Assembly (NCBI RefSeq): GCF_022759505.1
Contig: NZ_CP094289.1
Location: 1,302,001-1,366,000 of the forward strand
DNA from: Georgenia sp. TF02-10
GTDB taxonomy: Bacteria > Actinomycetota > Actinomycetes > Actinomycetales > Actinomycetaceae
Direction of reading: 5' to 3'
DNA: 64,000 bases
In this document: piece by piece, positions 1 through 64,000 of the stretch
Position numbering within the stretch: position 1 is the stretch's first letter
Layout: the number at the start of each line of letters is the position of its first letter
Notes under the pieces: generated by a model
What the model saw: the letters and a program-made list of their open reading frames with translations, nothing else
What the model was told of the DNA's origin: nothing
The model's database searches: none
Program-made: the position numbers and the translations under genes

Positions 1-753
1 CACGAGCGGCAGGGCGAGCGCGAGCAGCATCCGCCGGGAGTAGGTGGTCAGCACGAGCAGCAGACGGTTCCGCTCGAGGAGGTACATCTTCAGCGGCGAG
101 CGGCCGAACTCGTAGTGGTGCCGCGCCCGCGCCGCGGCGAGCACCTCCACCCGGAGCCCCTGCTGCCAGCACCGCCAGCCCAGGTCCAGGTCCTCCAGGT
201 AGGCGAAGAGCTCGGCCGGGAACCCGCCGAGCAGGTCCCAGACCTCCCGGCGCATGGCCAGGCAGGCGCCGCTCGCCGACGCCACCGACGCCCGCTCCGG
301 GATCGCGCTGACGGGCTCGCCCATCCGCCCCGCCCAGCTCAGGCCCAGGACGTGCAGCGGGTTGCCCGCCGAGTTCACCGTGCCGGGGTCGTCGGCGAGC
401 ACGACGAGCGCGCCGACGATCCCCACCGCGGGGTCGGCCGCGCGGCGGACCAGCCGGGCCAGGCAGTCCGGGGCGACGACGGCGTCGGAGTTGACCAGGG
501 CGACCACCGGGGCCCGGCTCTCGGCCACCCCGAGGTTGACCCCGCCGGTGAAGCCCAGGTTCCGGCCGGGGCGCAGCACCCGCACCCCCGGCCGGTCCGT
601 CACGACGGCGACGGCGTCGCTGGTGCAGCCGTTGTCCACCAGGACGACCTCGAGGCTGGGCCCGGTCGAGGCCAGCACCGCGTCGACCGCGTCGACGAGC
701 CATTCCTCCGCGCCGTAGGCGAGCATGACGACGCTCAGATCGGGACCGGTCAT
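1..753 (-). CDS. GT2 family glycosyltransferase (3' end outside window)
   Basis: Inverting-type family 2 glycosyltransferase, expected to add a sugar from a nucleotide donor to an envelope polysaccharide or lipid-linked intermediate at the inner membrane face. The translation begins [14 protein letters not shown]. It contains a nucleotide-binding beta strand with VVLVDNG, a VNSDAVV segment in the DxD position, and a late GGFPAELFAYLEDLDLGWR stretch with the acidic motif typical of GT2. A hydrophobic leucine/alanine segment begins at the window edge, so a membrane anchor probably follows. Its ATG overlaps the TGA of the upstream flippase gene, so it is the third gene of an rmlA-flippase-GT2 transcript. 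Acceptor and donor cannot be read from the sequence. Confidence 0.85.
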   Translation of the reverse strand, partial: MTGPDLSVVMLAYGAEEWLVDAVDAVLASTGPSLEVVLVDNGCTSDAVAVVTDRPGVRVLRPGRNLGFTGGVNLGVAESRAPVVALVNSDAVVAPDCLARLVRRAADPAVGIVGALVVLADDPGTVNSAGNPLHVLGLSWAGRMGEPVSAIPERASVASASGACLAMRREVWDLLGGFPAELFAYLEDLDLGWRCWQQGLRVEVLAAARARHHYEFGRSPLKMYLLERNRLLLVLTTYSRRMLLALALPLV

Positions 754-2042
754 GGTGCCTCCTCGGTCGGGGTGAGGCCGCGCGCCCAGGCGCGGACGGT
801 GCGGGCGAGCACCGCGAGGTGGACGGCCAGCGCCACGGCCGCGCCGGCGCACAGCGCGACGGCGACGGCGGTCGTCGTCGGCAGCGGCAGGGCGAGGGCG
901 GCCGCGGTGGCGAGGATGCCGACGGACCAGCCGACGGCGACCGGCACGTCGGCGCGGTGGGCGAGCAGGCCCTGCGCGGCCAGCTGGGCGAGCATGAACA
1001 GCCCGCCGGAGACGGCGATGAGGTTGAGGTCCAGTGCCGCGACGGTGAAGCCCGGGCCGTAGATCAGGTGCATCAGCCACCGGCCCAGGACCGCGATGCC
1101 GACCACGCCGGCGGCGGCGAGACCGGCGGTGATCGCGGCGGCGCGGGCGGTCGCGCGGCGCAGCTCGGCCACCTTGCCGCCGGCCACGAGCGCGGCGAGG
1201 GTGGGCAGGAAGACGGCCTGGACGGCGGCGAAGACGAACAGCGGGATCCGCCCGATGGTCACCGCCGCGACGAACCGGCCGGTCTGCCCCTGCTCGGCGG
1301 CGGTGGAGACGAGGGCGATCGCCAGCGGGCCGGCGTTGGCCAGCAGCTGGCTGGTCAGCGAGGTCGCCACGAGCGCCGCCATGGACTGGCCGGCGCCGCC
1401 CGCGGGGTCCGACTGCCGCCACTGCCGGAGCAGAACGGGCGGGAACGTCACGACCGTGGCCACCAGCGGGCTGAGCACCAGCACGGCGGCGTAGGTCTCC
1501 ACGCTGGCCCCGGGGAGCAGCGCGACGACCGCCGTGAGGGCGATGCGCAGGCCCCCGTCGACCGCGAGCTGGGCGCCGTACCGGCCGAAGTGCCCCGTCC
1601 CCGCGAGCAGGCCGCGGGCGAGGTACTCCAGCGCCTGGGCGGCGAGGGCGAGGACGAGCAGGACCAGCAGCCCGCGACGCCCACCGAGGAAGGTGGTGGC
1701 GATCGGGTCCGCGGCGAGCAGGGCGAGGACGGCGAGGAGGGCGACGGACCCCCCGGCGTAGCGCAGCACCGACCGCAGGGAGGGTCGGCCCGGGTGGTGG
1801 GCGGCGAACTGCGCGACCCGCCGGCTCGTCTCCTGCTCCAGCGGCATGAACAGGCCGATGCCGACGCCGTTGAGGATCGTCCAGGCCACCGCGAGCGGCG
1901 CCTGGACGGCCGGGCCGAGGTCTCGGCCGGACAGCGCCAGGAAGACGAACCCGGACAGGCCGAAGATGACCAGCCCGGCCCCCACCTGCAGGGTCCGGGC
2001 CGAGCTCGCCCGGCCGGAGGCGACCGGGGCGGGCTCGCTCAC
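750..2042 (-). CDS. polysaccharide flippase-like multi-pass membrane protein
   Basis: About 430 residues with roughly a dozen hydrophobic segments, matching the MATE/Wzx-like polysaccharide export superfamily (MOP) that flips lipid-linked sugars across the membrane. The start is taken as the GTG (VSEPAP...) that overlaps the rmlA stop as GTGA; the longer upstream reading is only a shadow of rmlA in another frame. It overlaps the GT2 gene by 4 bp at its 3' end, so the three genes are very likely translated together. With RmlA (dTDP-glucose synthesis) and a GT2 enzyme either side, a role in exporting a rhamnose-type envelope glycan is likely, but the substrate is inference. Confidence 0.8.
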
Positions 2043-2902
2043 CGGCCGAGCAGGCCGAGCAGGTACTCCCCGTAGCCGGACTTGCGCAGCGGCTCGGCCC
2101 GCGCGCGCAGCTCCTCGTCGGTGAGGAAGCCCTTGCGCCAGGCGACCTCCTCCGGGCACCCGATCTTCAGGCCCTGCCGGGCCTCGACCGTGCGGACGAA
2201 CGCGGTCGCGTCGGCCAGGGAGTCGAAGGTGCCGGTGTCCAGCCAGGCGGTGCCGCGGGGGAGGACCTCGACCTTGAGCCGGCCCTGGTCCAGGTAGGCC
2301 CGGTTGACGTCGGTGATCTCGTACTCCCCACGGGCGGAGGGCCGCAGGTTCTTGGCGATCTCGACGACGTCGTTGTCGTAGAAGTACAGGCCCGGGACGG
2401 CGTAGGAGCTCTTCGGCTCGGCCGGCTTCTCCTCCAGGGAGACGGCGGTGAAGCTCTCGTCGAACTCCACGACGCCGTAGGCGGTGGGGTCGGAGACGTG
2501 GTAGGCGAAGACGGCGCCGCCGTCGATGTCCTCGAACCGGCCCAGGGTGGTGCCCATGCCCGGCCCGTAGAAGATGTTGTCGCCCAGGACCAGGGCGGCG
2601 GCGTCGTCGCCGACGAAGTCCGCGCCGAGGACGAACGCCTGCGCCAGGCCGTTCGGGACCTCCTGGACGGTGTAGGAGATCGAGATGCCGAACTGGGAGC
2701 CGTCCCCGAGGAGCCGCTGGAAGGCCGCGGCGTCGTGCGGGGTGGTGATCACCAGCACGTCCCGGATCCCGGCGAGCATCAGGGTGGTCAGCGGGTAGTA
2801 GACCATCGGCTTGTCGTAGACCGGCACGAGCTGCTTGCTCACGCCCTGGGTGATCGGGTGCAGCCGGGTGCCGGACCCGCCGGCCAGGATGATTCCGCGC
2901 AT
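2039..2902 (-). CDS. rmlA: glucose-1-phosphate thymidylyltransferase
   Basis: RmlA joins dTTP and glucose-1-phosphate to give dTDP-glucose, the first step to dTDP-L-rhamnose. The 287-residue product has the family length and begins [18 protein letters not shown], the nucleotide-binding signature. It continues with [22 protein letters not shown] and later YDNDV, all hallmark RmlA segments. An in-frame extension to 2974 exists, but the ATG at 2902 gives the conserved N-terminus. It heads a leftward group with a flippase and a glycosyltransferase. RmlB/C/D are not in this window. Confidence 0.95.
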
Positions 2903-3064
2903 CCCCGTAGTCTGGCCCATCCGCCGGCCCGTGCCGGCATCGGCGGGCCGGGCCGGTCCGAAACCGGGCGGCATGCCGTGCCGGCCCGTCGACGGCGGCC
3001 GGCCGGCACCCGCACCCGCAACACGCCGTGGCTGGCGGAGCCGCCGCCGGCCGCCGGCCGTGCG

Positions 3065-4045
3065 CTACCGCGGCTCGGCGTGCTCCTCGGCCGCGACCCG
3101 CTGCCGCGTCTCGCGCGGCGTCCCGGGCTCGACGAGCACCACCGACCCGCCGCCCGTCCACACCGCCAGCACCTGCTCGAGAAGCTCCTCGACCGTGCCG
3201 GGGCTGAGCAGCACCCGGGTGGGCCCCCCGCCGTCGTGCTGGCCGTCGTCGTCGGTCTCGGGGACCTCGTCATCCGCGAGCGCGTCGTCGGCGTCGACCT
3301 CATCGTCCGCCGGGGCGTCGCCGGCAAGGTCAGCGCCGACGTCGCCCTCGCCGTCGTCCCCGACGGCGTCCGCGACCGCGCCGTCCGGACCGACCCCGAC
3401 CGCACCGAGCTCACCGACTTCGTCGTCCGCGATGCCCGTGCCGCCCACGAGGCCGCCGTCGGCCGCGGCCCGCTCCCCGGCCCAGCCGCCGAGCTCGCCG
3501 AACGTGACCTCGAGGTCCTCGGCCACCAGCGCGAGGTCGTCCGGGTCCGGCTCGCTGACGTAGCCGAGCTCGTCCCCGAAGGTCATCAGCTCGGCGGCGG
3601 CGTCGACGACGTCCACCGGTAGGGTGGCGCCGTCCCAGCGCATCGCCAGGGCCGGCAGCGCCACGGCGAGCACCAGGTCGGCGGCGTCGGTGCCGGGCGC
3701 CTCGCCGGGCCGGTGGGTGATGACGACCGCGGGCCGTTCGCCGTCCTCGTCGTCCTCCTCGAGGTCCCCGGGCAGGACCACCGTCGCCCCGGCCGTCCAC
3801 GACCCGAGCGCCCACACCAGCACCCGCCAGTGCACGGGCAGGTCGAGCAGGACCGTGGTGCCCGGCTCCGCGTCGGCCTCCTCCACGAGCAGGTTCGCCG
3901 CCTTGGTGACCCAGTTCGCCAGCACCCGGCCGGAGAGCTCCACCCGCTCCCCGTCCGCGCCGTACCAGGTCAGTCGGGGACTGGTGCCGGCGGCGCCGGT
4001 GAAGGAGCCGAGCAGGTGCCCGGGCAGGGTGTCGTGAAGGCTCAT
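3065..4045 (-). CDS. TIGR03089 family protein
   Basis: A 326-residue protein of the actinobacterial TIGR03089 family, whose members resemble a fragment of AMP-binding (acyl-CoA synthetase-like) enzymes; the biochemical role is not established. The start MSLHDTLPGHLLGSF is chosen over an upstream extension because it matches the family N-terminus. A middle section (about residues 190-285) is replaced or expanded by an Asp/Gly/Ala-rich acidic stretch with many DD and GDD repeats before the C-terminal RVLLSPGTVEELLEQVLAVW tail. That stretch is probably a disordered loop and is unusually long here. The gene lies 162 bp upstream of rmlA on the same strand. Confidence 0.75.
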   Translation of the reverse strand: MSLHDTLPGHLLGSFTGAAGTSPRLTWYGADGERVELSGRVLANWVTKAANLLVEEADAEPGTTVLLDLPVHWRVLVWALGSWTAGATVVLPGDLEEDDEDGERPAVVITHRPGEAPGTDAADLVLAVALPALAMRWDGATLPVDVVDAAAELMTFGDELGYVSEPDPDDLALVAEDLEVTFGELGGWAGERAAADGGLVGGTGIADDEVGELGAVGVGPDGAVADAVGDDGEGDVGADLAGDAPADDEVDADDALADDEVPETDDDGQHDGGGPTRVLLSPGTVEELLEQVLAVWTGGGSVVLVEPGTPRETRQRVAAEEHAEPR

Positions 4046-4159
4046 CCCCCGAGCGTAGGACGCCCCGGGCCGGCGCGTCCTCCGCCTGCTGGGTGGTGGG
4101 CCGTGGTGCTGGTGGGCCCCTGGTGCTGGGGCTCCGGCGTGCGTCGAGACTGGCAAAGT

Positions 4160-4182
4160 GGTTGTTGGGAGCAACCGTTTAG
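4160..4182. other. hairpin in the 447-bp gap between TIGR03089 and whiB
   Basis: The gap 4046-4492 holds no supportable gene. It contains an imperfect stem (GGTTGTT / AGCAACC, one mismatch) followed by a short T-rich run on the plus strand. This could be a weak terminator or a structured leader. The only other recognisable element in the gap is the promoter-like sequence just before whiB. Confidence 0.3.
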
Positions 4183-4425
4183 TCGTTCTCGACGGCGACG
4201 GCGTAGGCGAGCGCCCCGGGGGCGGCCGGAGCGGGCTGGCGGTCCGGCCGGTGGCGGCGGTCCTGGCCGGCCAGGGTGCGCCGGTACCGTCGGCGCCGAG
4301 GCTTTAGCCGGCACCCGCACCGGTGACCGTCGCTCCCTCGGCGGCCCACGTCTGCGACACGCGGGGCGACACGCCGGGGCCGTCGACGCTGACCTGCACG
4401 GCCACCGCCTCTACCACCTCCGGGC

Positions 4426-4454
4426 TTGACTCCCGCGGATGACACGCGTGTAAT
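4426..4454 (+). promoter_or_regulatory. likely sigma-A-type promoter for whiB
   Basis: TTGACT (4426-4431) is followed after 17 bp by TGTAAT (4449-4454), a good match to the -35/-10 consensus in otherwise very GC-rich DNA. A start about 7 bp downstream would leave a leader of roughly 30 nt containing GGGGAGAG just ahead of the GTG at 4493. Confidence 0.55.
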
Positions 4455-4492
4455 TTGAGGAGTCAGGACGGGCGAGGGCGGGGAGAGCAACC

Positions 4493-4813
4493 GTGTGGAA
4501 CATTCTCGGTGACGGTCCACTGACCCCGACACCGGCCCCGCTGGCCGACGAGGACGTCCTGCACCTGCTGGGCACCGACGCCGCGGACGACCTGGCGCTG
4601 GCCTGGCAGGACCGCGCGCTGTGCGCGCAGACCGACCCCGAGGCGTTCTTCCCGGAGAAGGGCGGCTCCACCCGGGAGGCCAAGCGGGTCTGCGCCTCCT
4701 GCGAGGTCCGCGCGGAGTGCCTGGAGTACGCGCTGGCCAACGACGAGCGCTTCGGCATCTGGGGCGGCATGTCCGAGCGCGAGCGCCGCAGGCTCAGGCG
4801 CAGCGCCGGCTGA
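4493..4813 (+). CDS. WhiB-family iron-sulfur transcriptional regulator
   Basis: A 106-residue Wbl protein that should bind a [4Fe-4S] cluster and act with the principal sigma factor. It has the four-cysteine set (ALCAQTDPEAFFPEKGG, then VCASCEVRAEC), the GIWGG turn and a basic ERERRRLRR tail for DNA contact. The GTG at 4493 is the start consistent with the family length and a nearby ribosome-binding site. Its position beside a large glycosyltransferase/DUF5719 pair, with metallopeptidase and DUF3499 genes nearby, resembles the WhiB2/WhmD neighbourhood of actinobacteria, where the protein acts in septation. The subgroup is inferred from context. Confidence 0.9.
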   Translation: MWNILGDGPLTPTPAPLADEDVLHLLGTDAADDLALAWQDRALCAQTDPEAFFPEKGGSTREAKRVCASCEVRAECLEYALANDERFGIWGGMSERERRRLRRSAG

Positions 4814-4828
4814 CCGGCCGCCTCGTTG

Positions 4829-7800
4829 ATGGCGGTCGACGCCCCACCCGTCCGACCCGCCACGCTCGCCGTGGTGGTCAGCGCCGGGGTCTCCACCTAC
4901 CTGCCCCGCACCCTCGCCGCCGTCGCGGCGCAGACGCACGCCCCCGACGTCGTCGTGGTCGTCGACGTCGGCGCGCCGGGGCGGGACCTGGGCACCGGCG
5001 TGCCGGTGCACGAGGCGGTGGCCGACGCCGGCCTGGAGCGGGTCAGCCGGGTCCGGGTGGTCCGGGCCCCGGCGGCCACGACCTTCGGCGAGGCGGTCCG
5101 CCAGGGCCTGGTCGCCTACGGCGAGCTCGTCGAGCGGGCCGCCCGCCGGGCCCGCAAGCGCGGCTGGGACGGGCACCTCTCCCACCTCGGCACCGCCTTC
5201 CGCGGCGGCGGCTGGGCGGGGGTGACCGGCGAGCTCAACCCGGTCACCACCGGGGAGATCCGCGCCGTCGGCGCCCACGGCGCGGAGCCGGAGACCCAGG
5301 CGCAGCCCGACTGGCTCTGGCTCCTGCACGACGACTCCGCCCCGGACCGCCACGCCCTGGACCGGCTGCTGCGCGCCGCCGAGTCGGGCCGGTCGGTCGC
5401 CGTCGTCGGCGCCAAGCAGCGGGACTGGGACCAGCCGGACCGCCTGCTCGAGGTCGGCATCCGGGCCACCCGCACCGGCCGCCGGGTGGCGGACATCGAG
5501 CCCGGCGAGATCGACCAGGGCCAGCACGACCACCGCGAGGACGTCCTCGCCGTCGGCCTGGCCGGCGCCCTCGTCCGCGCCGACGTGTGGACCGAGCTCG
5601 ACGGCCCCGACCCGGCGCTGGGGCCGTTCGGGGACGGCCTGGACCTCTGCCGCCGCGCCCGCCTGGCCGGGCACCGCGTCGTCGTCGTGCCGACGGCGGT
5701 CGTGCACCACGCCCGGGCCGGCTACCTCGGGCTGCGGGGGACCGGCGGGCTCCCCGCCGCCCCGGACCGGCCCGACGCCCGCCGGTCCTTCGCGGCCCGG
5801 CGCCGCGCCCAGCTCCACAACGCCCTCGTCGCCGCCCCGGCCTGGGCGGTGCCGGTCCTGGTGCTCGGGCTGGTCGTCGCCGCGCCGCTGCGGGCGCTGG
5901 CCCGGGTCGCCGGCAAGGAGCTCGGGCTGGCCGGCGCCGAGGTGGCGGCGGCGCTCGCCGTCCTGGCCTCGCCCGGCGCGCTGTGGCGGGCCCGGCGCCG
6001 GGCCGCCGCCACCCGCCGGCTGCCCCGCGGGCGCTCGCCCCGCTGCAGGCCACCGGCCGGGACATCCGCCGCGCCAAGCGGGACGCGCGCCGCCAGGCCG
6101 CCGCCGCCCGCCGCGCCGCCCAGGCCCCCAGCGAGCCTGGAGGCTCGCCGAGCGGGCCGCGCTCGCCCGGCGCCGGCGGGCCACCCTCGCCGTCCTCGGC
6201 GCCGCGCTCCTCGCCGTCGGCCTCGTCGTCTTCCTGCCGGTGGCCCTGCGCGGCGCGCTCACCGGCGGCGCCCTGCTGCCCGCCGACGCCGGGCTCGGCG
6301 GGCTGTGGGCCGCCGCCCGCTCCGGCTGGGTGGCCACCGGCGACGGCGCGGCGGGGCCGGCCGACCCGCTGCTCACCGTGCTCGCCGTCGGCATGCTGCC
6401 GCTGGCGCCGTTCGGGGCCTCGACCAGCGTGCTGCTCGCCGCGCTGGTGGTGCTGGCCGTGCCGCTCGCCGGGCTCGGTGCCTGGTTCGCCGCCGGCGCC
6501 GCCACCCGGGCGGTGACCGTGCGGGCCTGGGCGGCGGCCCTGTGGGCGCTGGCCCCGACCCTGCTCGTCGCGGCCGGGCAGGGCCGGGTCGGCGCCGTGC
6601 TCGCCCACCTCGCGCTGCCCTGGGTCGCCCTCGGGATCGCCCGGGCGGTGGGGGTCGAGCGGCGCGACGTGATCGCCTCCGGGCTCGTCGGCGCGCGCCG
6701 GGTGCGCCGCCCGGGGAGCCCGGCGGGCGCCGGGGCCGGGCCGGCCGAGGACGGCCCAACGACGGGGACCGGGACGACGGCGACCGGGCGGACCGGCGCC
6801 ACAGTGGTCCCGGCGGCTGCGGCGGGCGGACGCACAGGTGCCACAGCGGGCGCAGCGGCTGCGGCGGCCGGGCGCACCGGCGCCACCGCTGCCCCGGAGA
6901 GCGACCGGACCGGCACCACGACGGCGGCCGGACGGACCGGCGGCACCGTCGCCCAGGGCCCACCGGAGCTCCCGGCAGGCCAGGCAGCCGAGGCAGCACC
7001 GGCACCGGGTCCCGCCGTCCCGGACCCCCGGCCGGCGCGGACCGGGTCCATCGCCGCCGGCGCGGGCGCCGCGCTGGCGCTCGCCGTCGCCGCCGCGGGC
7101 GCCCCGGCGCTGCTGCCCGCGGCCGTGGTCGCCGTCGTGCTCCTCGCCCCCGTCCTGCCGCGCCACCGACTGGCCGTGCTCGCCGTGCCGCTGCCCGCCG
7201 TGGCGCTCCTCGGTCCGCTGCTGCACGCCGCCACGGCCGACCTCCCCGGCGGCAGCTGGCGCCTGCTGCTGGCCGACCCGGGCCCGGCGCTGGCCACCGC
7301 GGCGCCGGAGGCCTGCGTGAGCGCCCTCGGCTGGCCGGTCCCGCCGCCGGCCCCCGACGGCTGGCCGGCCGCCGTCGCCCCGTACCTCGCCCTCGCCGGC
7401 GGCGCAGCCCTGGTCCTGGCCGCCGCGGCCGCCCTGCTCCGCGGCGGCGGCCGGGCCCGGGCGGTCCGCGCCGGCTGGCTGCTGGCGGTGCTCGGCCTGG
7501 TCCTCATGCTGGGCTCGGCCCGGGTCGACGTGGCCCTGGGCACCGACCTCGCCGGCGCGCCCGCCGTGGCCCGCGGCTGGCCGGGCGCCGGCCTGTCCCT
7601 CGCCGTCCTCGGCCTGCTCCTGGCCGCCGTCGCCGGGGCCGACGGCGTCCGCGGCGCGCTGGCCGCCCGCAGCTTCGGGGTGGCGCAGGTCGGGGTGGCG
7701 GTGCTCGCCCTGGCCGCGGTGCTCGGCCCGGCGCTGACCACCGCCGGCTGGCTGCGCGCCGTCCCGGACGAGCCGGCCCTGCTCGCCCTGACCGGCCGGA

Positions 7801-8696
7801 CGCGGGTCCCGGTGCCCGCCGTCGCCGCCGAGATGCAGGGCTCCCCGGCGCGGGCCCGGGTGCTGGCCCTGACCCCGCAGGACGGAACCGTGCGCGCCGA
7901 GCTCTGGCGCGGCCCGGGCCGCCAGCTGACCGAGACCGCAGCCGCGGCCGCGGCCCGGCCGCTGACCGGCGCCCCGACCGCCTCGGTGGTGCCCGCCGAC
8001 GACGCCGACGCGGACCTGGCCGGTCTCGTCGCCCGCCTGGCCGTCGGCGCCGCCGAGGACGCCGGCCCCGAGCTGGGCGCGCACGCGATCGGCGTCGTCC
8101 TGGTCCCGCCGGTCGGGGACGTTGCCCCTGCCGACGACGCCGAGACCGACGGCGGCGGTGCCGACGCCGAGACCGACGGCGGCGGTGCTGACGGCGGCGC
8201 CGCGGTCGACGAGGCCGCGGCCGACGACGCGGCGCGCACGGACCTGATCGCCCGCCTGGACGCCACCGCCGGCCTGGAACGGGTGACCGAGAACGCCACC
8301 GGCGTCGTCTGGCGCGTCGCCACGGCCGCCGGCGCCGAGGGGGCGGCGCCGTCGGTGGCCCGGGCCCGCGTCCTCGCCGACGGGGAGACCGTGCAGGACG
8401 TCGACGCCGAGGTGGTCGGGATCGACACGAAGCTCCCCAACGGGCCGGAGGGCCGCACCCTGGTCCTGGCCGAGCGGGCCGACCCCGGCTGGCGCGCCTG
8501 GTACGACGGCCGCCCGCTGCGCGCCGTCCCCCAGGGCTGGCAGCAGGCGTTCGAGCTGCCCGCCCACACCGGCACGCTGACTCTCACCTACGCCGCGCCG
8601 TGGTCGACGCTGTGGTCCTGGGTCCAGGGCGTGGTCCTGGGCCTGGCGGTGCTGCTCGCCGTGCCGGTCCGGCGCCGCCGCAGCGAGGAGGACTGA
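4829..8696 (+). CDS. large GT2/multi-pass membrane glycosyltransferase, frame broken twice
   Basis: Residues 1-300 form a GT2 catalytic domain (LAVVVSAG start, PDWLWLLHDDSAPD acidic motif, FGDGLDLCRRA). A basic linker and many hydrophobic segments follow, ending in a globular Asp/Ala-rich part and a final membrane helix. Three frames must be joined. The first runs to about 6022-6035; a second carries ALAPLQATGRDIRRAKRDAR; the third starts at the C5 run at 6125-6129 with QRAWRLAERAAL and runs to TGA at 8696. Each step equals one missing base, and adding two bases restores a 1289-residue frame of the size expected for this family. Either assembly indels in GC-rich DNA or a real pseudogene fits. 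The stop overlaps the next start as TGATG. The ATG at 4829 is preferred over TTG at 4826. Confidence 0.8.
6792..6917 (+). repeat. three 42-bp tandem repeats inside the glycosyltransferase
   Basis: ACCGGCGCC-type unit starts occur at 6792, 6834 and 6876, exactly 42 bp apart, followed by more degenerate copies at 6909 and 6936. Being a multiple of three, the unit encodes a 14-residue Ala/Thr/Gly repeat (TGATVVPAAAAGGR, then TGATAGAAAAAAGR) in a loop between membrane segments. Confidence 0.7.
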
Positions 8697-10309
8697 TGCG
8701 CACCTTCCTGCGCCGCACCGCCCTGACCGTCTCCGCCCTCGCCCTCCTCGGCGCCGCCGGCGGGGCCGTGGCCGCGGGGGAGGCGTGGGCGCCGCCCGAG
8801 CCGGTCTCGCCCGAGCCGCCGCGGGTGGCCGTGCCCGCCGACCCGGTCAGCGCCGTCTGCGCCGGGCCGGCCGCGCTCACCACCGGCGAGGCCAGGGGCG
8901 TCGACCCCGACGTCGACCCCGAGGATGTGTCCGCCCGGGCGGTCACCACCGTGCTGAGCCTGCCGCGAGTGGGCGGGGCGGGCGACGGCGCCGACGAGGG
9001 CGACGGTGACGCGGGCGACGCCGAGCCGGGCGCCGCGGGCGACGACGGCGCCGAGCGTGGCGACGCCACCGAGCCGGGCGAGGGCAGCTACCGCCTCCTC
9101 GACGGCACCAGCACAGACCTCGCCGCCGCCGGCGACGTCCGCGCCGCCACCACCACCGACCCGGCCGGCGCCGGGATCCTCCGCATCGAGCCGGTCGGCG
9201 CCGCCGCCGCCGCCCTGCCCACCGGTGCCACGCTGACCCGCGCCGACGCCGGGGACCTCCGCGGCCTGGTCGCCTCCCCGTGCCTGCCGGCCGCGACCAC
9301 CACCTGGCTGGTCGGCGGGGCCACCGAGCTCGGGCAGAGCGCCCAGCTCACCCTCACCAACCCCGGCAGCACCCCGGCCGCCGTCGACGTGCGGCTGTGG
9401 ACCTCCCTCGGCGTCGCCGACGCCCCCCGGCTCACCGGCCTGACCGTCGCCCCCGGCGCCCAGGAGACGGTGCTGCTCGAGGCCACCGCCACCGACCCGG
9501 CCCTCGCCCTGCGGGTCACCGCCGCCGGCGGGGAGGTCACCGCCACCGTCCAGGACCTGCGTCTGGACGGGGTCGTCCCGGCCGGCGCCGCCACCGTCGC
9601 CCCGGCCGCCCCGCCGGCGAGGACCCTCACCGTCCCCGGCGTCGTGCTGGCCGACCAGCCGGACGACGGCCCGCCGCCGGTCGTCCGGCTCGTCAACCCC
9701 GGCGACCGGCCGGCCGCCGCCCGGGTGAGCCTGCTCGGCCCGGACGGGGAGCAGGACGTGCCGGGCGGAGAGGCGGTGGTGCTGGACCCGGGCGCCGTGG
9801 CCGAGGTCCCGCTGACCGGCGAGCCGGGGACCTACGCCGTCGCCGTCGCCGCGGACCAGCCCCTGACCGCCGCGGTCGCCCTGACCCGGACCGGCAAGCC
9901 CGGCGAGATCGACCCGGACACCGCCCCGGTGGACCGGGCGTGGACGGCCGCGGCCGCGCCGCTGACCGCCGGCGTGCTCGCCGTGCCCGGCCTGGACGAC
10001 CTCGCCGACGGCGCCACCCTCGCCCTGACCAACCCGGGCGCGGAGCCGGTCGCCGCCGAGCTCCGGCCCGTCTCGGCCGACGGCCACCTCGGCGACCCCG
10101 TCGCGCTCACTGTGCCCGCCGGCAGCACCCACGCGGTGGACGCCGCCGACCTGGGCGACCCCGCCGCCGCGGTGCTGCACGCCGACGGCGACGGCGTCGC
10201 GGCCGCCGTCGTGCTGACCGGCAAGGCCGGCGACGGCCAGCTCATCGACGCGCTGCCCGCCACCGCGGACCCCGCCGACGCCCGCGCGGTACGGGTGGAC
10301 GTGCGGTAG
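8696..10309 (+). CDS. DUF5719 family secreted protein
   Basis: A 537-residue exported protein: MRTFLRRTALTVSALALLG with a following Ala-rich stretch is a signal peptide or N-terminal anchor. The rest is Ala/Gly/Asp/Val-rich beta-type sequence with recurrent LTNPGS / LVNPGD / LTNPGA segments spaced through the chain, suggesting three repeated beta-sandwich modules. DUF5719 proteins commonly lie directly downstream of the large GT2 enzyme near whiB in actinobacteria; their function is unknown. The start codon overlaps the glycosyltransferase stop, so the two are translationally coupled and probably act on the same envelope glycan. Confidence 0.75.
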   Translation: MRTFLRRTALTVSALALLGAAGGAVAAGEAWAPPEPVSPEPPRVAVPADPVSAVCAGPAALTTGEARGVDPDVDPEDVSARAVTTVLSLPRVGGAGDGADEGDGDAGDAEPGAAGDDGAERGDATEPGEGSYRLLDGTSTDLAAAGDVRAATTTDPAGAGILRIEPVGAAAAALPTGATLTRADAGDLRGLVASPCLPAATTTWLVGGATELGQSAQLTLTNPGSTPAAVDVRLWTSLGVADAPRLTGLTVAPGAQETVLLEATATDPALALRVTAAGGEVTATVQDLRLDGVVPAGAATVAPAAPPARTLTVPGVVLADQPDDGPPPVVRLVNPGDRPAAARVSLLGPDGEQDVPGGEAVVLDPGAVAEVPLTGEPGTYAVAVAADQPLTAAVALTRTGKPGEIDPDTAPVDRAWTAAAAPLTAGVLAVPGLDDLADGATLALTNPGAEPVAAELRPVSADGHLGDPVALTVPAGSTHAVDAADLGDPAAAVLHADGDGVAAAVVLTGKAGDGQLIDALPATADPADARAVRVDVR

Positions 10310-10389
10310 GCGCGGGGCCCGGTGCGGCCGGCGGAGCATGGCGCGCAGCCCGGCCCCGGGGAGGCGAAGCACGCCGGCGCCCGGGGCAC

Positions 10390-10416
10390 GTTCGGGACCG
10401 GGCCCCGAACTATCCT
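10390..10416 (+). promoter_or_regulatory. inverted repeat joined to a -10-like box
   Basis: Perfect 7-bp arms GTTCGGG (10390-10396) and CCCGAAC (10404-10410) are separated by 7 bp. TATCCT, a possible -10 hexamer, follows directly at 10411-10416. It lies about 50 bp before the TTG start of the dehydrogenase gene and may be an operator covering its promoter. Confidence 0.4.
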
Positions 10417-10468
10417 GACGACGGGTCGGGCCCTCATCTCCCGCTGCACTGGACGAGGAGGACAAGCG

Positions 10469-11581
10469 TTGCGTTTCACCCATGACCCCGCACCGGTCCG
10501 GGCCGTCTTCGGCCGCGGCGTGACCCGCACCGCGCTGCCCGCCGAGCTGCACCGGCTCGGCCGGGAACGGCTGCTGGTTCTCGTGCCCCCGGACGTCCGC
10601 GCCCTGGCCCGCGAGCTGACCCAGCCCCTCGGGCCGGCGGTGGTGGGCTGGTTCACCGGGGTCGAGCGGCAGGTGCCTGCCGCCGTCGCCGCCCGCGCCG
10701 TCGCCACCGCCCGGGACGTGCGGGCAGACGCGGTGCTGGCGATCGGGGACGGCGCCGCCACCGGCACCGCCAAGGTCCTCGCCCGGGACACCGGCCTGCC
10801 GGTGCTCGCCGTCCCCACCGGGTACGCCGGGTGGGACCTGACCGGGCAGTGGAGCGTCACGACGGCGGGCCGGACCGAGACCGGCACCGACCCCGCCGTG
10901 CGGCCCCGCACGGTCCTGCTGGACCCGGACCTGACCGACGCGCTGCCCCGCCGCGCCGCCGTCACCGCCGCGTTCCAGGCCCTCGCCCGGGCCGTCGAGG
11001 CGCACTGGGCGCCCAGCGCGGACCCGGTCACCTCCGCGCTCGCCGACGAGGCGGTGCGCACCCTCGCCGCCGGGCTCCGGGCCCGGGCCGGCGGGCAGGG
11101 CGACGGCGCCCGGGACGGGGACCTGCTCACCGACCCGGTCGGCACCTGGGCCGGCACCGCCGCCCGCGCCGGGGAGGAGCTGCTCTACGGCGCGTTCCTC
11201 GCCGCCGCCGCGATGGACACCGCCGGCACCGGCCTGCAGCACGCCCTGTCCCGCGCCCTCGGCACGGCGCTGGACCTGCCCGCGGCGGCGACCCACGCCG
11301 TCCTGCTGCCGCACGTGCTGGCCTTCAACGCCCCCGCGCTGCCCGCCGCCGTGCACGAGCGCCTCGCGGCGGCGCTCGGCGCGGACCGGGCCGCCGTCGG
11401 GCTGCGCGAGCTCGCGGCGCTCACCGGCGCCCCGCGCACCCTGGCCGACATCGGGCTGCGGCCGGCCGACCTGCCCGAGGCGATCGCCCGGGCCAGCGCC
11501 CAGCTGCCGGTGCCCAACCCGCGGCCGGTCGGCACCGAGGAGGTCCGCGCCCTGCTGCTGGCGGCCGCCGGGATCCGCTGA
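10469..11581 (+). CDS. maleylacetate reductase-like iron-containing alcohol dehydrogenase
   Basis: A 370-residue NAD(P)-dependent dehydrogenase of the group III/iron alcohol dehydrogenase fold, closest in layout to maleylacetate reductase, which reduces maleylacetate to 3-oxoadipate in chloroaromatic and resorcinol breakdown. Visible features are AIGDGAATGTAK (nucleotide-binding turn), AVPTGYAGWDLTGQWSV, the FQALARAVEAHWAP helix and LQHALSRALGTALDLPAAATHAVLLPHV with the metal-site histidines. The start is TTG at 10469 because GAGGAGG lies just upstream; the longer reading has no such support. No ring-cleavage gene is adjacent, so the physiological substrate is uncertain. Confidence 0.75.
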   Translation: MRFTHDPAPVRAVFGRGVTRTALPAELHRLGRERLLVLVPPDVRALARELTQPLGPAVVGWFTGVERQVPAAVAARAVATARDVRADAVLAIGDGAATGTAKVLARDTGLPVLAVPTGYAGWDLTGQWSVTTAGRTETGTDPAVRPRTVLLDPDLTDALPRRAAVTAAFQALARAVEAHWAPSADPVTSALADEAVRTLAAGLRARAGGQGDGARDGDLLTDPVGTWAGTAARAGEELLYGAFLAAAAMDTAGTGLQHALSRALGTALDLPAAATHAVLLPHVLAFNAPALPAAVHERLAAALGADRAAVGLRELAALTGAPRTLADIGLRPADLPEAIARASAQLPVPNPRPVGTEEVRALLLAAAGIR

Positions 11582-11602
11582 GCCGGGGCCCGGGGTCCGG
11601 GC

Positions 11603-11720
11603 GCCGTCGCCGGGCTGGTGCTCGGCTGTCGTTCCGGCCGCCGTCGCCGGGCTGGTGCCGGACGGGGTTCCGGCCGTCGTCGTCGGGCTGGCGCCGCCGG
11701 GGTCGGTCGTCGCCGGGAGG
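11603..11720. repeat. degenerate 33-37-bp repeats in the convergent gap
   Basis: GCCGTCGCCGGGCTGGTGC-like unit starts occur at 11603, 11640 and, diverged, at 11673, filling the space between the 3' ends of two convergent genes. No gene is supported here. Confidence 0.45.
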
Positions 11721-12179
11721 TCAGTCCTCGGCCGGGTAGTCCGGGTCGATCTCCTCCGGCGCCCGGCCGAGCATCGCCGCCACCTGCTCCACCACAACCA
11801 TGTCCACGAGGTCCTCGAGGTCCTCGTCGGTGGCGCAGCGCGCCGTCACCGGGCGGCGGTAGACGACGATCCGGTGGCTGAGCCCGGCGGCGGGGTCGGC
11901 CGGGAAGTACCGCCCGAGGGCCACGCTGCGGTGCTCCCAGGGGGCCGGGTCCGACGGCGGCACCTCCTCGACCGCGAACTCCACCCCGGTCAGCTGCTTG
12001 CCCCAGCGGCGCTCCAGCCGCTCGACGCAGTCCAGGACGAGGTCGTCGAACTTGTCGGCCCGGGTGCGCCAGCCGGGGAGGGTCGGCGGCAGCAGCGGCC
12101 CGCGGATGCCCCGGCCGTGCCGGTCCCGCCGGCGGGCCGGACGCCGGACCGGCAGCGCCGGCATGGAGGGCTCGCTCAC
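11721..12179 (-). CDS. metallopeptidase-family protein lacking the HExxH motif
   Basis: Matches the small metallopeptidase family (PF06262-type) found near whiB in actinobacteria. RRDRHGRGIRGPLLPPTLPGWRT, then FDDLVLDCVERLERRWGKQLTGVEFAVEEVPP and the C-terminal VVEQVAAMLGRAPEEIDPDYP are recognisable. Where catalytic members have HExxH, this protein reads VEQVA, so zinc-peptidase activity is not expected; a structural or binding role is more likely. I believe other actinobacterial members share this loss, but could not check. The start is uncertain: GTG at 12179 is used, with ATG at 12164 as alternative. It is divergent from the ABC transporter operon, with a palindrome between. Confidence 0.7.
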   Translation of the reverse strand: MSEPSMPALPVRRPARRRDRHGRGIRGPLLPPTLPGWRTRADKFDDLVLDCVERLERRWGKQLTGVEFAVEEVPPSDPAPWEHRSVALGRYFPADPAAGLSHRIVVYRRPVTARCATDEDLEDLVDMVVVEQVAAMLGRAPEEIDPDYPAED

Positions 12180-12196
12180 CCCTGGCAGCGTAGTCC

Positions 12197-12214
12197 GCAT
12201 GACAGGTGTCATGC
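12197..12214. promoter_or_regulatory. perfect 18-bp palindromic operator candidate
   Basis: GCATGACA (12197-12204), two bases, TGTCATGC (12207-12214): perfect 8-bp arms. It sits in the 92-bp gap between the divergent metallopeptidase and ABC exporter genes, about 60 bp before the exporter start. A dimeric repressor or response regulator site controlling the exporter is plausible. Confidence 0.55.
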
Positions 12215-12271
12215 CGAGGACGTGACGGCGGGCCATCGTGCCCACCGCCGCGGCCGGCCACCGTGAGGGGC

Positions 12272-13213
12272 ATGAGCACACCCACCGCTGACGCCCCGGC
12301 CGTCGAGCTGCGCGGCGTCGTCAAGGAGTTCCACCCGCCCGGCGGCGAGACCGTCCGCGCCGTCGCTGGCATCGACCTGACCGTCGCCCGCGGGGAGGTG
12401 GTCGCCGTCCTCGGCCCGAACGGCGCGGGCAAGACCACCACCCTGGACATGATCCTCGGGCTGACCCGGCCGACCGACGGCCGGCTCGCCGTCGACGGCG
12501 CCCCGCCGCGAGACGCCGTCCGCGCCGGCCGGGTCGGGGCGGTCCTGCAGACCGGCGGCCTGCTCCGGGACCTGACCGTCCGCGAGACCGTCCACCTGGT
12601 CGCGGCCACCTTCCCCCACCCCGCCCCGGTCGAGGACGTCCTCCGCCGCGCCGGGCTGCAGGCCCTCGCCGGCCGGCGGGTCGGCACCTGCTCTGGTGGG
12701 GAGCAGCAGCGCCTGCGGTTCGCCCTCGCCCTGCTGCCCGACCCGGACCTGCTCGTCCTCGACGAGCCCACCGCCGGCATGGACGTGGCCGCCCGCCACC
12801 GGTTCTGGGACACCATGCGCGCCGACGCCGAGGCCGGCCGCACCGTCCTGTTCGCCACCCACTACCTGGAGGAGGCGGACGCCTTCGCCGAGCGCATCGT
12901 CATGTTCGCCGGCGGCCGGGTGGTCGCCGACGGGACCACCGGCGAGATCCGGGCCCGGGCGTCCGGGCGCACCGTCACCGCCCGGGTGCCGGTCCCGGAG
13001 CGCGCCGCCGCCCGCCTGCGGGACCTGCCCGCCGTCGACAGCGTGGCTGTCGACGGCGGCCGCGTCCGGGTCAGCTCCCGCGACTCCGACACCGTCGCCC
13101 GGGTGCTGCTCGGCGAGCTCGGCGCCGCGGACCTGGAGATCACCGCGGCCTCGCTCGACCAGGCCTTCACCGCCCTGACCGAAGGAACCCTGACCGAAGG
13201 AGCCATCCGATGA
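12272..13213 (+). CDS. ABC-2 type exporter ATP-binding protein
   Basis: A 313-residue ATPase of a drug/lipid-type ABC exporter. Walker A GPNGAGKTTT, signature CSGGEQQRL, Walker B LLVLDEPTAGMD and the switch histidine in FATHYLEEAD are intact. A C-terminal regulatory segment of about 90 residues follows, as in the DrrA/CcmA-like group. The start MSTPTADAP at 12272 follows GAGGGG. The stop overlaps the permease start (ATGA), and a sensor kinase and response regulator follow, the usual arrangement for stress- or lipid-responsive exporters such as those linked to DesKR-like systems. The cargo is unknown. Confidence 0.9.
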   Translation: MSTPTADAPAVELRGVVKEFHPPGGETVRAVAGIDLTVARGEVVAVLGPNGAGKTTTLDMILGLTRPTDGRLAVDGAPPRDAVRAGRVGAVLQTGGLLRDLTVRETVHLVAATFPHPAPVEDVLRRAGLQALAGRRVGTCSGGEQQRLRFALALLPDPDLLVLDEPTAGMDVAARHRFWDTMRADAEAGRTVLFATHYLEEADAFAERIVMFAGGRVVADGTTGEIRARASGRTVTARVPVPERAAARLRDLPAVDSVAVDGGRVRVSSRDSDTVARVLLGELGAADLEITAASLDQAFTALTEGTLTEGAIR

Positions 13214-13962
13214 CGACGTACTTCGGCATCGAGCTGCGGCGGGTCGCCCGCGACTACGTCACCATGTTCTTCGTCGCCGTGCTGCCCGCGTTCCTCTACG
13301 TGATCTTCGGCGCCACCCAGGACTACGCGTCCGCGCCCGCCGGGCACGGCAACGCCGCCCTCTACACGATGATCTCGATGGCCGCCTACGGGGCCGTCAC
13401 CGCCACCACCGGGGTGGGCGGGATGGCCGCCGTCGAGCGGATGCAGGGCTGGGGCCGCCAGCTGGCCCTGACGCCCCTGCCCGACTCGGGGTACGTGGCC
13501 GTCAAGGCGGGCACCGCGTTCGTCATCGCCGCCGTCCCGGTCGTGCTGATCTACGCCCTCGGGTTCTTCACCGGCGCGGAGGGCACGGCCGGCGCCTGGC
13601 TCGGCAGCGGCCTGCTGGTGCTGGTCGGGGCGGCCGCGTTCTCCCTCTACGGCCTGCTCGCCGGGCTGCTGTTCCGCACCGAGGCGGCCGTCGGGGCGGC
13701 CAGCGGCTCGCTGGTCGTGCTCGGGTTCCTCGGCAACGTGTTCGTCCCGCTCTCCGGCGGCCTGCTGACCTTCGCCCAGCTCACGCCGCTGTACGGGTAC
13801 GTGGCGCTGGCGCGCTACCCGCTGACCGAGGGCGTGCTGATCGGCCCGGCCGGGCCCGGGGCGACCCAGGCCCTGTGGGTCCCGGTGCTGAACCTGGTGG
13901 TCTGGGCCGGCGTGTTCGCGGTGGCGGCGCTGCTGCTCGTCCGGCGGCGCGGCCGGCAGTGA
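13210..13962 (+). CDS. ABC-2 type exporter permease
   Basis: A 250-residue integral membrane protein with about six hydrophobic segments (FFVAVLPAFLYVIFG, AFVIAAVPVVLIYALGFF, LLVLVGAAAFSLYGLLAGLLF and others), the standard ABC-2 permease size. It begins MTTYFGIELRRVARDY and overlaps the ATPase gene by 4 bp. The C-terminal RRRGRQ ends at a TGA that falls inside the first unit of a tandem repeat array. It should pair with the preceding ATPase to make a homodimeric exporter core. Confidence 0.88.
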   Translation: MTTYFGIELRRVARDYVTMFFVAVLPAFLYVIFGATQDYASAPAGHGNAALYTMISMAAYGAVTATTGVGGMAAVERMQGWGRQLALTPLPDSGYVAVKAGTAFVIAAVPVVLIYALGFFTGAEGTAGAWLGSGLLVLVGAAAFSLYGLLAGLLFRTEAAVGAASGSLVVLGFLGNVFVPLSGGLLTFAQLTPLYGYVALARYPLTEGVLIGPAGPGATQALWVPVLNLVVWAGVFAVAALLLVRRRGRQ

Positions 13963-14066
13963 GCCCGCGGGTGGAGGTGAGCCCGCGGCCGGTAGCGGGT
14001 TTGCGGCCGGCAGTGAGGCCGCGGGCCGGAGCTAGCCGGGGACCGGCGGTCAGCCCGCGGGCCACA
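13959..14066. repeat. six-unit 18-bp tandem array between permease and kinase genes
   Basis: Units start at 13959, 13977, 13995, 14013, 14031 and 14049. Four carry a GTGAGCCCGCGG-like core (13959, 13977, 14013, 14049, differing by one or two bases); the third and fifth are degenerate. The array begins at the permease stop codon and ends 11 bp before the histidine kinase start, so it forms the entire intercistronic region. Confidence 0.7.
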
Positions 14067-14077
14067 ATGAGGCCACG

Positions 14078-15202
14078 ATGAGCGCCACGACGACGCCGGA
14101 CGCCGACCCCCGCGCCCCCTGGGAGCGGTTCGCCTGGGTGATGGGCGCCATCTGGCTGCCCTTCCTCGCCTTCCCCCTCGTCGCCGCCGTCCGGTCCGAC
14201 CACCACGTCCTGGCCCGGGCGGCAGCGGTCGCGGCGATCGCCGCCTTCGCCGTCCTCTACGCCTACGCGTTCAGCGCGGTCACCCGCTACGAGGACTGGC
14301 ACGACGCGGGCCGGTTCGGGCTGCGGGCGCTCGGCGTCCTGGTCGCGCTGACGGTGGTGGTCGCCCTGGTCGTCGGCGTCACCGCGACCGGGATGACGAC
14401 CTTCCTGCTGGCGTTCTCCATGTTCAGCCAGCCGCTGGCCCGGTCCTACCTGCTCGCCCTCGGCTGGGTGCTGGTCAGCGCCGCGGTCGTCGCCGCCGCG
14501 GGCGGGGAAACCTCGTTCTTCGTCGTGATCAACGTCGGGGTGGCGGTGCTGACCGGGATCGTCCGCTGGATCGACCACCAGCAGGGCGGTCACGACCGGC
14601 TGCGGCGCGAGCTCGCCGTCGTCGCCGAGCGGGAACGGGTGGCCCGGGACGTCCACGACGTCATCGGCCACAGCCTGACGGTGGTGACGGTCAAGGCCGA
14701 GCTCGCCGAGCGGCTCGTCGACGCCGACCCCGCGGCCGCCAAGGCCGAGCTGGCGCAGATCCGCTCGCTCACCCGGGAGGCCCTGGCGGAGATCCGCGCC
14801 ACCGTCGCCGGGCTGCGCGTCGCCCGCCTCGGCGACGAGCTCGCCGCCGCCCGGTCCGCGCTGGCGGGGGCTGGCATCGCCGCCGACGTGCCGGCCGACC
14901 CGAACGCGGTCGACCCGCAGCACCGCCTCGTGCTGGCCTGGGTGCTGCGCGAGGCGGTGACCAACGTGGTCCGGCACTCCGGCGCCCGCACCTGCACCGT
15001 CCGGCTCGGCCGGGACCGACTGGAGGTGGTCGACGACGGCGTCGGCATCGACGGCGCGGCGGAGTCCACCGGGCTGCGCGGCCTGCGGGAACGGGTCGCC
15101 GCCGCCGGCGGCACGGTGACCATCGGCCCGGCCGACGGCGGCCGCGACCGGCCCGGAGCCGGCCCTGACCGGCCCGGCACGAGGGTGGAGGTCCGGCTGT
15201 GA
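14078..15202 (+). CDS. DesK-like sensor histidine kinase
   Basis: A 374-residue membrane kinase of the HisKA_3 type. Five or six hydrophobic segments occupy residues 15-165 with very short loops, so it probably senses membrane state. The phosphorylation helix RVARDVHDVIGHSLTVV, dimerisation helices, N-box LREAVTNVVRHSGA, G-box DDGVGI and GLRGLRERV follow. The C-terminus has a short Gly/Pro/Arg repeat (RPGAGPDRPGT). It overlaps the response regulator by 4 bp and lies behind the ABC exporter, which it probably controls. Confidence 0.9.
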   Translation: MSATTTPDADPRAPWERFAWVMGAIWLPFLAFPLVAAVRSDHHVLARAAAVAAIAAFAVLYAYAFSAVTRYEDWHDAGRFGLRALGVLVALTVVVALVVGVTATGMTTFLLAFSMFSQPLARSYLLALGWVLVSAAVVAAAGGETSFFVVINVGVAVLTGIVRWIDHQQGGHDRLRRELAVVAERERVARDVHDVIGHSLTVVTVKAELAERLVDADPAAAKAELAQIRSLTREALAEIRATVAGLRVARLGDELAAARSALAGAGIAADVPADPNAVDPQHRLVLAWVLREAVTNVVRHSGARTCTVRLGRDRLEVVDDGVGIDGAAESTGLRGLRERVAAAGGTVTIGPADGGRDRPGAGPDRPGTRVEVRL

Positions 15203-15807
15203 CGATCAAGGTCCTGCTCGCCGACGACCAGGCCCTCGTCCGCGGCGCCCTGGCCGCCCTGCTGCGCCTCGAGCCGGACCTGGAGGTGGTGGCCGACGTC
15301 GGCACCGGCGAGGAGGTGGTGGCGGCGGCCCGGGCGAGCGGCGCCGACGTCTGCCTGCTCGACATCGAGATGCCGGGCCTGGACGGGATCGAGGTGGCCG
15401 GCCGGCTGGCCCGCGAGCTGCCCGGGACGCGGTCGATCATGGTCACCACGTTCGGCCGGCCCGGCTACCTGCGGCGCGCGCTCGAGGCGGGAGCGAGCGG
15501 CTTCGTGGTCAAGGACACCCCGGCGACCGAGCTCGCCGAGGCCGTCCGGAAGGTGCACGCGGGCCTGCGCGTGGTCGACCCCGCGCTGGCCACCGAGTCG
15601 CTGGCCGGCGGGGCGAACCCGCTGACCGCCCGGGAGCAGGAGGTGCTCCGCGAGTGCCTGGACGGGCGGCCGGTCGCCACCCTCGCCGCCCGGGTGCACC
15701 TCTCGCCGGGCACGGTGCGCAACTACCTGTCCTCCGCCATCGCGAAGACCGGGACGTCGAACCGGGTCGAGGCGGCCCGGGCGGCGCAGCGGCGCGGCTG
15801 GCTGTGA
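15199..15807 (+). CDS. NarL/DesR-type response regulator
   Basis: A 202-residue regulator. The receiver domain (about 1-120) has the acidic pair ADDQ, phosphoacceptor aspartate in CLLDIEMPGLDG, and lysine in VVKDTPATEL. The LuxR-type HTH (about 140-200) contains LTAREQEVLREC and LSPGTVRNYLSSAIAKTGTSNRVEAARAA. The start is a GTG overlapping the kinase stop. It is expected to be phosphorylated by the adjoining kinase and to activate the exporter operon; the palindrome at 12197-12214 is a candidate site. Confidence 0.92.
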   Translation: MTIKVLLADDQALVRGALAALLRLEPDLEVVADVGTGEEVVAAARASGADVCLLDIEMPGLDGIEVAGRLARELPGTRSIMVTTFGRPGYLRRALEAGASGFVVKDTPATELAEAVRKVHAGLRVVDPALATESLAGGANPLTAREQEVLRECLDGRPVATLAARVHLSPGTVRNYLSSAIAKTGTSNRVEAARAAQRRGWL

Positions 15808-15943
15808 CGTCCCGGAACCGACCGGGACCGCCGCGCCGATGGCGCGCCGCGGCCGGGCAGGTGACTGTGTGCGGCGGAGCGACCGGGCCCGGCCCGGCGT
15901 GGGACCCGGCCGGCGGCGCTCGGCGGGGGTAGCCTCACAGACC

Positions 15944-16357
15944 GTGAGAGCCGTCCGCCAGTGCACCAGGTCCGCCTGCGACCGCGCCGCCGTGGCCACC
16001 CTCACCTACGTCTACGCCGACTCCACCGCCGTCCTCGGGCCGCTGTCCACCGCCGCCGAGCCGCACGCCTACGACCTGTGCGACGTGCACGCCCAGCGCC
16101 TCACCGTCCCGCGCGGGTGGCAGGTGGTGCGGCTGGCCTCGGACTTCGTCCCGGCGCCGCCGTCGGAGGACGACCTGGTCGCCCTGGCCGACGCCGTCCG
16201 CGAGGCCTCCCGGGCCACGCCCCAGGCCCCGGTCCCGGCCCAGCGCCCCGGGTCCGCGCTGCCGGCCCCCGTCACCCACCACCTGCCCGACCCGGCCGGT
16301 GACCGGGAGATCGCTCGCCGCGGCCACCTGCGCGTGCTCCAGGGCGAGAACGAGTAG
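15944..16357 (+). CDS. DUF3499 family protein
   Basis: A 137-residue actinobacterial DUF3499 protein of unknown function. It has the family pattern: an N-terminal RQCTRSACDRAAVATLTYVYADSTAVLGPL with two cysteines, then AYDLCDVHAQRLTVPRGWQVVRL. The paired Cys motifs suggest a small zinc-binding module. The GTG at 15944 gives the conserved N-terminus. In other actinobacteria this gene is usually close to the metallopeptidase and whiB genes; here an exporter/two-component block separates them. Confidence 0.82.
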   Translation: MRAVRQCTRSACDRAAVATLTYVYADSTAVLGPLSTAAEPHAYDLCDVHAQRLTVPRGWQVVRLASDFVPAPPSEDDLVALADAVREASRATPQAPVPAQRPGSALPAPVTHHLPDPAGDREIARRGHLRVLQGENE

Positions 16358-16425
16358 GCCTGGGTGCAACTGGCCGGGGGATCGGTGACGGTGCCGGTGC
16401 GGAGCTGACGCCAGGACGCTTCTCC

Positions 16426-16447
16426 GCCCGCCCGCCCGCCCGCCCGC
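16426..16447. repeat. CCCG tetranucleotide run
   Basis: About five and a half tandem GCCC/CCCG units between the convergent DUF3499 and SMR genes. No gene is supported in the gap 16358-16493. Confidence 0.6.
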
Positions 16448-16493
16448 GACGACCTCGGCCCGGACCGCGGTGCTGTGGTTTGGTACGGCACCG

Positions 16494-16811
16494 TTACTCG
16501 GCGCCCAGCTCGACGAGCAGCACCCCTGCTGCGATGAGCACGATCCCCCCGACCATGAGCTTCGTCAGCGGCTCGTCGAACAGCACCCTGCTTCCCACCG
16601 CTGTCAGGGCGGTTCCGCAGGCCGTCCAGATGCCGTAGGCCACGCCGATGCCGATCCCGTGCCGCAGGGTGAGCGAGAGCAGGGTGAAGGCGACGAGGTA
16701 GCCGACGGCGACGAGGGCGAGCCACGTCCGCCGCCCGTCGATGCTGGCGCGCAGCGCCAGGGTGGCGGTGACCTCGGCGAGGATCGCGCCGGCGAGGAAG
16801 AGCCAGCCCAT
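16494..16811 (-). CDS. SMR family transporter, second subunit
   Basis: A 105-residue four-helix small multidrug resistance protein. The essential membrane glutamate in helix 1 is present (LAGAILAEVTATLALRAS), as are the VAYGIWTACGTALTA helix-3 motif and the GIVLIAAGVLLVELG helix 4. Its ATG overlaps the stop of the preceding SMR gene, so it is the second half of a paired SMR of the EbrAB/YkkCD kind, likely a proton-coupled exporter of cationic compounds or guanidinium. No guanidine riboswitch was recognised upstream of the pair. Confidence 0.9.
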   Translation of the reverse strand: MGWLFLAGAILAEVTATLALRASIDGRRTWLALVAVGYLVAFTLLSLTLRHGIGIGVAYGIWTACGTALTAVGSRVLFDEPLTKLMVGGIVLIAAGVLLVELGAE

Positions 16812-17155
16812 CAGGAGCCGCCCTCCTCGGCCGCCGCCCGGTGCGAGCCGAGCTCCACGAGCAGCACGCCCCCGATGATCAGGGCGATGCCTGCCGTCAT
16901 GAGCAGCGTGAACGGCTCACCGAAGATCACCGAGGACAGCGCCGCGGTCAGCGCCACCCCCACGGCACCCCAGATCCCGTAGGCGACGCCCAGCGGCATC
17001 CCCCGGCGCAGGACGGCGGCGAGGAGGGCGAACGCTGCGACGTAGCCGACGACGACGACGGCGTACCAGCCGGGGTGGGCGACGGCGGCGCGCAGAGAGA
17101 GCGAACCAGTCACCTCGCAGGCGATCGCGCCGGCGAGCAGGGGCCATGTTGTCAT
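16811..17155 (-). CDS. SMR family transporter, first subunit
   Basis: A 114-residue four-helix SMR protein. LLAGAIACEVTGSLSLRAA carries the conserved glutamate, and VAYGIWGAVGVALTA and IALIIGGVLLVELG are intact. A short hydrophilic tail (RAAAEEGGS) distinguishes it from its partner. The ATG at 17155 follows GGGAGGA; the in-frame extension to 17356 merely reads through the upstream tandem repeat. It heads a two-gene transcript and should form an antiparallel heterodimer with the neighbouring subunit. Confidence 0.88.
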   Translation of the reverse strand: MTTWPLLAGAIACEVTGSLSLRAAVAHPGWYAVVVVGYVAAFALLAAVLRRGMPLGVAYGIWGAVGVALTAALSSVIFGEPFTLLMTAGIALIIGGVLLVELGSHRAAAEEGGS

Positions 17156-17236
17156 CCGGGGATCCTCCCAGCACCCCTGCGGGAGGGCGAGGAGGCCGGG
17201 GCGAGGCAGCCGGCCCGCGCGGCGAGCGGTCGGCGT

Positions 17237-17349
17237 GGCACCACGTCGGCAAGGCACCACGTCGGCAAGGCACCACGTCGGCGAGGCACCACGTTGGCGA
17301 GGCACCACGTCGACGCGGCACAAACGGCGACGCGGCACGACGTCGACGA
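17237..17349. repeat. about seven-unit 16-bp tandem array
   Basis: GGCACCACGTCGGCAA occurs perfectly at 17237 and 17253. One-base or few-base variants follow at 17269, 17285 and 17301, and diverged copies at 17317 and 17334. Each of the first five units has a central ACGT. The array lies between the divergent SMR pair and the DUF5302 gene, where promoters for both should be. Confidence 0.8.
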
Positions 17350-17463
17350 GGCGCACCGCCGACGTGCCGAGCTGGCCGCGCCGGCACGAAAAGGCCTGGT
17401 CACCGCGTCGGCGGCGGGGCAGTCTGGCCCGGACCGTCCGACCACGAGAAACCTGGAGGGACG

Positions 17464-17655
17464 ATGGCCGACACCACGCCCGAGCCCGAGACGATCGAGG
17501 AGAACGAGACGCTCAAGGAGAAGATGCGTCAGGCCCTGGAGCGCAAGAACCAGCGTGCGCACCGAGCCAACCAGGCACGGCAGAACACCGGCACCATTCA
17601 CGGGAGCCAGGTGAACGGCGCGGGCAAGCGCACCTTCCGCCGCAAGTCCGGCTAG
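17464..17655 (+). CDS. DUF5302 family small protein
   Basis: A 63-residue charged protein of unknown function. It has the family layout: acidic N-terminus, basic amphipathic helix (LKEKMRQALERKNQRAHRANQ) and the conserved TFRRKSG end. The ATG is preceded by TGGAGGG. It is common in Actinobacteria and probably cytosolic. Confidence 0.8.
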   Translation: MADTTPEPETIEENETLKEKMRQALERKNQRAHRANQARQNTGTIHGSQVNGAGKRTFRRKSG

Positions 17656-17744
17656 GTGGGCGCCGAGCGCCCGCCGAGGTGGGATCACCGCGACCGCCCC
17701 GGCGTGCCGGCTCAGGGTGACGGCCCGGCGGTAGGGTGACGCGT

Positions 17745-17978
17745 ATGGGCAGCCGTCCGCAGGCCAGCGACCTCATCGTGCCGTGGGTGCGTGAGCTGCT
17801 CCGTTGCCCGGTCACCGGGGCCGAGCTGGTCGACGCGGTCGGCCCGGACGGGCAGATCGAGCTCGTCTCCACCTCGGAGGTCAATCCCCTCGCGTACCCG
17901 GTGCGCGACGGCGTGCCGATCCTCCTGGAGGCCGAGGCACGCCGGCTGGCGGCGCCGGTCGCCGGCAGCCCCGGCTGA
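17745..17978 (+). CDS. Trm112-like small protein
   Basis: A 77-residue Trm112/UPF0434-type protein. The core WVRELLRCPVTGAELVD, PLAYPVRDGVPILLEAEARRL is typical. Eukaryotic Trm112 activates methyltransferases; the bacterial role is largely unknown. Only one cysteine of the zinc site is visible. ATG 17745 is preferred to GTG 17736 for its spacing from TAGGGTG. Confidence 0.8.
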   Translation: MGSRPQASDLIVPWVRELLRCPVTGAELVDAVGPDGQIELVSTSEVNPLAYPVRDGVPILLEAEARRLAAPVAGSPG

Positions 17979-18154
17979 GCGCTGGTCGGCACGAGCCGCG
18001 CGTCGGCCGGACCGCCGGGCGCCGGTACGTGCTGGCGGCCCGAGCGGGCGCCCGGTACAGGCCGAGCGGCCGTGGGCCCGCGGCACTAGCCTCTCCCCGA
18101 CGGGCCGCCCGGCCCGGCACGCACGGCACCGGCGGTGCCGGGGAGGGAAGGACC

Positions 18155-19114
18155 ATGTCCGCAAGCGGAGGCACCCGGGCGGTCATCGCCGCCCTGACCG
18201 CGAACCTGGGGATCGCCGTCGCCAAGGCTGTTGCCTACTTCCTGACCGGGTCCAGCTCCATGCTCGCCGAGGCCATCCACTCGGTCGCGGACTCCGGCAA
18301 CCAGGTCCTGCTCCTCGTGGGCGGGCGCCGCGCCCAGCGCCGCGCCTCCCAGGTGCACCAGTTCGGCTACGGCCGGGCCCGGTACATCTACGGGTTCATC
18401 GTCTCCATCGTGCTGTTCAGCGTCGGCGGCCTGTTCGCGCTGTACGAGGCGTGGCACAAGTTCTCCGACCCGCACCCCATCGACACCTGGCAGTGGGTGC
18501 CGGTCGCCGTGCTGCTGGTGGCCATCGCGCTGGAGGGCCGCTCGTTCTGGGTGGCGGTGCACGAGGCGGGTGAGGTCCGCGGGCGCCGCTCGCTGCCGGA
18601 CTTCGTGCGCGCCTCCCGCGCCCCGGAGCTGCCGGTCATCCTGCTGGAGGACTTCGGTGCGCTGATCGGCCTGGTCTTCGGCCTCTTCGGGGTCTCGATG
18701 ACTCTGGCCACCCACGACGGTCGGTGGGACGCGGTCGGGTCGGCCGCGATCGGCGTGCTGCTCGTCTGCATCGCCATCTTCCTGGCCCGGGAGATGAACT
18801 CGATGCTGCTGGGCGAGTCGGCGATGCCCGAGCACCACCGGGCCATCGAGGAGGCGCTGCCCGGCGAGGGGGTCGAGCGGGTGATCTACATGCGGACCCT
18901 GCACCTGGGCCCGGACGAGCTGCTCGTGGCGGCGAAGGTCGCGGTGCCGGTCGGCGCGGGCGCGGAGCAGGTGGCGGCCGCCATCGACGCGGCCGAGGAA
19001 CGGGTGCGCGCGGCGGTCCCGCTGAAGGCCCAGATCTACCTCGAGCCCGACATCTTCCACGAGGGCCTCGCCCGGGACGACGGCGCCGCTCCGGCGGCCC
19101 AGCAGCCGCAGTAG
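18155..19114 (+). CDS. cation diffusion facilitator family transporter
   Basis: A 319-residue CDF protein that should export a divalent metal such as zinc, iron or manganese against protons. Visible are ALTANLGIAVAKAVAYFLTGSSSMLAEAIHSVADSGNQVLLLVG with the H/D metal-site residues, FGYGRARYIYGF, LLEDFGALIGLVFGLFG with the second metal aspartate, and a C-terminal cytosolic domain. The ATG at 18155 follows GGGAGGGAAGGA. It is monocistronic and convergent with proX, with a strong hairpin between them. Confidence 0.92.
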   Translation: MSASGGTRAVIAALTANLGIAVAKAVAYFLTGSSSMLAEAIHSVADSGNQVLLLVGGRRAQRRASQVHQFGYGRARYIYGFIVSIVLFSVGGLFALYEAWHKFSDPHPIDTWQWVPVAVLLVAIALEGRSFWVAVHEAGEVRGRRSLPDFVRASRAPELPVILLEDFGALIGLVFGLFGVSMTLATHDGRWDAVGSAAIGVLLVCIAIFLAREMNSMLLGESAMPEHHRAIEEALPGEGVERVIYMRTLHLGPDELLVAAKVAVPVGAGAEQVAAAIDAAEERVRAAVPLKAQIYLEPDIFHEGLARDDGAAPAAQQPQ

Positions 19115-19152
19115 CGGGGCGGGCCCGGGCGACCAGGGGTCCGGAGCCGACG

Positions 19153-19182
19153 GCGGCCGAGGCTCGATCGAGCCCCGGCCGC
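19153..19182. terminator. bidirectional terminator-like hairpin
   Basis: A 15-bp stem with one mismatch, centred on GGCTCGATCGAGCC (19161-19174), lies between the convergent transporter and proX genes. There is no T tract, but the stem is long and very GC-rich, so it could stop transcription from both sides. Confidence 0.55.
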
Positions 19183-19218
19183 ACCGACCGAGCCGGGCGG
19201 GGCCCCGGCCGCTGCTAT

Positions 19219-20088
19219 TCAGCCCGTGATCTCCGAGACGACGTCCGGGTGGTCCTCCAGCCAGGTATCCACGGCGGCGTCGTTGTCCTCCCCACCCATC
19301 TCGTTGAACATCACGTTCTCGAGGGAGTGCAGGTCGTCGCTGGACAGGCGGAACTTCCCGATCCACTCCGCGACCTCCGGGTGGTCCTCGGCGAAGCCGG
19401 ACCGGCCCATGGTCTTGAGCTCCTCGGCCTGGCCCAGGGTGCCCTCGGGGTCCGCCAGGTCCTTGATCGGGTAGGCGTCGTAGGCCCAGTGCGGGCGCCA
19501 CAGCGTGACGGCGACGTTGTCCCCGGACTGCATCGCGGAGTCGAGCTCGGCCAGCATGGCGGGGGTGGAGGAGATGACGTAGTCCATGCCCTCCAGCCCG
19601 TAGGTGGGGATCACCTTGTCCTGGGTGGCCTCGGTCAGACCCGCGCCCGCCTCGATGCCGACCAGCCGGTTGCCGAACAGGTCGGCGTTGTCGGCCAGCT
19701 CCTCCAGGGAGTCGACGGGGGCGTCCTCGTTCACCGCGACCGTCAGCACGGCCTCGTCGTTCCAGGTGCCCAGGTCCTCGAGCTGGTCCCCGTACTTCTC
19801 CATGTAGGAGGCGTGGGTCAGCGGGAGCCAGGTGTCGAAGTTGACGTCGTAGTCGCCCTCGGCGAGCGCGGTGAAGACGACCCCGGCGTCGGCCGTCTCG
19901 AGTTCCACCTCGTAGCCGTTCTCCTCCAGGATGTGCTTCCACAGATGGGACACGGCGATGCCCTCGTCCCAGCCGGAGTGGACGCCGACGGTGATCTTCT
20001 CGTCGTCGCTGCCCGAGCAGGCGGTGAGCGTGAGGGCGAGGGCGGTGGTGGTCGCGAGCAGGGCTGCGCGACGTCGCATGTGCTGCAT
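19219..20088 (-). CDS. proX: glycine betaine/proline ABC transporter substrate-binding lipoprotein
   Basis: A 289-residue type II binding protein of the OpuAC/ProX family. The signal peptide MRRRAALLATTTALALTLTAC has a lipobox (LTAC) for lipid anchoring. The mature part contains KITVGVHSGWDEGIAVSHLW, YDVNFDTWLPLTHASYMEKYG and VAVTLWRPHWAYDAYPIKDL, with the tryptophans that cage quaternary ammonium ligands. The ATG at 20088 has AAGGAAG upstream. It is the third gene of a proV-proW-proX set, separated from proW by 267 bp, so its expression may be set partly independently. Confidence 0.9.
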   Translation of the reverse strand: MQHMRRRAALLATTTALALTLTACSGSDDEKITVGVHSGWDEGIAVSHLWKHILEENGYEVELETADAGVVFTALAEGDYDVNFDTWLPLTHASYMEKYGDQLEDLGTWNDEAVLTVAVNEDAPVDSLEELADNADLFGNRLVGIEAGAGLTEATQDKVIPTYGLEGMDYVISSTPAMLAELDSAMQSGDNVAVTLWRPHWAYDAYPIKDLADPEGTLGQAEELKTMGRSGFAEDHPEVAEWIGKFRLSSDDLHSLENVMFNEMGGEDNDAAVDTWLEDHPDVVSEITG

Positions 20089-20238
20089 TCGTCTTCCTTC
20101 CGTGGGCGCGGGTGCGCCCGTCAGGGCTGCCGAGCGGCAGCCGGGTGCGTGGTGACTGGTACGTGGTGAGCCGGGCAGGTCGGGGCGTGGCTCGGGGCAG
20201 GCCATGGCGCGGACGTGCCGCGGCGGCGGGGCCTGCGG

Positions 20239-20257
20239 GCGCGCGCCGAGCGCGCGC
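20239..20257 (-). other. perfect GC hairpin between proW and proX
   Basis: GCGCGCG (20239-20245) and CGCGCGC (20251-20257) form a 7-bp stem with a 5-base loop in the 267-bp gap after proW. In the leftward transcript it could act as a partial terminator or an mRNA-processing/stability element adjusting binding-protein output. No gene is supported in the gap. Confidence 0.45.
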
Positions 20258-20355
20258 GCAAGGCGACCGCCGGGCAGCCGCGCGCCACGCGCTGCCCGGC
20301 AACCGCCGGCGGGCCGGCCGGCCCGGTGGCGGCGGTCCTCGCCGTCGCCGGACGG

Positions 20356-21225
20356 TCAGGCGTTCGCGGCCCGCAGCTTCTGCACCCGGGCGACCGGCGC
20401 CCGGTCGCCCAGCGCCGCGGTGACGCGGTCGAGGAACATGGCGAGGATGACCACCGCCAGCCCCGCCTCGAAGCCGAGGCCGATGTCCACCCGCTGCAGG
20501 GCCTGCACGACGTCCTGCCCCAGACCCTCGGCGCCGACCATGCCGGAGATGACCACCATGGACAGCGCCAGCATGATCACCTGGTTGACGCCGGCCATGA
20601 TCGTCGGCAGCGCGAGCGGCAGCTGGACCTGGCGCAGGATGCGCCCCGGGGTGGACCCGAACGCGTGCGCCGCCTCGACCACCTCCTGGTCCACCTGCCG
20701 GATCCCGAGCTCGGTGAACCGCACCCCGGGCGCCAGGGCGAAGATGATCGTCGCCACCAGCCCGGGGACCTCCCCGACCCGGAACAGCACGACGGCGGGG
20801 ATGAGGTAGACGAACGCGGGCATGGTCTGCATGAAGTCCAGCACCGGCCGCACGACGGCGGAGACGCTGCCGCTGCGGGCCGCCCAGATCCCCACGGGCA
20901 CGGCGATCAGCAGGGCGATGACGCTGGCCACGAGGACCAGGGCCAAGGAGGCCATGGCGTTGTCCCACTGGTCCACGCCGGCGATGACGGCGAAGCCGAG
21001 GAGGCTGCCGACGGCGAGCCTCCAGCCCTTCGCGGCGAGGGCGAGGACGGCCAGGACGACGGCCACCACCCAGAACGGCGGCGCGGACAGCAGGGCATAG
21101 AGCGGGTCGTAGGCCAGCTCGAGGAGGGCGCGGACGAGGTCGAAGAACCCGTCCAGGGCGTCGGTCAGCCAGCCGACGGCAGTGTCGGCCCAGTCACCGA
21201 GGGGAAGCCGGACGGCGGGGCTCAT
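20356..21225 (-). CDS. proW: glycine betaine/proline ABC transporter permease
   Basis: A 289-residue permease with six or seven membrane segments and the BPD transport signature (VEAAHAFGSTPGRILRQVQLPLALPTIMAGVNQ). An N-terminal stretch (about residues 1-45) is amphipathic, as in ProW. PVLDFMQTMPAFVYLIPAVVLF is characteristic of betaine permeases. It overlaps proV by 4 bp (ATGA). It forms the channel for compatible-solute uptake with ProV and ProX. Confidence 0.92.
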   Translation of the reverse strand: MSPAVRLPLGDWADTAVGWLTDALDGFFDLVRALLELAYDPLYALLSAPPFWVVAVVLAVLALAAKGWRLAVGSLLGFAVIAGVDQWDNAMASLALVLVASVIALLIAVPVGIWAARSGSVSAVVRPVLDFMQTMPAFVYLIPAVVLFRVGEVPGLVATIIFALAPGVRFTELGIRQVDQEVVEAAHAFGSTPGRILRQVQLPLALPTIMAGVNQVIMLALSMVVISGMVGAEGLGQDVVQALQRVDIGLGFEAGLAVVILAMFLDRVTAALGDRAPVARVQKLRAANA

Positions 21226-22613
21226 CGGCGGCCCCCTTCCGACGACGGCCGGGCGCCCGGGGCGGCGGCCACCGGTGTGCGGGTGTCTGGTGTGCCCAGC
21301 TGGGCGGTGGTGGCGCCGGCGGTGGCCGGGCCGCCGTCGGCCGGCGTGCCGCCGGTGGGCCCGGTGCGGTCGGCCGGGGTGCCGCTGCCCGGACCGCGGC
21401 CGCCGTCGGCAGGCGCGGCCGCCTGGTCGGCCGCCGGGGTGGGCGCCATGGCCTCCAGCAGGGCGACCCGCGGGACGACCCCGGTGAGCCGGCCGTCGCC
21501 GTCGACCACCGCGAGCGGCAGCTGGGCCTCGGCCGCCGGGGCGAACACCTCGGCGATCGGCGCGTCCGGCCGGACCGCGGAGGTGTCCGGGTGCACCAGG
21601 CCGTCCAGGGTCTCCCGCCCGGCGCGGTGCGCGGCGAGGAGCTCGTCGTCGTAGACCGAGCCGAGCAGGACCCGGCGCCGGTCGAGGACGTACGCCGCGC
21701 TGGCCTGAGCCTCGCGCAGCGCGCGCAGGGCGACGGCGGGCCCGCCGCCGGCCGGCACGGTGACCGCCGGCCGGACCATCACCGAGGCGGCGGTGATCAC
21801 CCGGGAGCGGTCGACGTCGGCGACGAACTGGGCGACGTAGTCGTCGGCGGGCGCGGAGAGGATCTGCTCGGCGGTGCCGACCTGGACGATCCGGCCGTCG
21901 CGCATGACGGCGATGCGGTCCCCGAGGTACATCGCCTCGTTGAGGTCGTGGGTGATGAAGACGATCGTCTTGCCCAGGCTCGCCTGGAGCTCGACCAGCT
22001 GGTCCTGCATCTCCCGGCGGATGAGCGGGTCGAGCGCGGAGAAGGCCTCGTCCATCAGGAGGATGTCGGTGTCCGCGGCCAGCGCGCGGGCCAGCCCCAC
22101 CCGCTGGCGCATCCCGCCGGAGAGCTCGGCGGGCAGGGAGTCCTCCCAGCCGGCCAGGCCGGTGAGCCCCAGCGCCCGCGCCGCCCGCTCGTGCCGCTCG
22201 GCCCGGCCGACGCCCTGGATCTCCAGGGGGTAGGCGGCGTTGTCGAGCACGCTGCGGTGCGGCAGCAGGGCGAAGTGCTGGAAGACCATGGAGACCCGCC
22301 GGCGCCGGATCTGCCGGAGCTCGGCGGGGGAGACCGAGCCCAGGTCGGCGTCGCCGACGGTGATCGTCCCGGCCGTGGGGGTCAGCAGGCCGTTGAGCAT
22401 CCGGATCAGGGTGGACTTGCCGGAGCCCGACAGGCCCATGACGACGAACGTCTCGCCGGGCCGGACCTCGAAGGAGGCGTCGATGACGGCGGCCGTGCCC
22501 AGCGGGCGGACGTCCTCCCGGCTCTGCCCGCTGCGCAGCCGCCGGACGGCTTCCTCCGACCGGCGGCCGAAGACCTTGTAGACGTGCTCGGCGCGGATGG
22601 CGCTCACACTCAC
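21222..22613 (-). CDS. proV: glycine betaine/proline ABC transporter ATP-binding protein
   Basis: A 463-residue ATPase. Walker A GLSGSGKST, Q-loop VFQHFALLPHRSV, signature LSGGMRQRVGLARALA, Walker B ILLMDEAFSALDP and ITHDLNEAM are intact. A C-terminal CBS-like region (about residues 270-400, with VLDRRRVLLGSVYDDEL and LPLAVVDGDGRLTGVVPR) probably senses ionic strength, as in OpuA/ProV. The last 60 residues are a Pro/Ala/Thr/Gly-rich repeat tail (GTPADRTGPTGGTPADGG), an unusual extension. The start is uncertain between adjacent GTG codons at 22613 and 22607. Confidence 0.9.
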   Translation of the reverse strand: MSVSAIRAEHVYKVFGRRSEEAVRRLRSGQSREDVRPLGTAAVIDASFEVRPGETFVVMGLSGSGKSTLIRMLNGLLTPTAGTITVGDADLGSVSPAELRQIRRRRVSMVFQHFALLPHRSVLDNAAYPLEIQGVGRAERHERAARALGLTGLAGWEDSLPAELSGGMRQRVGLARALAADTDILLMDEAFSALDPLIRREMQDQLVELQASLGKTIVFITHDLNEAMYLGDRIAVMRDGRIVQVGTAEQILSAPADDYVAQFVADVDRSRVITAASVMVRPAVTVPAGGGPAVALRALREAQASAAYVLDRRRVLLGSVYDDELLAAHRAGRETLDGLVHPDTSAVRPDAPIAEVFAPAAEAQLPLAVVDGDGRLTGVVPRVALLEAMAPTPAADQAAAPADGGRGPGSGTPADRTGPTGGTPADGGPATAGATTAQLGTPDTRTPVAAAPGARPSSEGGRR

Positions 22614-22944
22614 CTCGTGATCTGCTCGGGCGCGCCGAGGCCCGAGGGCCGCTCGGCGCGCGGTGGATCGCGGGCCGCGGGGGCGGCCGGGTGCGGGACG
22701 GTCCCGCACCGGACGACGGCGCCGCCGGCCACCTCGCAGCCGCGGCCCGGCGTGGTCGGCCGGGGCGCTGGCGAGGTTCGGGCAGCCGTCGCAGCGCGAT
22801 CGGCGAAAAATCGGACGACCCACCATGGCACCGATCGGGGACCAGTCAAGCTGCCGGGGGCCGCCCGGCCGGGATGGGCGGGGGTTGCCGGTCGGCGGTT
22901 ATCCCCATGACCGTGCGGATAGGTCCTCCTCCGACGGCGGCCGG

Positions 22945-22958
22945 GATCGTTACCGATC
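22945..22958. promoter_or_regulatory. perfect inverted repeat in the proV/regulator gap
   Basis: GATCG-TTAC-CGATC. The 548-bp gap 22614-23161 between proV and the divergent HTH gene contains no supportable gene. This 14-bp inverted repeat and a TTGACT-like box on the minus strand (22844-22849, without a convincing -10) are the only structured elements seen besides the site at the regulator start. Confidence 0.3.
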
Positions 22959-23148
22959 TGTGATGCGGCTGGCCCCGGCAGTCGGCGGACGCGTGGGAAC
23001 CGAAGTGGCGGGTCTCACGTTCGCCGGTCCGCGCTGGTCCGGACGTTGGCCACGCACTCAACGTCGTGCTCGCGCCGGGCCTGCCCGGCGAGCGCCGAGC
23101 ACGGGGCGGTCTATGCGGCGTGGGCCGGAGGTCCTAGCCCCCGCGGCC

Positions 23149-23180
23149 ACTTATTTGTACGGTGTCTCTGGTGAGTAAGT
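23149..23180. promoter_or_regulatory. imperfect inverted repeat over the regulator start
   Basis: ACTTATT (23149-23155) and AGTAAGT (23174-23180) are inverted copies with one mismatch, spanning the GTG start at 23162. The AT-rich TTATTTGTAC just upstream is a likely -10 region, so the transcript may be almost leaderless. Autoregulation by the encoded HTH protein is plausible. Confidence 0.4.
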
Positions 23181-24058
23181 TGGGTCCGCTGCCCGCCCGC
23201 ACCGACCGGCGGGCGCAGCTGTCCGCCCCGCGCCGTGCCGTGCTCGACCTCCTCGTCGAACGGCAGTCGCTCACCGTCGCCCAGGTGGCCCAGGAGCTGG
23301 GCCAGCACCCGAACACCGTCCGCGAGCACCTCGAGGCGCTCGACCGCGCCGGCCTCGCCCGCCGGGACAGCCTGCCGCCGGCCGGGCGCGGCCGGCCGGC
23401 CTCGGTGTACAGCTACACCCCCGCGGCGTCCTTCTCCAGCCCCGAGTACGCCGTGCTGGCGCGGGTGCTGGTCACCTACCTGGCGCGCGCCTTCCCGGAC
23501 GGCCCGGCGCTGCGCCGCCACGCCCGGGAGGCGGGGCGCTCCTGGGGCCGGGCGATCGTGGAGCGCGACCGGGGCCTCGACGGCGGACACCAGCCCGGGC
23601 GACCCGCCTCCACCGGAGCCGGGTCGTCAGGCGAGGGGACGACCGGCGGCGCGCCCGGCGGTACGCCCAGTCCTCGCCCCGGCAATGGGCGCACCGACGC
23701 GTCGCGCGCCCCCGGCCCCGCCCCGGAGCCGGCGGAGGCGGCACGGCTGCGGCGCGCCGCCGTCGACCGGCTCGGCGCCCTGCTGGACCGCGCCGGATTC
23801 GAGCCGGCCGCGGAGCACGACGACGCCCGCAGCCGTCTGCGGCTGCACCGCTGCCCTGTGCTCGACCTGGCCAAGGACCGGCCAGAGGTAGTGTGCAGCG
23901 CCCACCTCGGCATGGCGCGGGAGATCCTGGCCACCACCGGCATCACTCCCGGGCAGGTCAGCCTGGGCGCCTTCGTCGAGCCCGGCGCGTGTGTCCTGCA
24001 GGTCACGAGCGAGCCGGCCGGCGGCGGGGACGACGCGGTCCGGGTCGGGCCGGCATGA
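23162..24058 (+). CDS. winged-HTH regulator with C-terminal cysteines
   Basis: A 298-residue regulator. The N-terminal winged helix (LSAPRRAVLDLLVERQSLTVAQVAQELGQHPNTVREHLEALDRAG) resembles the ArsR/DeoR-like group. A Gly/Pro/Ser/Thr-rich linker (about 142-192) follows. The C-terminal domain has C231, C245, H248 and C277 (RCPVLDLAKDRPEVVCSAHL, then GACVL). The layout resembles SufR-like regulators that bind an iron-sulfur cluster or metal through such cysteines. Its stop overlaps the next gene (ATGA), so it heads the nitrite reductase unit and probably senses nitric oxide, oxygen or metal to control it; the signal is inference. Confidence 0.8.
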   Translation: MSLVSKLGPLPARTDRRAQLSAPRRAVLDLLVERQSLTVAQVAQELGQHPNTVREHLEALDRAGLARRDSLPPAGRGRPASVYSYTPAASFSSPEYAVLARVLVTYLARAFPDGPALRRHAREAGRSWGRAIVERDRGLDGGHQPGRPASTGAGSSGEGTTGGAPGGTPSPRPGNGRTDASRAPGPAPEPAEAARLRRAAVDRLGALLDRAGFEPAAEHDDARSRLRLHRCPVLDLAKDRPEVVCSAHLGMAREILATTGITPGQVSLGAFVEPGACVLQVTSEPAGGGDDAVRVGPA

Positions 24059-25374
24059 GCAGCGAGCCGCCGGCGGGCGGACCGGTCCTTCAGCGCACCG
24101 GCGCCGAGGCAGGTGCCGGTCCCGCGGACCGACCCGGCGCCCGGCCGGTTGCCGGCCCCGCCGCCCACGGCCCCGCCGCCCACGGGCCCGCGGACCACGC
24201 CGCCGCCACCGGCCCTGCCGCCCGCGGCCACGCCGCCGCCACCGGCCCCACCACGGGCGCGCCCGCCCGGCCGCTGCGCACCCGCACCGGCGTCCGCCTC
24301 GCCCTGCTGCTGCCCGGCGGCGTCGCCCTGCTCCTCGGCCTCGACGCCGGGCTCGGCCTGCTCGGGCTGCCGCAGGTCCTCGGCCCGGCGCTCGGCCTGA
24401 CGCGGCTGCCCGACGTGCACGGCCCGCTCATGGCGCTCGGGTTCGTCGGCACGGTCATCTCCCTCGAGCGTGCCGTCGCCCTCGGCGCCGTCTGGGGCTA
24501 CGCCGCCCCGGCCGTCTCCGGCCTGGCCGTCCTCGCGCTCGTCGGGCCGCTGCCGATCCTGGTCGGCCAGGGCCTGCTCGTCGTCGCCCAGGTCCTCCTC
24601 CTGCTGCTCTACCGCAGCCTCCTCGCCCGGCAGCCCACCGCCGCGGTCACCGTCCAGGTGCTCGGCGCCGTCGCCGCCCTGGGTGCCGCGGTGCTGTGGG
24701 CCGGCGGCGTCCCGGTGCCCTACCTCGCCCCGTGGCTGGCGACCTACCTGGTGCTGACCATCCTCGGCGAGCGGCTCGAGCTCGCCCGGCTCCAGGCGCT
24801 CTCCCCGGCCGCCGCCCGGACCGCCATGGGCCTGGCGGTGGCGCTGCTCGGCGGGGCGGTCCTCACCCTCCTCGCCCCGGCCGCCGGGTTCACCCTCAGC
24901 GGCCTGAGCCTGCTCGCCGTCGCCGGCTGGCTCGCCGTCCGCGACGTCGCCCGCCGCACCGTCACGGCCACCGGCCTGCCCCGGTTCATCGCCGCCTGCC
25001 TGCTCGCCGGCTACGCCTGGCTCGCCGTCGCCGGCGGCATCTGGGCGCTCGCCGGCCCGGTGACCGCCGGGCGCGGGTACGACGCCGCCCTGCACGCCGT
25101 CATGCTCGGCTTCGTCGTCTCGATGGTCATGGCGCACGCCCCGGTCATCCTCCCGGCCGTGCTGCGCCGGCCGCTGCCCTACCGCCCCGTCATGTACGCC
25201 CCCGCCGCCCTGCTCCACCTCGGCCTGCTCTTCCGGGTGGCCGTCGGCGACGCCCGCGACCTCGAGTGGGCCGTGCAGGCCGGCGGTGTGGGCAACGTCC
25301 TCGCCCTGCTCGCCTTCGTCGCCCTCGCCGTCTGGTCGGTGGCGACGGCGCCCCGCCCCGGAGGTCGCGCGTGA
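24055..25374 (+). CDS. NnrS-like multi-pass membrane protein
   Basis: A 439-residue membrane protein. The first 80 residues are an Ala/Pro/Gly/Thr repeat tail (AHGPAAHGPADHAAATGPAARGH). About eleven or twelve hydrophobic segments follow with conserved His positions (DVHGPLMALGFVGTVISLER and LHAVMLGFVVSMVMAHAPVILPAV). This resembles NnrS, a haem- and copper-containing membrane protein associated with nitric oxide/nitrite metabolism, but similarity is from pattern only. It overlaps both neighbours by a few bases, so it is cotranslated with the regulator and the nitrite reductase. It could protect against NO or assemble the metal centres. Confidence 0.65.
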   Translation: MSSEPPAGGPVLQRTGAEAGAGPADRPGARPVAGPAAHGPAAHGPADHAAATGPAARGHAAATGPTTGAPARPLRTRTGVRLALLLPGGVALLLGLDAGLGLLGLPQVLGPALGLTRLPDVHGPLMALGFVGTVISLERAVALGAVWGYAAPAVSGLAVLALVGPLPILVGQGLLVVAQVLLLLLYRSLLARQPTAAVTVQVLGAVAALGAAVLWAGGVPVPYLAPWLATYLVLTILGERLELARLQALSPAAARTAMGLAVALLGGAVLTLLAPAAGFTLSGLSLLAVAGWLAVRDVARRTVTATGLPRFIAACLLAGYAWLAVAGGIWALAGPVTAGRGYDAALHAVMLGFVVSMVMAHAPVILPAVLRRPLPYRPVMYAPAALLHLGLLFRVAVGDARDLEWAVQAGGVGNVLALLAFVALAVWSVATAPRPGGRA

Positions 25375-28361
25375 CCATCCCGCTCGGTCCGCCGGCCCCC
25401 CGCGGCGGTGACGCCCAGGCCCATGCCGGCGAGCCCGCCGCCGGCACGCCGGCGCCCGCGGCCCGGACCGCGGGACCCGCTGCCCGGACCGCCGGGCCCG
25501 CCGTCGACGGCACCCGGACCGCCGGGCCCGCCGTCGACGGCGCCCGCACCGCCGGCCCCGCCGGCGGCGCCGCCCGCCCCGCGGGCGGCCCAGGAGGCCC
25601 GCCGCCCCGCGGCCTGGACCGGCGCACCTGGCACGTGCGCGCCAACGCCGTCGTGGTGGCCTGGTTCCTCGCCGCCTTCGTCGTGGCCGTCGCGCACCGC
25701 TGGGTGCCGGGGTCCACCTGGCTCCTCACCCACCTGATGCTGCTCGGCGCGGTGACCTCCGCGATCCTGATCTGGTCCAGCCACTTCGCCGACACCCTGC
25801 TCGCCCGCCCCGCCCCGGGCGGGCAGCGGTTCATGGTGGCGCGCCTGGCCGCGCACAACGTCGGCGCGGTCGCGGTCATCGCCGGCGTCTCGACCGGGCA
25901 GGACGTGCTCACCACCGCCGGCGGCGCGGCGGTGGCGGCGGTCGGCCTGACCCACGGCGTGGTGATCCTGCGGCAGCGGCGCGGGGCAGTCATGGCCCGC
26001 TTCGGCGCGTTGTCCCTGTACTACGTGGCCGCCGTCGTCGCCCTGGCGATCGGCGCCGGGTTCGGGGTCCGGCTGGCGGGGCCGAGCACCGACGCGACGG
26101 CGCAGGCCGGGACGTACGTCGGGCACGTGGGCACGATGCTGCTGGGCTTCGTCGGCCTGACCGTGCTCGGCACCCTGGTGGTGCTCTGGCCGACCATGCT
26201 GCGCACGAAGATGGTGCCCGGCGCGCCGCTGGCCGCCGGCCGGGCGCTCTGGGTCCTCGGCGGCGCGGTGCTGCTGGTGGCCGCCGGGGCGCTGGTCCGG
26301 GTGGCGCCGGTGGTGCTGGCCGGGACGCTCGGCTACCTGGTCGGCCTGGGTCTGCTGGTCCGGCCGATGGTGACGATCGCCCGGACCAAGCCGCCGCGCT
26401 CCTTCGCCACCCTCTCCGCGGCGGCCGCCGTCGCCTGGCTGGCGCTGTGCGTGCTCACCCTCGGCGTCACGGTGGTCGCCGCGCCCGACTGGCCCACCGC
26501 CGTCGAGCGGCTCGGCGTGCTGCGGGCGCCGTTCGCCGTGGGCTTCGCCGGTCAGGTCCTGCTCGGCGCGCTCAGCTACCTCGCGCCGGTGATGCTCGGC
26601 GGCGGGCCCTCCGTGGTGCGCGCGGTGACCGCGGAGATGGACCGGGCCGCCGTCGCCCGCGTGGTCGCCCTCAACCTGTGCCTGGTGCTGTTCGTGGCCC
26701 CGGTGCCGTCCCTGGTCCGGGTCACGACGTCGCTGCTCGGGCTGGCCGTGCTGACCACTTTCCTCGTGCTGCTCGCCCGGGCGGTCCTGGCCCGCGGGCG
26801 CACGCTGCGCCAGCGGTCCGGGGACGTGCTGACCACGGACATCCCGACCGGGCCGCCGGCGGTGCGCCGCCGGCTGGGCGGGCCCTGGGGGGTGGGTGCG
26901 GTCGCGCTCGCGGTGGTGCTCGGGGTGGCCGGGGACCCGGCCGCCGCGGGGCTGGGGGCCGGCACGGCGGCCGCCGACGTCCCCGCGACCGGGGAGACCA
27001 CCACGGTGGAGGTGGGCGTGTCCGGGATGCGGTTCACCCCGGCGGTCATCGAGGTGCCCGCCGGGAACGAGCTCGTCATCGAGCTGACCAACACCGGCAG
27101 CGACGTCCACGACCTGGTGCTGGAGACCGGGGCGACCAGCGGCCGGCTCAGCGTGGGGGAGTCCGCCACGGTCGACGTCGGGGTGGTCGGCCGGGACCTG
27201 GACGGCTGGTGCTCGGTGGCCGGGCACCGGCAGATGGGGATGACGCTCCAGGTGGTCGCGGTGGGTGCGGCCGGCGGGGCGGCCGACGGCGCGGGTGCGG
27301 CTGACGGTGCGGGTGGCGCAGGCGACGCGGGTGCGGCCGCCGATTACGGCGCGGGTGCGGCCGCCGGCGGTGCGGCCGACGGCGGGGCCCATGCCGGGCA
27401 CGACTCCGGGGGCGGCGACGACGGTGACGGCTCCACGGGTGGCGACGGCACCCGGGCCGACGGCGCGGCCCGGCTGGTGGACCTGCAGGCCGAGCCGGGC
27501 GAGGGCTTCGTCGCCCACGACCCGGTCCTGCCGCCCGCCCCGGCCGCCGAGGTGCACGAGGTGACCCTGACGGTCGGCGAGGTGGCCGCGGAGGTGGCGC
27601 CCGGCGTCGTCCAGGAGCGGTGGGCCTACGACGGCGCCGCACCCGGCCCGACCCTGCGCGGGAAGGTGGGCGACGTCTTCGAGGTCACCCTGGTCAACGA
27701 CGGCAGCATCGGGCACTCCATCGACTTCCACGCCGGCGCGCTGGCCCCGGACGGCCCGATGCGCACCATCGCGCCCGGGGAGACCCTGACCTACCGCTTC
27801 ACCGCCGCCCGCAGCGGGATCTGGCTCTACCACTGCTCGACGATGCCGATGTCGATGCACCTGGCCAACGGCATGTTCGGCGCGGTGATCATCGACCCGC
27901 CGACCCTGGAGCCGGTGGACCGCGAGTACGTGCTCGTCCAGTCCGAGGTCTACCTCGGCGACGTCGGCGGCCCCGCCGACGCGGCCAAGATCGCCGCGGA
28001 GGACCCGGACCTGGTGGTCTTCAACGGCTACGCCAACCAGTACGACCACCAGCGGCTGGCGGCGCGGGCGGGGGAGACCGTCCGGGTCTGGGTGCTGGCC
28101 GCCGGGCCGAGCCGGGGCAGCTCCTTCCACGTGGTGGGCGGGCAGTTCGAGACGGTCTACACCGAGGGCAGGTACCTCCTCGGTGGGCCGGACGGCGCCG
28201 GCGGGGACCCCACGGGCGGCGCGCAGGTGCTGCCGCTGACGGCGGCGCAGGGCGGGTTCGTCGAGCTGACCTTCCCCGAGGCCGGCAGCTACCCCTTCGT
28301 CAGCCACTCCTTCGTCGACGCCGAGCGCGGCGCGCACGGGTTCTTCGCGGTGACCGAGTAA
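25371..28361 (+). CDS. nirK: membrane-cupredoxin-copper nitrite reductase fusion
   Basis: A 996-residue three-part protein predicted to reduce nitrite to NO at the outer membrane face. Residues 1-85 are Ala/Pro/Thr repeats. 90-490 is a multi-helix domain with His-containing helices like the preceding NnrS-like protein. A further hydrophobic segment lies at about 503-530. 543-633 is a cupredoxin with a full type 1 copper set (H580, C614, H619, M622 or M624). 703-996 is a two-domain CuNIR: H782, C822, H830 and M835 for type 1 copper; H787, H821 and H979 for type 2; catalytic D785 and H920. An Ala/Gly/Asp linker (633-700) joins the cupredoxin and CuNIR. Start GTG 25371 follows GGAGG and overlaps the previous stop. 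The fused cupredoxin is probably the built-in electron donor. Confidence 0.88.
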   Translation: MTIPLGPPAPRGGDAQAHAGEPAAGTPAPAARTAGPAARTAGPAVDGTRTAGPAVDGARTAGPAGGAARPAGGPGGPPPRGLDRRTWHVRANAVVVAWFLAAFVVAVAHRWVPGSTWLLTHLMLLGAVTSAILIWSSHFADTLLARPAPGGQRFMVARLAAHNVGAVAVIAGVSTGQDVLTTAGGAAVAAVGLTHGVVILRQRRGAVMARFGALSLYYVAAVVALAIGAGFGVRLAGPSTDATAQAGTYVGHVGTMLLGFVGLTVLGTLVVLWPTMLRTKMVPGAPLAAGRALWVLGGAVLLVAAGALVRVAPVVLAGTLGYLVGLGLLVRPMVTIARTKPPRSFATLSAAAAVAWLALCVLTLGVTVVAAPDWPTAVERLGVLRAPFAVGFAGQVLLGALSYLAPVMLGGGPSVVRAVTAEMDRAAVARVVALNLCLVLFVAPVPSLVRVTTSLLGLAVLTTFLVLLARAVLARGRTLRQRSGDVLTTDIPTGPPAVRRRLGGPWGVGAVALAVVLGVAGDPAAAGLGAGTAAADVPATGETTTVEVGVSGMRFTPAVIEVPAGNELVIELTNTGSDVHDLVLETGATSGRLSVGESATVDVGVVGRDLDGWCSVAGHRQMGMTLQVVAVGAAGGAADGAGAADGAGGAGDAGAAADYGAGAAAGGAADGGAHAGHDSGGGDDGDGSTGGDGTRADGAARLVDLQAEPGEGFVAHDPVLPPAPAAEVHEVTLTVGEVAAEVAPGVVQERWAYDGAAPGPTLRGKVGDVFEVTLVNDGSIGHSIDFHAGALAPDGPMRTIAPGETLTYRFTAARSGIWLYHCSTMPMSMHLANGMFGAVIIDPPTLEPVDREYVLVQSEVYLGDVGGPADAAKIAAEDPDLVVFNGYANQYDHQRLAARAGETVRVWVLAAGPSRGSSFHVVGGQFETVYTEGRYLLGGPDGAGGDPTGGAQVLPLTAAQGGFVELTFPEAGSYPFVSHSFVDAERGAHGFFAVTE
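25500..25559 (+). repeat. 30-bp direct repeat in the nirK 5' coding region
   Basis: Two copies of a 30-bp unit beginning GCCGTCGACGGC (25500-25529 and 25530-25559) differ at a few bases, with weaker ARTAGPA-coding copies upstream from about 25457. They encode a Pro/Ala/Thr-rich cytosolic tail ahead of the first membrane helix. Confidence 0.65.
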
Positions 28362-28434
28362 AGAGCCGACGCTGCGCCCCGGGTTCAAGGTGACCAGCCG
28401 AGGCGTGGTGCACGGCTCGCCCGCATGCTGCCGG

Positions 28435-29073
28435 TCAGACCGGGCGGCCGGCGCCGGGAGGGCGGATCATCGCCCATGTCGTCGGCCCGGCCGGCAGCGG
28501 CACCTGCGCCGTCACCTCGAAACCGAGCCGGGCGTAGAACCGCACGTTGTCCGGCAGGGAGGTCTCCAGGTACGCGACGACCCCTTCCGCCGCCGCGGCC
28601 TGGAGCCCTGGCGCGAGGACTGCCCGGCCGAGCCCGCGGCCCTGGGCCGCGGGGCGGACGCCGACCGTCCCGAGGAACCAGGTCGGCTCCGCCGGCCGGT
28701 GCGGCGCCAGGGCGTCCTCGGCGGCTGCCGCCTGCGCGGCGCGGTCCCCGGCGAGCCGCGCCAGCTCGGGGCCGAGGGCGGTGGCGGCCTCGGTCATCGG
28801 GCCGGTGGAGCGGGGGGTCGTCCAGACCGCCACGGCGCTGACGTCCTCGCTCACCCAGACGCGCCCGTGCGGCAGGCCGACCCGCTCGAGGAGCAGCCGC
28901 TGGCTCTGCGCCAGCCGGTCCGGGTAACCGTCGGCCTGGATGGTGTAGCGGGTGAAGGGGTACTCGGCGAAGGCGAGCCGGAGGGTCGTGACGGCGCGGT
29001 CGACGTCGTCCGGGCGGGCGGCGCGTACGGGCGGCCGGGCCCCGGCGGTCGGCGGCCGCAGGTTGTCGCTCAT
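28435..29073 (-). CDS. GNAT family N-acetyltransferase
   Basis: A 212-residue acetyltransferase. The acetyl-CoA loop is TVGVRPAAQGRGLGRAVLAPGL (V-x-x-x-x-Q/R-G-x-G), followed by YLETSLPDNVRFYARLGFEV, the usual C-terminal strand-helix. The N-terminus (RAARPDDVDRAVTTLRLAFAEYPFTRYTI) is typical of a GNAT group common in actinobacteria. The substrate is unknown. It is convergent with nirK (73-bp gap without a clear hairpin) and has a 33-bp repeat array upstream. Confidence 0.88.
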   Translation of the reverse strand: MSDNLRPPTAGARPPVRAARPDDVDRAVTTLRLAFAEYPFTRYTIQADGYPDRLAQSQRLLLERVGLPHGRVWVSEDVSAVAVWTTPRSTGPMTEAATALGPELARLAGDRAAQAAAAEDALAPHRPAEPTWFLGTVGVRPAAQGRGLGRAVLAPGLQAAAAEGVVAYLETSLPDNVRFYARLGFEVTAQVPLPAGPTTWAMIRPPGAGRPV

Positions 29074-29109
29074 CGCCCTCGAGGCTATCGGCCGTCCCCA
29101 TCGCCGGCG

Positions 29110-29175
29110 GCCGCCCTCGCCAGCCGCTCTGCCTCGCCGCCGGCCGCCCTCGACAACCGCTCTGCCTCGCCGCCG
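29110..29175. repeat. 33-bp tandem repeat upstream of the GNAT gene
   Basis: Two 33-bp units (29110-29142 and 29143-29175) are nearly identical, and a diverged third runs to about 29215. The array fills the gap between the GNAT start and the Erm-like stop. The unit length is a multiple of three, but no gene is supported through it. Confidence 0.7.
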
Positions 29176-29223
29176 GCCGCCCCGTTCGCCCTCGCCAGCC
29201 GCGCGTCGCCGTCGCCGGCTCCG

Positions 29224-29760
29224 TCAGCGCCCCCGGGCGCGGCCGCGTCGGACCTGCAGGACGAGCGCGTCGACGCTCGGGGCCGGGCTGAAGGCGTGGC
29301 GGGGCACCGGCCTGCCGGCGTCGACGGTGAAGCGCGGGTGCCGCCGGCGGGCGGCGGCGATGTTGCGGGCGGTATCGCGGCGGAGCACCAGGTCGGCGCT
29401 GAGGAGCAGGTCGGCCCCCAGGAGCTGCGTCACCAGCGGCCGGGCCAGGTGGAACGGCGGGTTCGCCACGACCCGGAAGGGGCGAGCCGGCAGGCGCAGG
29501 TCGCGCAGGTCCGCCTCGACGACGACGAGGTCCCGGCCGGCGAACCGGTGCCGCAGCGCCGCGGCCCGGCCGCGGTGCTGCTCCACGGCCAGCACGCGTG
29601 CCCCGCGCGCGAGCAGCGGTGCGGTGAGCGCGCCGTCCCCGGCGCCGAGGTCGAGGACGGTGTCGCCCCGGGCCACGCCGGCGTCCTCGACGACGGCGCG
29701 GGCCCAGTCAGGCCTGAGCCGGAAGTAGCTCCACCGAGAGCGCGGGGGCGCGCCGGACAC
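29224..29760 (-). CDS. Erm/KsgA-like rRNA adenine methyltransferase
   Basis: About 178 residues with the S-adenosylmethionine motif VLDLGAGDGALTAPL, acidic strand end LAVEQH, and the catalytic NPPF of adenine-N6 methyltransferases (VVANPPFHLARPLVTQLLG). AFSPAPSVDALVLQV matches the Erm family near the C-terminus. Such enzymes dimethylate 23S rRNA and can confer macrolide resistance. It is shorter than classical Erm proteins and reads SRWSYFRLRPDWA where many have GQNFL. The start is uncertain: GTG 29760 is used, and an in-frame ATG exists at 29829. A 26-codon ORF (29788 to 29708) overlaps the start in another frame. Confidence 0.72.
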   Translation of the reverse strand: MSGAPPRSRWSYFRLRPDWARAVVEDAGVARGDTVLDLGAGDGALTAPLLARGARVLAVEQHRGRAAALRHRFAGRDLVVVEADLRDLRLPARPFRVVANPPFHLARPLVTQLLGADLLLSADLVLRRDTARNIAAARRRHPRFTVDAGRPVPRHAFSPAPSVDALVLQVRRGRARGR

Positions 29761-29843
29761 GACGCACCTGGACCAGGAACATAGCCATGGCCTGGACCGT
29801 AGGCGCCGCCGCGGTAGTAGGCCAGGCATTTTCGGCCGGGGCC

Positions 29844-31310
29844 CTACCGCACGACGGCATCCTCGATGCTGTGCCGGTCGAGGAACTCGTAGACCTCGGT
29901 GTCGTCCACCCCCGGGAACGTGCCGGGCGGGAGGGCGGCGAGCAGGTGGGAGTGCGCCCGGGCGCTGGGCCAGGCGTACGCCGCCCAGCGCGCCGCCAGG
30001 TCCGCCGCCGGGCGCCGGCAGCAGGCGGGGTCCGGGCAGCTGGACCGGGCCCGCACGTCCGTCTCCCGGCCCTGGAACCACTTGGCCTGGGCGAACGGCA
30101 CGCCGACGTCGATGGCGAAGTCGCCGTCGGCGGTGCGCTCCACGTGCGTGGTGCACCAGTACGTCCCGCGGCCCATGTCCGTGTACTGGTAGTGGGTGGC
30201 GTACCGGTCCGGGTTGTGGAAGACCGCCCGGGAGGCCCAGTACCGGCACACCGTCTGCCCCTCGATGGCGCCGGTGACGTCGGTGGGGAAGGTGACGTCG
30301 TCGTTCTCGTAGGCCTTGTAGATCACCCCGTCCTCGCCGACCCGGAGGAAGTGCACCGGCAGGTCCAGGTGCTCGGTGGCCAGGTTGGTGAACCGGTGCG
30401 CGGCGGTCTCGTAGGAGACCGCGAAGACGTCGCGCAGGTCGTCGATGGCCAGGGCCTTGTTCGCCTTGGCCTCGCGCAGGAACGCCACCGCCGGCTCCTC
30501 GGGCACGAGCAGGGCGGCGGCGAAGTAGTTGGCCTCGACCCGCTGGCGCAGGAAGTCGGCGTACCCGGTGGGGTCGGCGTGCTCGAGGGCGAAGTGCCCG
30601 AGGGTCTGCAGCACGATGGTGCTCGGGTCGTGCCCGCCGCGGCTGCTCACCGGCAGGTAGATCCGGCGGTGGCGCAGGTCGGCGATGGAGCGGGTCGAGC
30701 GGGGCAGGTCCGCGGCGCGGTGCAGGGTGAAGCCCAGGTGGGTGGTGACCGCCCGGACGCCGCGCTCGGTGAGCGGGCCGCCGTCGTGCCCGACGGCGCG
30801 GGAGATCGCCGAGGCGAGGGTCTCGATGGTGCCGAAGTAGTTGTGCCGCTCCCGCATCTTCTGCCGCAGCGCGGCGTTGGCCCGGCGGGCGGCCTCGGGG
30901 GTGGCGGCCTGGACGGCGACCCGCCGGGCCAGCTCCTCGTGCAGCCCGACCAGGGCCTCCAGCACCTCGTCGGGCAGGCGGGCGCCCGGCCGGACCTCCG
31001 GCAGCCCGAGCGCCCGGTACGGCGCGCGGGCCTGCGCCTCGGCCAGCGCCAGCTCCAGCGCGGCGCGGCGGCTGGGCGGCTCCGGCCGCATCAGGTCCGC
31101 CACCGAGGACCCCAGCTCGGCGGCGATCGCGGCGAGCAGCGCCAGCCGCGGCTCGCGCCGGCCGTTCTCGATCTGGGACAGGAGCGACGGCGCCCGGTCC
31201 ACCCGCGCGGCCAGCTCGGCCAGGGTCAGGCCCCGGGCCTGCCGCGCGTGCCGGACCCGGCGACCCAGGGTGGCCAGGTCGACGGCGGGCTCGGTCGTCG
31301 TCGTCACCAT
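29844..31310 (-). CDS. ramB: RamB-like XRE/ScfR family regulator of acetate metabolism
   Basis: A 488-residue regulator. An N-terminal XRE helix-turn-helix (about 14-70, LTLAELAARVDRAPSLLSQIENGRREP) is followed by the long effector region of the short-chain fatty acyl regulator family, including an IrrE-like stretch (LQTLGHFALEHADP, VEANYFAAALLVPEEP) and a Cys-containing C-terminal region (GQTVCRYWASRAVFHNP, CPDPACCRRP). RamB controls aceA/aceB in corynebacteria and mycobacteria, and here the gene is directly divergent from aceA. The ATG at 31310 follows AGGAGGAAAG. An inverted repeat just upstream is a candidate own site. Confidence 0.9.
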   Translation of the reverse strand: MVTTTTEPAVDLATLGRRVRHARQARGLTLAELAARVDRAPSLLSQIENGRREPRLALLAAIAAELGSSVADLMRPEPPSRRAALELALAEAQARAPYRALGLPEVRPGARLPDEVLEALVGLHEELARRVAVQAATPEAARRANAALRQKMRERHNYFGTIETLASAISRAVGHDGGPLTERGVRAVTTHLGFTLHRAADLPRSTRSIADLRHRRIYLPVSSRGGHDPSTIVLQTLGHFALEHADPTGYADFLRQRVEANYFAAALLVPEEPAVAFLREAKANKALAIDDLRDVFAVSYETAAHRFTNLATEHLDLPVHFLRVGEDGVIYKAYENDDVTFPTDVTGAIEGQTVCRYWASRAVFHNPDRYATHYQYTDMGRGTYWCTTHVERTADGDFAIDVGVPFAQAKWFQGRETDVRARSSCPDPACCRRPAADLAARWAAYAWPSARAHSHLLAALPPGTFPGVDDTEVYEFLDRHSIEDAVVR

Positions 31311-31320
31311 CTTTCCTCCT

Positions 31321-31344
31321 GGTGAAGATCAGCAGAACTTCACC
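31321..31344. promoter_or_regulatory. inverted repeat between ramB and aceA
   Basis: GGTGAAG (31321-31327) and CTTCACC (31338-31344) are perfect 7-bp arms with 10 bp between. The right arm sits in AGAACTTCACC, resembling the AAACTTTG-type RamB boxes known in corynebacteria. It abuts the ramB ribosome-binding site, about 95 bp before aceA. Confidence 0.5.
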
Positions 31345-31439
31345 CAGGGTAGCCCTCCCTGTGGTGCAGGTCACGGACGGAAGGTGCTGTCACGACGACG
31401 CACCCGCGAGGATGCCCCCGCACCGAAGGAGCAGCGAGC

Positions 31440-32792
31440 ATGACCACCACGCCGACCCGCCCCGCCACCCCCGCCGGCACCGGCACGACCACCCGGACGG
31501 ACGCCCGGCCGCCCGCCGAGCGGATCCGGGAGGAGGCCGAGGCGCTGGCCCGGACCTGGGAGACCGACCCGCGGTGGGCCGGCATCACCCGCACCTACTC
31601 CGCGGAGGAGGTGGTCCGGCTGCGCGGCAGCGTCCGGGAGGAGCACACCCTGGCCCGGCGCGGCGCCGAGCGGCTGTGGGACCTCCTCACCTCCACCGAC
31701 TACGTCGCCGCACTCGGCGCGATGACCGGCAACCAGGCGGTGCAGATGGTCCGCGCCGGCCTGCAGGCCATCTACCTCTCCGGCTGGCAGGTCGCCGGGG
31801 ACGCCAACACCGCCGGCGAGACCTACCCCGACCAGTCCCTCTACCCGGTGGACTCGGTGCCCACCGTGGTGCGCCGGATCAACAACGCGCTGCGCCGCGC
31901 CGACCAGATCACCTTCGCCGAGGGCAGCGACCCCGGCTTCGACTGGTTCGCGCCCATCGTCGCCGACGCCGAGGCCGGCTTCGGCGGCCCGCTCAACGCC
32001 TACGAGCTCGCCCGGGCAATGATCAACGCCGGCGCCGCCGGCATCCACTACGAGGACCAGCTGGCCGCGGAGAAGAAGTGCGGCCACCTCGGCGGCAAGG
32101 TCCTGGTGCCGACCCGCCAGCACGTGCGGACCCTCAGCGCCGCCCGGCTCGCGGCCGACGTCGCCGACGTCCCGACGGTCATCGTGGCGCGCACCGACGC
32201 CCTCGGCGCCAACCTCATCACCTCCGACGTCGACCCCACCGACCGGCCCTTCCTCACCGGCGAGCGCACCGCCGAGGGCTTCTACCGCACCACCCCCGGG
32301 CCCGAGCCGGTCATCGCCCGGGTGCTCGAGTACGCCAGGTACGCCGACCTGCTCTGGGTGGAGACCGCCACCCCCGACCTCGACCTGGCCCGGCGGGTGG
32401 CCGAGGCGGTCCACGAGCGCTTCCCGGGGAAGATGCTCGCCTACAACTGCTCGCCGTCGTTCAACTGGCGCGCGCACCTGGACGAGGACCAGATCGCCGC
32501 GTTCCAGCGCGAGCTCGGCGCGCTGGGCTACAAGTTCCAGTTCATCACCCTGGCCGGCTTCCACCAGCTCAGCTACGGCATGTTCGATCTCGCCCGCGGC
32601 TACGCCGCCCGGGGGATGAGCGCCTACGTCGAGCTCCAGCAGAAGGAGCTGGCCGCCGAGGCCGACGGCTACACCGCCACCCGGCACCAGCGCGAGGTCG
32701 GGGCCGGCTACTTCGACCTCCTCGCCACCACCATCAACCCCGACTCGGCGACCCTCGCGCTGCGCGGGTCCACCGAGGAGCAGCAGTTCTGA
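31440..32792 (+). CDS. aceA: isocitrate lyase
   Basis: Isocitrate lyase splits isocitrate to succinate and glyoxylate, the first glyoxylate-shunt step. The 450-residue protein has the signature [11 protein letters not shown] with catalytic C214, [33 protein letters not shown] and a C-terminal STEEQQF. The start MTTTPTRP follows GAAGGAG. It heads an aceA-aceB transcript facing ramB. Expression is expected on acetate, ethanol or fatty acids. Confidence 0.96.
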
Positions 32793-32809
32793 GCGGAAGG
32801 GACCGTGCC

Positions 32810-34588
32810 ATGACCACCACCACCCCCACCGGGCCGCGGCTGGCCGTCGCCCCGCCGCGGCGGGACGCGGCCGGACCGCTGCGGGTGCTCGCCCCCGGCG
32901 CGCCGGCGACGGCGCCCGGTGCGCCCGACGACCCCGGGTCGGCGGCCCCTCCGGTCGAGGTCCGCGCCGCGGTGCCCGGCGCGGCGCAGGTGCTCACCGG
33001 CCCCGCGCTGGACTTCCTCGCCGACCTGCACACCCGGTTCGCCGGGCGCCGGGCCGAGCTCCTCGCCGCCCGGCACGAGCGGCGCCAGCGCCTGGTCACC
33101 GGCGCCCTGCCGGACTTCCTGCCGGAGACCGCGCCCATCCGCGCCGACCGCAGCTGGCAGGTGGCGCCGCCGCCGCCGGGCCTGGTGGACCGCCGGGTGG
33201 AGATCACCGCGCCGCCCGACCGGCGCTCCGCGGCCGCGGCCCTTCGCTCCGGCGCGCAGGTCTGGGTGGCCGACCTGGCGGACGGCACCGCCCCGCACCT
33301 GGCCGCCGTCGTCGCGGGCCAGACCGTCCTGCACGACGTCGTCCGCGGCCAGGCCGTCATGCACGACGCCGTCCGGGGCCTTGCCGCCGACGCGCCGGCG
33401 GGGACGCCGACCGGCGACGCGCCCGCGGGGGCGCCGACCGGCGGCCCGCCGGCTGCGCCCGCCGCGCCCACCGTCGTCCTCCGCCCGCGCGGCTGGCACC
33501 TGGTGGAGAAGCACCTGCGGGTCGACGGCGAGCCCATGGTGGGCGCCCTGGTGGACGCGGGCCTGTACCTCTTCCACAACGCCGCCGAGCTCCTCGCCCG
33601 CGGCACCGGCCCCTATCTCTCCCTGCCGGCCCTGGAGAACCACCTCGAGGCCCGGCTCTGGCGGGACGTCTTCGTCGCCGCCGAGGACGCGCTGGGCCTG
33701 CCGCGCGGGAGCGTGCGGGCCACCGCCACGATCGAGACGGTCATGGCGGCGTTCGAGATGGAGGAGATCCTCTACGAGCTGCGCGAGCACTCCGCCGGGC
33801 TCTCCCTGGGCCGGCCGGAGGCCTACCTGTTCTCCGTGATCAAGAAGTTCCGCGACGGCGGCCCCGCCTGGGTCCTGCCGGACTGGACCGAAACGACGGT
33901 GGCGCCGTTCCTCCGGGCCCGCACCGAGCTGCTCGTGCGCACCTGCCACAAGCGCGGCGCGCACGCCATCGGCGCCACGACCGCCGTCGTCCCCACCGAG
34001 GGCCCCGCCGGCGCGGAGGTGATTACCGAGGTCCGCGCGCAGAAGCAGCGGGAGGCCGACGCCGGCCTGGACGGCTCCGGCGTCGCCGACCCGGGGCTGG
34101 TCGGCGTCGTCGCGGACGTCTTCACCGGGGTCCTCGGCACCCGCCCGCACCAGCTCTGGCGGACCCGCGAGGAGGTGCACGTCACCGCCCGGGACCTGCT
34201 CGCCGTCGGCACGGCGCCCGGCCGGATCACGCGGGACGGGCTGCGGACCAACGTCGCCGTGGCGCTGCGCTACCTCCAGGCCTGGCTCGGCGGCCGCGGC
34301 ACGGTCCCCCTCGCGGGACTGGCGGCGGACACGGCGACGGCGGAGGTGTGCCGGGCGCAGGTGTGGCAGTGGGTGCGGACCGGCGCCCGGACGGCCGACG
34401 GCGCGGTGGTCACCGCGGACCTGGTGGCGCAGGTGCTCGCCGAGGAGGTCGCGGCGGCCACCCGGGACGCCGACGGCGAGGCCGACCGCCAGCATGTCGC
34501 GGCCGCCGCCGACCTCGTCGCCGAGGTGGCGCTGGGGGAGGAGTTCCCGACCTTCCTCACCCTCCCGGCCTACGCCCGGTGGGTCTGA
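32810..34588 (+). CDS. aceB: malate synthase A
   Basis: Malate synthase A condenses glyoxylate with acetyl-CoA to malate. The 592-residue protein has the MSA core, including RATATIETVMAAFEMEEILYELREHSAGLSLGR, KRGAHAIGATTAVVPTEG and a C-terminal domain with RTREEVHVTARDLL. It is longer than typical MSA because of an N-terminal Ala/Pro-rich segment and a PAGTPTGDAPAGAPTGG repeat insertion (about residues 194-220) before RPRGWHLVEKHL. The ATG at 32810 lies 17 bp after aceA. Confidence 0.94.
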   Translation: MTTTTPTGPRLAVAPPRRDAAGPLRVLAPGAPATAPGAPDDPGSAAPPVEVRAAVPGAAQVLTGPALDFLADLHTRFAGRRAELLAARHERRQRLVTGALPDFLPETAPIRADRSWQVAPPPPGLVDRRVEITAPPDRRSAAAALRSGAQVWVADLADGTAPHLAAVVAGQTVLHDVVRGQAVMHDAVRGLAADAPAGTPTGDAPAGAPTGGPPAAPAAPTVVLRPRGWHLVEKHLRVDGEPMVGALVDAGLYLFHNAAELLARGTGPYLSLPALENHLEARLWRDVFVAAEDALGLPRGSVRATATIETVMAAFEMEEILYELREHSAGLSLGRPEAYLFSVIKKFRDGGPAWVLPDWTETTVAPFLRARTELLVRTCHKRGAHAIGATTAVVPTEGPAGAEVITEVRAQKQREADAGLDGSGVADPGLVGVVADVFTGVLGTRPHQLWRTREEVHVTARDLLAVGTAPGRITRDGLRTNVAVALRYLQAWLGGRGTVPLAGLAADTATAEVCRAQVWQWVRTGARTADGAVVTADLVAQVLAEEVAAATRDADGEADRQHVAAAADLVAEVALGEEFPTFLTLPAYARWV

Positions 34589-34719
34589 CGGCGGGTCGCG
34601 GCCCGGGACCGGGGCAGCCGCTGGGCGAGGCGGACCGGCCCGCCCTGATGGCGCCCCGGTCCCACCCCGCCTACGGTCGGAGCAGGCCACGGCCCGTCCC
34701 CGACCGAAGGAGCAGGCAG

Positions 34720-35952
34720 ATGATTCCCACCCTCCGGACCCCGGACAGCTCCCTGGACCTGGTCCGCAACGGCTACCGCTTCGTCTCCCGGCACGCCGAC
34801 CGGCTCGGGGTCGACTCCTTCCGCACCCGCCTGCTGCTGCGGCCGGTCCTGTGCATCCGGGGCGGCGCGGCCGCCCGGTTCTTCTACGAGGGCGGGCGGT
34901 TCGACCGCACCGGCTCGATGCCGGTCTCGGTGGTCCACCTCCTGCAGGACCTGGGCAGCGTGCAGACGCTCGAGGGTGAGGCCCACCGGCACCGCAAGCA
35001 GGGCTTCGTCGACGTCCTCATCGGCGAGGCCGCGCTCCAGGGGTTCGCCGAGCAGGCCCGGGAGGAGATCGAGCGGGCGGTCGACGGCTGGCGCGGCCGC
35101 GGGCCGGTCACCATGCACGAGGAGCTGCCCCCGGTGCTGACCCGGCTGGCGATGCGGTGGGCCGGCGTCCCCGCGGCGTTCGCCGACCTGGACGTCCGCG
35201 GCCCGGAGCTGTGGGACATGGTCGAGCAGGCCGGCACGTTCGGCCCGCTCAACTGGATCGCCCGCGCCCGCCGGCTGCGGACGGAGCGGTGGGCCCGCGA
35301 GCTCATCGCGGGGGTGCGGGCGGGCACCGTCCCCGTCGCCGACGACGTCCCGCTGCGGCGGGTCGCCGACTGGACGACGCCGCAGGGCACGCCGCTGCCG
35401 CTCGACATCGCCGCGGTGGAGCTGCTCAACCTCCTGCGCCCGATCGTCGCCGTCGCGCTCTTCATCGAGTTCGCCCTGCTGGCGATGGTCCGCGAGCCCG
35501 TCGACCGCCAAGCCCTGGCCGCCGACCCCAGCGCGACCCAGGACTTCGTCACCGAGGTGCGGCGGTACGCCCCGTTCTTCCCCGTCATCGCCGGCCGGAC
35601 GCAGCACGAGCTCAGCTGGGAGGGGGAGGTGCTGCCCGAGCGCAGCTGGGTCCTGCTGGACCTCTACGGCACCAACCACGACCCGCGGCTGTGGCCCGAG
35701 CCGGACCGGTTCGACCCGGGCCGCTACGCCCGCGGCGACGGCGACGCGCGCACCATCGTCGCTCAGGGCTTCGGCGACTACGTCACCGACCACCGCTGCC
35801 CGGGGGAGCCGGCCACTGTCCGGATCATGGCCGAGGCCACCCGGGTGCTCGCCGCGGCCGCGTGGGAGCCCGTCCCCGGGCAGGACCTGCGGGTCCGGTT
35901 CGCCAGCCTGCCGGCGCACGTCCGCAGCGGCCTGGTCCTGCGCTTCACCTGA
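34720..35952 (+). CDS. CYP152 fatty-acid peroxygenase (cytochrome P450)
   Basis: A 410-residue P450 of the CYP152 type, which uses hydrogen peroxide to hydroxylate or decarboxylate fatty acids. Diagnostic are the I-helix LLRPIVAVALF with R240-P241, which binds the substrate carboxylate in place of the usual acid-alcohol pair, and the haem loop QGFGDYVTDHRCPGEP with C360. No redox partner is required or seen nearby. The ATG at 34720 follows AAGGAGCAGGCAG. It sits 131 bp behind aceB, so fatty-acid oxidation linked to the glyoxylate shunt is a plausible setting; products could include alpha/beta-hydroxy acids or terminal alkenes. Confidence 0.9.
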   Translation: MIPTLRTPDSSLDLVRNGYRFVSRHADRLGVDSFRTRLLLRPVLCIRGGAAARFFYEGGRFDRTGSMPVSVVHLLQDLGSVQTLEGEAHRHRKQGFVDVLIGEAALQGFAEQAREEIERAVDGWRGRGPVTMHEELPPVLTRLAMRWAGVPAAFADLDVRGPELWDMVEQAGTFGPLNWIARARRLRTERWARELIAGVRAGTVPVADDVPLRRVADWTTPQGTPLPLDIAAVELLNLLRPIVAVALFIEFALLAMVREPVDRQALAADPSATQDFVTEVRRYAPFFPVIAGRTQHELSWEGEVLPERSWVLLDLYGTNHDPRLWPEPDRFDPGRYARGDGDARTIVAQGFGDYVTDHRCPGEPATVRIMAEATRVLAAAAWEPVPGQDLRVRFASLPAHVRSGLVLRFT

Positions 35953-36045
35953 CCGCCTGACGCTTCACTGGCGCGCCGCTACTGGTGGATGATTGCGCTC
36001 GTCGCACTTACCGGCATCGTGAGGCCGTTAGCGGAGGTGACTGTC

Positions 36046-36276
36046 GTGGAGCAGATCCTGATCCGCGGCCTGCCCGCGGGTACCAAGGAAGCGCTGCGCG
36101 CGCGGGCCGAGCGTCATCACCGTTCCGTCGAGTCAGAGGCGCACGAGATCCTCGTCGACGCTCTCGAGCACGACGAACCCGTCACGATCGTCGACCTGCT
36201 GAGCGGGGACGGGGGTAGCGACGTCGGGTTCGAGCCCCGGCGGCTCGGACTGACCGCGCGGACCGCAGAGCTGTGA
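36046..36276 (+). CDS. FitA-like ribbon-helix-helix antitoxin, orphan
   Basis: A 76-residue Arc/FitA-type protein: EQILIRGLPAGTKEALRARAERHHRSVESEAHEILVDALEHD is the DNA-binding ribbon-helix-helix plus dimer helix, followed by a short toxin-contacting tail. The GTG at 36046 is chosen because GGAGG lies 9 bp upstream. The usual overlapping PIN toxin gene is absent: the next gene is another antitoxin. It is therefore an orphan antitoxin or remnant at the island edge. Confidence 0.72.
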   Translation: MEQILIRGLPAGTKEALRARAERHHRSVESEAHEILVDALEHDEPVTIVDLLSGDGGSDVGFEPRRLGLTARTAEL

Positions 36277-36350
36277 GTTGGGCCCTGGACACCGAGGTGG
36301 CACCGGCCGCGCGACGGCGCGTCTGGGCGCAGTGGTGCCAGACTGGAACC

Positions 36351-36581
36351 ATGAAGCGGATAGACCTCCGAGACGTCCCTGACGACGTCTACGCCGCCCT
36401 TGTCGCGGCGGCCGAGGACAGCCGGCAGTCGCTCAACGCGTTCGTCGTCGACCGACTCTCCGAGGTTGCCCAGGCAGTTCGCGTCGCCGATTACGTGGCT
36501 TCCTACCCGACTCCAGAGGGGACCGGCGTGACCATAGACGATGCCGTCTCTGCCGTCCGGGAGGTGCGCGAGGCCTCGTGA
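36351..36581 (+). CDS. VapB-like antitoxin
   Basis: A 76-residue ribbon-helix-helix protein (MKRIDLRDVPDDVYAALVAAAEDSRQSLNAFVVDRLSEVAQ) with an acidic C-terminal tail, typical of VapB antitoxins. Its stop overlaps the GTG of a PIN-domain reading frame, the standard vapBC layout. That toxin is broken, so the antitoxin now lacks a functional partner here. Confidence 0.78.
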   Translation: MKRIDLRDVPDDVYAALVAAAEDSRQSLNAFVVDRLSEVAQAVRVADYVASYPTPEGTGVTIDDAVSAVREVREAS

Positions 36582-36757
36582 GCCTCGTCGTCGTCGACGC
36601 CTCCGTCCTTGTCGCGTTCCATGTCGCCGACGAGCCACGCCGCGCTCTCGTCGCGGAGCGCCTGAGCGCGGGCGACGCGCTCTTCTCGCCCGCGCACCTA
36701 GACGCGGAAGATCGTGTCGGCGCTGCGCGGCTTAGCTCGGAACACCCCACGGCTCGA
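36578..36757 (+). pseudogene. frameshifted and truncated VapC PIN toxin
   Basis: Begins VSLVVVDASVLVAFHVADEP with the first PIN aspartate, and continues through LFSPAHLDAE. At about 36710 one extra base breaks the frame: removing it gives EVVSALRGLARNTPRL, the expected continuation, which is now read one frame over. After about 36757 similarity stops, so the later PIN acidic residues are lost. Inactive toxin remnant. Confidence 0.75.
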
Positions 36758-36764
36758 CAGTCTC

Positions 36765-36813
36765 GGTTCGGGGGGAACCAACCCGACGAGAAGGACCCGG
36801 TGGAGAGACCGGG
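36765..36813. terminator. two adjacent hairpins in a convergent gap
   Basis: GGTTC-5-GAACC (36765-36779) and CCCGGT-6-ACCGGG (36796-36813) are both perfect. They lie between the toxin remnant and the 3' end of the GH3 gene. No T tract; possible bidirectional terminator at the left edge of the glycan locus. Confidence 0.4.
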
Positions 36814-36838
36814 CAGACCGGCAGGTCCCGCACACCCT

Positions 36839-39028
36839 TCACCCGAATGCCGCGCTTCCTTGCCCTCGAAAACCGCCAAGAGCCCGCCAGGGAACCGCGT
36901 CGACGGTTCCAGGCTGCGCATGGTGTCGTGCGTCGCTTCGGCCTGCTTCGTCCTGGTCGTACGGGTCGAATTTGTGGCGCCCCTGGAGTGCAAGTCCCAG
37001 ATCCGTATCCTCCGTGAGGGCCGGGATCCGCGGGTCGTCGGGCAGCTCGATCGACGCGCTCAGACGGACGTCACGGGATGAGGCGCCCACTTCGATCACG
37101 AAGGTGCCGCCATCGCGGCGCCAGAGGGCGTCGACGACGTCGTACCAGGCGAAGTCCCGGTTGTTTAGATCCAGGACCACCCGACTGGACTCTCCCGGCT
37201 CGAGGTACACCTTCGCGAAGCCTCGCAACTCGCGAACCGGTCGCCGCACGGTCGCCTCGGTGTCGCCGACGTAGAGCTGGGCCACCTCCGCCCCGGCGCG
37301 GCGCCCGGTGTTCGTCACGGTGAAGGCCACTGTCACCGCACCGGTTGTGGTGTCGATGACCTCGACCGCCAGGTCGCTGTACTCGAAGGTTGTGTAGGAG
37401 AAGCCGTGCCCGAACGGGTAGCTCACGGTCAGGTCCAGCGCGTCGTACCAGCGGTACCCGATGAAGACGCCCTCCCCGTAGCGGACCTCACCCCGTTCAC
37501 CGGGGAACGTCGCGAACCCGGGGCTGTCCTCCAGACGCACCGGCATGGTCTCAGAGAGTCGTCCGGAAGGGTTGACCGCGCCGAAGAGGACGTCGACAAC
37601 GCCGGGTCCGCCCGCCTGCCCGGAGAACCAGCCGTGGACGAGTCCGTTGACCGACTCGTGCCAGGGCTCCACGCGGAGAACGGAACCGTTGACCAAGACC
37701 ACGACCGTCGGCGTGCCCGTGAGGGTAACGGCGTCGAGGACGCGCAGCTGGTTGTCAGGGACGTCGATCGTTGCCCGGTCGTAGCCCTCGGACTCGGTGC
37801 CGTCGGTCTGGCCGAGGAAGACGACGGCGACGTCCGCCTCCGCCGCCGCGGCCGCGGCCTCGGACTCGAGCGCTTCGTCGCGCGCCGAGTCGGTTAAGGA
37901 GAAGCCAGGTGCATAAGCCACAGATCCGGCGACCGCCTGGAACGCCTCGAGCGCCGTCTCGACACGGGTGGGGTTGACGAGCGCCGACCCGCCACCTTGC
38001 ATCCGGGGCTCGGCGGCGTAGCGCCCGACCACTGCGACGGTCCCGGAGCCCGGTGACAGCGGCAACACACCGTCGTTGCGCAGGACGACCGTGCCGGCGG
38101 CCGCTGCTTCGCGGGCGAGCGCGTGGTGCGCGTCGATCTCCTCCCGGCTGAGCGGGATGCCGCGCTCGGTCGACGCGGCCCGGGCGAGCAGCTCCAGGAC
38201 ACGCCGGACCGACCTGTCCAGGACGGACTGCTCCAGCCGACCCGAGCGCACGGCGTGGGCCAAGGCGCTCACCTCCCGACCCGGCGTGAAGTCCATCTCG
38301 AGGTCCGTGCCGGCCGCGACCGCAGCCACTCGGTCGTGCACCGCGCCCCAGTCGGAGATCACTGTGCCGGCATAGCCGTACTCCTCGCGCAGCACAGTGG
38401 TGAGCAACCACGCGTCCTGGGCCGCGAAGACGCCGTTGACCCGGTTGTAGGAGTTCATGATCGTCCAAGGTTCGGCGTCGCGGACGACCCGCTCGGTCAC
38501 CGCCCCGTAGATCTCGCGGAAGGTGCGCTCGTCCACCTCGACGGACACCCAGTGGCGGAAGGTCTCCTGGTTGTTCAGCGCGAACGGCTTGAGTGACGCG
38601 CCGACGCCCTGGCTCTGCACGCCGCGGATGTATGCCACGGCGAGCTCGCCGGTGAGCCGGGGATCCTCGGAGAAATTCTCGAAGTTGCGGCCGTTGAGCG
38701 GCGTGCGCTTCATCGTCAGGCCGGGCCCGAGGAGCACCGCGACGTCTTGGGCGGAGGCCTCACGCCCGAGCGCGGCACCAACCCGGTGCACGAGGTCACG
38801 GTCCCAGGTCGCTCCCAGGCACGACTGGGTCGGGAAGCACGTGGCCGGCAGGGAGACCAGCGGCGCCGTCTCTCGGCGAATGCCGTGGGGACCGTCCGCG
38901 AACCAGATCGATGTGATGCCGAGCCGTTCGACCGGCGTGCTCTCCCACGGCGCGGAGCCAGAGAGCAAGGCAGCCTTCTCCTCAATGGTGAGTTCGTCGA
39001 TCAGGCGGTCGACGTCGGACGGGCTCAT
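36839..39028 (-). CDS. GH3 family beta-glycosidase
   Basis: A 729-residue cytosolic GH3 enzyme (no signal peptide), likely beta-glucosidase or related. It has the catalytic TIM-barrel with LLGPGLTMKRTPLNGRNFENFSEDPRLTGE and the nucleophile D226 in VISDWGAVHDR. The alpha/beta domain (TVVVLVNG, WFSGQAGG) and a C-terminal FnIII-like domain (VAFTVTNTGRRAGAEVAQLYV) follow. The tail after LTEDTDLGLALQG turns into low-similarity sequence (RHKFDPYDQDEAGRSDARHHAQPG...), so the 3' end may have been replaced by a deletion joining it to the toxin remnant. GGAAAGG precedes the ATG, which overlaps the dehydrogenase gene by 47 bp. Confidence 0.9.
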   Translation of the reverse strand: MSPSDVDRLIDELTIEEKAALLSGSAPWESTPVERLGITSIWFADGPHGIRRETAPLVSLPATCFPTQSCLGATWDRDLVHRVGAALGREASAQDVAVLLGPGLTMKRTPLNGRNFENFSEDPRLTGELAVAYIRGVQSQGVGASLKPFALNNQETFRHWVSVEVDERTFREIYGAVTERVVRDAEPWTIMNSYNRVNGVFAAQDAWLLTTVLREEYGYAGTVISDWGAVHDRVAAVAAGTDLEMDFTPGREVSALAHAVRSGRLEQSVLDRSVRRVLELLARAASTERGIPLSREEIDAHHALAREAAAAGTVVLRNDGVLPLSPGSGTVAVVGRYAAEPRMQGGGSALVNPTRVETALEAFQAVAGSVAYAPGFSLTDSARDEALESEAAAAAAEADVAVVFLGQTDGTESEGYDRATIDVPDNQLRVLDAVTLTGTPTVVVLVNGSVLRVEPWHESVNGLVHGWFSGQAGGPGVVDVLFGAVNPSGRLSETMPVRLEDSPGFATFPGERGEVRYGEGVFIGYRWYDALDLTVSYPFGHGFSYTTFEYSDLAVEVIDTTTGAVTVAFTVTNTGRRAGAEVAQLYVGDTEATVRRPVRELRGFAKVYLEPGESSRVVLDLNNRDFAWYDVVDALWRRDGGTFVIEVGASSRDVRLSASIELPDDPRIPALTEDTDLGLALQGRHKFDPYDQDEAGRSDARHHAQPGTVDAVPWRALGGFRGQGSAAFG

Positions 39029-40100
39029 CTGCGGACCTTTCCGGTGTGGGATGATTGGCTGTGTCGGGGTTGTCGTCCGGGCCCGCGTGGACGAGGACCT
39101 TTACCACGCCGGCGAGCGGGTCTTCCAGCAGCTCGAAGGCATGGTTCGTGCGGGCCAACGGCACGGTGTGGGTGATCAGCGGCTCGGCATCGACCTGCCG
39201 GTCCGCCAGCAGGCCAACAGCGGGGACGACGTCGTCGTCCCACATATGCGCCGCGCTGCCCCGGACGGTCTTCTCACGAAGGACGACGTCGAGGACGTCG
39301 ATCGGGTCGGCCGCCGGTGTGACACCAAGGGCGACCGTGACCCCTCCCGGCGCCAGCAGGGCCACGGCTTCGGCGGCGGATCCGGCTTGCCCGGCGCACT
39401 CCAGGACGACATCCGGGGCGCCGCCCAGGGCGCTCTCGGCCAGGCTCGCGCGCTCGTCGACACCGTCGGCCCAGACGGCTAGCGCTCCCCACGCCTCGGC
39501 GAGCCGACGGCGGTGCTCGCTCGGCTCGATGACCGTGACGGCGCCGGCCCCTGTCGCGAGAGCCACCTGGGCGCAGAGCAGCCCGACGGTCCCGCCGCCG
39601 AGGACGGCGATCCGATCTCGATCTCCGAGACCTGAGGCGCGCACCGCGCGTACCGCGACCGCTAGCGGCTCGGCCAGCGCCGCGTGCCGGAGGTCCATCC
39701 CGTCCGGGACGGGCACGAGCCGGTCCGCGCGAGCCAGGACGAACTCGGCCAGGCCGCCGTCGACGTGCTGGCCGGTGACGACGAGGTTCGGGCACAGTCC
39801 TTCCTGGTGGCGGTTGCACCACTGGCAGCGCCCACAGCCGGTCACGACGTCGACGACGACTCGTGTGCCTGTCGGTGGACCGCTCCCGTCGGCGGCAGCG
39901 CGGTCGACGACACCGGCGATCTCGTGTCCCAGCACGCGCGGTGCTCGCGCGACGACAGGACCTTCCAGGTACTCCTCGAGGTCGCTGCCGCACAGCCCGA
40001 CCCAGTGAACCCGGACGAGCGCCTGACCGGGGGACGGTTCCGGTACCGGCAGCACCGTGAGGCGGACGTCCCGCGTGCCGTGCCACACGGCGGCATTCAT
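38982..40100 (-). CDS. zinc-dependent alcohol/polyol dehydrogenase (MDR)
   Basis: A 372-residue medium-chain dehydrogenase. The catalytic zinc site is GLCGSD plus GHE. The structural zinc loop GCGRCQWCNRHQEGLC has all four cysteines. The Rossmann motif is VLGGGTVGLL. Acidic residue EPSEHRR at the second strand suggests NAD. The start MNAAVWHG (40100) is favoured; GTG 40121 would overlap the dehydratase end. Between a ManD-type dehydratase and a GH3 gene it may oxidise or reduce a sugar acid or polyol such as a hexuronate derivative; the substrate is inference. Confidence 0.87.
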   Translation of the reverse strand: MNAAVWHGTRDVRLTVLPVPEPSPGQALVRVHWVGLCGSDLEEYLEGPVVARAPRVLGHEIAGVVDRAAADGSGPPTGTRVVVDVVTGCGRCQWCNRHQEGLCPNLVVTGQHVDGGLAEFVLARADRLVPVPDGMDLRHAALAEPLAVAVRAVRASGLGDRDRIAVLGGGTVGLLCAQVALATGAGAVTVIEPSEHRRRLAEAWGALAVWADGVDERASLAESALGGAPDVVLECAGQAGSAAEAVALLAPGGVTVALGVTPAADPIDVLDVVLREKTVRGSAAHMWDDDVVPAVGLLADRQVDAEPLITHTVPLARTNHAFELLEDPLAGVVKVLVHAGPDDNPDTANHPTPERSADEPVRRRPPDRRTHH

Positions 40101-40108
40101 GACGGAGC

Positions 40109-41326
40109 TCACCAGTCCCACACCGTCCCGTCGACGGTTCGGGCCACGGGCAGGTAGGCCGGCTCGTAAGGGAACCGTTCGGCGGCGACGAGGTCGACCT
40201 CGACACCGAGGCCAGGCTCGTCGCCCGGGTGCAGGTAGCCGTCGGCGTAGGTGTAGGCGGTCCGAAAGACCTCATGCGCCTCACCCGGGTGCCCCATGTA
40301 CTCCTGGATGGCGACGTTGTGCGTCGAGAGGGCGAGGTGCAGCGATGCCGCAAGGTTGATGGGGGAGAGGTCGGACGGCCCGTGCGGGGCGGCACGGACA
40401 CCGTGGAGAGCTGCGAGGTCGGCGATCCTGCGCACATGGGACAGGCCGCCGGCGTGGGTGACCGCGGCGCGGATGTAGTCGATGCTGCCGCGAACCAGCA
40501 ACTCCTGGCAGTCCCAGATAGTCGTGAACGTCTCGCCGATCGCCAACGGCGTCGTGCTGTGCTGTCGCACGAGGTCGAGTGCGTGGTGGTTCTCGGCGGG
40601 GGTGACGTCCTCCAACCAGAAGAGCCGTATCGGCTCGACGTCCTTGGCCAGCCGCGCTGCCTCGACCGGGGTGAGCCGGTGGTGCACGTCGTGCAGCAGG
40701 TCGACATCGGGTCCGACGTGATCGCGGATGGCGGCGAGCGCTCCAGGAGCGTGCCGCAGGTACGGCGCACCGGCCCACCTCTCCACGAGAGGGCCCCGCC
40801 CGCGCCCGGCCGGCTCGTAGGCGGCCGCACCGAGGTGGACGCCGTACACCGCGTCCAGACCGGGCACACCGAACTGCACCCGCACGGCACGGAATCCTTC
40901 CGCGAGCCGGCGGTCGACCGAGGCGACGAGCTCGCCGTGATCCCACCCGAAGGCGTGTGCGTAGGCGTACACGCCTTCGCGAACCGCGCCCCCGAGGAGC
41001 TGGTAGACCGGGAGCCCGGCGGCCTTGCCCTTGAGGTCCCACAAAGCCGTGTCGACGGCGCCTATCGCCGCCATGGTCACCGGACCACGTCTCCAGTACG
41101 CGCCTCGGTACAGGTACTGCCAGGTGTCCTCGACCCGATGGGCGTCTCGACCTACCAGGAGGGGAACGACGTGGTCGCGCAGGTAGCTCGCCACGGCGAG
41201 CTCTCGTCCGTTGAGCGTCGCGTCGCCCCAGCCGACGAGGCCGTCCTCGGTCGTGACTCGCAGCAGCACGTAATTTCGACCAGGGCTCGTCACGACGACG
41301 TCTGCGGAACTGATCATCGAGCCCAT
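40109..41326 (-). CDS. enolase-superfamily mannonate dehydratase (ManD/RspA-like)
   Basis: A 405-residue member of the ManD group of the enolase superfamily, which dehydrate D-mannonate (or D-gluconate) to 2-keto-3-deoxygluconate. Visible are [11 protein letters not shown], the metal/acid residues in [12 protein letters not shown] and [16 protein letters not shown], and the long C-terminal signature [42 protein letters not shown] precedes the ATG. Some family members have weak or no activity, so the substrate is uncertain, but the neighbouring alpha-mannosidase fits a mannose-derived acid. Confidence 0.87.
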
Positions 41327-41353
41327 GGCTCCTCCGGGGTGGTTCAGGCTGGG

Positions 41354-42604
41354 TCAGTTCAGGACGAAGGCGGTCGGCCGCGGGGTGAACGCGTGGTCCA
41401 GGACGAGCGAGGCGGCACCGATCGCGCCGACGTCCTCGCCGAGTGCCGTACCGGCGACGGTCAGTGCGCCCAGGTCGCCGCGCACCAGGCCTTCCCGCAC
41501 CAGGTTGGACACCTCATCGAGCCAGTACGGTGCCAACAGTGTCCAGGTGGGGCCGCCGAGGACCAGGATCTCCGTGTCCACCAGGTTGACCAACGTCTTG
41601 GCTGTCCGTGCGAGAAAGCCCGCCGACGTTCGGAGCACCTCAAGCGCGGTCGGGTTACCGCCCGCGGCCAGCGCGCTCAGGCGGTTCAGCGCCGCGTCGG
41701 CGAGCGCAGGGTCTTCGCTCCCGGAAGTCTCTGGGAGAACCCCCGCGGCCACGGCCTGCGAGACGATCCCGGCCGGGCTCAGCGTCACGCCGACACAACC
41801 GCGAGCACCGCAGCTGCACGGCGGTCCGTCGGGCGCGACCATGAGGTGGCCGATGTCACCGGCGTTGCCGGAGACGCCTCGGACCACGTAGTCGTCGACC
41901 ACGACGCCCGTACCGATGCCCGTGCCGAGGTAGAGGAAGACCGACGTGCGGTAGCCGAGCGATGCTCCGGCCCACCGCTCGCCGACGGCGGCGGCGACGA
42001 CGTCCTTGTCGAGGAGTACCGGTAGTCCGGTGAGTCGGGTGAGCTGATCGCGCAAGGGCACGTTGCGCCAGCCGGGCAGGTGGGGCGGGTCCAGGACGAT
42101 GCCCCGCTCGACGTCGATCGGCCCCGGCGAGGCGAACCCGATGCCGGTCAACCGGGTGCGCTCGATGCCTGCATCGTCGACGAGCGAGCGGACCGCCTCG
42201 TGGACCTGGGCCAGGACGTCGTCGGGCGCCGCCGCCGTCGGGGTCGCTCGACTCATGTGCCGGATGACATGACCGTGCAGGTTCAACAGGACGAAGGTCA
42301 TCACGCGAGGATCGAGGTGCACACCGACCGCATAGGCACCGGTCGGGTCGAGGCGCAGGAGGGTGCGGGGTTTACCCATGCCCCCGTCGCGGAGTCGCTC
42401 ACCCTCCACGATCATCCTGGCGTCGATCATCCGACGCACGATGTTCGAGATCGTCTGAGGCGACAGGCCCGTCGCCTCGACCAACTCCACGCGACTGACG
42501 CCGTTCGGGGACCGTCGGATCGTGTCGATCAGCACGGCTTCGTTGAAGTCGCCGATCCGAGCGAGGTTGGTACCCCGCCAGACAGGCCGTGTCCGCCCTT
42601 GCAC
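41354..42604 (-). CDS. ROK family transcriptional repressor
   Basis: A 416-residue NagC/Mlc-type regulator. The N-terminal winged HTH (GVSRVELVEATGLSPQTISNIVRRMIDARMI) is followed by a sugar-kinase-like domain: YLGTGIGTGVVVDD, GNAGDIGHLMV and zinc loop CSCGARGCVGV. The start GTG 42604 is set by AGGAGGCGGA; longer readings lack such a site. It begins the leftward arm and should bind the quasi-palindrome at 42698-42734, releasing it when a glycan-derived sugar binds. Confidence 0.92.
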   Translation of the reverse strand: MQGRTRPVWRGTNLARIGDFNEAVLIDTIRRSPNGVSRVELVEATGLSPQTISNIVRRMIDARMIVEGERLRDGGMGKPRTLLRLDPTGAYAVGVHLDPRVMTFVLLNLHGHVIRHMSRATPTAAAPDDVLAQVHEAVRSLVDDAGIERTRLTGIGFASPGPIDVERGIVLDPPHLPGWRNVPLRDQLTRLTGLPVLLDKDVVAAAVGERWAGASLGYRTSVFLYLGTGIGTGVVVDDYVVRGVSGNAGDIGHLMVAPDGPPCSCGARGCVGVTLSPAGIVSQAVAAGVLPETSGSEDPALADAALNRLSALAAGGNPTALEVLRTSAGFLARTAKTLVNLVDTEILVLGGPTWTLLAPYWLDEVSNLVREGLVRGDLGALTVAGTALGEDVGAIGAASLVLDHAFTPRPTAFVLN

Positions 42605-42697
42605 TCCGCCTCCTGTCGTCGCGGGGAGTTGGCACCCCCGGCCGTTCAGCCACTGGCGTCCGTTTTGACCGGAGGTCCTGATCGGCATCCGCGGACG

Positions 42698-42734
42698 CTT
42701 GACATCGTACATCAACATGATTTACTGTCTCAAG
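42698..42734. promoter_or_regulatory. 37-bp quasi-palindrome with overlapping divergent promoters
   Basis: Centred on 42716, 14 of 18 positions pair, with a perfect core ATCA-ACA-TGAT (42711-42721) and outer arms CTTGA / TCAAG. Plus strand: TTGACA (42699-42704), 17 bp, TTACTG. Minus strand: TTGAGA (42733-42728), 18 bp, TACGAT (42709-42704). Both promoters share the core in their spacer, so one regulator bound there would shut both arms of the locus. The ROK protein is the obvious candidate. Confidence 0.6.
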
Positions 42735-42752
42735 CGGCAGGAGGACGAGGTC

Positions 42753-42830
42753 GTGCGCCTGATTCGCCCGAGCGACGTCGTCACCGACGAAGCGCCCCGC
42801 GGGGCGAGAACGGCGATGGCGCATGCGTGA
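42753..42830 (+). CDS. 25-residue leader ORF coupled to the alpha-mannosidase gene
   Basis: GTG at 42753 is preceded by AGGAGG with 7-8 bp spacing, an excellent ribosome-binding site and the first one after the predicted transcription start. The reading frame (VRLIRPSDVV...AMAHA) stops at TGA 42828-42830, overlapping the mannosidase ATG (42823) by 8 bp. The mannosidase itself has no clear ribosome-binding site, so it may be translated by re-initiation after the leader. No homology is recognised. Confidence 0.45.
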   Translation: MRLIRPSDVVTDEAPRGARTAMAHA

Positions 42831-45800
42831 CGAAGAGCGGACTCTCGATGGCCGGCTCGGTCGGTTCCTCCTTGAGTCGGTGATGCCGTCCATCTACCCG
42901 CAACGGATCCCGTTGCACGTCGAGGCGTGGCAGGCGCCGGACGAGCCAGTGCCCTTCGCGACGGCGGTCGCGCAGCGGTTCGAGCCGTTCGAGATCGGTT
43001 CCACATGGGGCAAGGCGTGGAGCACCACCTGGTTCCGTGTGACCGGCCGCGTGCCGCAGGAGTGGCTGGACACGGGCGCGAGCCTCGAGGTCGTCGTGGA
43101 CCTCGGTTTCCGGCCCCAGATGGAAGGTGGGCAGGCCGAAGGCCTCGCCTACCGCCCGGACGGCTCGATCATCAAGGCGATCGAGCCGTTCAGCCGTTAT
43201 CTGCCGGTCGAGGCGGGCCCGGACGGAGCCTTGGAGTTCTACATCGAGGCTGCCGCCAATCCGGAGATCGCCATCGGCGACCTGACGGCCGGTGCGATGT
43301 GGACGCCTTCCACGTACAGCACCAAGGACACGGTTCCCGACGAGCCGATCTACCAGTTGCGCCAACTCGACCTCGCCGTCCTCGACACGGTCGTGTGGGA
43401 GCTCAACCAGGACATCGAGGTGCTCGCGTCTCTGGCCAAGGAGCTTCCGCAGGACTCGCCGCGGCGCGGTGAGATCGCCAGCGCGCTTAACCGGGCGATC
43501 GACGTCGTCGACCCCGACGACGTCGGCGGTACCGCCGCGTCGGGCAGGGATGTGCTCTCCGACGTCCTGGCCCGACCGGCGCACGCCAGCGCGCACCGCA
43601 TCGTCGCAACCGGACACGCACACATCGACTCCGCCTGGCTGTGGCCGGTGCGGGAGACGGTACGCAAGTGCGCCCGCACCTTCACGAACGTCCTCAACCT
43701 CATGGAGGAGCACGACGAGCTCGTGTTCGCGTGCTCGTCGGCTCAGCAGTACGCCTGGATGAAGGAGTACTACCCTCAGGTCTGGGAGCGCATCAAGGGC
43801 GCCGTTGCCGCAGGCCGGTTCGTCCCTGTCGGGGGGATGTGGGTCGAGTCCGACACCAACATGCCGGGGTCGGAGGCGATGGCGAGGCAGTTCGTCCTCG
43901 GCAAGCGCTTTTTTGCCGAGGAGCTGGGTGTCGAGCCCCTGGAGGTCTGGCTCCCGGACTCCTTCGGCTACAGCGCTGCGCTGCCTCAGCTGGCCCGTGC
44001 CGCCGGTGCGCGCTCGTTCCTCACGCAGAAACTGTCGTGGAACGAGACGAACGTCCTGCCCCACCACACCTTCCTGTGGGAGGGCATCGACGGCACCCGC
44101 ATCTTCACGCACTTCCCCCCGGTCGACACGTACAACTCCAAGCTGTCCGGCGACGAGCTCGCCAAGGCCGAGCGGCAGTACAAGGAGCACGGCCACGGCT
44201 CGATCTCCCTCGTGCCCTTCGGCTATGGCGACGGGGGAGGGGGGCCGACCCGGGAGATGATCGCCAAGGCCGCTCGCACGGCCGACCTCGAAGGCTCGCC
44301 CCGGGTCCGGATCGGGACGCCGGCGGAGTTCTTCGTCGATGCCGAGGCCGAGTTGGCACGGCCCGCTGTGTGGCACGGCGAGCTCTATCTCGAGACGCAT
44401 CGCGGGACCTACACCTCCCAGCTGCGCACCAAGCAGGGCAACCGCCGTAGTGAGCACCTGCTCCAGGCGGCCGAGCTATGGGCTGCGACCGCGAGCGTGC
44501 GGACGGGCGCTCCGTACCCCTCCGAGCGCCTGCGGGCGGTCTGGGAGACGGTGCTTCTCCAGCAGTTCCACGACATCCTCGCGGGTTCCTCGATCGGCTG
44601 GGTCCACCGTGAGGCCGAAGCCAACTACGCCCGTGTGGCCACGGAGTGCACCGAGATCATCGAGGCCGCGTTCGCTGCTCTGAGCGGGTCAGGCGAGAAC
44701 GACCTGGCGGTGAACAGCGCACCGGTCACCATCGACGGACTGCCGCCGTTCTCGATAAGCACGGCCACGGCGGCGTCGGCGCCGCCGGTGACGGCGAGCC
44801 CCGGTGACGGGGATGTCGTCTTCGAGAACGGTCACCTGCGGATGCAGGTCGATGGGCGTGGACTGGTCACCTCGCTCGTCGACGTAGCCGCTGAACGGGA
44901 GCTCGTCCCGGCCGGCCGGTCGCTCGCCCTCCTACAGATCCACAACGACCGCCCCACGATGTACGAGGCGTGGGACATCGACGAGCACTATCGCCGGACG
45001 GTGCACGACCTCGTCTCGGCCGACCGCGTGGAGCTCATCGAGGGCCACGTGCCGATCGTGCGCGTCCACCGGACGTACCGGAGCTCACGGTTCGTGCAGG
45101 AGATCTCCCTTCGCGCCGACTCGCCCGTAGTCGACGTCCGCGTCGACGTCGACTGGCAGGAGACACGCAAGCTGGTCAAGCTCGCGTTCCCGCTGGACGT
45201 CCAGGCCGACGAGGCCTCCTCGGAGATCCAGTTCGGCCACGTGAAGCGGCCGACGCACGTGAACACCAGCTGGGACCAGGCTCGTTACGAGACCGTCGCC
45301 CACAGGTGGGTGCACATCGATGAGGGCGGGTACGGCGCTGCGGTGGTGAACGACTCGACCTACGGGCACGACATCCAGCGTCAGCACTTCGAGGACGCAG
45401 GAGTCTCTGGAACCACGGTACGGCTCTCACTGATCCGCGGCCCGAAGTTCCCCGACCCTGAGGCTGACCGCGGCAACCACACGATGCGGATCGCCCTGGT
45501 CGTTGGAGCCGGCCTCACGGACGCGCAGCGTGAGGCCTGGCGCCTGAACCAGCCTGTCCGCCTCCTGCGCGGCGCCCGCCCGGTGGAACCGCTGGTGCAG
45601 GTCCACAACGACCTCGAACCGGGTGTGATCGCACAGGCGATCAAGCTGGCTGAGGACGGGAGCGGTGACGTCGTCGTCCGGTTGTACGAGGCGTCAGGAA
45701 GACGGAGCCGGGCCGGGGTGCTGGCCGGGTTCGATCATGAGGAGGTCGTCACGACCGACCTTCTCGAGCGTACGACGGCGCCCCGGGGTGACGTCGAACG

Positions 45801-45924
45801 AACGACGACGGGGGTCCGGCTCGAGATGCGGCCCTTCGAGATCGTCACCCTCCGGTTCATCCGGGCGGCAGGAACGAAGGACAACGGGGCGAGGTGGTCC
45901 CGTGACGCGAAGGAGCGGTCATGA
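42823..45924 (+). CDS. GH38 alpha-mannosidase
   Basis: A 1033-residue cytosolic retaining alpha-mannosidase. The N-terminal beta domain (about 1-260) precedes the catalytic domain, which has the zinc site IVATGHAHIDSAWLWP, nucleophile D379 in VWLPDSFGYSAALPQL, GDGGGGPT, and the zinc histidine in LLQQFHDILAGSSIGWVH. C-terminal beta domains follow. The size and layout match bacterial GH38 enzymes acting on alpha-mannosyl oligosaccharides. The stop overlaps the start of the binding-protein gene (ATGA). It opens the rightward operon, with sugar importer, GH36 and GH2 behind. Confidence 0.95.
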   Translation: MRDEERTLDGRLGRFLLESVMPSIYPQRIPLHVEAWQAPDEPVPFATAVAQRFEPFEIGSTWGKAWSTTWFRVTGRVPQEWLDTGASLEVVVDLGFRPQMEGGQAEGLAYRPDGSIIKAIEPFSRYLPVEAGPDGALEFYIEAAANPEIAIGDLTAGAMWTPSTYSTKDTVPDEPIYQLRQLDLAVLDTVVWELNQDIEVLASLAKELPQDSPRRGEIASALNRAIDVVDPDDVGGTAASGRDVLSDVLARPAHASAHRIVATGHAHIDSAWLWPVRETVRKCARTFTNVLNLMEEHDELVFACSSAQQYAWMKEYYPQVWERIKGAVAAGRFVPVGGMWVESDTNMPGSEAMARQFVLGKRFFAEELGVEPLEVWLPDSFGYSAALPQLARAAGARSFLTQKLSWNETNVLPHHTFLWEGIDGTRIFTHFPPVDTYNSKLSGDELAKAERQYKEHGHGSISLVPFGYGDGGGGPTREMIAKAARTADLEGSPRVRIGTPAEFFVDAEAELARPAVWHGELYLETHRGTYTSQLRTKQGNRRSEHLLQAAELWAATASVRTGAPYPSERLRAVWETVLLQQFHDILAGSSIGWVHREAEANYARVATECTEIIEAAFAALSGSGENDLAVNSAPVTIDGLPPFSISTATAASAPPVTASPGDGDVVFENGHLRMQVDGRGLVTSLVDVAAERELVPAGRSLALLQIHNDRPTMYEAWDIDEHYRRTVHDLVSADRVELIEGHVPIVRVHRTYRSSRFVQEISLRADSPVVDVRVDVDWQETRKLVKLAFPLDVQADEASSEIQFGHVKRPTHVNTSWDQARYETVAHRWVHIDEGGYGAAVVNDSTYGHDIQRQHFEDAGVSGTTVRLSLIRGPKFPDPEADRGNHTMRIALVVGAGLTDAQREAWRLNQPVRLLRGARPVEPLVQVHNDLEPGVIAQAIKLAEDGSGDVVVRLYEASGRRSRAGVLAGFDHEEVVTTDLLERTTAPRGDVERTTTGVRLEMRPFEIVTLRFIRAAGTKDNGARWSRDAKERS

Positions 45925-47309
45925 GGAAGATGAACGGACGAAAGGGCGCGGTGGTAGCGTCCACGGCAGCCCTGGCCCTGGTGCTGACGGCCTGCGGAGG
46001 CTCGTCGGGCGAGGGAGACGAGGAAGACGCCGGGGGCACCGTGCAGATCACCGTCTCCGGCCTGCCCGACAACACCAAGCCCGAAGAGCGCCAGGCGTTC
46101 CTCGACGACGTCGCCGCGTTCGAGGACGCCAACCCCGGCATCGACGTGGAACCGACGGAGCTGCTCTGGGACCAGCAGACCTTCTCAGCCCAGTTGGCGG
46201 GCGGGACGCTGCCGACCCTGATGGCAGTCCCCTTCACCGAGCTGCCCGGCCTGATCAACCGGCAGCAGGTCAAGGACGTCACCGAATGGGTGCAGGGCAA
46301 TGACCTGTTCGGCGATGTCAGTGAGTCGGTTCTGCAGACCGCGACGGGCCCGGACGGCAACATCTACGGCATCCCGCTCTCGGCGTACAGCATCGGTCTG
46401 ATCATCCATCGGGACATCTTCGAGGAAGCCGGTCTGGACCCCGATCAGCCTCTTGAAAGCTGGGACGACGTCGCCGAAGCAGCAAGGACCATTACTGGGG
46501 CGACGGGTAAGCAGGGATTCGCCTTGCCGGCGACCGAGACCTACGGTGGATGGCTCTTGTCTGCAGCCGTTAACGGCTTCGGTGGCGACATCCAGCGCAT
46601 CGACGGGGACGAGGTCCACGCGAACCTGGACTCCGAGGCCGTCCAGCAGGCCATGGAATGGGTGCACGAGATGCGCTGGGAGCACCAGGTCATGGGCACC
46701 AACGCGCTACCCTCGCAGAACGACATCAATAACGCGTTCGCCGCCGGTGACGTCGCAATGTTGATCAACGGTGGTGACGCCTACCAGCCGTTCACAGTTC
46801 AGCTCGGAGTCGCGCCGGAGTCGTTCGGGACGTTCCCCATGCCGCAGGACAGTGACGGGCTGGGCACCTCGGGGGGCGGACGAATCGGCATCGTACGGCC
46901 CGACGCCACTGACGAGCAGGTCGACGCGGTGCTCAAGTGGGTCGAGTTCCGCGACTACCAGCGGTACTCCAACGAGGAGGCTGCAGTCGCGTGGGCGGAG
47001 GCGCGGGCTGCGGACGGCCTGCCTGTCCCCGAGGTCGGGTTCCCGATGGTCGGCCAAGCAACGTGGGAGCAGTTCCTGGAGTGGGTCGAGCCGTACTCCA
47101 ACGTGCCGCTCGAGAACGTCCAGAGCTATCTCGACTCGGCGAGCACACTTCAAATCGTCCCGGAGCCGACGTACGCCGGCCATGACATGTACGCGCTGCT
47201 CGACACCGTGATCCAGGCGGTCCTCAGCCGCGAGGACGCCGACATCCCGGCCCTCCTCGCCACGGCTCAGGAGCAGGCCGAGGCCGCCGTGCAGGCCGCG
47301 CAGGGGTGA
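45921..47309 (+). CDS. sugar ABC transporter substrate-binding lipoprotein
   Basis: A 462-residue family 1 solute-binding protein. MNGRKGAVVASTAALALVLTAC provides a lipoprotein signal with lipobox, then an acidic Gly/Glu/Asp spacer. The mature domain has the usual landmarks (VQITVSGLPDN, FEDANPGIDVEPTELLW, IYGIPLSAYSIGLIIHRDIFEEAGLDPDQPLESWDDV). It delivers an oligosaccharide to the two permeases that follow. Cotranslated with GH38, suggesting the ligand is a mannosylated oligosaccharide. Confidence 0.92.
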   Translation: MRKMNGRKGAVVASTAALALVLTACGGSSGEGDEEDAGGTVQITVSGLPDNTKPEERQAFLDDVAAFEDANPGIDVEPTELLWDQQTFSAQLAGGTLPTLMAVPFTELPGLINRQQVKDVTEWVQGNDLFGDVSESVLQTATGPDGNIYGIPLSAYSIGLIIHRDIFEEAGLDPDQPLESWDDVAEAARTITGATGKQGFALPATETYGGWLLSAAVNGFGGDIQRIDGDEVHANLDSEAVQQAMEWVHEMRWEHQVMGTNALPSQNDINNAFAAGDVAMLINGGDAYQPFTVQLGVAPESFGTFPMPQDSDGLGTSGGGRIGIVRPDATDEQVDAVLKWVEFRDYQRYSNEEAAVAWAEARAADGLPVPEVGFPMVGQATWEQFLEWVEPYSNVPLENVQSYLDSASTLQIVPEPTYAGHDMYALLDTVIQAVLSREDADIPALLATAQEQAEAAVQAAQG

Positions 47310-47382
47310 CCTCCGACTCCTGGGGAGGGCTGCTGCTCGCCAGCCCTCCCCACGGGCGGGCGAAAAAGGACAGGAGAGTCCA

Positions 47383-48336
47383 ATGACCACGATTCAGACG
47401 TGCCGTGCGGACGTGCCCGGCACGTCGCCCCCACAGCCGAACGGATCGCCTCGCTGGTTCGCCGGGGTCCGACGGTGGGTCCGCCGAGGCGGCGTCCCGA
47501 CGCTGCTCTTCGCCCTTCCGATGGTCCTGGGCTTCGCCTACTTCAGCTGGTGGCCCATCATCAACGGGGTCATCCTGACCTTCCAGGAAACGAATCTCAT
47601 CACCACCCGGTGGGTGGGTCTGGACAACATAGTCCGAATCCTCAACGACCCTCTGCTGGGCCAGGCCGCCCTCAACACCGGCTACTACGCGGCCCTCGGG
47701 ATTCTCTTCGGCTTTCCTGTCCCCCTCTTGGCGGCGGCGACCATCTCCGAGATGCGCCGTGGGCAGCGCTTCGCCAGCATCGTCGCGTTCCTCCCAGTGG
47801 TCATCCCACCCGTGGTGTCGATCCTGCTCTGGAAGCGCTTCTACCTGCCCGGGCCTGACGGACTCATCAACACGATCGTCGGGTGGTTCGGTGTCGAGCC
47901 TGTCGGCTGGCTGCAGGAACCGGCCACCGGGATGCCGGCTCTCGTGCTCGCTGCCACATGGGCAGGTGCGGGCTCCACCGTGATCATCTACCTCGCCGCG
48001 ATGACGACAATCGACCGCCAGCTGTACGACGCAGCCGAGGTCGACGGCACATCGGTGTGGCAGCGAATTTGGCACGTCATGCTCCCGCAGCTTCGGGGGA
48101 CGATCCTCATCCTCATGCTTCTTCAGGTAATCGCGGTGTTCCAGGTCTTCACAGAGCCGTTCCTCCTGACCAACGGCGGCCCAGAGAACCGCACGCTGAC
48201 GATCCTCATGCTCGTGTACCGCCGGTTCCTGCAAGGCGACTACGGCGGAGCCGCTGCCATCAGCGTGCTCCTGGCGATCGCGCTCGCCGGCCTGTCCGGT
48301 CTGTACCTGTGGGCAACCAGGAGGTGGGCAAAGTGA
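47383..48336 (+). CDS. sugar ABC transporter permease (MalF-like)
   Basis: A 317-residue permease with six membrane helices starting at VPTLLFALPMVLGFAYFSWWP. The EAA loop is YDAAEVDGTSVWQRIWHVMLPQL, which docks the ATPase. CUT1-type layout. It overlaps the second permease by 4 bp. No ATPase gene lies in the operon, so a shared MsiK-like ATPase encoded elsewhere is likely. Confidence 0.93.
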   Translation: MTTIQTCRADVPGTSPPQPNGSPRWFAGVRRWVRRGGVPTLLFALPMVLGFAYFSWWPIINGVILTFQETNLITTRWVGLDNIVRILNDPLLGQAALNTGYYAALGILFGFPVPLLAAATISEMRRGQRFASIVAFLPVVIPPVVSILLWKRFYLPGPDGLINTIVGWFGVEPVGWLQEPATGMPALVLAATWAGAGSTVIIYLAAMTTIDRQLYDAAEVDGTSVWQRIWHVMLPQLRGTILILMLLQVIAVFQVFTEPFLLTNGGPENRTLTILMLVYRRFLQGDYGGAAAISVLLAIALAGLSGLYLWATRRWAK

Positions 48337-49261
48337 GTCAACTGGTGCACCGCGTGACCCGACGGCGCTCGGCGACCTCGCCGACCGTTGCCGAACGCAC
48401 ACTGATCAGCGACAACGACCTGCGCAGCCCGGGGACCCGGGTGGTGGTGGCAGCCTGGAAGTCGATCTTCCTCGTGCTGCTTGTTCTCGTCGGGATCTTC
48501 CCGCTCGCTTGGCTGGTCAAGGCGGCGACGTCAACCACCCAGGATATCCTGGGCGAACCGCTCGGGTGGTGGGCGAGCGGGTTCTATCCCGAGAACATCG
48601 CCCGGGCGTGGACGTCGATCAAGATCGACCAGTACACGTGGAACACGTTCGCGATCGCGCTGGGAGTGACGTTCTTCTCGCTACTCATCGCGACGACCGG
48701 CGGTTATGTGCTCGGCGTTCTGAAGCCTCGGTACGCCGCAGTTCTCAATGTTGCCGTCATGGCCACCTTGTTCGTCCCGGGCATCATTGCCTTGGTCCCG
48801 CTGTACTTGACCATCATCGACCTGCCGCTCCTCGGTATATCCGCCATCAACACGTTCTGGGCGGTATGGCTCCCGGCGTCGGTTAGCGCCTTCAATGTGC
48901 TGATCGTCAAGCAGTACTTCGAGACGATTCCCAGCGAGCTCTACGATGCGGCGCGGGTCGACGGCGCCGGGCCGCTACGTGTCTTCTTCAGCATCGTGCT
49001 GCCGCTCTCCCGACCGATCCTCGGGGTGATCTCCTTGCTGGCCTTCATTGCCGCCTGGAAGGACTTCCTGTGGCCGTTGCTCGCACTCCCCGACCCAGAA
49101 CGCTGGCCACTGTCGGTCGCCCTGAGCTTCGCGGAGCGTTCAGCGGACCTGAAACTCGTGATGGCGGGCATGCTCATCGCCAGCGTCTTGCCGATCGTGC
49201 TCTTCCTCGTGTTCCAGAAGCAGTTCCTGCAGGGCGTGAGCGTTTCGGGGTCGGTCAAGGG

Positions 49262-49265
<4 letters not shown>
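48333..49265 (+). CDS. sugar ABC transporter permease (MalG-like)
   Basis: A 310-residue CUT1 permease. Six membrane helices, EAA loop ELYDAARVDGAGPLRVFFSIVLPLSRP, and the C-terminal LPIVLFLVFQKQFLQGVSVSGSVKG typical of MalG-like subunits. The GTG at 48333 has AGGAGG upstream and overlaps the previous stop. Its own stop overlaps the GH36 start, linking import directly to hydrolysis. Confidence 0.93.
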
Positions 49266-54285
<5,020 letters not shown>

Positions 54286-54340
54286 CACTCCACACGACAC
54301 CAGGCCTTCCGCAAGCTGATTTCCCAGCCCGCCGCCGCGG

Positions 54341-55255
54341 CTACCAGGCGGGGACGACGTCGATCCGCTCCCGGGCCAGCGCGTTCCAGAAGCGGGGGTC
54401 GCGGAGCAGCCGCAGCTCCCACACCCGCTTGCGGCCCTCGGCTGGGCGCAGCCGGCGGGCGGCGGCGGGCGGGGCGGGGTGGACGACGAGCTCGGAGGTC
54501 CCGGCCGGCAGGCGGCGCAGCTGAGCGAGCACCGCGGACCGGAGCTGGCCGTACGCGGAGAGCATCCGCCCGGGCAGCCAGCAGCTGGCCATCACCTCCG
54601 GCAGCCGGACGCCCGAGGCGTCGGCCATGACCACGGCCTCGGCGTGCGCGCGGCGGAACCGGGGGCCGAGCGTCGCGGTCAGGACGGGGCTCAGCCGCCG
54701 GGGGACGCGCAGGTCCAGGCCGTGCTCGGCGCACAGCCGCACCGCCTCCTCGGCGAAGGAGCGGCCGTGCATCCCGTACAGCGTCCCGGAGTGGGAGTCC
54801 ATCGCGGCGGGCCGCAGGCCGGCGCGGTGCATCCAGCCGAGCTGGGCAGTGATCTCCCGGACCACCTCCTCCGCCGTCCCGCGGCGCTCGAGGGTGGCCG
54901 GGGAGCGGTGCAGCGCGCCGTCGTCGTCGGTCAGGCTCGGCACGTCGGCGGCCAGGGGTAGCCACGGGCGGAACTCGCGGGCGCTGGTCAGCGTGACGTG
55001 GAGGTGCGGCTCGACGCCGGCCGCCCGGGCCCGGCGGGCGCCGTCGACGGCGGCCGGGGCGACGGGCATCAGGGTGGTGGCCGAGACCTGGCCGGCGCGG
55101 AGCAGGTCCACGATGGTGGCGTTGGTCGTCTCGTCCAGGCCCAGGTCGTCGGCGGTGATGACGAGCCGCCGGGCGAGTGTGCGGCGGTGGGGGCGGTGGG
55201 GGTGGGGCCGGACCGCCGCGGCGGTGCCGGCCGCCGGTGTGCTGGTGCTGGTCAC
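54341..55255 (-). CDS. ChbG/HpnK (YdjC) family carbohydrate deacetylase
   Basis: A 304-residue YdjC-fold deacetylase. LVITADDLGLDETTNATI gives the DD metal/catalytic pair, HLHVTLTS the metal histidine, and AMDSHSGTLYGMHG the later His. Family members remove acetyl groups from N-acetylated sugars. The GTG at 55255 follows GAGGAG. It is convergent with the GH2 gene (55-bp gap, nothing seen), but GC content returns to the core level here, so it may not belong to the glycan island. Confidence 0.85.
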   Translation of the reverse strand: MTSTSTPAAGTAAAVRPHPHRPHRRTLARRLVITADDLGLDETTNATIVDLLRAGQVSATTLMPVAPAAVDGARRARAAGVEPHLHVTLTSAREFRPWLPLAADVPSLTDDDGALHRSPATLERRGTAEEVVREITAQLGWMHRAGLRPAAMDSHSGTLYGMHGRSFAEEAVRLCAEHGLDLRVPRRLSPVLTATLGPRFRRAHAEAVVMADASGVRLPEVMASCWLPGRMLSAYGQLRSAVLAQLRRLPAGTSELVVHPAPPAAARRLRPAEGRKRVWELRLLRDPRFWNALARERIDVVPAW

Positions 55256-55368
55256 CGCGGCTCCTCTCCTGCCTGCCGACCCGCTCGACCGCCGGGCGGC
55301 GCCCCAGGGTAAGCACACGTCCCCGGCCGATGCCGCACGGTCCCGCCGGCCGCCCCGGCCGCCCCGGC

Positions 55369-56241
55369 TCAGGGCGGGTCCGCCAGCCCGTGCGGGAGCC
55401 GGCCGACCCGGGCCACCTCGGCGCTGTCCCGCTCCCGGGCGGCCAGCCCGACGGCCTCCTCCCGGTCCCGCCGGGCGACGAGCACCGCGGTGAGGAACCG
55501 CTCGGGGGGCGTGCCCCACGGCGGCGGCGGGGCGACGAACGGCTCGACCTGGGCGGCCAGGCTCGCGCCGAGCTCGGCCCGCGCGGCCGGTGCCATCCCG
55601 GCGGCCCGCGCCAGGAAGCTGTGCGCGGCCAGGCCGACGGTGGGGGGCAGGGCGCGGATGTCGGCCCGGGCCGCCCAGCCGGCGAGCTCGGGCGGCATCA
55701 CCAAGGCCGGCCGGCGCCGGGCGCCCTCCCGGACCCGCACCGCGTAGGTCCCGGCGAGCAGGTCCCCGACCCGCTTGCCGCGCCCGTTGACCGCCGAGCA
55801 GGTGATCGCCACCGCCCCGGCGGTCAGCCACAGCTCGCCCACCCCGACCAGCGCCCGGACCAGGGCGTGCCGCAGCCGCACCGGGCCGCCGTCGTCGCGC
55901 ACGATCCGGGTGCCGGTGGCGAGCTTGCCCAGGGACCGGCCCCGGGTGAGGGTCTCCACCGCGGTGGGGGCCAGGACCTGGACGACGGCGAAGGTCGCCA
56001 CCTGCACCACCCCGAGCTGGGCCGGGTTGAGCCCGGTCAGCACCCGGGCCGCGAGGACCAGGAGCAGGACCGCCGCCACGCCGTAGGTGAGGGCGTCGAG
56101 CAGGGCGCCGAGGATCCGCACCCCCACCGACGCCGGCCGCACCTCCAGCGCGACGGCCTCGCCGGTGATGATCAGGTCCTCGTTCAGCCGCGCCCGGGCC
56201 AGGGCGTCCTGGGCGGTGGCGCCCGCGGGCGTGGTGGCCAT
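55369..56241 (-). CDS. RDD family membrane protein
   Basis: A 290-residue protein. The RDD domain (about 30-175) includes PASVGVRILGALLDALTYGVAAVLLL, TRGRSLGKLATGTRIVRDDGGP and GKRVGDLLAGTYAVRV, with three membrane segments. A soluble Ala/Arg-rich C-terminus follows. The function is unknown. Its start is only 18 bp from the divergent SpoIIM gene. On its own strand TACCCT lies 7 nt before the ATG, so a leaderless transcript is likely. Confidence 0.87.
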   Translation of the reverse strand: MATTPAGATAQDALARARLNEDLIITGEAVALEVRPASVGVRILGALLDALTYGVAAVLLLVLAARVLTGLNPAQLGVVQVATFAVVQVLAPTAVETLTRGRSLGKLATGTRIVRDDGGPVRLRHALVRALVGVGELWLTAGAVAITCSAVNGRGKRVGDLLAGTYAVRVREGARRRPALVMPPELAGWAARADIRALPPTVGLAAHSFLARAAGMAPAARAELGASLAAQVEPFVAPPPPWGTPPERFLTAVLVARRDREEAVGLAARERDSAEVARVGRLPHGLADPP

Positions 56242-56259
56242 GTGTGGCAGGGTAACGGC

Positions 56260-57255
56260 GTGGACGCCGACGCCTTCGCCGCCGTGCACGGCCCGGAGTG
56301 GGAGCGGCTGGCCACCCTCACCCGGCAGCGGCGCCTGACCGGCGCCGAGGTCGACGAGCTGGTCCGGCTCTACCAGACCACCGCCGGGCACCTGTCCGCG
56401 GTGCGCACCGCCGCCCCCGACCCGCACCTGGTGGGGCGCCTGTCCACCCTCGTCGGGCAGGCCCGCGGCCGGGTGGCGGGCAGCCACGAGCTGCGCCTGA
56501 CCGACGTCGGCCGGTTCTTCACCGCCCACCTGCCCGCCGCGTTCTACCGGGTGCGGTGGTGGACGGTGGGGGTGATGGTCGCCTGGGTGGGCCTCGCCGT
56601 CGTCGTCGGGGCGTACACCGCCGCGACGCCGGCCGCGCTCGCCGGGCTGGGCTCCCCGGCCGAGCTGACGGAGTACGCCGAGGAGGCCTTCGCCGCGTAC
56701 TACTCCAACTACCCGGCGCCGGACTTCGCCGCCCAGGTCTGGACGAACAACGCCTGGATCGCTGCGCAGTGCATCGGCCTGGGCATCACCGGCGTCTTCC
56801 CGCTCTACGTGCTGTTCACCAACGCGGTCGGGGTCGGCGGGGCGGGGGCGATCATGGCGACCTACGGCAGCCTGCCGGTCTTCTTCGGCCTGATCCTCCC
56901 GCACGGCCTGATGGAGCTCACCGCCATCTTCATCGCCGGCGGCACCGGGCTGAAGCTGTGCTGGACGGCGCTCGTGCCGGGGCGGCGCACCCGGTCCCGG
57001 GCGCTGGCCGAGGAGGGCCGCTCGCTCGTCATCGTGGCCGTGGGGCTGGTCCTGGTGCTGGCCGTCTCGGGGCTGGTCGAGGGCTTCGTCACGCCGTCCG
57101 CGCTGCCGACGGCGGCGAAGATCGCCATCGGCGCGGCCGTCCTCGCGGGGTACTGGACGTACACCCTGGTGCTCGGCCGGCGGGCGGTGGTGGCCGGGGA
57201 GACCGGGGACCTCCGGGAGGACGTCGCCGGCCACGTGCTCGCCCAGGCCGGCTGA
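56260..57255 (+). CDS. stage II sporulation protein M-like (SpoIIM/DUF95) membrane protein
   Basis: A 331-residue membrane protein. A soluble N-terminus (AFAAVHGPEWERLATLTRQRRLTGAEVDELVRLYQ) is followed by several helices containing the conserved YYSNYPAPDFAAQVWTNNAWIAA and GLILPHGLMELTAIFIAGGTGLKL. In non-sporulating actinobacteria it commonly accompanies RDD, DUF58 and MoxR genes in an envelope/stress cluster, as here. GTG start at 56260. Confidence 0.87.
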   Translation: MDADAFAAVHGPEWERLATLTRQRRLTGAEVDELVRLYQTTAGHLSAVRTAAPDPHLVGRLSTLVGQARGRVAGSHELRLTDVGRFFTAHLPAAFYRVRWWTVGVMVAWVGLAVVVGAYTAATPAALAGLGSPAELTEYAEEAFAAYYSNYPAPDFAAQVWTNNAWIAAQCIGLGITGVFPLYVLFTNAVGVGGAGAIMATYGSLPVFFGLILPHGLMELTAIFIAGGTGLKLCWTALVPGRRTRSRALAEEGRSLVIVAVGLVLVLAVSGLVEGFVTPSALPTAAKIAIGAAVLAGYWTYTLVLGRRAVVAGETGDLREDVAGHVLAQAG

Positions 57256-57368
57256 GCCGGGCGCGCCGGCGGGGCGGCCGGCCGGGCAGGTCGGGCACCC
57301 GGGTCGGGTGGTCGGCCAGGCCGGGCATCCGGGGCCGAGCCTTGGGCGGTCCTGCCGTGGCCGCAGCC

Positions 57369-57731
57369 TCAGTGCCCGCGCAGCCGGGTGATCTCCCGCC
57401 GCTCGCGCTTGGTGGGGCGGCCGGCGCCGCGCTCGCGCCGGGGCAGGGCCGGCTGCAGCACCCGAGGGGGCGGCGGCGGGCTGTTGTCGACCACCGCGGC
57501 GGCGGCGGCCGGTGCCCCGACGCGCTTGTGCAGGACCTCCCGGACGAGCAGCACCCGCTCACGCTCGCCGCCGCGGACCACCACCTCGTCGCCGACCCGG
57601 AGGGTGGTGGCCGGCTTCGCCCGCTCCCCGCCCACCCGGACGTGCCCGGCACGGCAGGCGGCGGTGGCCTGCGAGCGGCTCTTGTAGACCCGCACCGCCC
57701 AGAGCCAAACGTCCACCCGCACCTGCTCCAT
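57369..57731 (-). CDS. S4-domain RNA-binding protein (HslR-like)
   Basis: A 120-residue protein. The S4 domain (about 3-65, VRVDVWLWAVRVYKSRSQATAACRAGHVRVGGERAKP) is followed by a proline run and a basic tail (RPTKRERREITRLRGH), as in Hsp15/HslR, which binds stalled 50S-tRNA complexes. Convergent with SpoIIM; 53 bp downstream of the DUF58 stop on the same strand. Confidence 0.9.
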   Translation of the reverse strand: MEQVRVDVWLWAVRVYKSRSQATAACRAGHVRVGGERAKPATTLRVGDEVVVRGGERERVLLVREVLHKRVGAPAAAAAVVDNSPPPPPRVLQPALPRRERGAGRPTKRERREITRLRGH

Positions 57732-57784
57732 GCCGGCGACCTTACGCGGGGCCGCGCCCGGCGAACCGCCGGGACGACCGCCCG

Positions 57785-59076
57785 TCACAGCCGCCCGGCG
57801 GCCTTCAGCGCCAGGTAGGTGTCGGCCAGGGCCGGGGCGAGCTCCTCGGCTGGGGCCTCGATGACCGTCACGCCCCGGCGCCGCAGCGCCCCGGCCGCCG
57901 CCGCCCGCTCCAGCGCCGCCCGCTCGGCCGCGGCGGCGTCGAAGACCGCGTCGACGTCGCCGCGGTCCCGGCGCAGCGCCGCGACCTCGGGGTCCGCGGC
58001 GGAGGCCAGGACCACCGTGTGGTCCCGGGTCAGGGCGTGCGCCACCGGCAGCAGGCCGGCGGTGACCGCGGCCGGCTCCAGCGCGGTGAGGAGCACGACG
58101 AGGGCCCGCTGGGACAGCATGTCCCGCACCACCTGGGTGACCGCCGACCAGCTGATCTCCACCAGGGACGGCTCCACCGGCGCCAGCGCGGCGGCCAGCG
58201 CCCCGAGCAGCCGGGGGCCGTGCTGGCCGGTCACGCGGGCCCGGACCTGGTCGTCGACGGCGACCAGGTCCACCCGGTCCCCGGCCCGGGCGGCGAGCGC
58301 CGCCAGCAGCAGCGCCGCCTCGATCTGGGCGTCCAGGCGCGGGGCGTCGCCCAGCCGGGCGGCGGACAGCCGGGCGGAGTCGACCACGAGCAGCACCCGC
58401 CGGTCCCGCTCCGGCCGCCAGGTCCGCACGACGACGTCGTGCAGCCGCGCCGTCGCCCGCCAGTCGATGGCCCGGACGTCGTCGCCGATGACGTACTCGC
58501 GCAGGGAGTCGAACTCGGTGCCCTGGCCGCGCACGGTGGCCGCGGTGCGGCCGTCCATTTCCCGCAGCCGGGCCAGCCGGGAGGGCAGGTGCCGGCGGGC
58601 GGTGAACGCCGGCAGCACCCGCACGGTGGCCGGTGCCGGCAGCGAGGCCTGCCGGGCGGCCAGCCCGAGCGGGCCGACGGACCGGACGGTGACCAGGTGC
58701 GCCGGGCGCTCGCCCCGCCGGGTGGGGGTCAGGGTGGTGCGCAGCCGGCGCCGCTCGCCCGGCGGGACGCGCACGCGGTGCCGGTCGGTGGCCGCGCCGG
58801 CCGACGGCGGCCAGGCGTCCCGGACCAGCGCGCGCAGCGGCCGGGGGCCCGGGTTGGTCACGGTGAGGACCGACGTCGCCGGCTCCCCGACCCGGACCGA
58901 GCCGGGGGCCTGCCGGGCGACCGCGACCCGGCGCGGCGGCGCGGCCAGCGCCGCGTCCACCGCGCAGGCGAGGACGACGAGCCCGACCCACACCGCCACG
59001 GTGCTGGCCCGCGGCCACAGCGCGGCCGGGACGGCGCCGAGCGCGGCGAGCAGGGCCGCCCGGGGGGTAGGCACCA

Positions 59077-59077
<1 letters not shown>
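57785..59077 (-). CDS. DUF58 domain-containing protein
   Basis: A 430-residue protein. Two N-terminal membrane helices, a beta-sandwich region, then the DUF58 core GQGTEFDSLREYVIGDDVRAIDWRATARLHDVVVRTWRPE and a VWA-like part with LLVVDSARLSA. Usually paired with a MoxR ATPase, which it overlaps by ATGA; together they probably form a chaperone-like complex acting on membrane or periplasmic targets. Confidence 0.92.
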
Positions 59078-60143
<1,066 letters not shown>

Positions 60144-60147
<4 letters not shown>

Positions 60148-61457
60148 CGGTGGACCTCGCTTTCCAGGTCGTCGAGGGTGGCGGACAGCGCCAGCAGGGC
60201 GGCGTCGTCCGCCGGTGGTGGGCCGTAGAGGGCGTCGGCGACGGCGGCCGGGTCCCGGCCGGTGGCGCGGGCGACCGCGTCGACCACGGGTTCGGGGCCG
60301 GCGGAGCGGGGCAGCCCGAGGGTCCGGGCCAGCCGGCTCGCGGTGCCCGCCCGCAGCGCGGCGCCGGCGTGGGCGTGCGCGCGGGAGCGGCGGTAGAGCC
60401 GGCCCCGGCCGCGGGTCGTCTCCGCGGCGCGGACGACGACGGGCATGGCCTCGGTGACCACCGGGCCGAGGGAGCGGCCCTGCGCCAGCGCGAGCAGCCC
60501 GGCCGCGGCCAGAAACACGGCGCCGGCGGCGAGGACCGCGGGCGGCACCGGTGGGGCGGTGCCGGTGCCGGAGGCGGGGGCCGCGGTGGGGGGCTGGAAC
60601 CACACCAGGTCCCGGTGCTGGCCCAGGGCGCGCAGCACCAGCGCGGCGTTGCCGTCCGCAGCCAGGTGCTCGTTCATCATCAGCCGTGGGTCGGCGAGGT
60701 AGCGCACGGTGCGGCCCTGCCCCGACCAGACCGCGTAGGCGCCGGCGTCGTCGTCGCCGACCGGGAAGCAGACGACGGCGCCGGGCCCCTCGGCGCGCAC
60801 CGCGCCCTGGGTGAAGGACACCCGGCCGGCGGCCCGGGCGTCGGGGTCCGGGCACCGGGCGGCGACCGGCTCGGTCGACCCGGCGCCGGAGGTGCTCAGC
60901 GGGACGTCGAAGCCGTCGAGGTCGGTGAACGGGTCGCCGGCCAGGACGAGGTCGGCGCCGGTGGCGACCAGGTCCGCCCGCTGGTCCGGGGTGAGCCGGC
61001 GCAGGTCGGTGACCAGGAGCGTCGTGCCGGGCCCGGCCAGCCGGGTGGCCTCGGCCAGCGCGCTGGCGGGCCGGACCTCGACGCCCTGGCGCTGGAGGAT
61101 CTGGGCGGCGGCGCGGGCGCCGTCGGGCCGGGGGTTGTCCGGCGCCAGCGGGCGGGCGGAGGGCCGGCCGGCCAGGGCGTAGCTCAGCAGCGCCACGGCC
61201 AGGAGGAGGACCACGAGCCCGACGGCGGCCCGCCGGCGGCGCCACCACGACGCCCCCGCCCGCGGGGGTGCCGGCGACGGCGCGGGGCCGGGGCCCGGCC
61301 GCTCGGCGGATCCCTCGGCCGGGTCGGGCGTGCCGACCGCCGCGGGGTCCGGGCGGTCGGCGGCCGGGGTGGTGCTGGCTCGGGTGGCGCCGGCCGGGGT
61401 GGCGCTGCCTGGGGTGGCGCCGGCCGCGGGTGCGCCGGCCGTGGGGGCACCGGTCAC
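60144..61457 (-). CDS. DUF4350 domain-containing membrane protein
   Basis: A 437-residue protein. A Pro/Ala/Thr-rich N-terminus (1-70) precedes a membrane helix (AVGLVVLLLAVALLSYALAG). The DUF4350 domain (about 105-290: DNPRPDGARAAAQILQRQGVEV, LLVTDLRRL) and a second helix (VPPAVLAAGAVFLAAAGLLALA) follow, then a soluble C-terminus. Function unknown; a conserved member of MoxR-DUF58 clusters. Start GTG 61457 overlaps the DUF4129 stop. Confidence 0.85.
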
Positions 61458-62122
61458 GGAACAACCTCCCGCCCGCGCGCCGGGTCGGCGCCGGCGGCCG
61501 GGCGGTCCAGGCGAGCGACGAGCTCGCGCAGCGCGGCGTCCTCCCCGGGCCCGGGCGCGGCGTGGCCGTAGCAGACGTCGTCGAAGAGCCGGCCGGCCCT
61601 GCCCAGGTCGGCTGCCAGGTCCGGGCGGGCGGCACCGGCCAGGCCGGCGGCCTCGTGCGCGGTCAGGCCGGGCCGGTCGTCCAGGGCGCCGCGCTCGTCC
61701 AGCCGGCGGACCAGGCCGCGGAACCGCTCGAGGACGGCGGTGGCGTAGTCCCCGCGGGCCGCGGCGGCGTCGGCGGCGGCCAGCAGGTCGGCGCTGGTGC
61801 GGGCGTCGTCGAACAGGGCCACCGACCGGGTCCCGGTCGGGGCCCGGCGGCGCTGCACCCGGCCGCCGAGGACCCGGGCGAGCACGACCAGCCCGACGAG
61901 CGCCAGGACCAGCAGGACGGGCACGAGGCTCGGCGGCGCCGACCCGCCGAGGTCCCAGAGCCGCTCGATCAGGTCCACGAGCCAGCCGATCGCCCGCTCG
62001 ACCAGGCTCGGCTCGTCGTCGTAGGCGGCGTTGGCCAGCTCCTCCGTCGCCCACTCCCGCGCCTCGGCCGCGTCCGGGTCCACCGGCACGGACAGCCCGG
62101 CCCAGCCGGCGAGGTCAGGCAC
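61454..62122 (-). CDS. DUF4129 domain-containing protein
   Basis: A 222-residue protein. One membrane helix (SLVPVLLVLALVGLVVLARVL, about 65-87) is followed by a cytosolic helical DUF4129 domain (AAARGDYATAVLERFRGLVRRLDERGAL, GLTAHEAAGLAG, FDDVCYGHAAPG). GTG 62122 is chosen because it restores VPDLAGWAGLSVPVDP; the upstream ATG reading lies within the neighbouring gene. Overlaps both neighbours. Confidence 0.85.
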   Translation of the reverse strand: MPDLAGWAGLSVPVDPDAAEAREWATEELANAAYDDEPSLVERAIGWLVDLIERLWDLGGSAPPSLVPVLLVLALVGLVVLARVLGGRVQRRRAPTGTRSVALFDDARTSADLLAAADAAAARGDYATAVLERFRGLVRRLDERGALDDRPGLTAHEAAGLAGAARPDLAADLGRAGRLFDDVCYGHAAPGPGEDAALRELVARLDRPAAGADPARGREVVP

Positions 62123-63548
62123 CGCGGCCCGCTCCGGCGGCCCGCGCGAGCTCGACGTCCAGGCCCTCCTTGCGCATGCGGACATCGATGTAGACCAGCG
62201 CCAGGACCGCCGCCAGGAACGGCGTGGTCAGCGCCGAGACCAGGGTCGAGATGACCGTGGAGAGGATGACCGTGCCGACGACGGCGGACTCGGAGTACGC
62301 GCCGAACGCGGTCAGGATGCTCACCGGGACCATCACGGCCGCCGAGATCACCCAGACGATGAGGGCCGCGAGGACCAGCGCGCCGAAGATCCGCCAGAAC
62401 TGCCCGCCGGTCAGGGACCAGGACCGGCGCAGCGCGGTGCCCACCCCGCTGCGCTCGAGCATGAGCGCCGGCGCGGCGAGCCCGAGCCGGACCGCGAAGA
62501 AGGCCACCACGACCACGGCCGCCAGGAAGAGGAGGACCGCCAGGAGCACCGCGACGCCGAGGGCGTCCTGGCCCAGGCCGGCGAACGCGACGCCGATCAG
62601 CGCGGCGAAGGCGAAGACGACGACGAAGAAGAGGACCGCGCCGCCGACGCCGAGCAGCAGGGTCAGCCCGACCAGCCGCCAGATCTGCCCCTTGGCCCGG
62701 GTCCAGACCTCGCCGACGCTGACCCGGTGCCCGAGCACGGACTGGCTGACGGACAGGATGAGCAGCCCGGTGAGGATGATCGAGGCGACCCAGACCGCCA
62801 CGCCGGCCGCCAGCGAGGAGACCAGGGCGCCGGCGCTCAGCCCGAGGACCTCGGAGGGGTCGGCGCCGGGGGCGAACGGGTCGGTCGCGGGGTCGTAGGC
62901 GAACGGGTCGGTCAGGAACGGGCTGGCCTCGTCGAGGAGGAAGTAGAGGATGATCGTCTCGATCACCGAGGCGACGGCGAGGACGAGCAGGGACAGCCCG
63001 AACATCACCTTGGGGTTGGCCCGGATGGCCCGGAAGCCGCCGTCGAGGATCTCCCCGATGGTCAGCGGCCGGAGCGGGACGATCCCGGGCTGGACCGCGC
63101 CGGCGAAGCCCGCCGGTGCCGGGCCGCCGCCGTACTGCCCGTACTGCCCGTACTGCCCGCCGGCCGGCGGCTGCCCCCAGCCGCCGGCCGACGGCGGCAC
63201 CGGCTGACCGGGCTGCTGCGGCTGCCCGTACTGGCCGTACTGCCCGTACTGGGGCTGCGGCTGGGGGCCGTGCGGCGCGTACTGCCCGTACTGCGGCGGT
63301 TGCTGCTGGCCCTGCTGCGGCCGCTGGCCGTGCTGCCCGGTCTGCTGCGGCTGTCCGTACTGGCCGTACTGCGGTTGCTGCTGGCGCTGCGGCTGCTGGC
63401 CGTACTGCCCGTACTGCGGCTCGCCGGGCTGCGGCTCGGCCGCCTGCCGGGCGTACGGGCCGTAGCGCCCGCCGTCGTCCGCCGACGGGCGCTGCTGCTC
63501 ACCGCCGTCGTGCTCTGGGCGCTGGTCCCCCGGCTCGGTGCCGGACAT
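62115..63548 (-). CDS. Gln/Tyr/Gly-rich membrane protein (GDPD-membrane-domain-like)
   Basis: A 477-residue protein. Residues 1-150 are low complexity with repeated QYGQYG units, Pro and Gln. From PLRPLTIGEILDGGFRAIRANPKVMFG to the end are six or seven membrane segments, resembling the membrane domain often annotated as glycerophosphoryl diester phosphodiesterase membrane domain; no catalytic phosphodiesterase part is present. First gene of the leftward DUF4129-DUF4350-MoxR-DUF58 block and divergent from mtrA. Confidence 0.8.
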   Translation of the reverse strand: MSGTEPGDQRPEHDGGEQQRPSADDGGRYGPYARQAAEPQPGEPQYGQYGQQPQRQQQPQYGQYGQPQQTGQHGQRPQQGQQQPPQYGQYAPHGPQPQPQYGQYGQYGQPQQPGQPVPPSAGGWGQPPAGGQYGQYGQYGGGPAPAGFAGAVQPGIVPLRPLTIGEILDGGFRAIRANPKVMFGLSLLVLAVASVIETIILYFLLDEASPFLTDPFAYDPATDPFAPGADPSEVLGLSAGALVSSLAAGVAVWVASIILTGLLILSVSQSVLGHRVSVGEVWTRAKGQIWRLVGLTLLLGVGGAVLFFVVVFAFAALIGVAFAGLGQDALGVAVLLAVLLFLAAVVVVAFFAVRLGLAAPALMLERSGVGTALRRSWSLTGGQFWRIFGALVLAALIVWVISAAVMVPVSILTAFGAYSESAVVGTVILSTVISTLVSALTTPFLAAVLALVYIDVRMRKEGLDVELARAAGAGRGA

Positions 63549-63654
63549 CTGGTCTCCCCGGGTCTGGCTGTGCTCCTGCCGCGGTCATCGTCCCACGCGC
63601 GCCGCGGCGGGCGCGGCTGCCGCACCTGGGCGGCCGAAATGGGACGATGGGGCC

Positions 63655-64000
63655 ATGAGCGGACGTCTTCTCGTGGTCGACGACGACACGGCGCTGGCCG
63701 AGATGATCGGGATCGTCCTCGAGGCCGAGGGCTTCGAGGCCACCTTCTGCGCGGATGGCTCGGACGCGCCCGAGCTCTTCCGGCGGGTCCAGCCCGACCT
63801 CGTCCTGCTCGACCTCATGCTGCCCGGCCTGGACGGCATCCAGGTCTGCCGGATCATCCGGGCCGAGTCCGACGTGCCCATCGTCATGCTCACCGCCAAG
63901 TCCGACACGATGGACGTCGTCGCCGGCCTGGAGGCGGGCGCCGACGACTACATCGCCAAGCCGTTCAAGCCCAAGGAGCTGGTGGCCCGGGTCCGGGCCC
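63655..64000 (+). CDS. mtrA: MtrA-type response regulator (3' end outside window)
   Basis: The first 115 residues of an OmpR-family regulator, covering nearly the whole receiver domain: LLVVDDD acidic residues, phosphoacceptor aspartate in LVLLDLMLPGLDG, VMLTAKSD and lysine in DDYIAKPFKPKELVARV. This is very close to actinobacterial MtrA, which with MtrB and LpqB controls cell-wall and division genes. The kinase and lipoprotein genes should lie just beyond the edge. The 106-bp gap to the divergent membrane protein holds its promoter, not clearly recognisable. Confidence 0.93.
   Translation, partial: MSGRLLVVDDDTALAEMIGIVLEAEGFEATFCADGSDAPELFRRVQPDLVLLDLMLPGLDGIQVCRIIRAESDVPIVMLTAKSDTMDVVAGLEAGADDYIAKPFKPKELVARVRA

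What the first reader, a model, noticed from the sequence alone, without database searches (positions are those of the whole stretch)
25371..28361. Nitrite reductase fused to its own membrane domain and cupredoxin donor
One 996-residue chain holds a multi-helix NnrS-like membrane domain, a cupredoxin with a complete type 1 copper site (H580, C614, H619, M622/M624) and a two-domain CuNIR with all type 1, type 2 and catalytic residues (H782, D785, H787, H821, C822, H830, M835, H920, H979). N- or C-terminal fusions of CuNIR to a cupredoxin or cytochrome are known. A membrane domain plus cupredoxin in one chain suggests a self-contained system passing electrons from the quinone pool to nitrite. 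How widely this architecture is already described could not be checked.
Basis: partly seen in the sequence, partly recalled or inferred. Interest (0 to 1): 0.7.

Follow-up and report, generated by a model that had tools for sequence, protein, structure and literature searches.

The report
Membrane nitrite reductase with oxidase-like anchor
This gene encodes a copper enzyme that turns nitrite into nitric oxide, fused to its own electron-carrying copper domain and to a membrane part shaped like the core of a respiratory oxidase; the fusion was already known in this bacterial group, but its membrane part was called a domain of unknown function.

Summary
The 996-residue frame at 25371-28361 (+) is real: 12 membrane helices, a 13th helix, a cupredoxin and a CuNIR. 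Copper and catalytic residues are conserved in 81 aligned proteins (M835 in 80); M624, not M622, is the cupredoxin's Met ligand. It is no assembly join: the 80 kept loci hold the same fusion. [quoted passage not shown] Added here: (1) modelled alone, that domain has the heme-copper oxidase subunit I fold (Z 31 to cbb3, 29 to NOR), with invariant His in helices 2 and 6 but none conserved in helices 7 and 10; Pfam NnrS does not match. (2) In 61 same-family genomes it occurs in the same 29 as CuNIR (in one only a CuNIR fragment), fused in 13, in separate frames in 14. (3) A second membrane protein lies upstream in 73 of 80 loci. NarI and qNOR are in the genome. Best reading: a membrane-bound quinol-to-nitrite module; electron flow through the membrane part is inferred.

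The parts
25371..25601 (+). N-terminal low-complexity Pro/Ala/Gly-rich extension (residues 1-77), predicted disordered
   Evidence: pLDDT under 50 over residues 1-74; many homologues match only from about residue 78-87 on
25602..26825 (+). Membrane domain (residues 78-485): 12 helices, heme-copper oxidase subunit I fold; H121 (helix 2), H252 (helix 6), W135, W356, Q395 and R430 invariant
   Evidence: AF2 model pLDDT 90.5, pTM 0.87; Z 31.1 to cbb3 CcoN 8smr_E; residues in 98 of 98 rows
26877..26933 (+). 13th membrane helix (residues 503-521) that carries the copper domains outside; followed by D522, 81 of 81
   Evidence: DSSP of the model; Lys/Arg counts of the loops alternate, N-terminus inside
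26982..27266 (+). Cupredoxin domain (residues 538-632), type 1 copper ligands H580, C614, H619, M624
   Evidence: Pfam Cupredoxin_1; ligands 81 of 81
27273..27455 (+). Flexible Gly/Ala-rich linker (residues 635-695)
   Evidence: pLDDT under 50
27483..28358 (+). Two-domain copper nitrite reductase (residues 705-996): T1Cu H782, C822, H830, M835; T2Cu H787, H821, H979; catalytic D785, H920 (assignment of roles recalled from CuNIR literature)
24055..25374 (+). Upstream multi-helix membrane protein ('MEM'; ORF 23893-25374, likely start ATG 24055); its stop overlaps the GTG start of the fused gene (GTGA), its ATG overlaps the regulator's stop (ATGA)
   Evidence: homologue in 73 of 80 loci; no convincing Pfam match
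23162..24058 (+). Helix-turn-helix regulator with conserved C-terminal C231, C245, H248, C277, perhaps an Fe-S cluster sensor of the SufR kind (inference)
   Evidence: HTH_20 E 5e-9; SufR model E 2e-5 but 24.4 bits against a cut-off of 178.8; each of the four residues in 60 of 63 rows

Best explanation
A membrane-bound nitrite reductase of Actinomycetota. A membrane module with the heme-copper oxidase subunit I fold (12 helices, N-terminus inside) is followed by a 13th helix that places a type 1 copper cupredoxin and a CuNIR on the outer face. Electrons most likely come from the menaquinol pool through the membrane module, perhaps by one b-type heme held by H121 of helix 2 and H252 of helix 6 and perhaps together with the upstream MEM protein, pass to the cupredoxin copper and then to the T1Cu and T2Cu of the CuNIR, where nitrite becomes NO; the separate qNOR then makes N2O. 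Shown by sequence or model: domains, copper ligands, fold, topology, gene order, co-occurrence. Inferred: heme content, quinol oxidation, electron path, a role of MEM, Fe-S control by the regulator.
For: Copper and catalytic residues conserved. Fused form in 80 of 80 kept loci. Membrane domain alone: Foldseek best hit cbb3 CcoN 8smr_E, E 3.1e-5, probability 1.00; VIA-align Z 31.1, 387 residues, rmsd 3.6, 12% identity; NOR 4xyd Z 29.4; the 50 entries shown are oxidases, NORs or supercomplexes that hold an oxidase. One of 24 members touches Pfam COX1 (E 4e-5; 5e-5; under cut-off). H121, W135, H252, W356, Q395, R430 in 98 of 98 rows; both His lie at similar depth from the outer side (7th of 30 and 11th of 35 helix residues). 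Loop Lys/Arg counts alternate. In 61 same-family genomes the membrane domain is in 29, CuNIR strongly in 28 of these and as a fragment in the 29th, a fragmented assembly. MEM is in 22, all within the 29. In 12 of 13 split loci a hydrophobic stretch precedes the cupredoxin. NarI and qNOR are in the same genome.
Against: Conserved His on helices 7 and 10 is missing: any His occurs in helix 7 in 20 and in helix 10 in 26 of 98 rows, in no one column in more than 14; true oxidases have ligands there (recalled), so the membrane part may not be redox-active. No quinol site was identified. Residues were paired with oxidase helices by helix order only, and the one weak COX1 match pairs helices 5-8 with the N-terminal part of that profile instead, so the pairing is not settled. 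Tethered CuNIRs are reported to be about ten times less active than two-domain ones (passage of PMC13324648); PMC4770552 says the N-terminal cupredoxin of known cases is too far from the core for effective transfer and that a mutant lacking its copper site was more active.
Confidence: 0.5

Rival explanations
1. The oxidase-fold membrane part has lost redox function and serves as anchor, docking platform or assembly/copper-loading factor; the cupredoxin is reduced by another membrane donor such as the cytochrome bcc complex.
For: No conserved His on helices 7 and 10; MEM missing in 7 of the 29 genomes that have the membrane part; no Pfam enzyme family matches the membrane part over its cut-off.
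Against: A mere anchor would hardly need His, Trp, Gln and Arg kept in 98 of 98 rows nor co-occur so strictly as a separate gene; a single helix before the cupredoxin would anchor the enzyme.
Confidence: 0.33
2. The membrane part handles the product: it guides NO into the membrane toward qNOR, or binds or detoxifies NO, as a degenerate relative of NO reductase.
For: NOR is the next structural match after cbb3 (Z 29.4 and 27.4); the genome encodes qNOR; the regulator's Cys/His set would suit an NO-sensitive Fe-S cluster (inference).
Against: No conserved His on helix 7 or 10, so no FeB or high-spin heme site of the NOR kind by helix order.
Confidence: 0.12
3. The region is two genes with an internal start, or an assembly join.
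For: In 14 of 29 same-family genomes the parts lie in separate frames.
Against: In the window the frame is uninterrupted, and the 80 kept loci hold the same fusion.
Confidence: 0.02

Closest known systems
Actinobacterial long NirK (Propionibacterium acnes type), BMC Genomics 2016, 17:155, PMC4770552
   Same: ~900 aa, a 400-aa predicted transmembrane extension, then a cupredoxin (CX4HX4M) and NirK; same phylum
   Different: That paper calls the transmembrane part of unknown function and says not all actinobacterial NirK have it; here it is given a fold and, in 14 of 29 same-family genomes, lies in a separate frame beside the cupredoxin-CuNIR
Hyphomicrobium denitrificans three-domain CuNIR (2dv6, 6tfo)
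   Same: N-terminal cupredoxin plus CuNIR; best Foldseek hits of the full model
   Different: No membrane domain (recalled); sequence identity 24-29%
AniA of Neisseria gonorrhoeae (5ue6, 1kbv) and similar CuNIRs
   Same: CuNIR core, Z 32.2, rmsd 2.0, 35% identity over 269 residues
   Different: Outer-membrane bound (PMC4770552), no fused donor or multi-helix domain (recalled)
cbb3 oxidase subunit CcoN and NOR subunit NorB (8smr, 3mk7, 4xyd, 3o0r)
   Same: 12-helix fold over nearly the whole membrane domain
   Different: No conserved His on helices 7 and 10; 9-13% identity; Pfam COX1 cut-off not reached
NnrS (PF05940)
   Same: Multi-helix membrane protein linked to NO metabolism (recalled; a passage of PMC10356946 says nnrS is suggested to help with NO stress)
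   Different: No profile match to this domain

Membership tests
Copper nitrite reductase (NirK) | T1Cu ligands His, Cys, His, Met and T2Cu ligands His, His, His in a two-domain cupredoxin core | tested here: met
   81 of 81 (M835 80 of 81); 17 of 17; core fold Z 32 to 6the and AniA
Copper nitrite reductase (NirK) | Catalytic Asp and His | tested here: met
   D785 and H920, 81 of 81
Copper nitrite reductase (NirK) | NCBIfam TIGR02376 score over its curated cut-off (an annotation threshold, not a defining feature) | tested here: not met
   163.6 bits against 296.3, E 7e-48, model positions 17-310 of 326
Copper nitrite reductase (NirK) | Trimeric assembly and nitrite reduction to NO | not testable with these tools
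   needs purified protein
Three-domain (cupredoxin-tethered) CuNIR | Extra cupredoxin domain with a type 1 copper site in the same chain | tested here: met
   H580, C614, H619, M624 in 81 of 81
Actinobacterial TM-cupredoxin-NirK of PMC4770552 | ~400-aa transmembrane extension + cupredoxin (CX4HX4M) + NirK, about 900 aa, Actinobacteria | tested here: met
   C614-X4-H619-X4-M624 fits CX4HX4M; nearest relatives are Georgenia
Heme-copper oxidase superfamily, subunit I | 12-helix subunit I fold | tested here: met
   Z 31.1, 387 residues, rmsd 3.6 to 8smr_E
Heme-copper oxidase superfamily, subunit I | Canonical His ligands on helices II, VI, VII and X (recalled) | tested here: not met
   Invariant His on helices 2 and 6 only; helices 7 and 10 have none conserved. 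Pairing by helix order, not by superposition
Heme-copper oxidase superfamily, subunit I | Pfam COX1 over its gathering score | tested here: not met
   1 of 24 members matched at all, with 22.7 bits against 34.8
NnrS (PF05940) | Match to the NnrS profile | tested here: not met
   positive control
NnrS (PF05940) | Shared fold with NnrS | not tested

The most novel reading that the evidence does not exclude
A heme-copper oxidase subunit I fold lost its oxygen (or NO) site and became a quinol dehydrogenase that feeds a cupredoxin and a copper nitrite reductase: a single-chain quinol:nitrite oxidoreductase of Actinomycetota. A bold detail that the evidence does not exclude: H121 and H252, on helices 2 and 6, hold one bis-His heme in the pore that is empty in true oxidases, the place related to their low-spin heme by the pseudo-threefold symmetry of the fold (symmetry recalled); the shifted COX1 match of one member fits such a relation but does not show it.
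Probability: 0.35. Interest if true: 0.8.

Novelty: new member of a known kind. Interest (0 to 1): 0.55.

Why it matters
Actinomycetota make up 22% of the partial-denitrifier 'initiator' genomes in one recent survey (a passage of PMC12569097), and how their NirK gets electrons is not stated in the passages read. Giving a fold to the 'domain of unknown function', showing that in one family it goes with CuNIR as a fused or separate frame, and finding the frequent neighbour MEM turn this into a defined set of tests: heme content, quinol activity, and replacement of H121 and H252.

Tried and rejected
NnrS as the identity of the membrane domain: no profile match. PF05940 in the own genome gave no match, but neither did its 14 control genomes, so absence is not shown. 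The membrane domain was sought in plasmids: no match. PDB profile searches with the membrane domain and with MEM gave nothing useful. NCBIfam did not name the qNOR frame; phmmer against the PDB did. The full-length fold search was filled by CuNIR hits, so the membrane domain was modelled alone. Mapping oxidase ligands residue by residue was not possible because no coordinates are available; I used helix order. Phylum- and class-wide searches failed, so the co-occurrence count covers one family only.

Limits of the counts. The 18 loci were picked from 29, partly for short frames, so the 13 split of 18 overstates; the figure for all 29 (13 one frame, 14 separate, 1 broken, 1 undetermined) adds, for the 11 others, only the frame lengths. 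A frame shift in an assembly could mimic a split in single cases; the 13 split loci come from 9 genera. Alignments used parts of what I had: A1 46 and A4 59 of the 80 loci, A3 23 of 80, A2 37 of 73.

Literature. Ten searches of one open library; I read passages of 8 papers and saw the others only as listings. None of what I saw names an oxidase fold for this domain. No search was aimed at the MEM gene or the split arrangement, so I do not claim that these are unpublished. Subscription papers, including the original P. acnes report that PMC4770552 cites, were not seen.

Full report
What is there. The frame 25371-28361 on the + strand is open, starts with GTG and codes for 996 residues. Its GTG overlaps the TGA stop of the upstream frame (GTGA at 25371-25374), and that frame's likely ATG at 24055 overlaps the stop of the regulator frame, so the three genes look translationally coupled. 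The chain has a disordered Pro/Ala-rich start (1-77), 12 membrane helices (to about 485), a 13th helix (503-521), a cupredoxin (538-632), a disordered linker (635-695) and a CuNIR (705-996).

Copper sites. In an alignment of the window protein and the 80 kept homologues, H580, C614, H619, M624, H782, D785, H787, H821, C822, H830, H920 and H979 are identical in 81 of 81 and M835 in 80 of 81; M622 varies (62 Met, 16 Leu, 3 Gln), so it is not the ligand. In 17 same-family proteins not in that set all 13 are identical. The closest solved structures are CuNIRs: 2zoo and AniA by sequence, Hyphomicrobium CuNIR, the Bradyrhizobium core 6the and AniA by fold. The TIGR02376 match covers the domain (E 7e-48) but stays under the curated cut-off.

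Not an artefact, not rare. Being ranked by match to the whole protein, this set favours fused forms. It includes Georgenia, Cellulomonas, Oerskovia, Cryobacterium, Rhodococcus, Mycobacterium, Nocardioides, Brevibacterium, Arthrobacter, Pseudonocardia and Streptomyces, and one record named Sporosarcina (L048). The CuNIR of the window pairs with Georgenia subflava L009 (95/80; 86% identity over 288 columns; 77% over 947 residues of the whole protein).

Already described. A 2016 paper (PMC4770552; passages read; [quoted passage not shown] A 2024 paper (PMC10999283; passages) puts most actinobacterial NirK in its Clade 3; the words transmembrane and cupredoxin were not found in its main text.

The membrane domain. 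Pfam NnrS does not match. The domain modelled alone from 60 sequences (pLDDT 90.5, pTM 0.87) matches heme-copper oxidase subunit I: Foldseek 8smr_E (cbb3 CcoN) E 3.1e-5; VIA-align Z 31.1 over 387 residues at rmsd 3.6 and 12% identity, NOR 4xyd Z 29.4 and 3o0r 27.4, aa3-like oxidases about 24-27; the 50 entries shown are oxidases, NORs or supercomplexes that hold one. The tool notes that helical models without a clear match had a typical best Z of 14, so 31 is far above that. One member (L006) shows a weak Pfam COX1 match, under the cut-off; it pairs its helices 5-8 with the N-terminal part of that profile, not in the order of the fold match. Over 98 rows (81 plus 17 same-family; L109 left out) the invariant residues of the functional kinds listed are H121 in helix 2, W135, H252 in helix 6, W356, Q395 in helix 10 and R430; H195 is kept in 89; H109, invariant in the first 81, is His in none of the 17. 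His in helices 7 and 10 is sporadic (20 and 26 of 98 rows, no column above 14), so ligands that true oxidases have there (recalled) are not conserved. Loop Lys/Arg counts alternate with the cytoplasmic side first, which puts the cupredoxin and CuNIR outside after the 13th helix.

Fused or split. I fetched 18 of the 29 same-family loci that have the membrane domain, partly for their short frames: 13 have membrane domain and cupredoxin-CuNIR in separate, adjacent or overlapping frames (L094-L106, from 9 genera), 4 in one frame (L107, L108, L110, L111), and in one (L109) the membrane genes are in pieces. For the other 11, equal frame lengths mean one frame in 9 (the window's genome among them), unequal ones separate frames in G013; G060 is undetermined. 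Over 29: 13 one frame, 14 separate, 1 broken, 1 undetermined. In 12 of the 13 split loci a hydrophobic stretch (best 19-residue mean 1.74 to 2.90) precedes the cupredoxin in the called frame; in L097 the called frame starts at the cupredoxin. In the CuNIR tree of 98 rows (midpoint root, for drawing only) split and fused forms are mixed, for example L101 split beside L107 fused at 100/98, which suggests more than one fusion or fission; the tree does not say which came first. Some of the NirK without transmembrane domain in PMC4770552 may be this split form; that is inference.

Co-occurrence. In 61 genomes of the family (60 drawn from a larger group, and the window's own) the membrane-domain profile matches in 29. 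The CuNIR profile matches strongly (E 3e-116 or better) in 28 of these 29, and in the 29th (G060, 520 contigs) there is a CuNIR fragment at E 4e-18 on another contig; weaker matches in G002, G040 and G044 (best E 1e-9, 7e-12, 5e-17), genomes without the membrane domain, I take as other multicopper oxidases. MEM is in 22, all among the 29, two of them weak (G028, G057), and is missing in 7. These genomes share ancestry, so the counts are not independent events.

Neighbours. MEM has a homologue in 73 of 80 loci, in 72 directly upstream on the same strand by my distance rule and in one (L005) in the same open frame as the fused gene. Seven lack it; one of these, L016, begins only 122 bases before the match. 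MEM has no convincing Pfam match (single members, best E 0.009) and no clear profile link to the membrane domain. The regulator has homologues in 62 of the 80 loci; among the 73 loci with MEM it is adjacent on the same strand in 41, on the opposite strand in 7, elsewhere in 11 and not found in the rest. Its C231, C245, H248 and C277 are each kept in 60 of 63 rows, some of which may be paralogues.

Pathway in the genome. NarI and a qNOR (best PDB match 3ayf, E 7e-150) are present in the same genome, so nitrate to nitrite to NO to N2O is plausible. NosZ was not sought.

How it works. Shown by sequence or model: enzyme identity, intact copper sites, outside topology, oxidase-type fold, frequent partners. 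Inferred: electrons from menaquinol through the membrane part to the cupredoxin and CuNIR. Recalled and in favour: actinobacterial cytochrome bcc-aa3 chains work without soluble cytochrome c, so a NirK there would profit from a membrane-attached donor. Against: no conserved His on helices 7 and 10; and PMC4770552 reports that a known N-terminal cupredoxin sits too far from the core and that its mutant was more active. I hold the redox reading at about one half, a non-redox anchor or assembly role at one third.

Verdict. A member of a published fusion class, with a new and testable identification of the part whose function was reported as unknown.

Noticed in passing
L005 6393-10694: In Georgenia sp. 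SYP-B2076 the upstream membrane protein and the fused NirK lie in one open frame of 1433 aa; either a further natural fusion or a length change in the repeats between them.
   Followed up: partly
L009 and L012: Georgenia subflava CGMCC 1.12782 carries two copies of the fused gene on different scaffolds, 76% identical over 931 residues; no MEM homologue was found at the second.
   Followed up: partly
L048: A fused gene in a record named Sporosarcina beigongshangi (Bacillota) nests beside Arthrobacter in the CuNIR tree (100/97): horizontal transfer or a contaminating contig.
   Followed up: no
L109 3150-5894: In one same-family genome (G057) the upstream membrane gene and the membrane-domain gene lie in several frames while the CuNIR part is open; decay or sequencing errors.
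   Followed up: no
L110 4251-8002: MEM lies downstream of the fused gene instead of upstream, so the link between the two outlasts a change of gene order.
   Followed up: no
window 25450-25580: Near-identical repeats coding for ARTAGPAVDG-like units in the disordered N-terminal extension of the fused protein.
   Followed up: no
L084 18232-19590 (-): S. meliloti pSymA encodes a 452-aa multi-helix protein near nnrS and norB with no Pfam match; of the outsiders tested it gave the best, still insignificant, single-domain score against the membrane-domain profile.
   Followed up: partly
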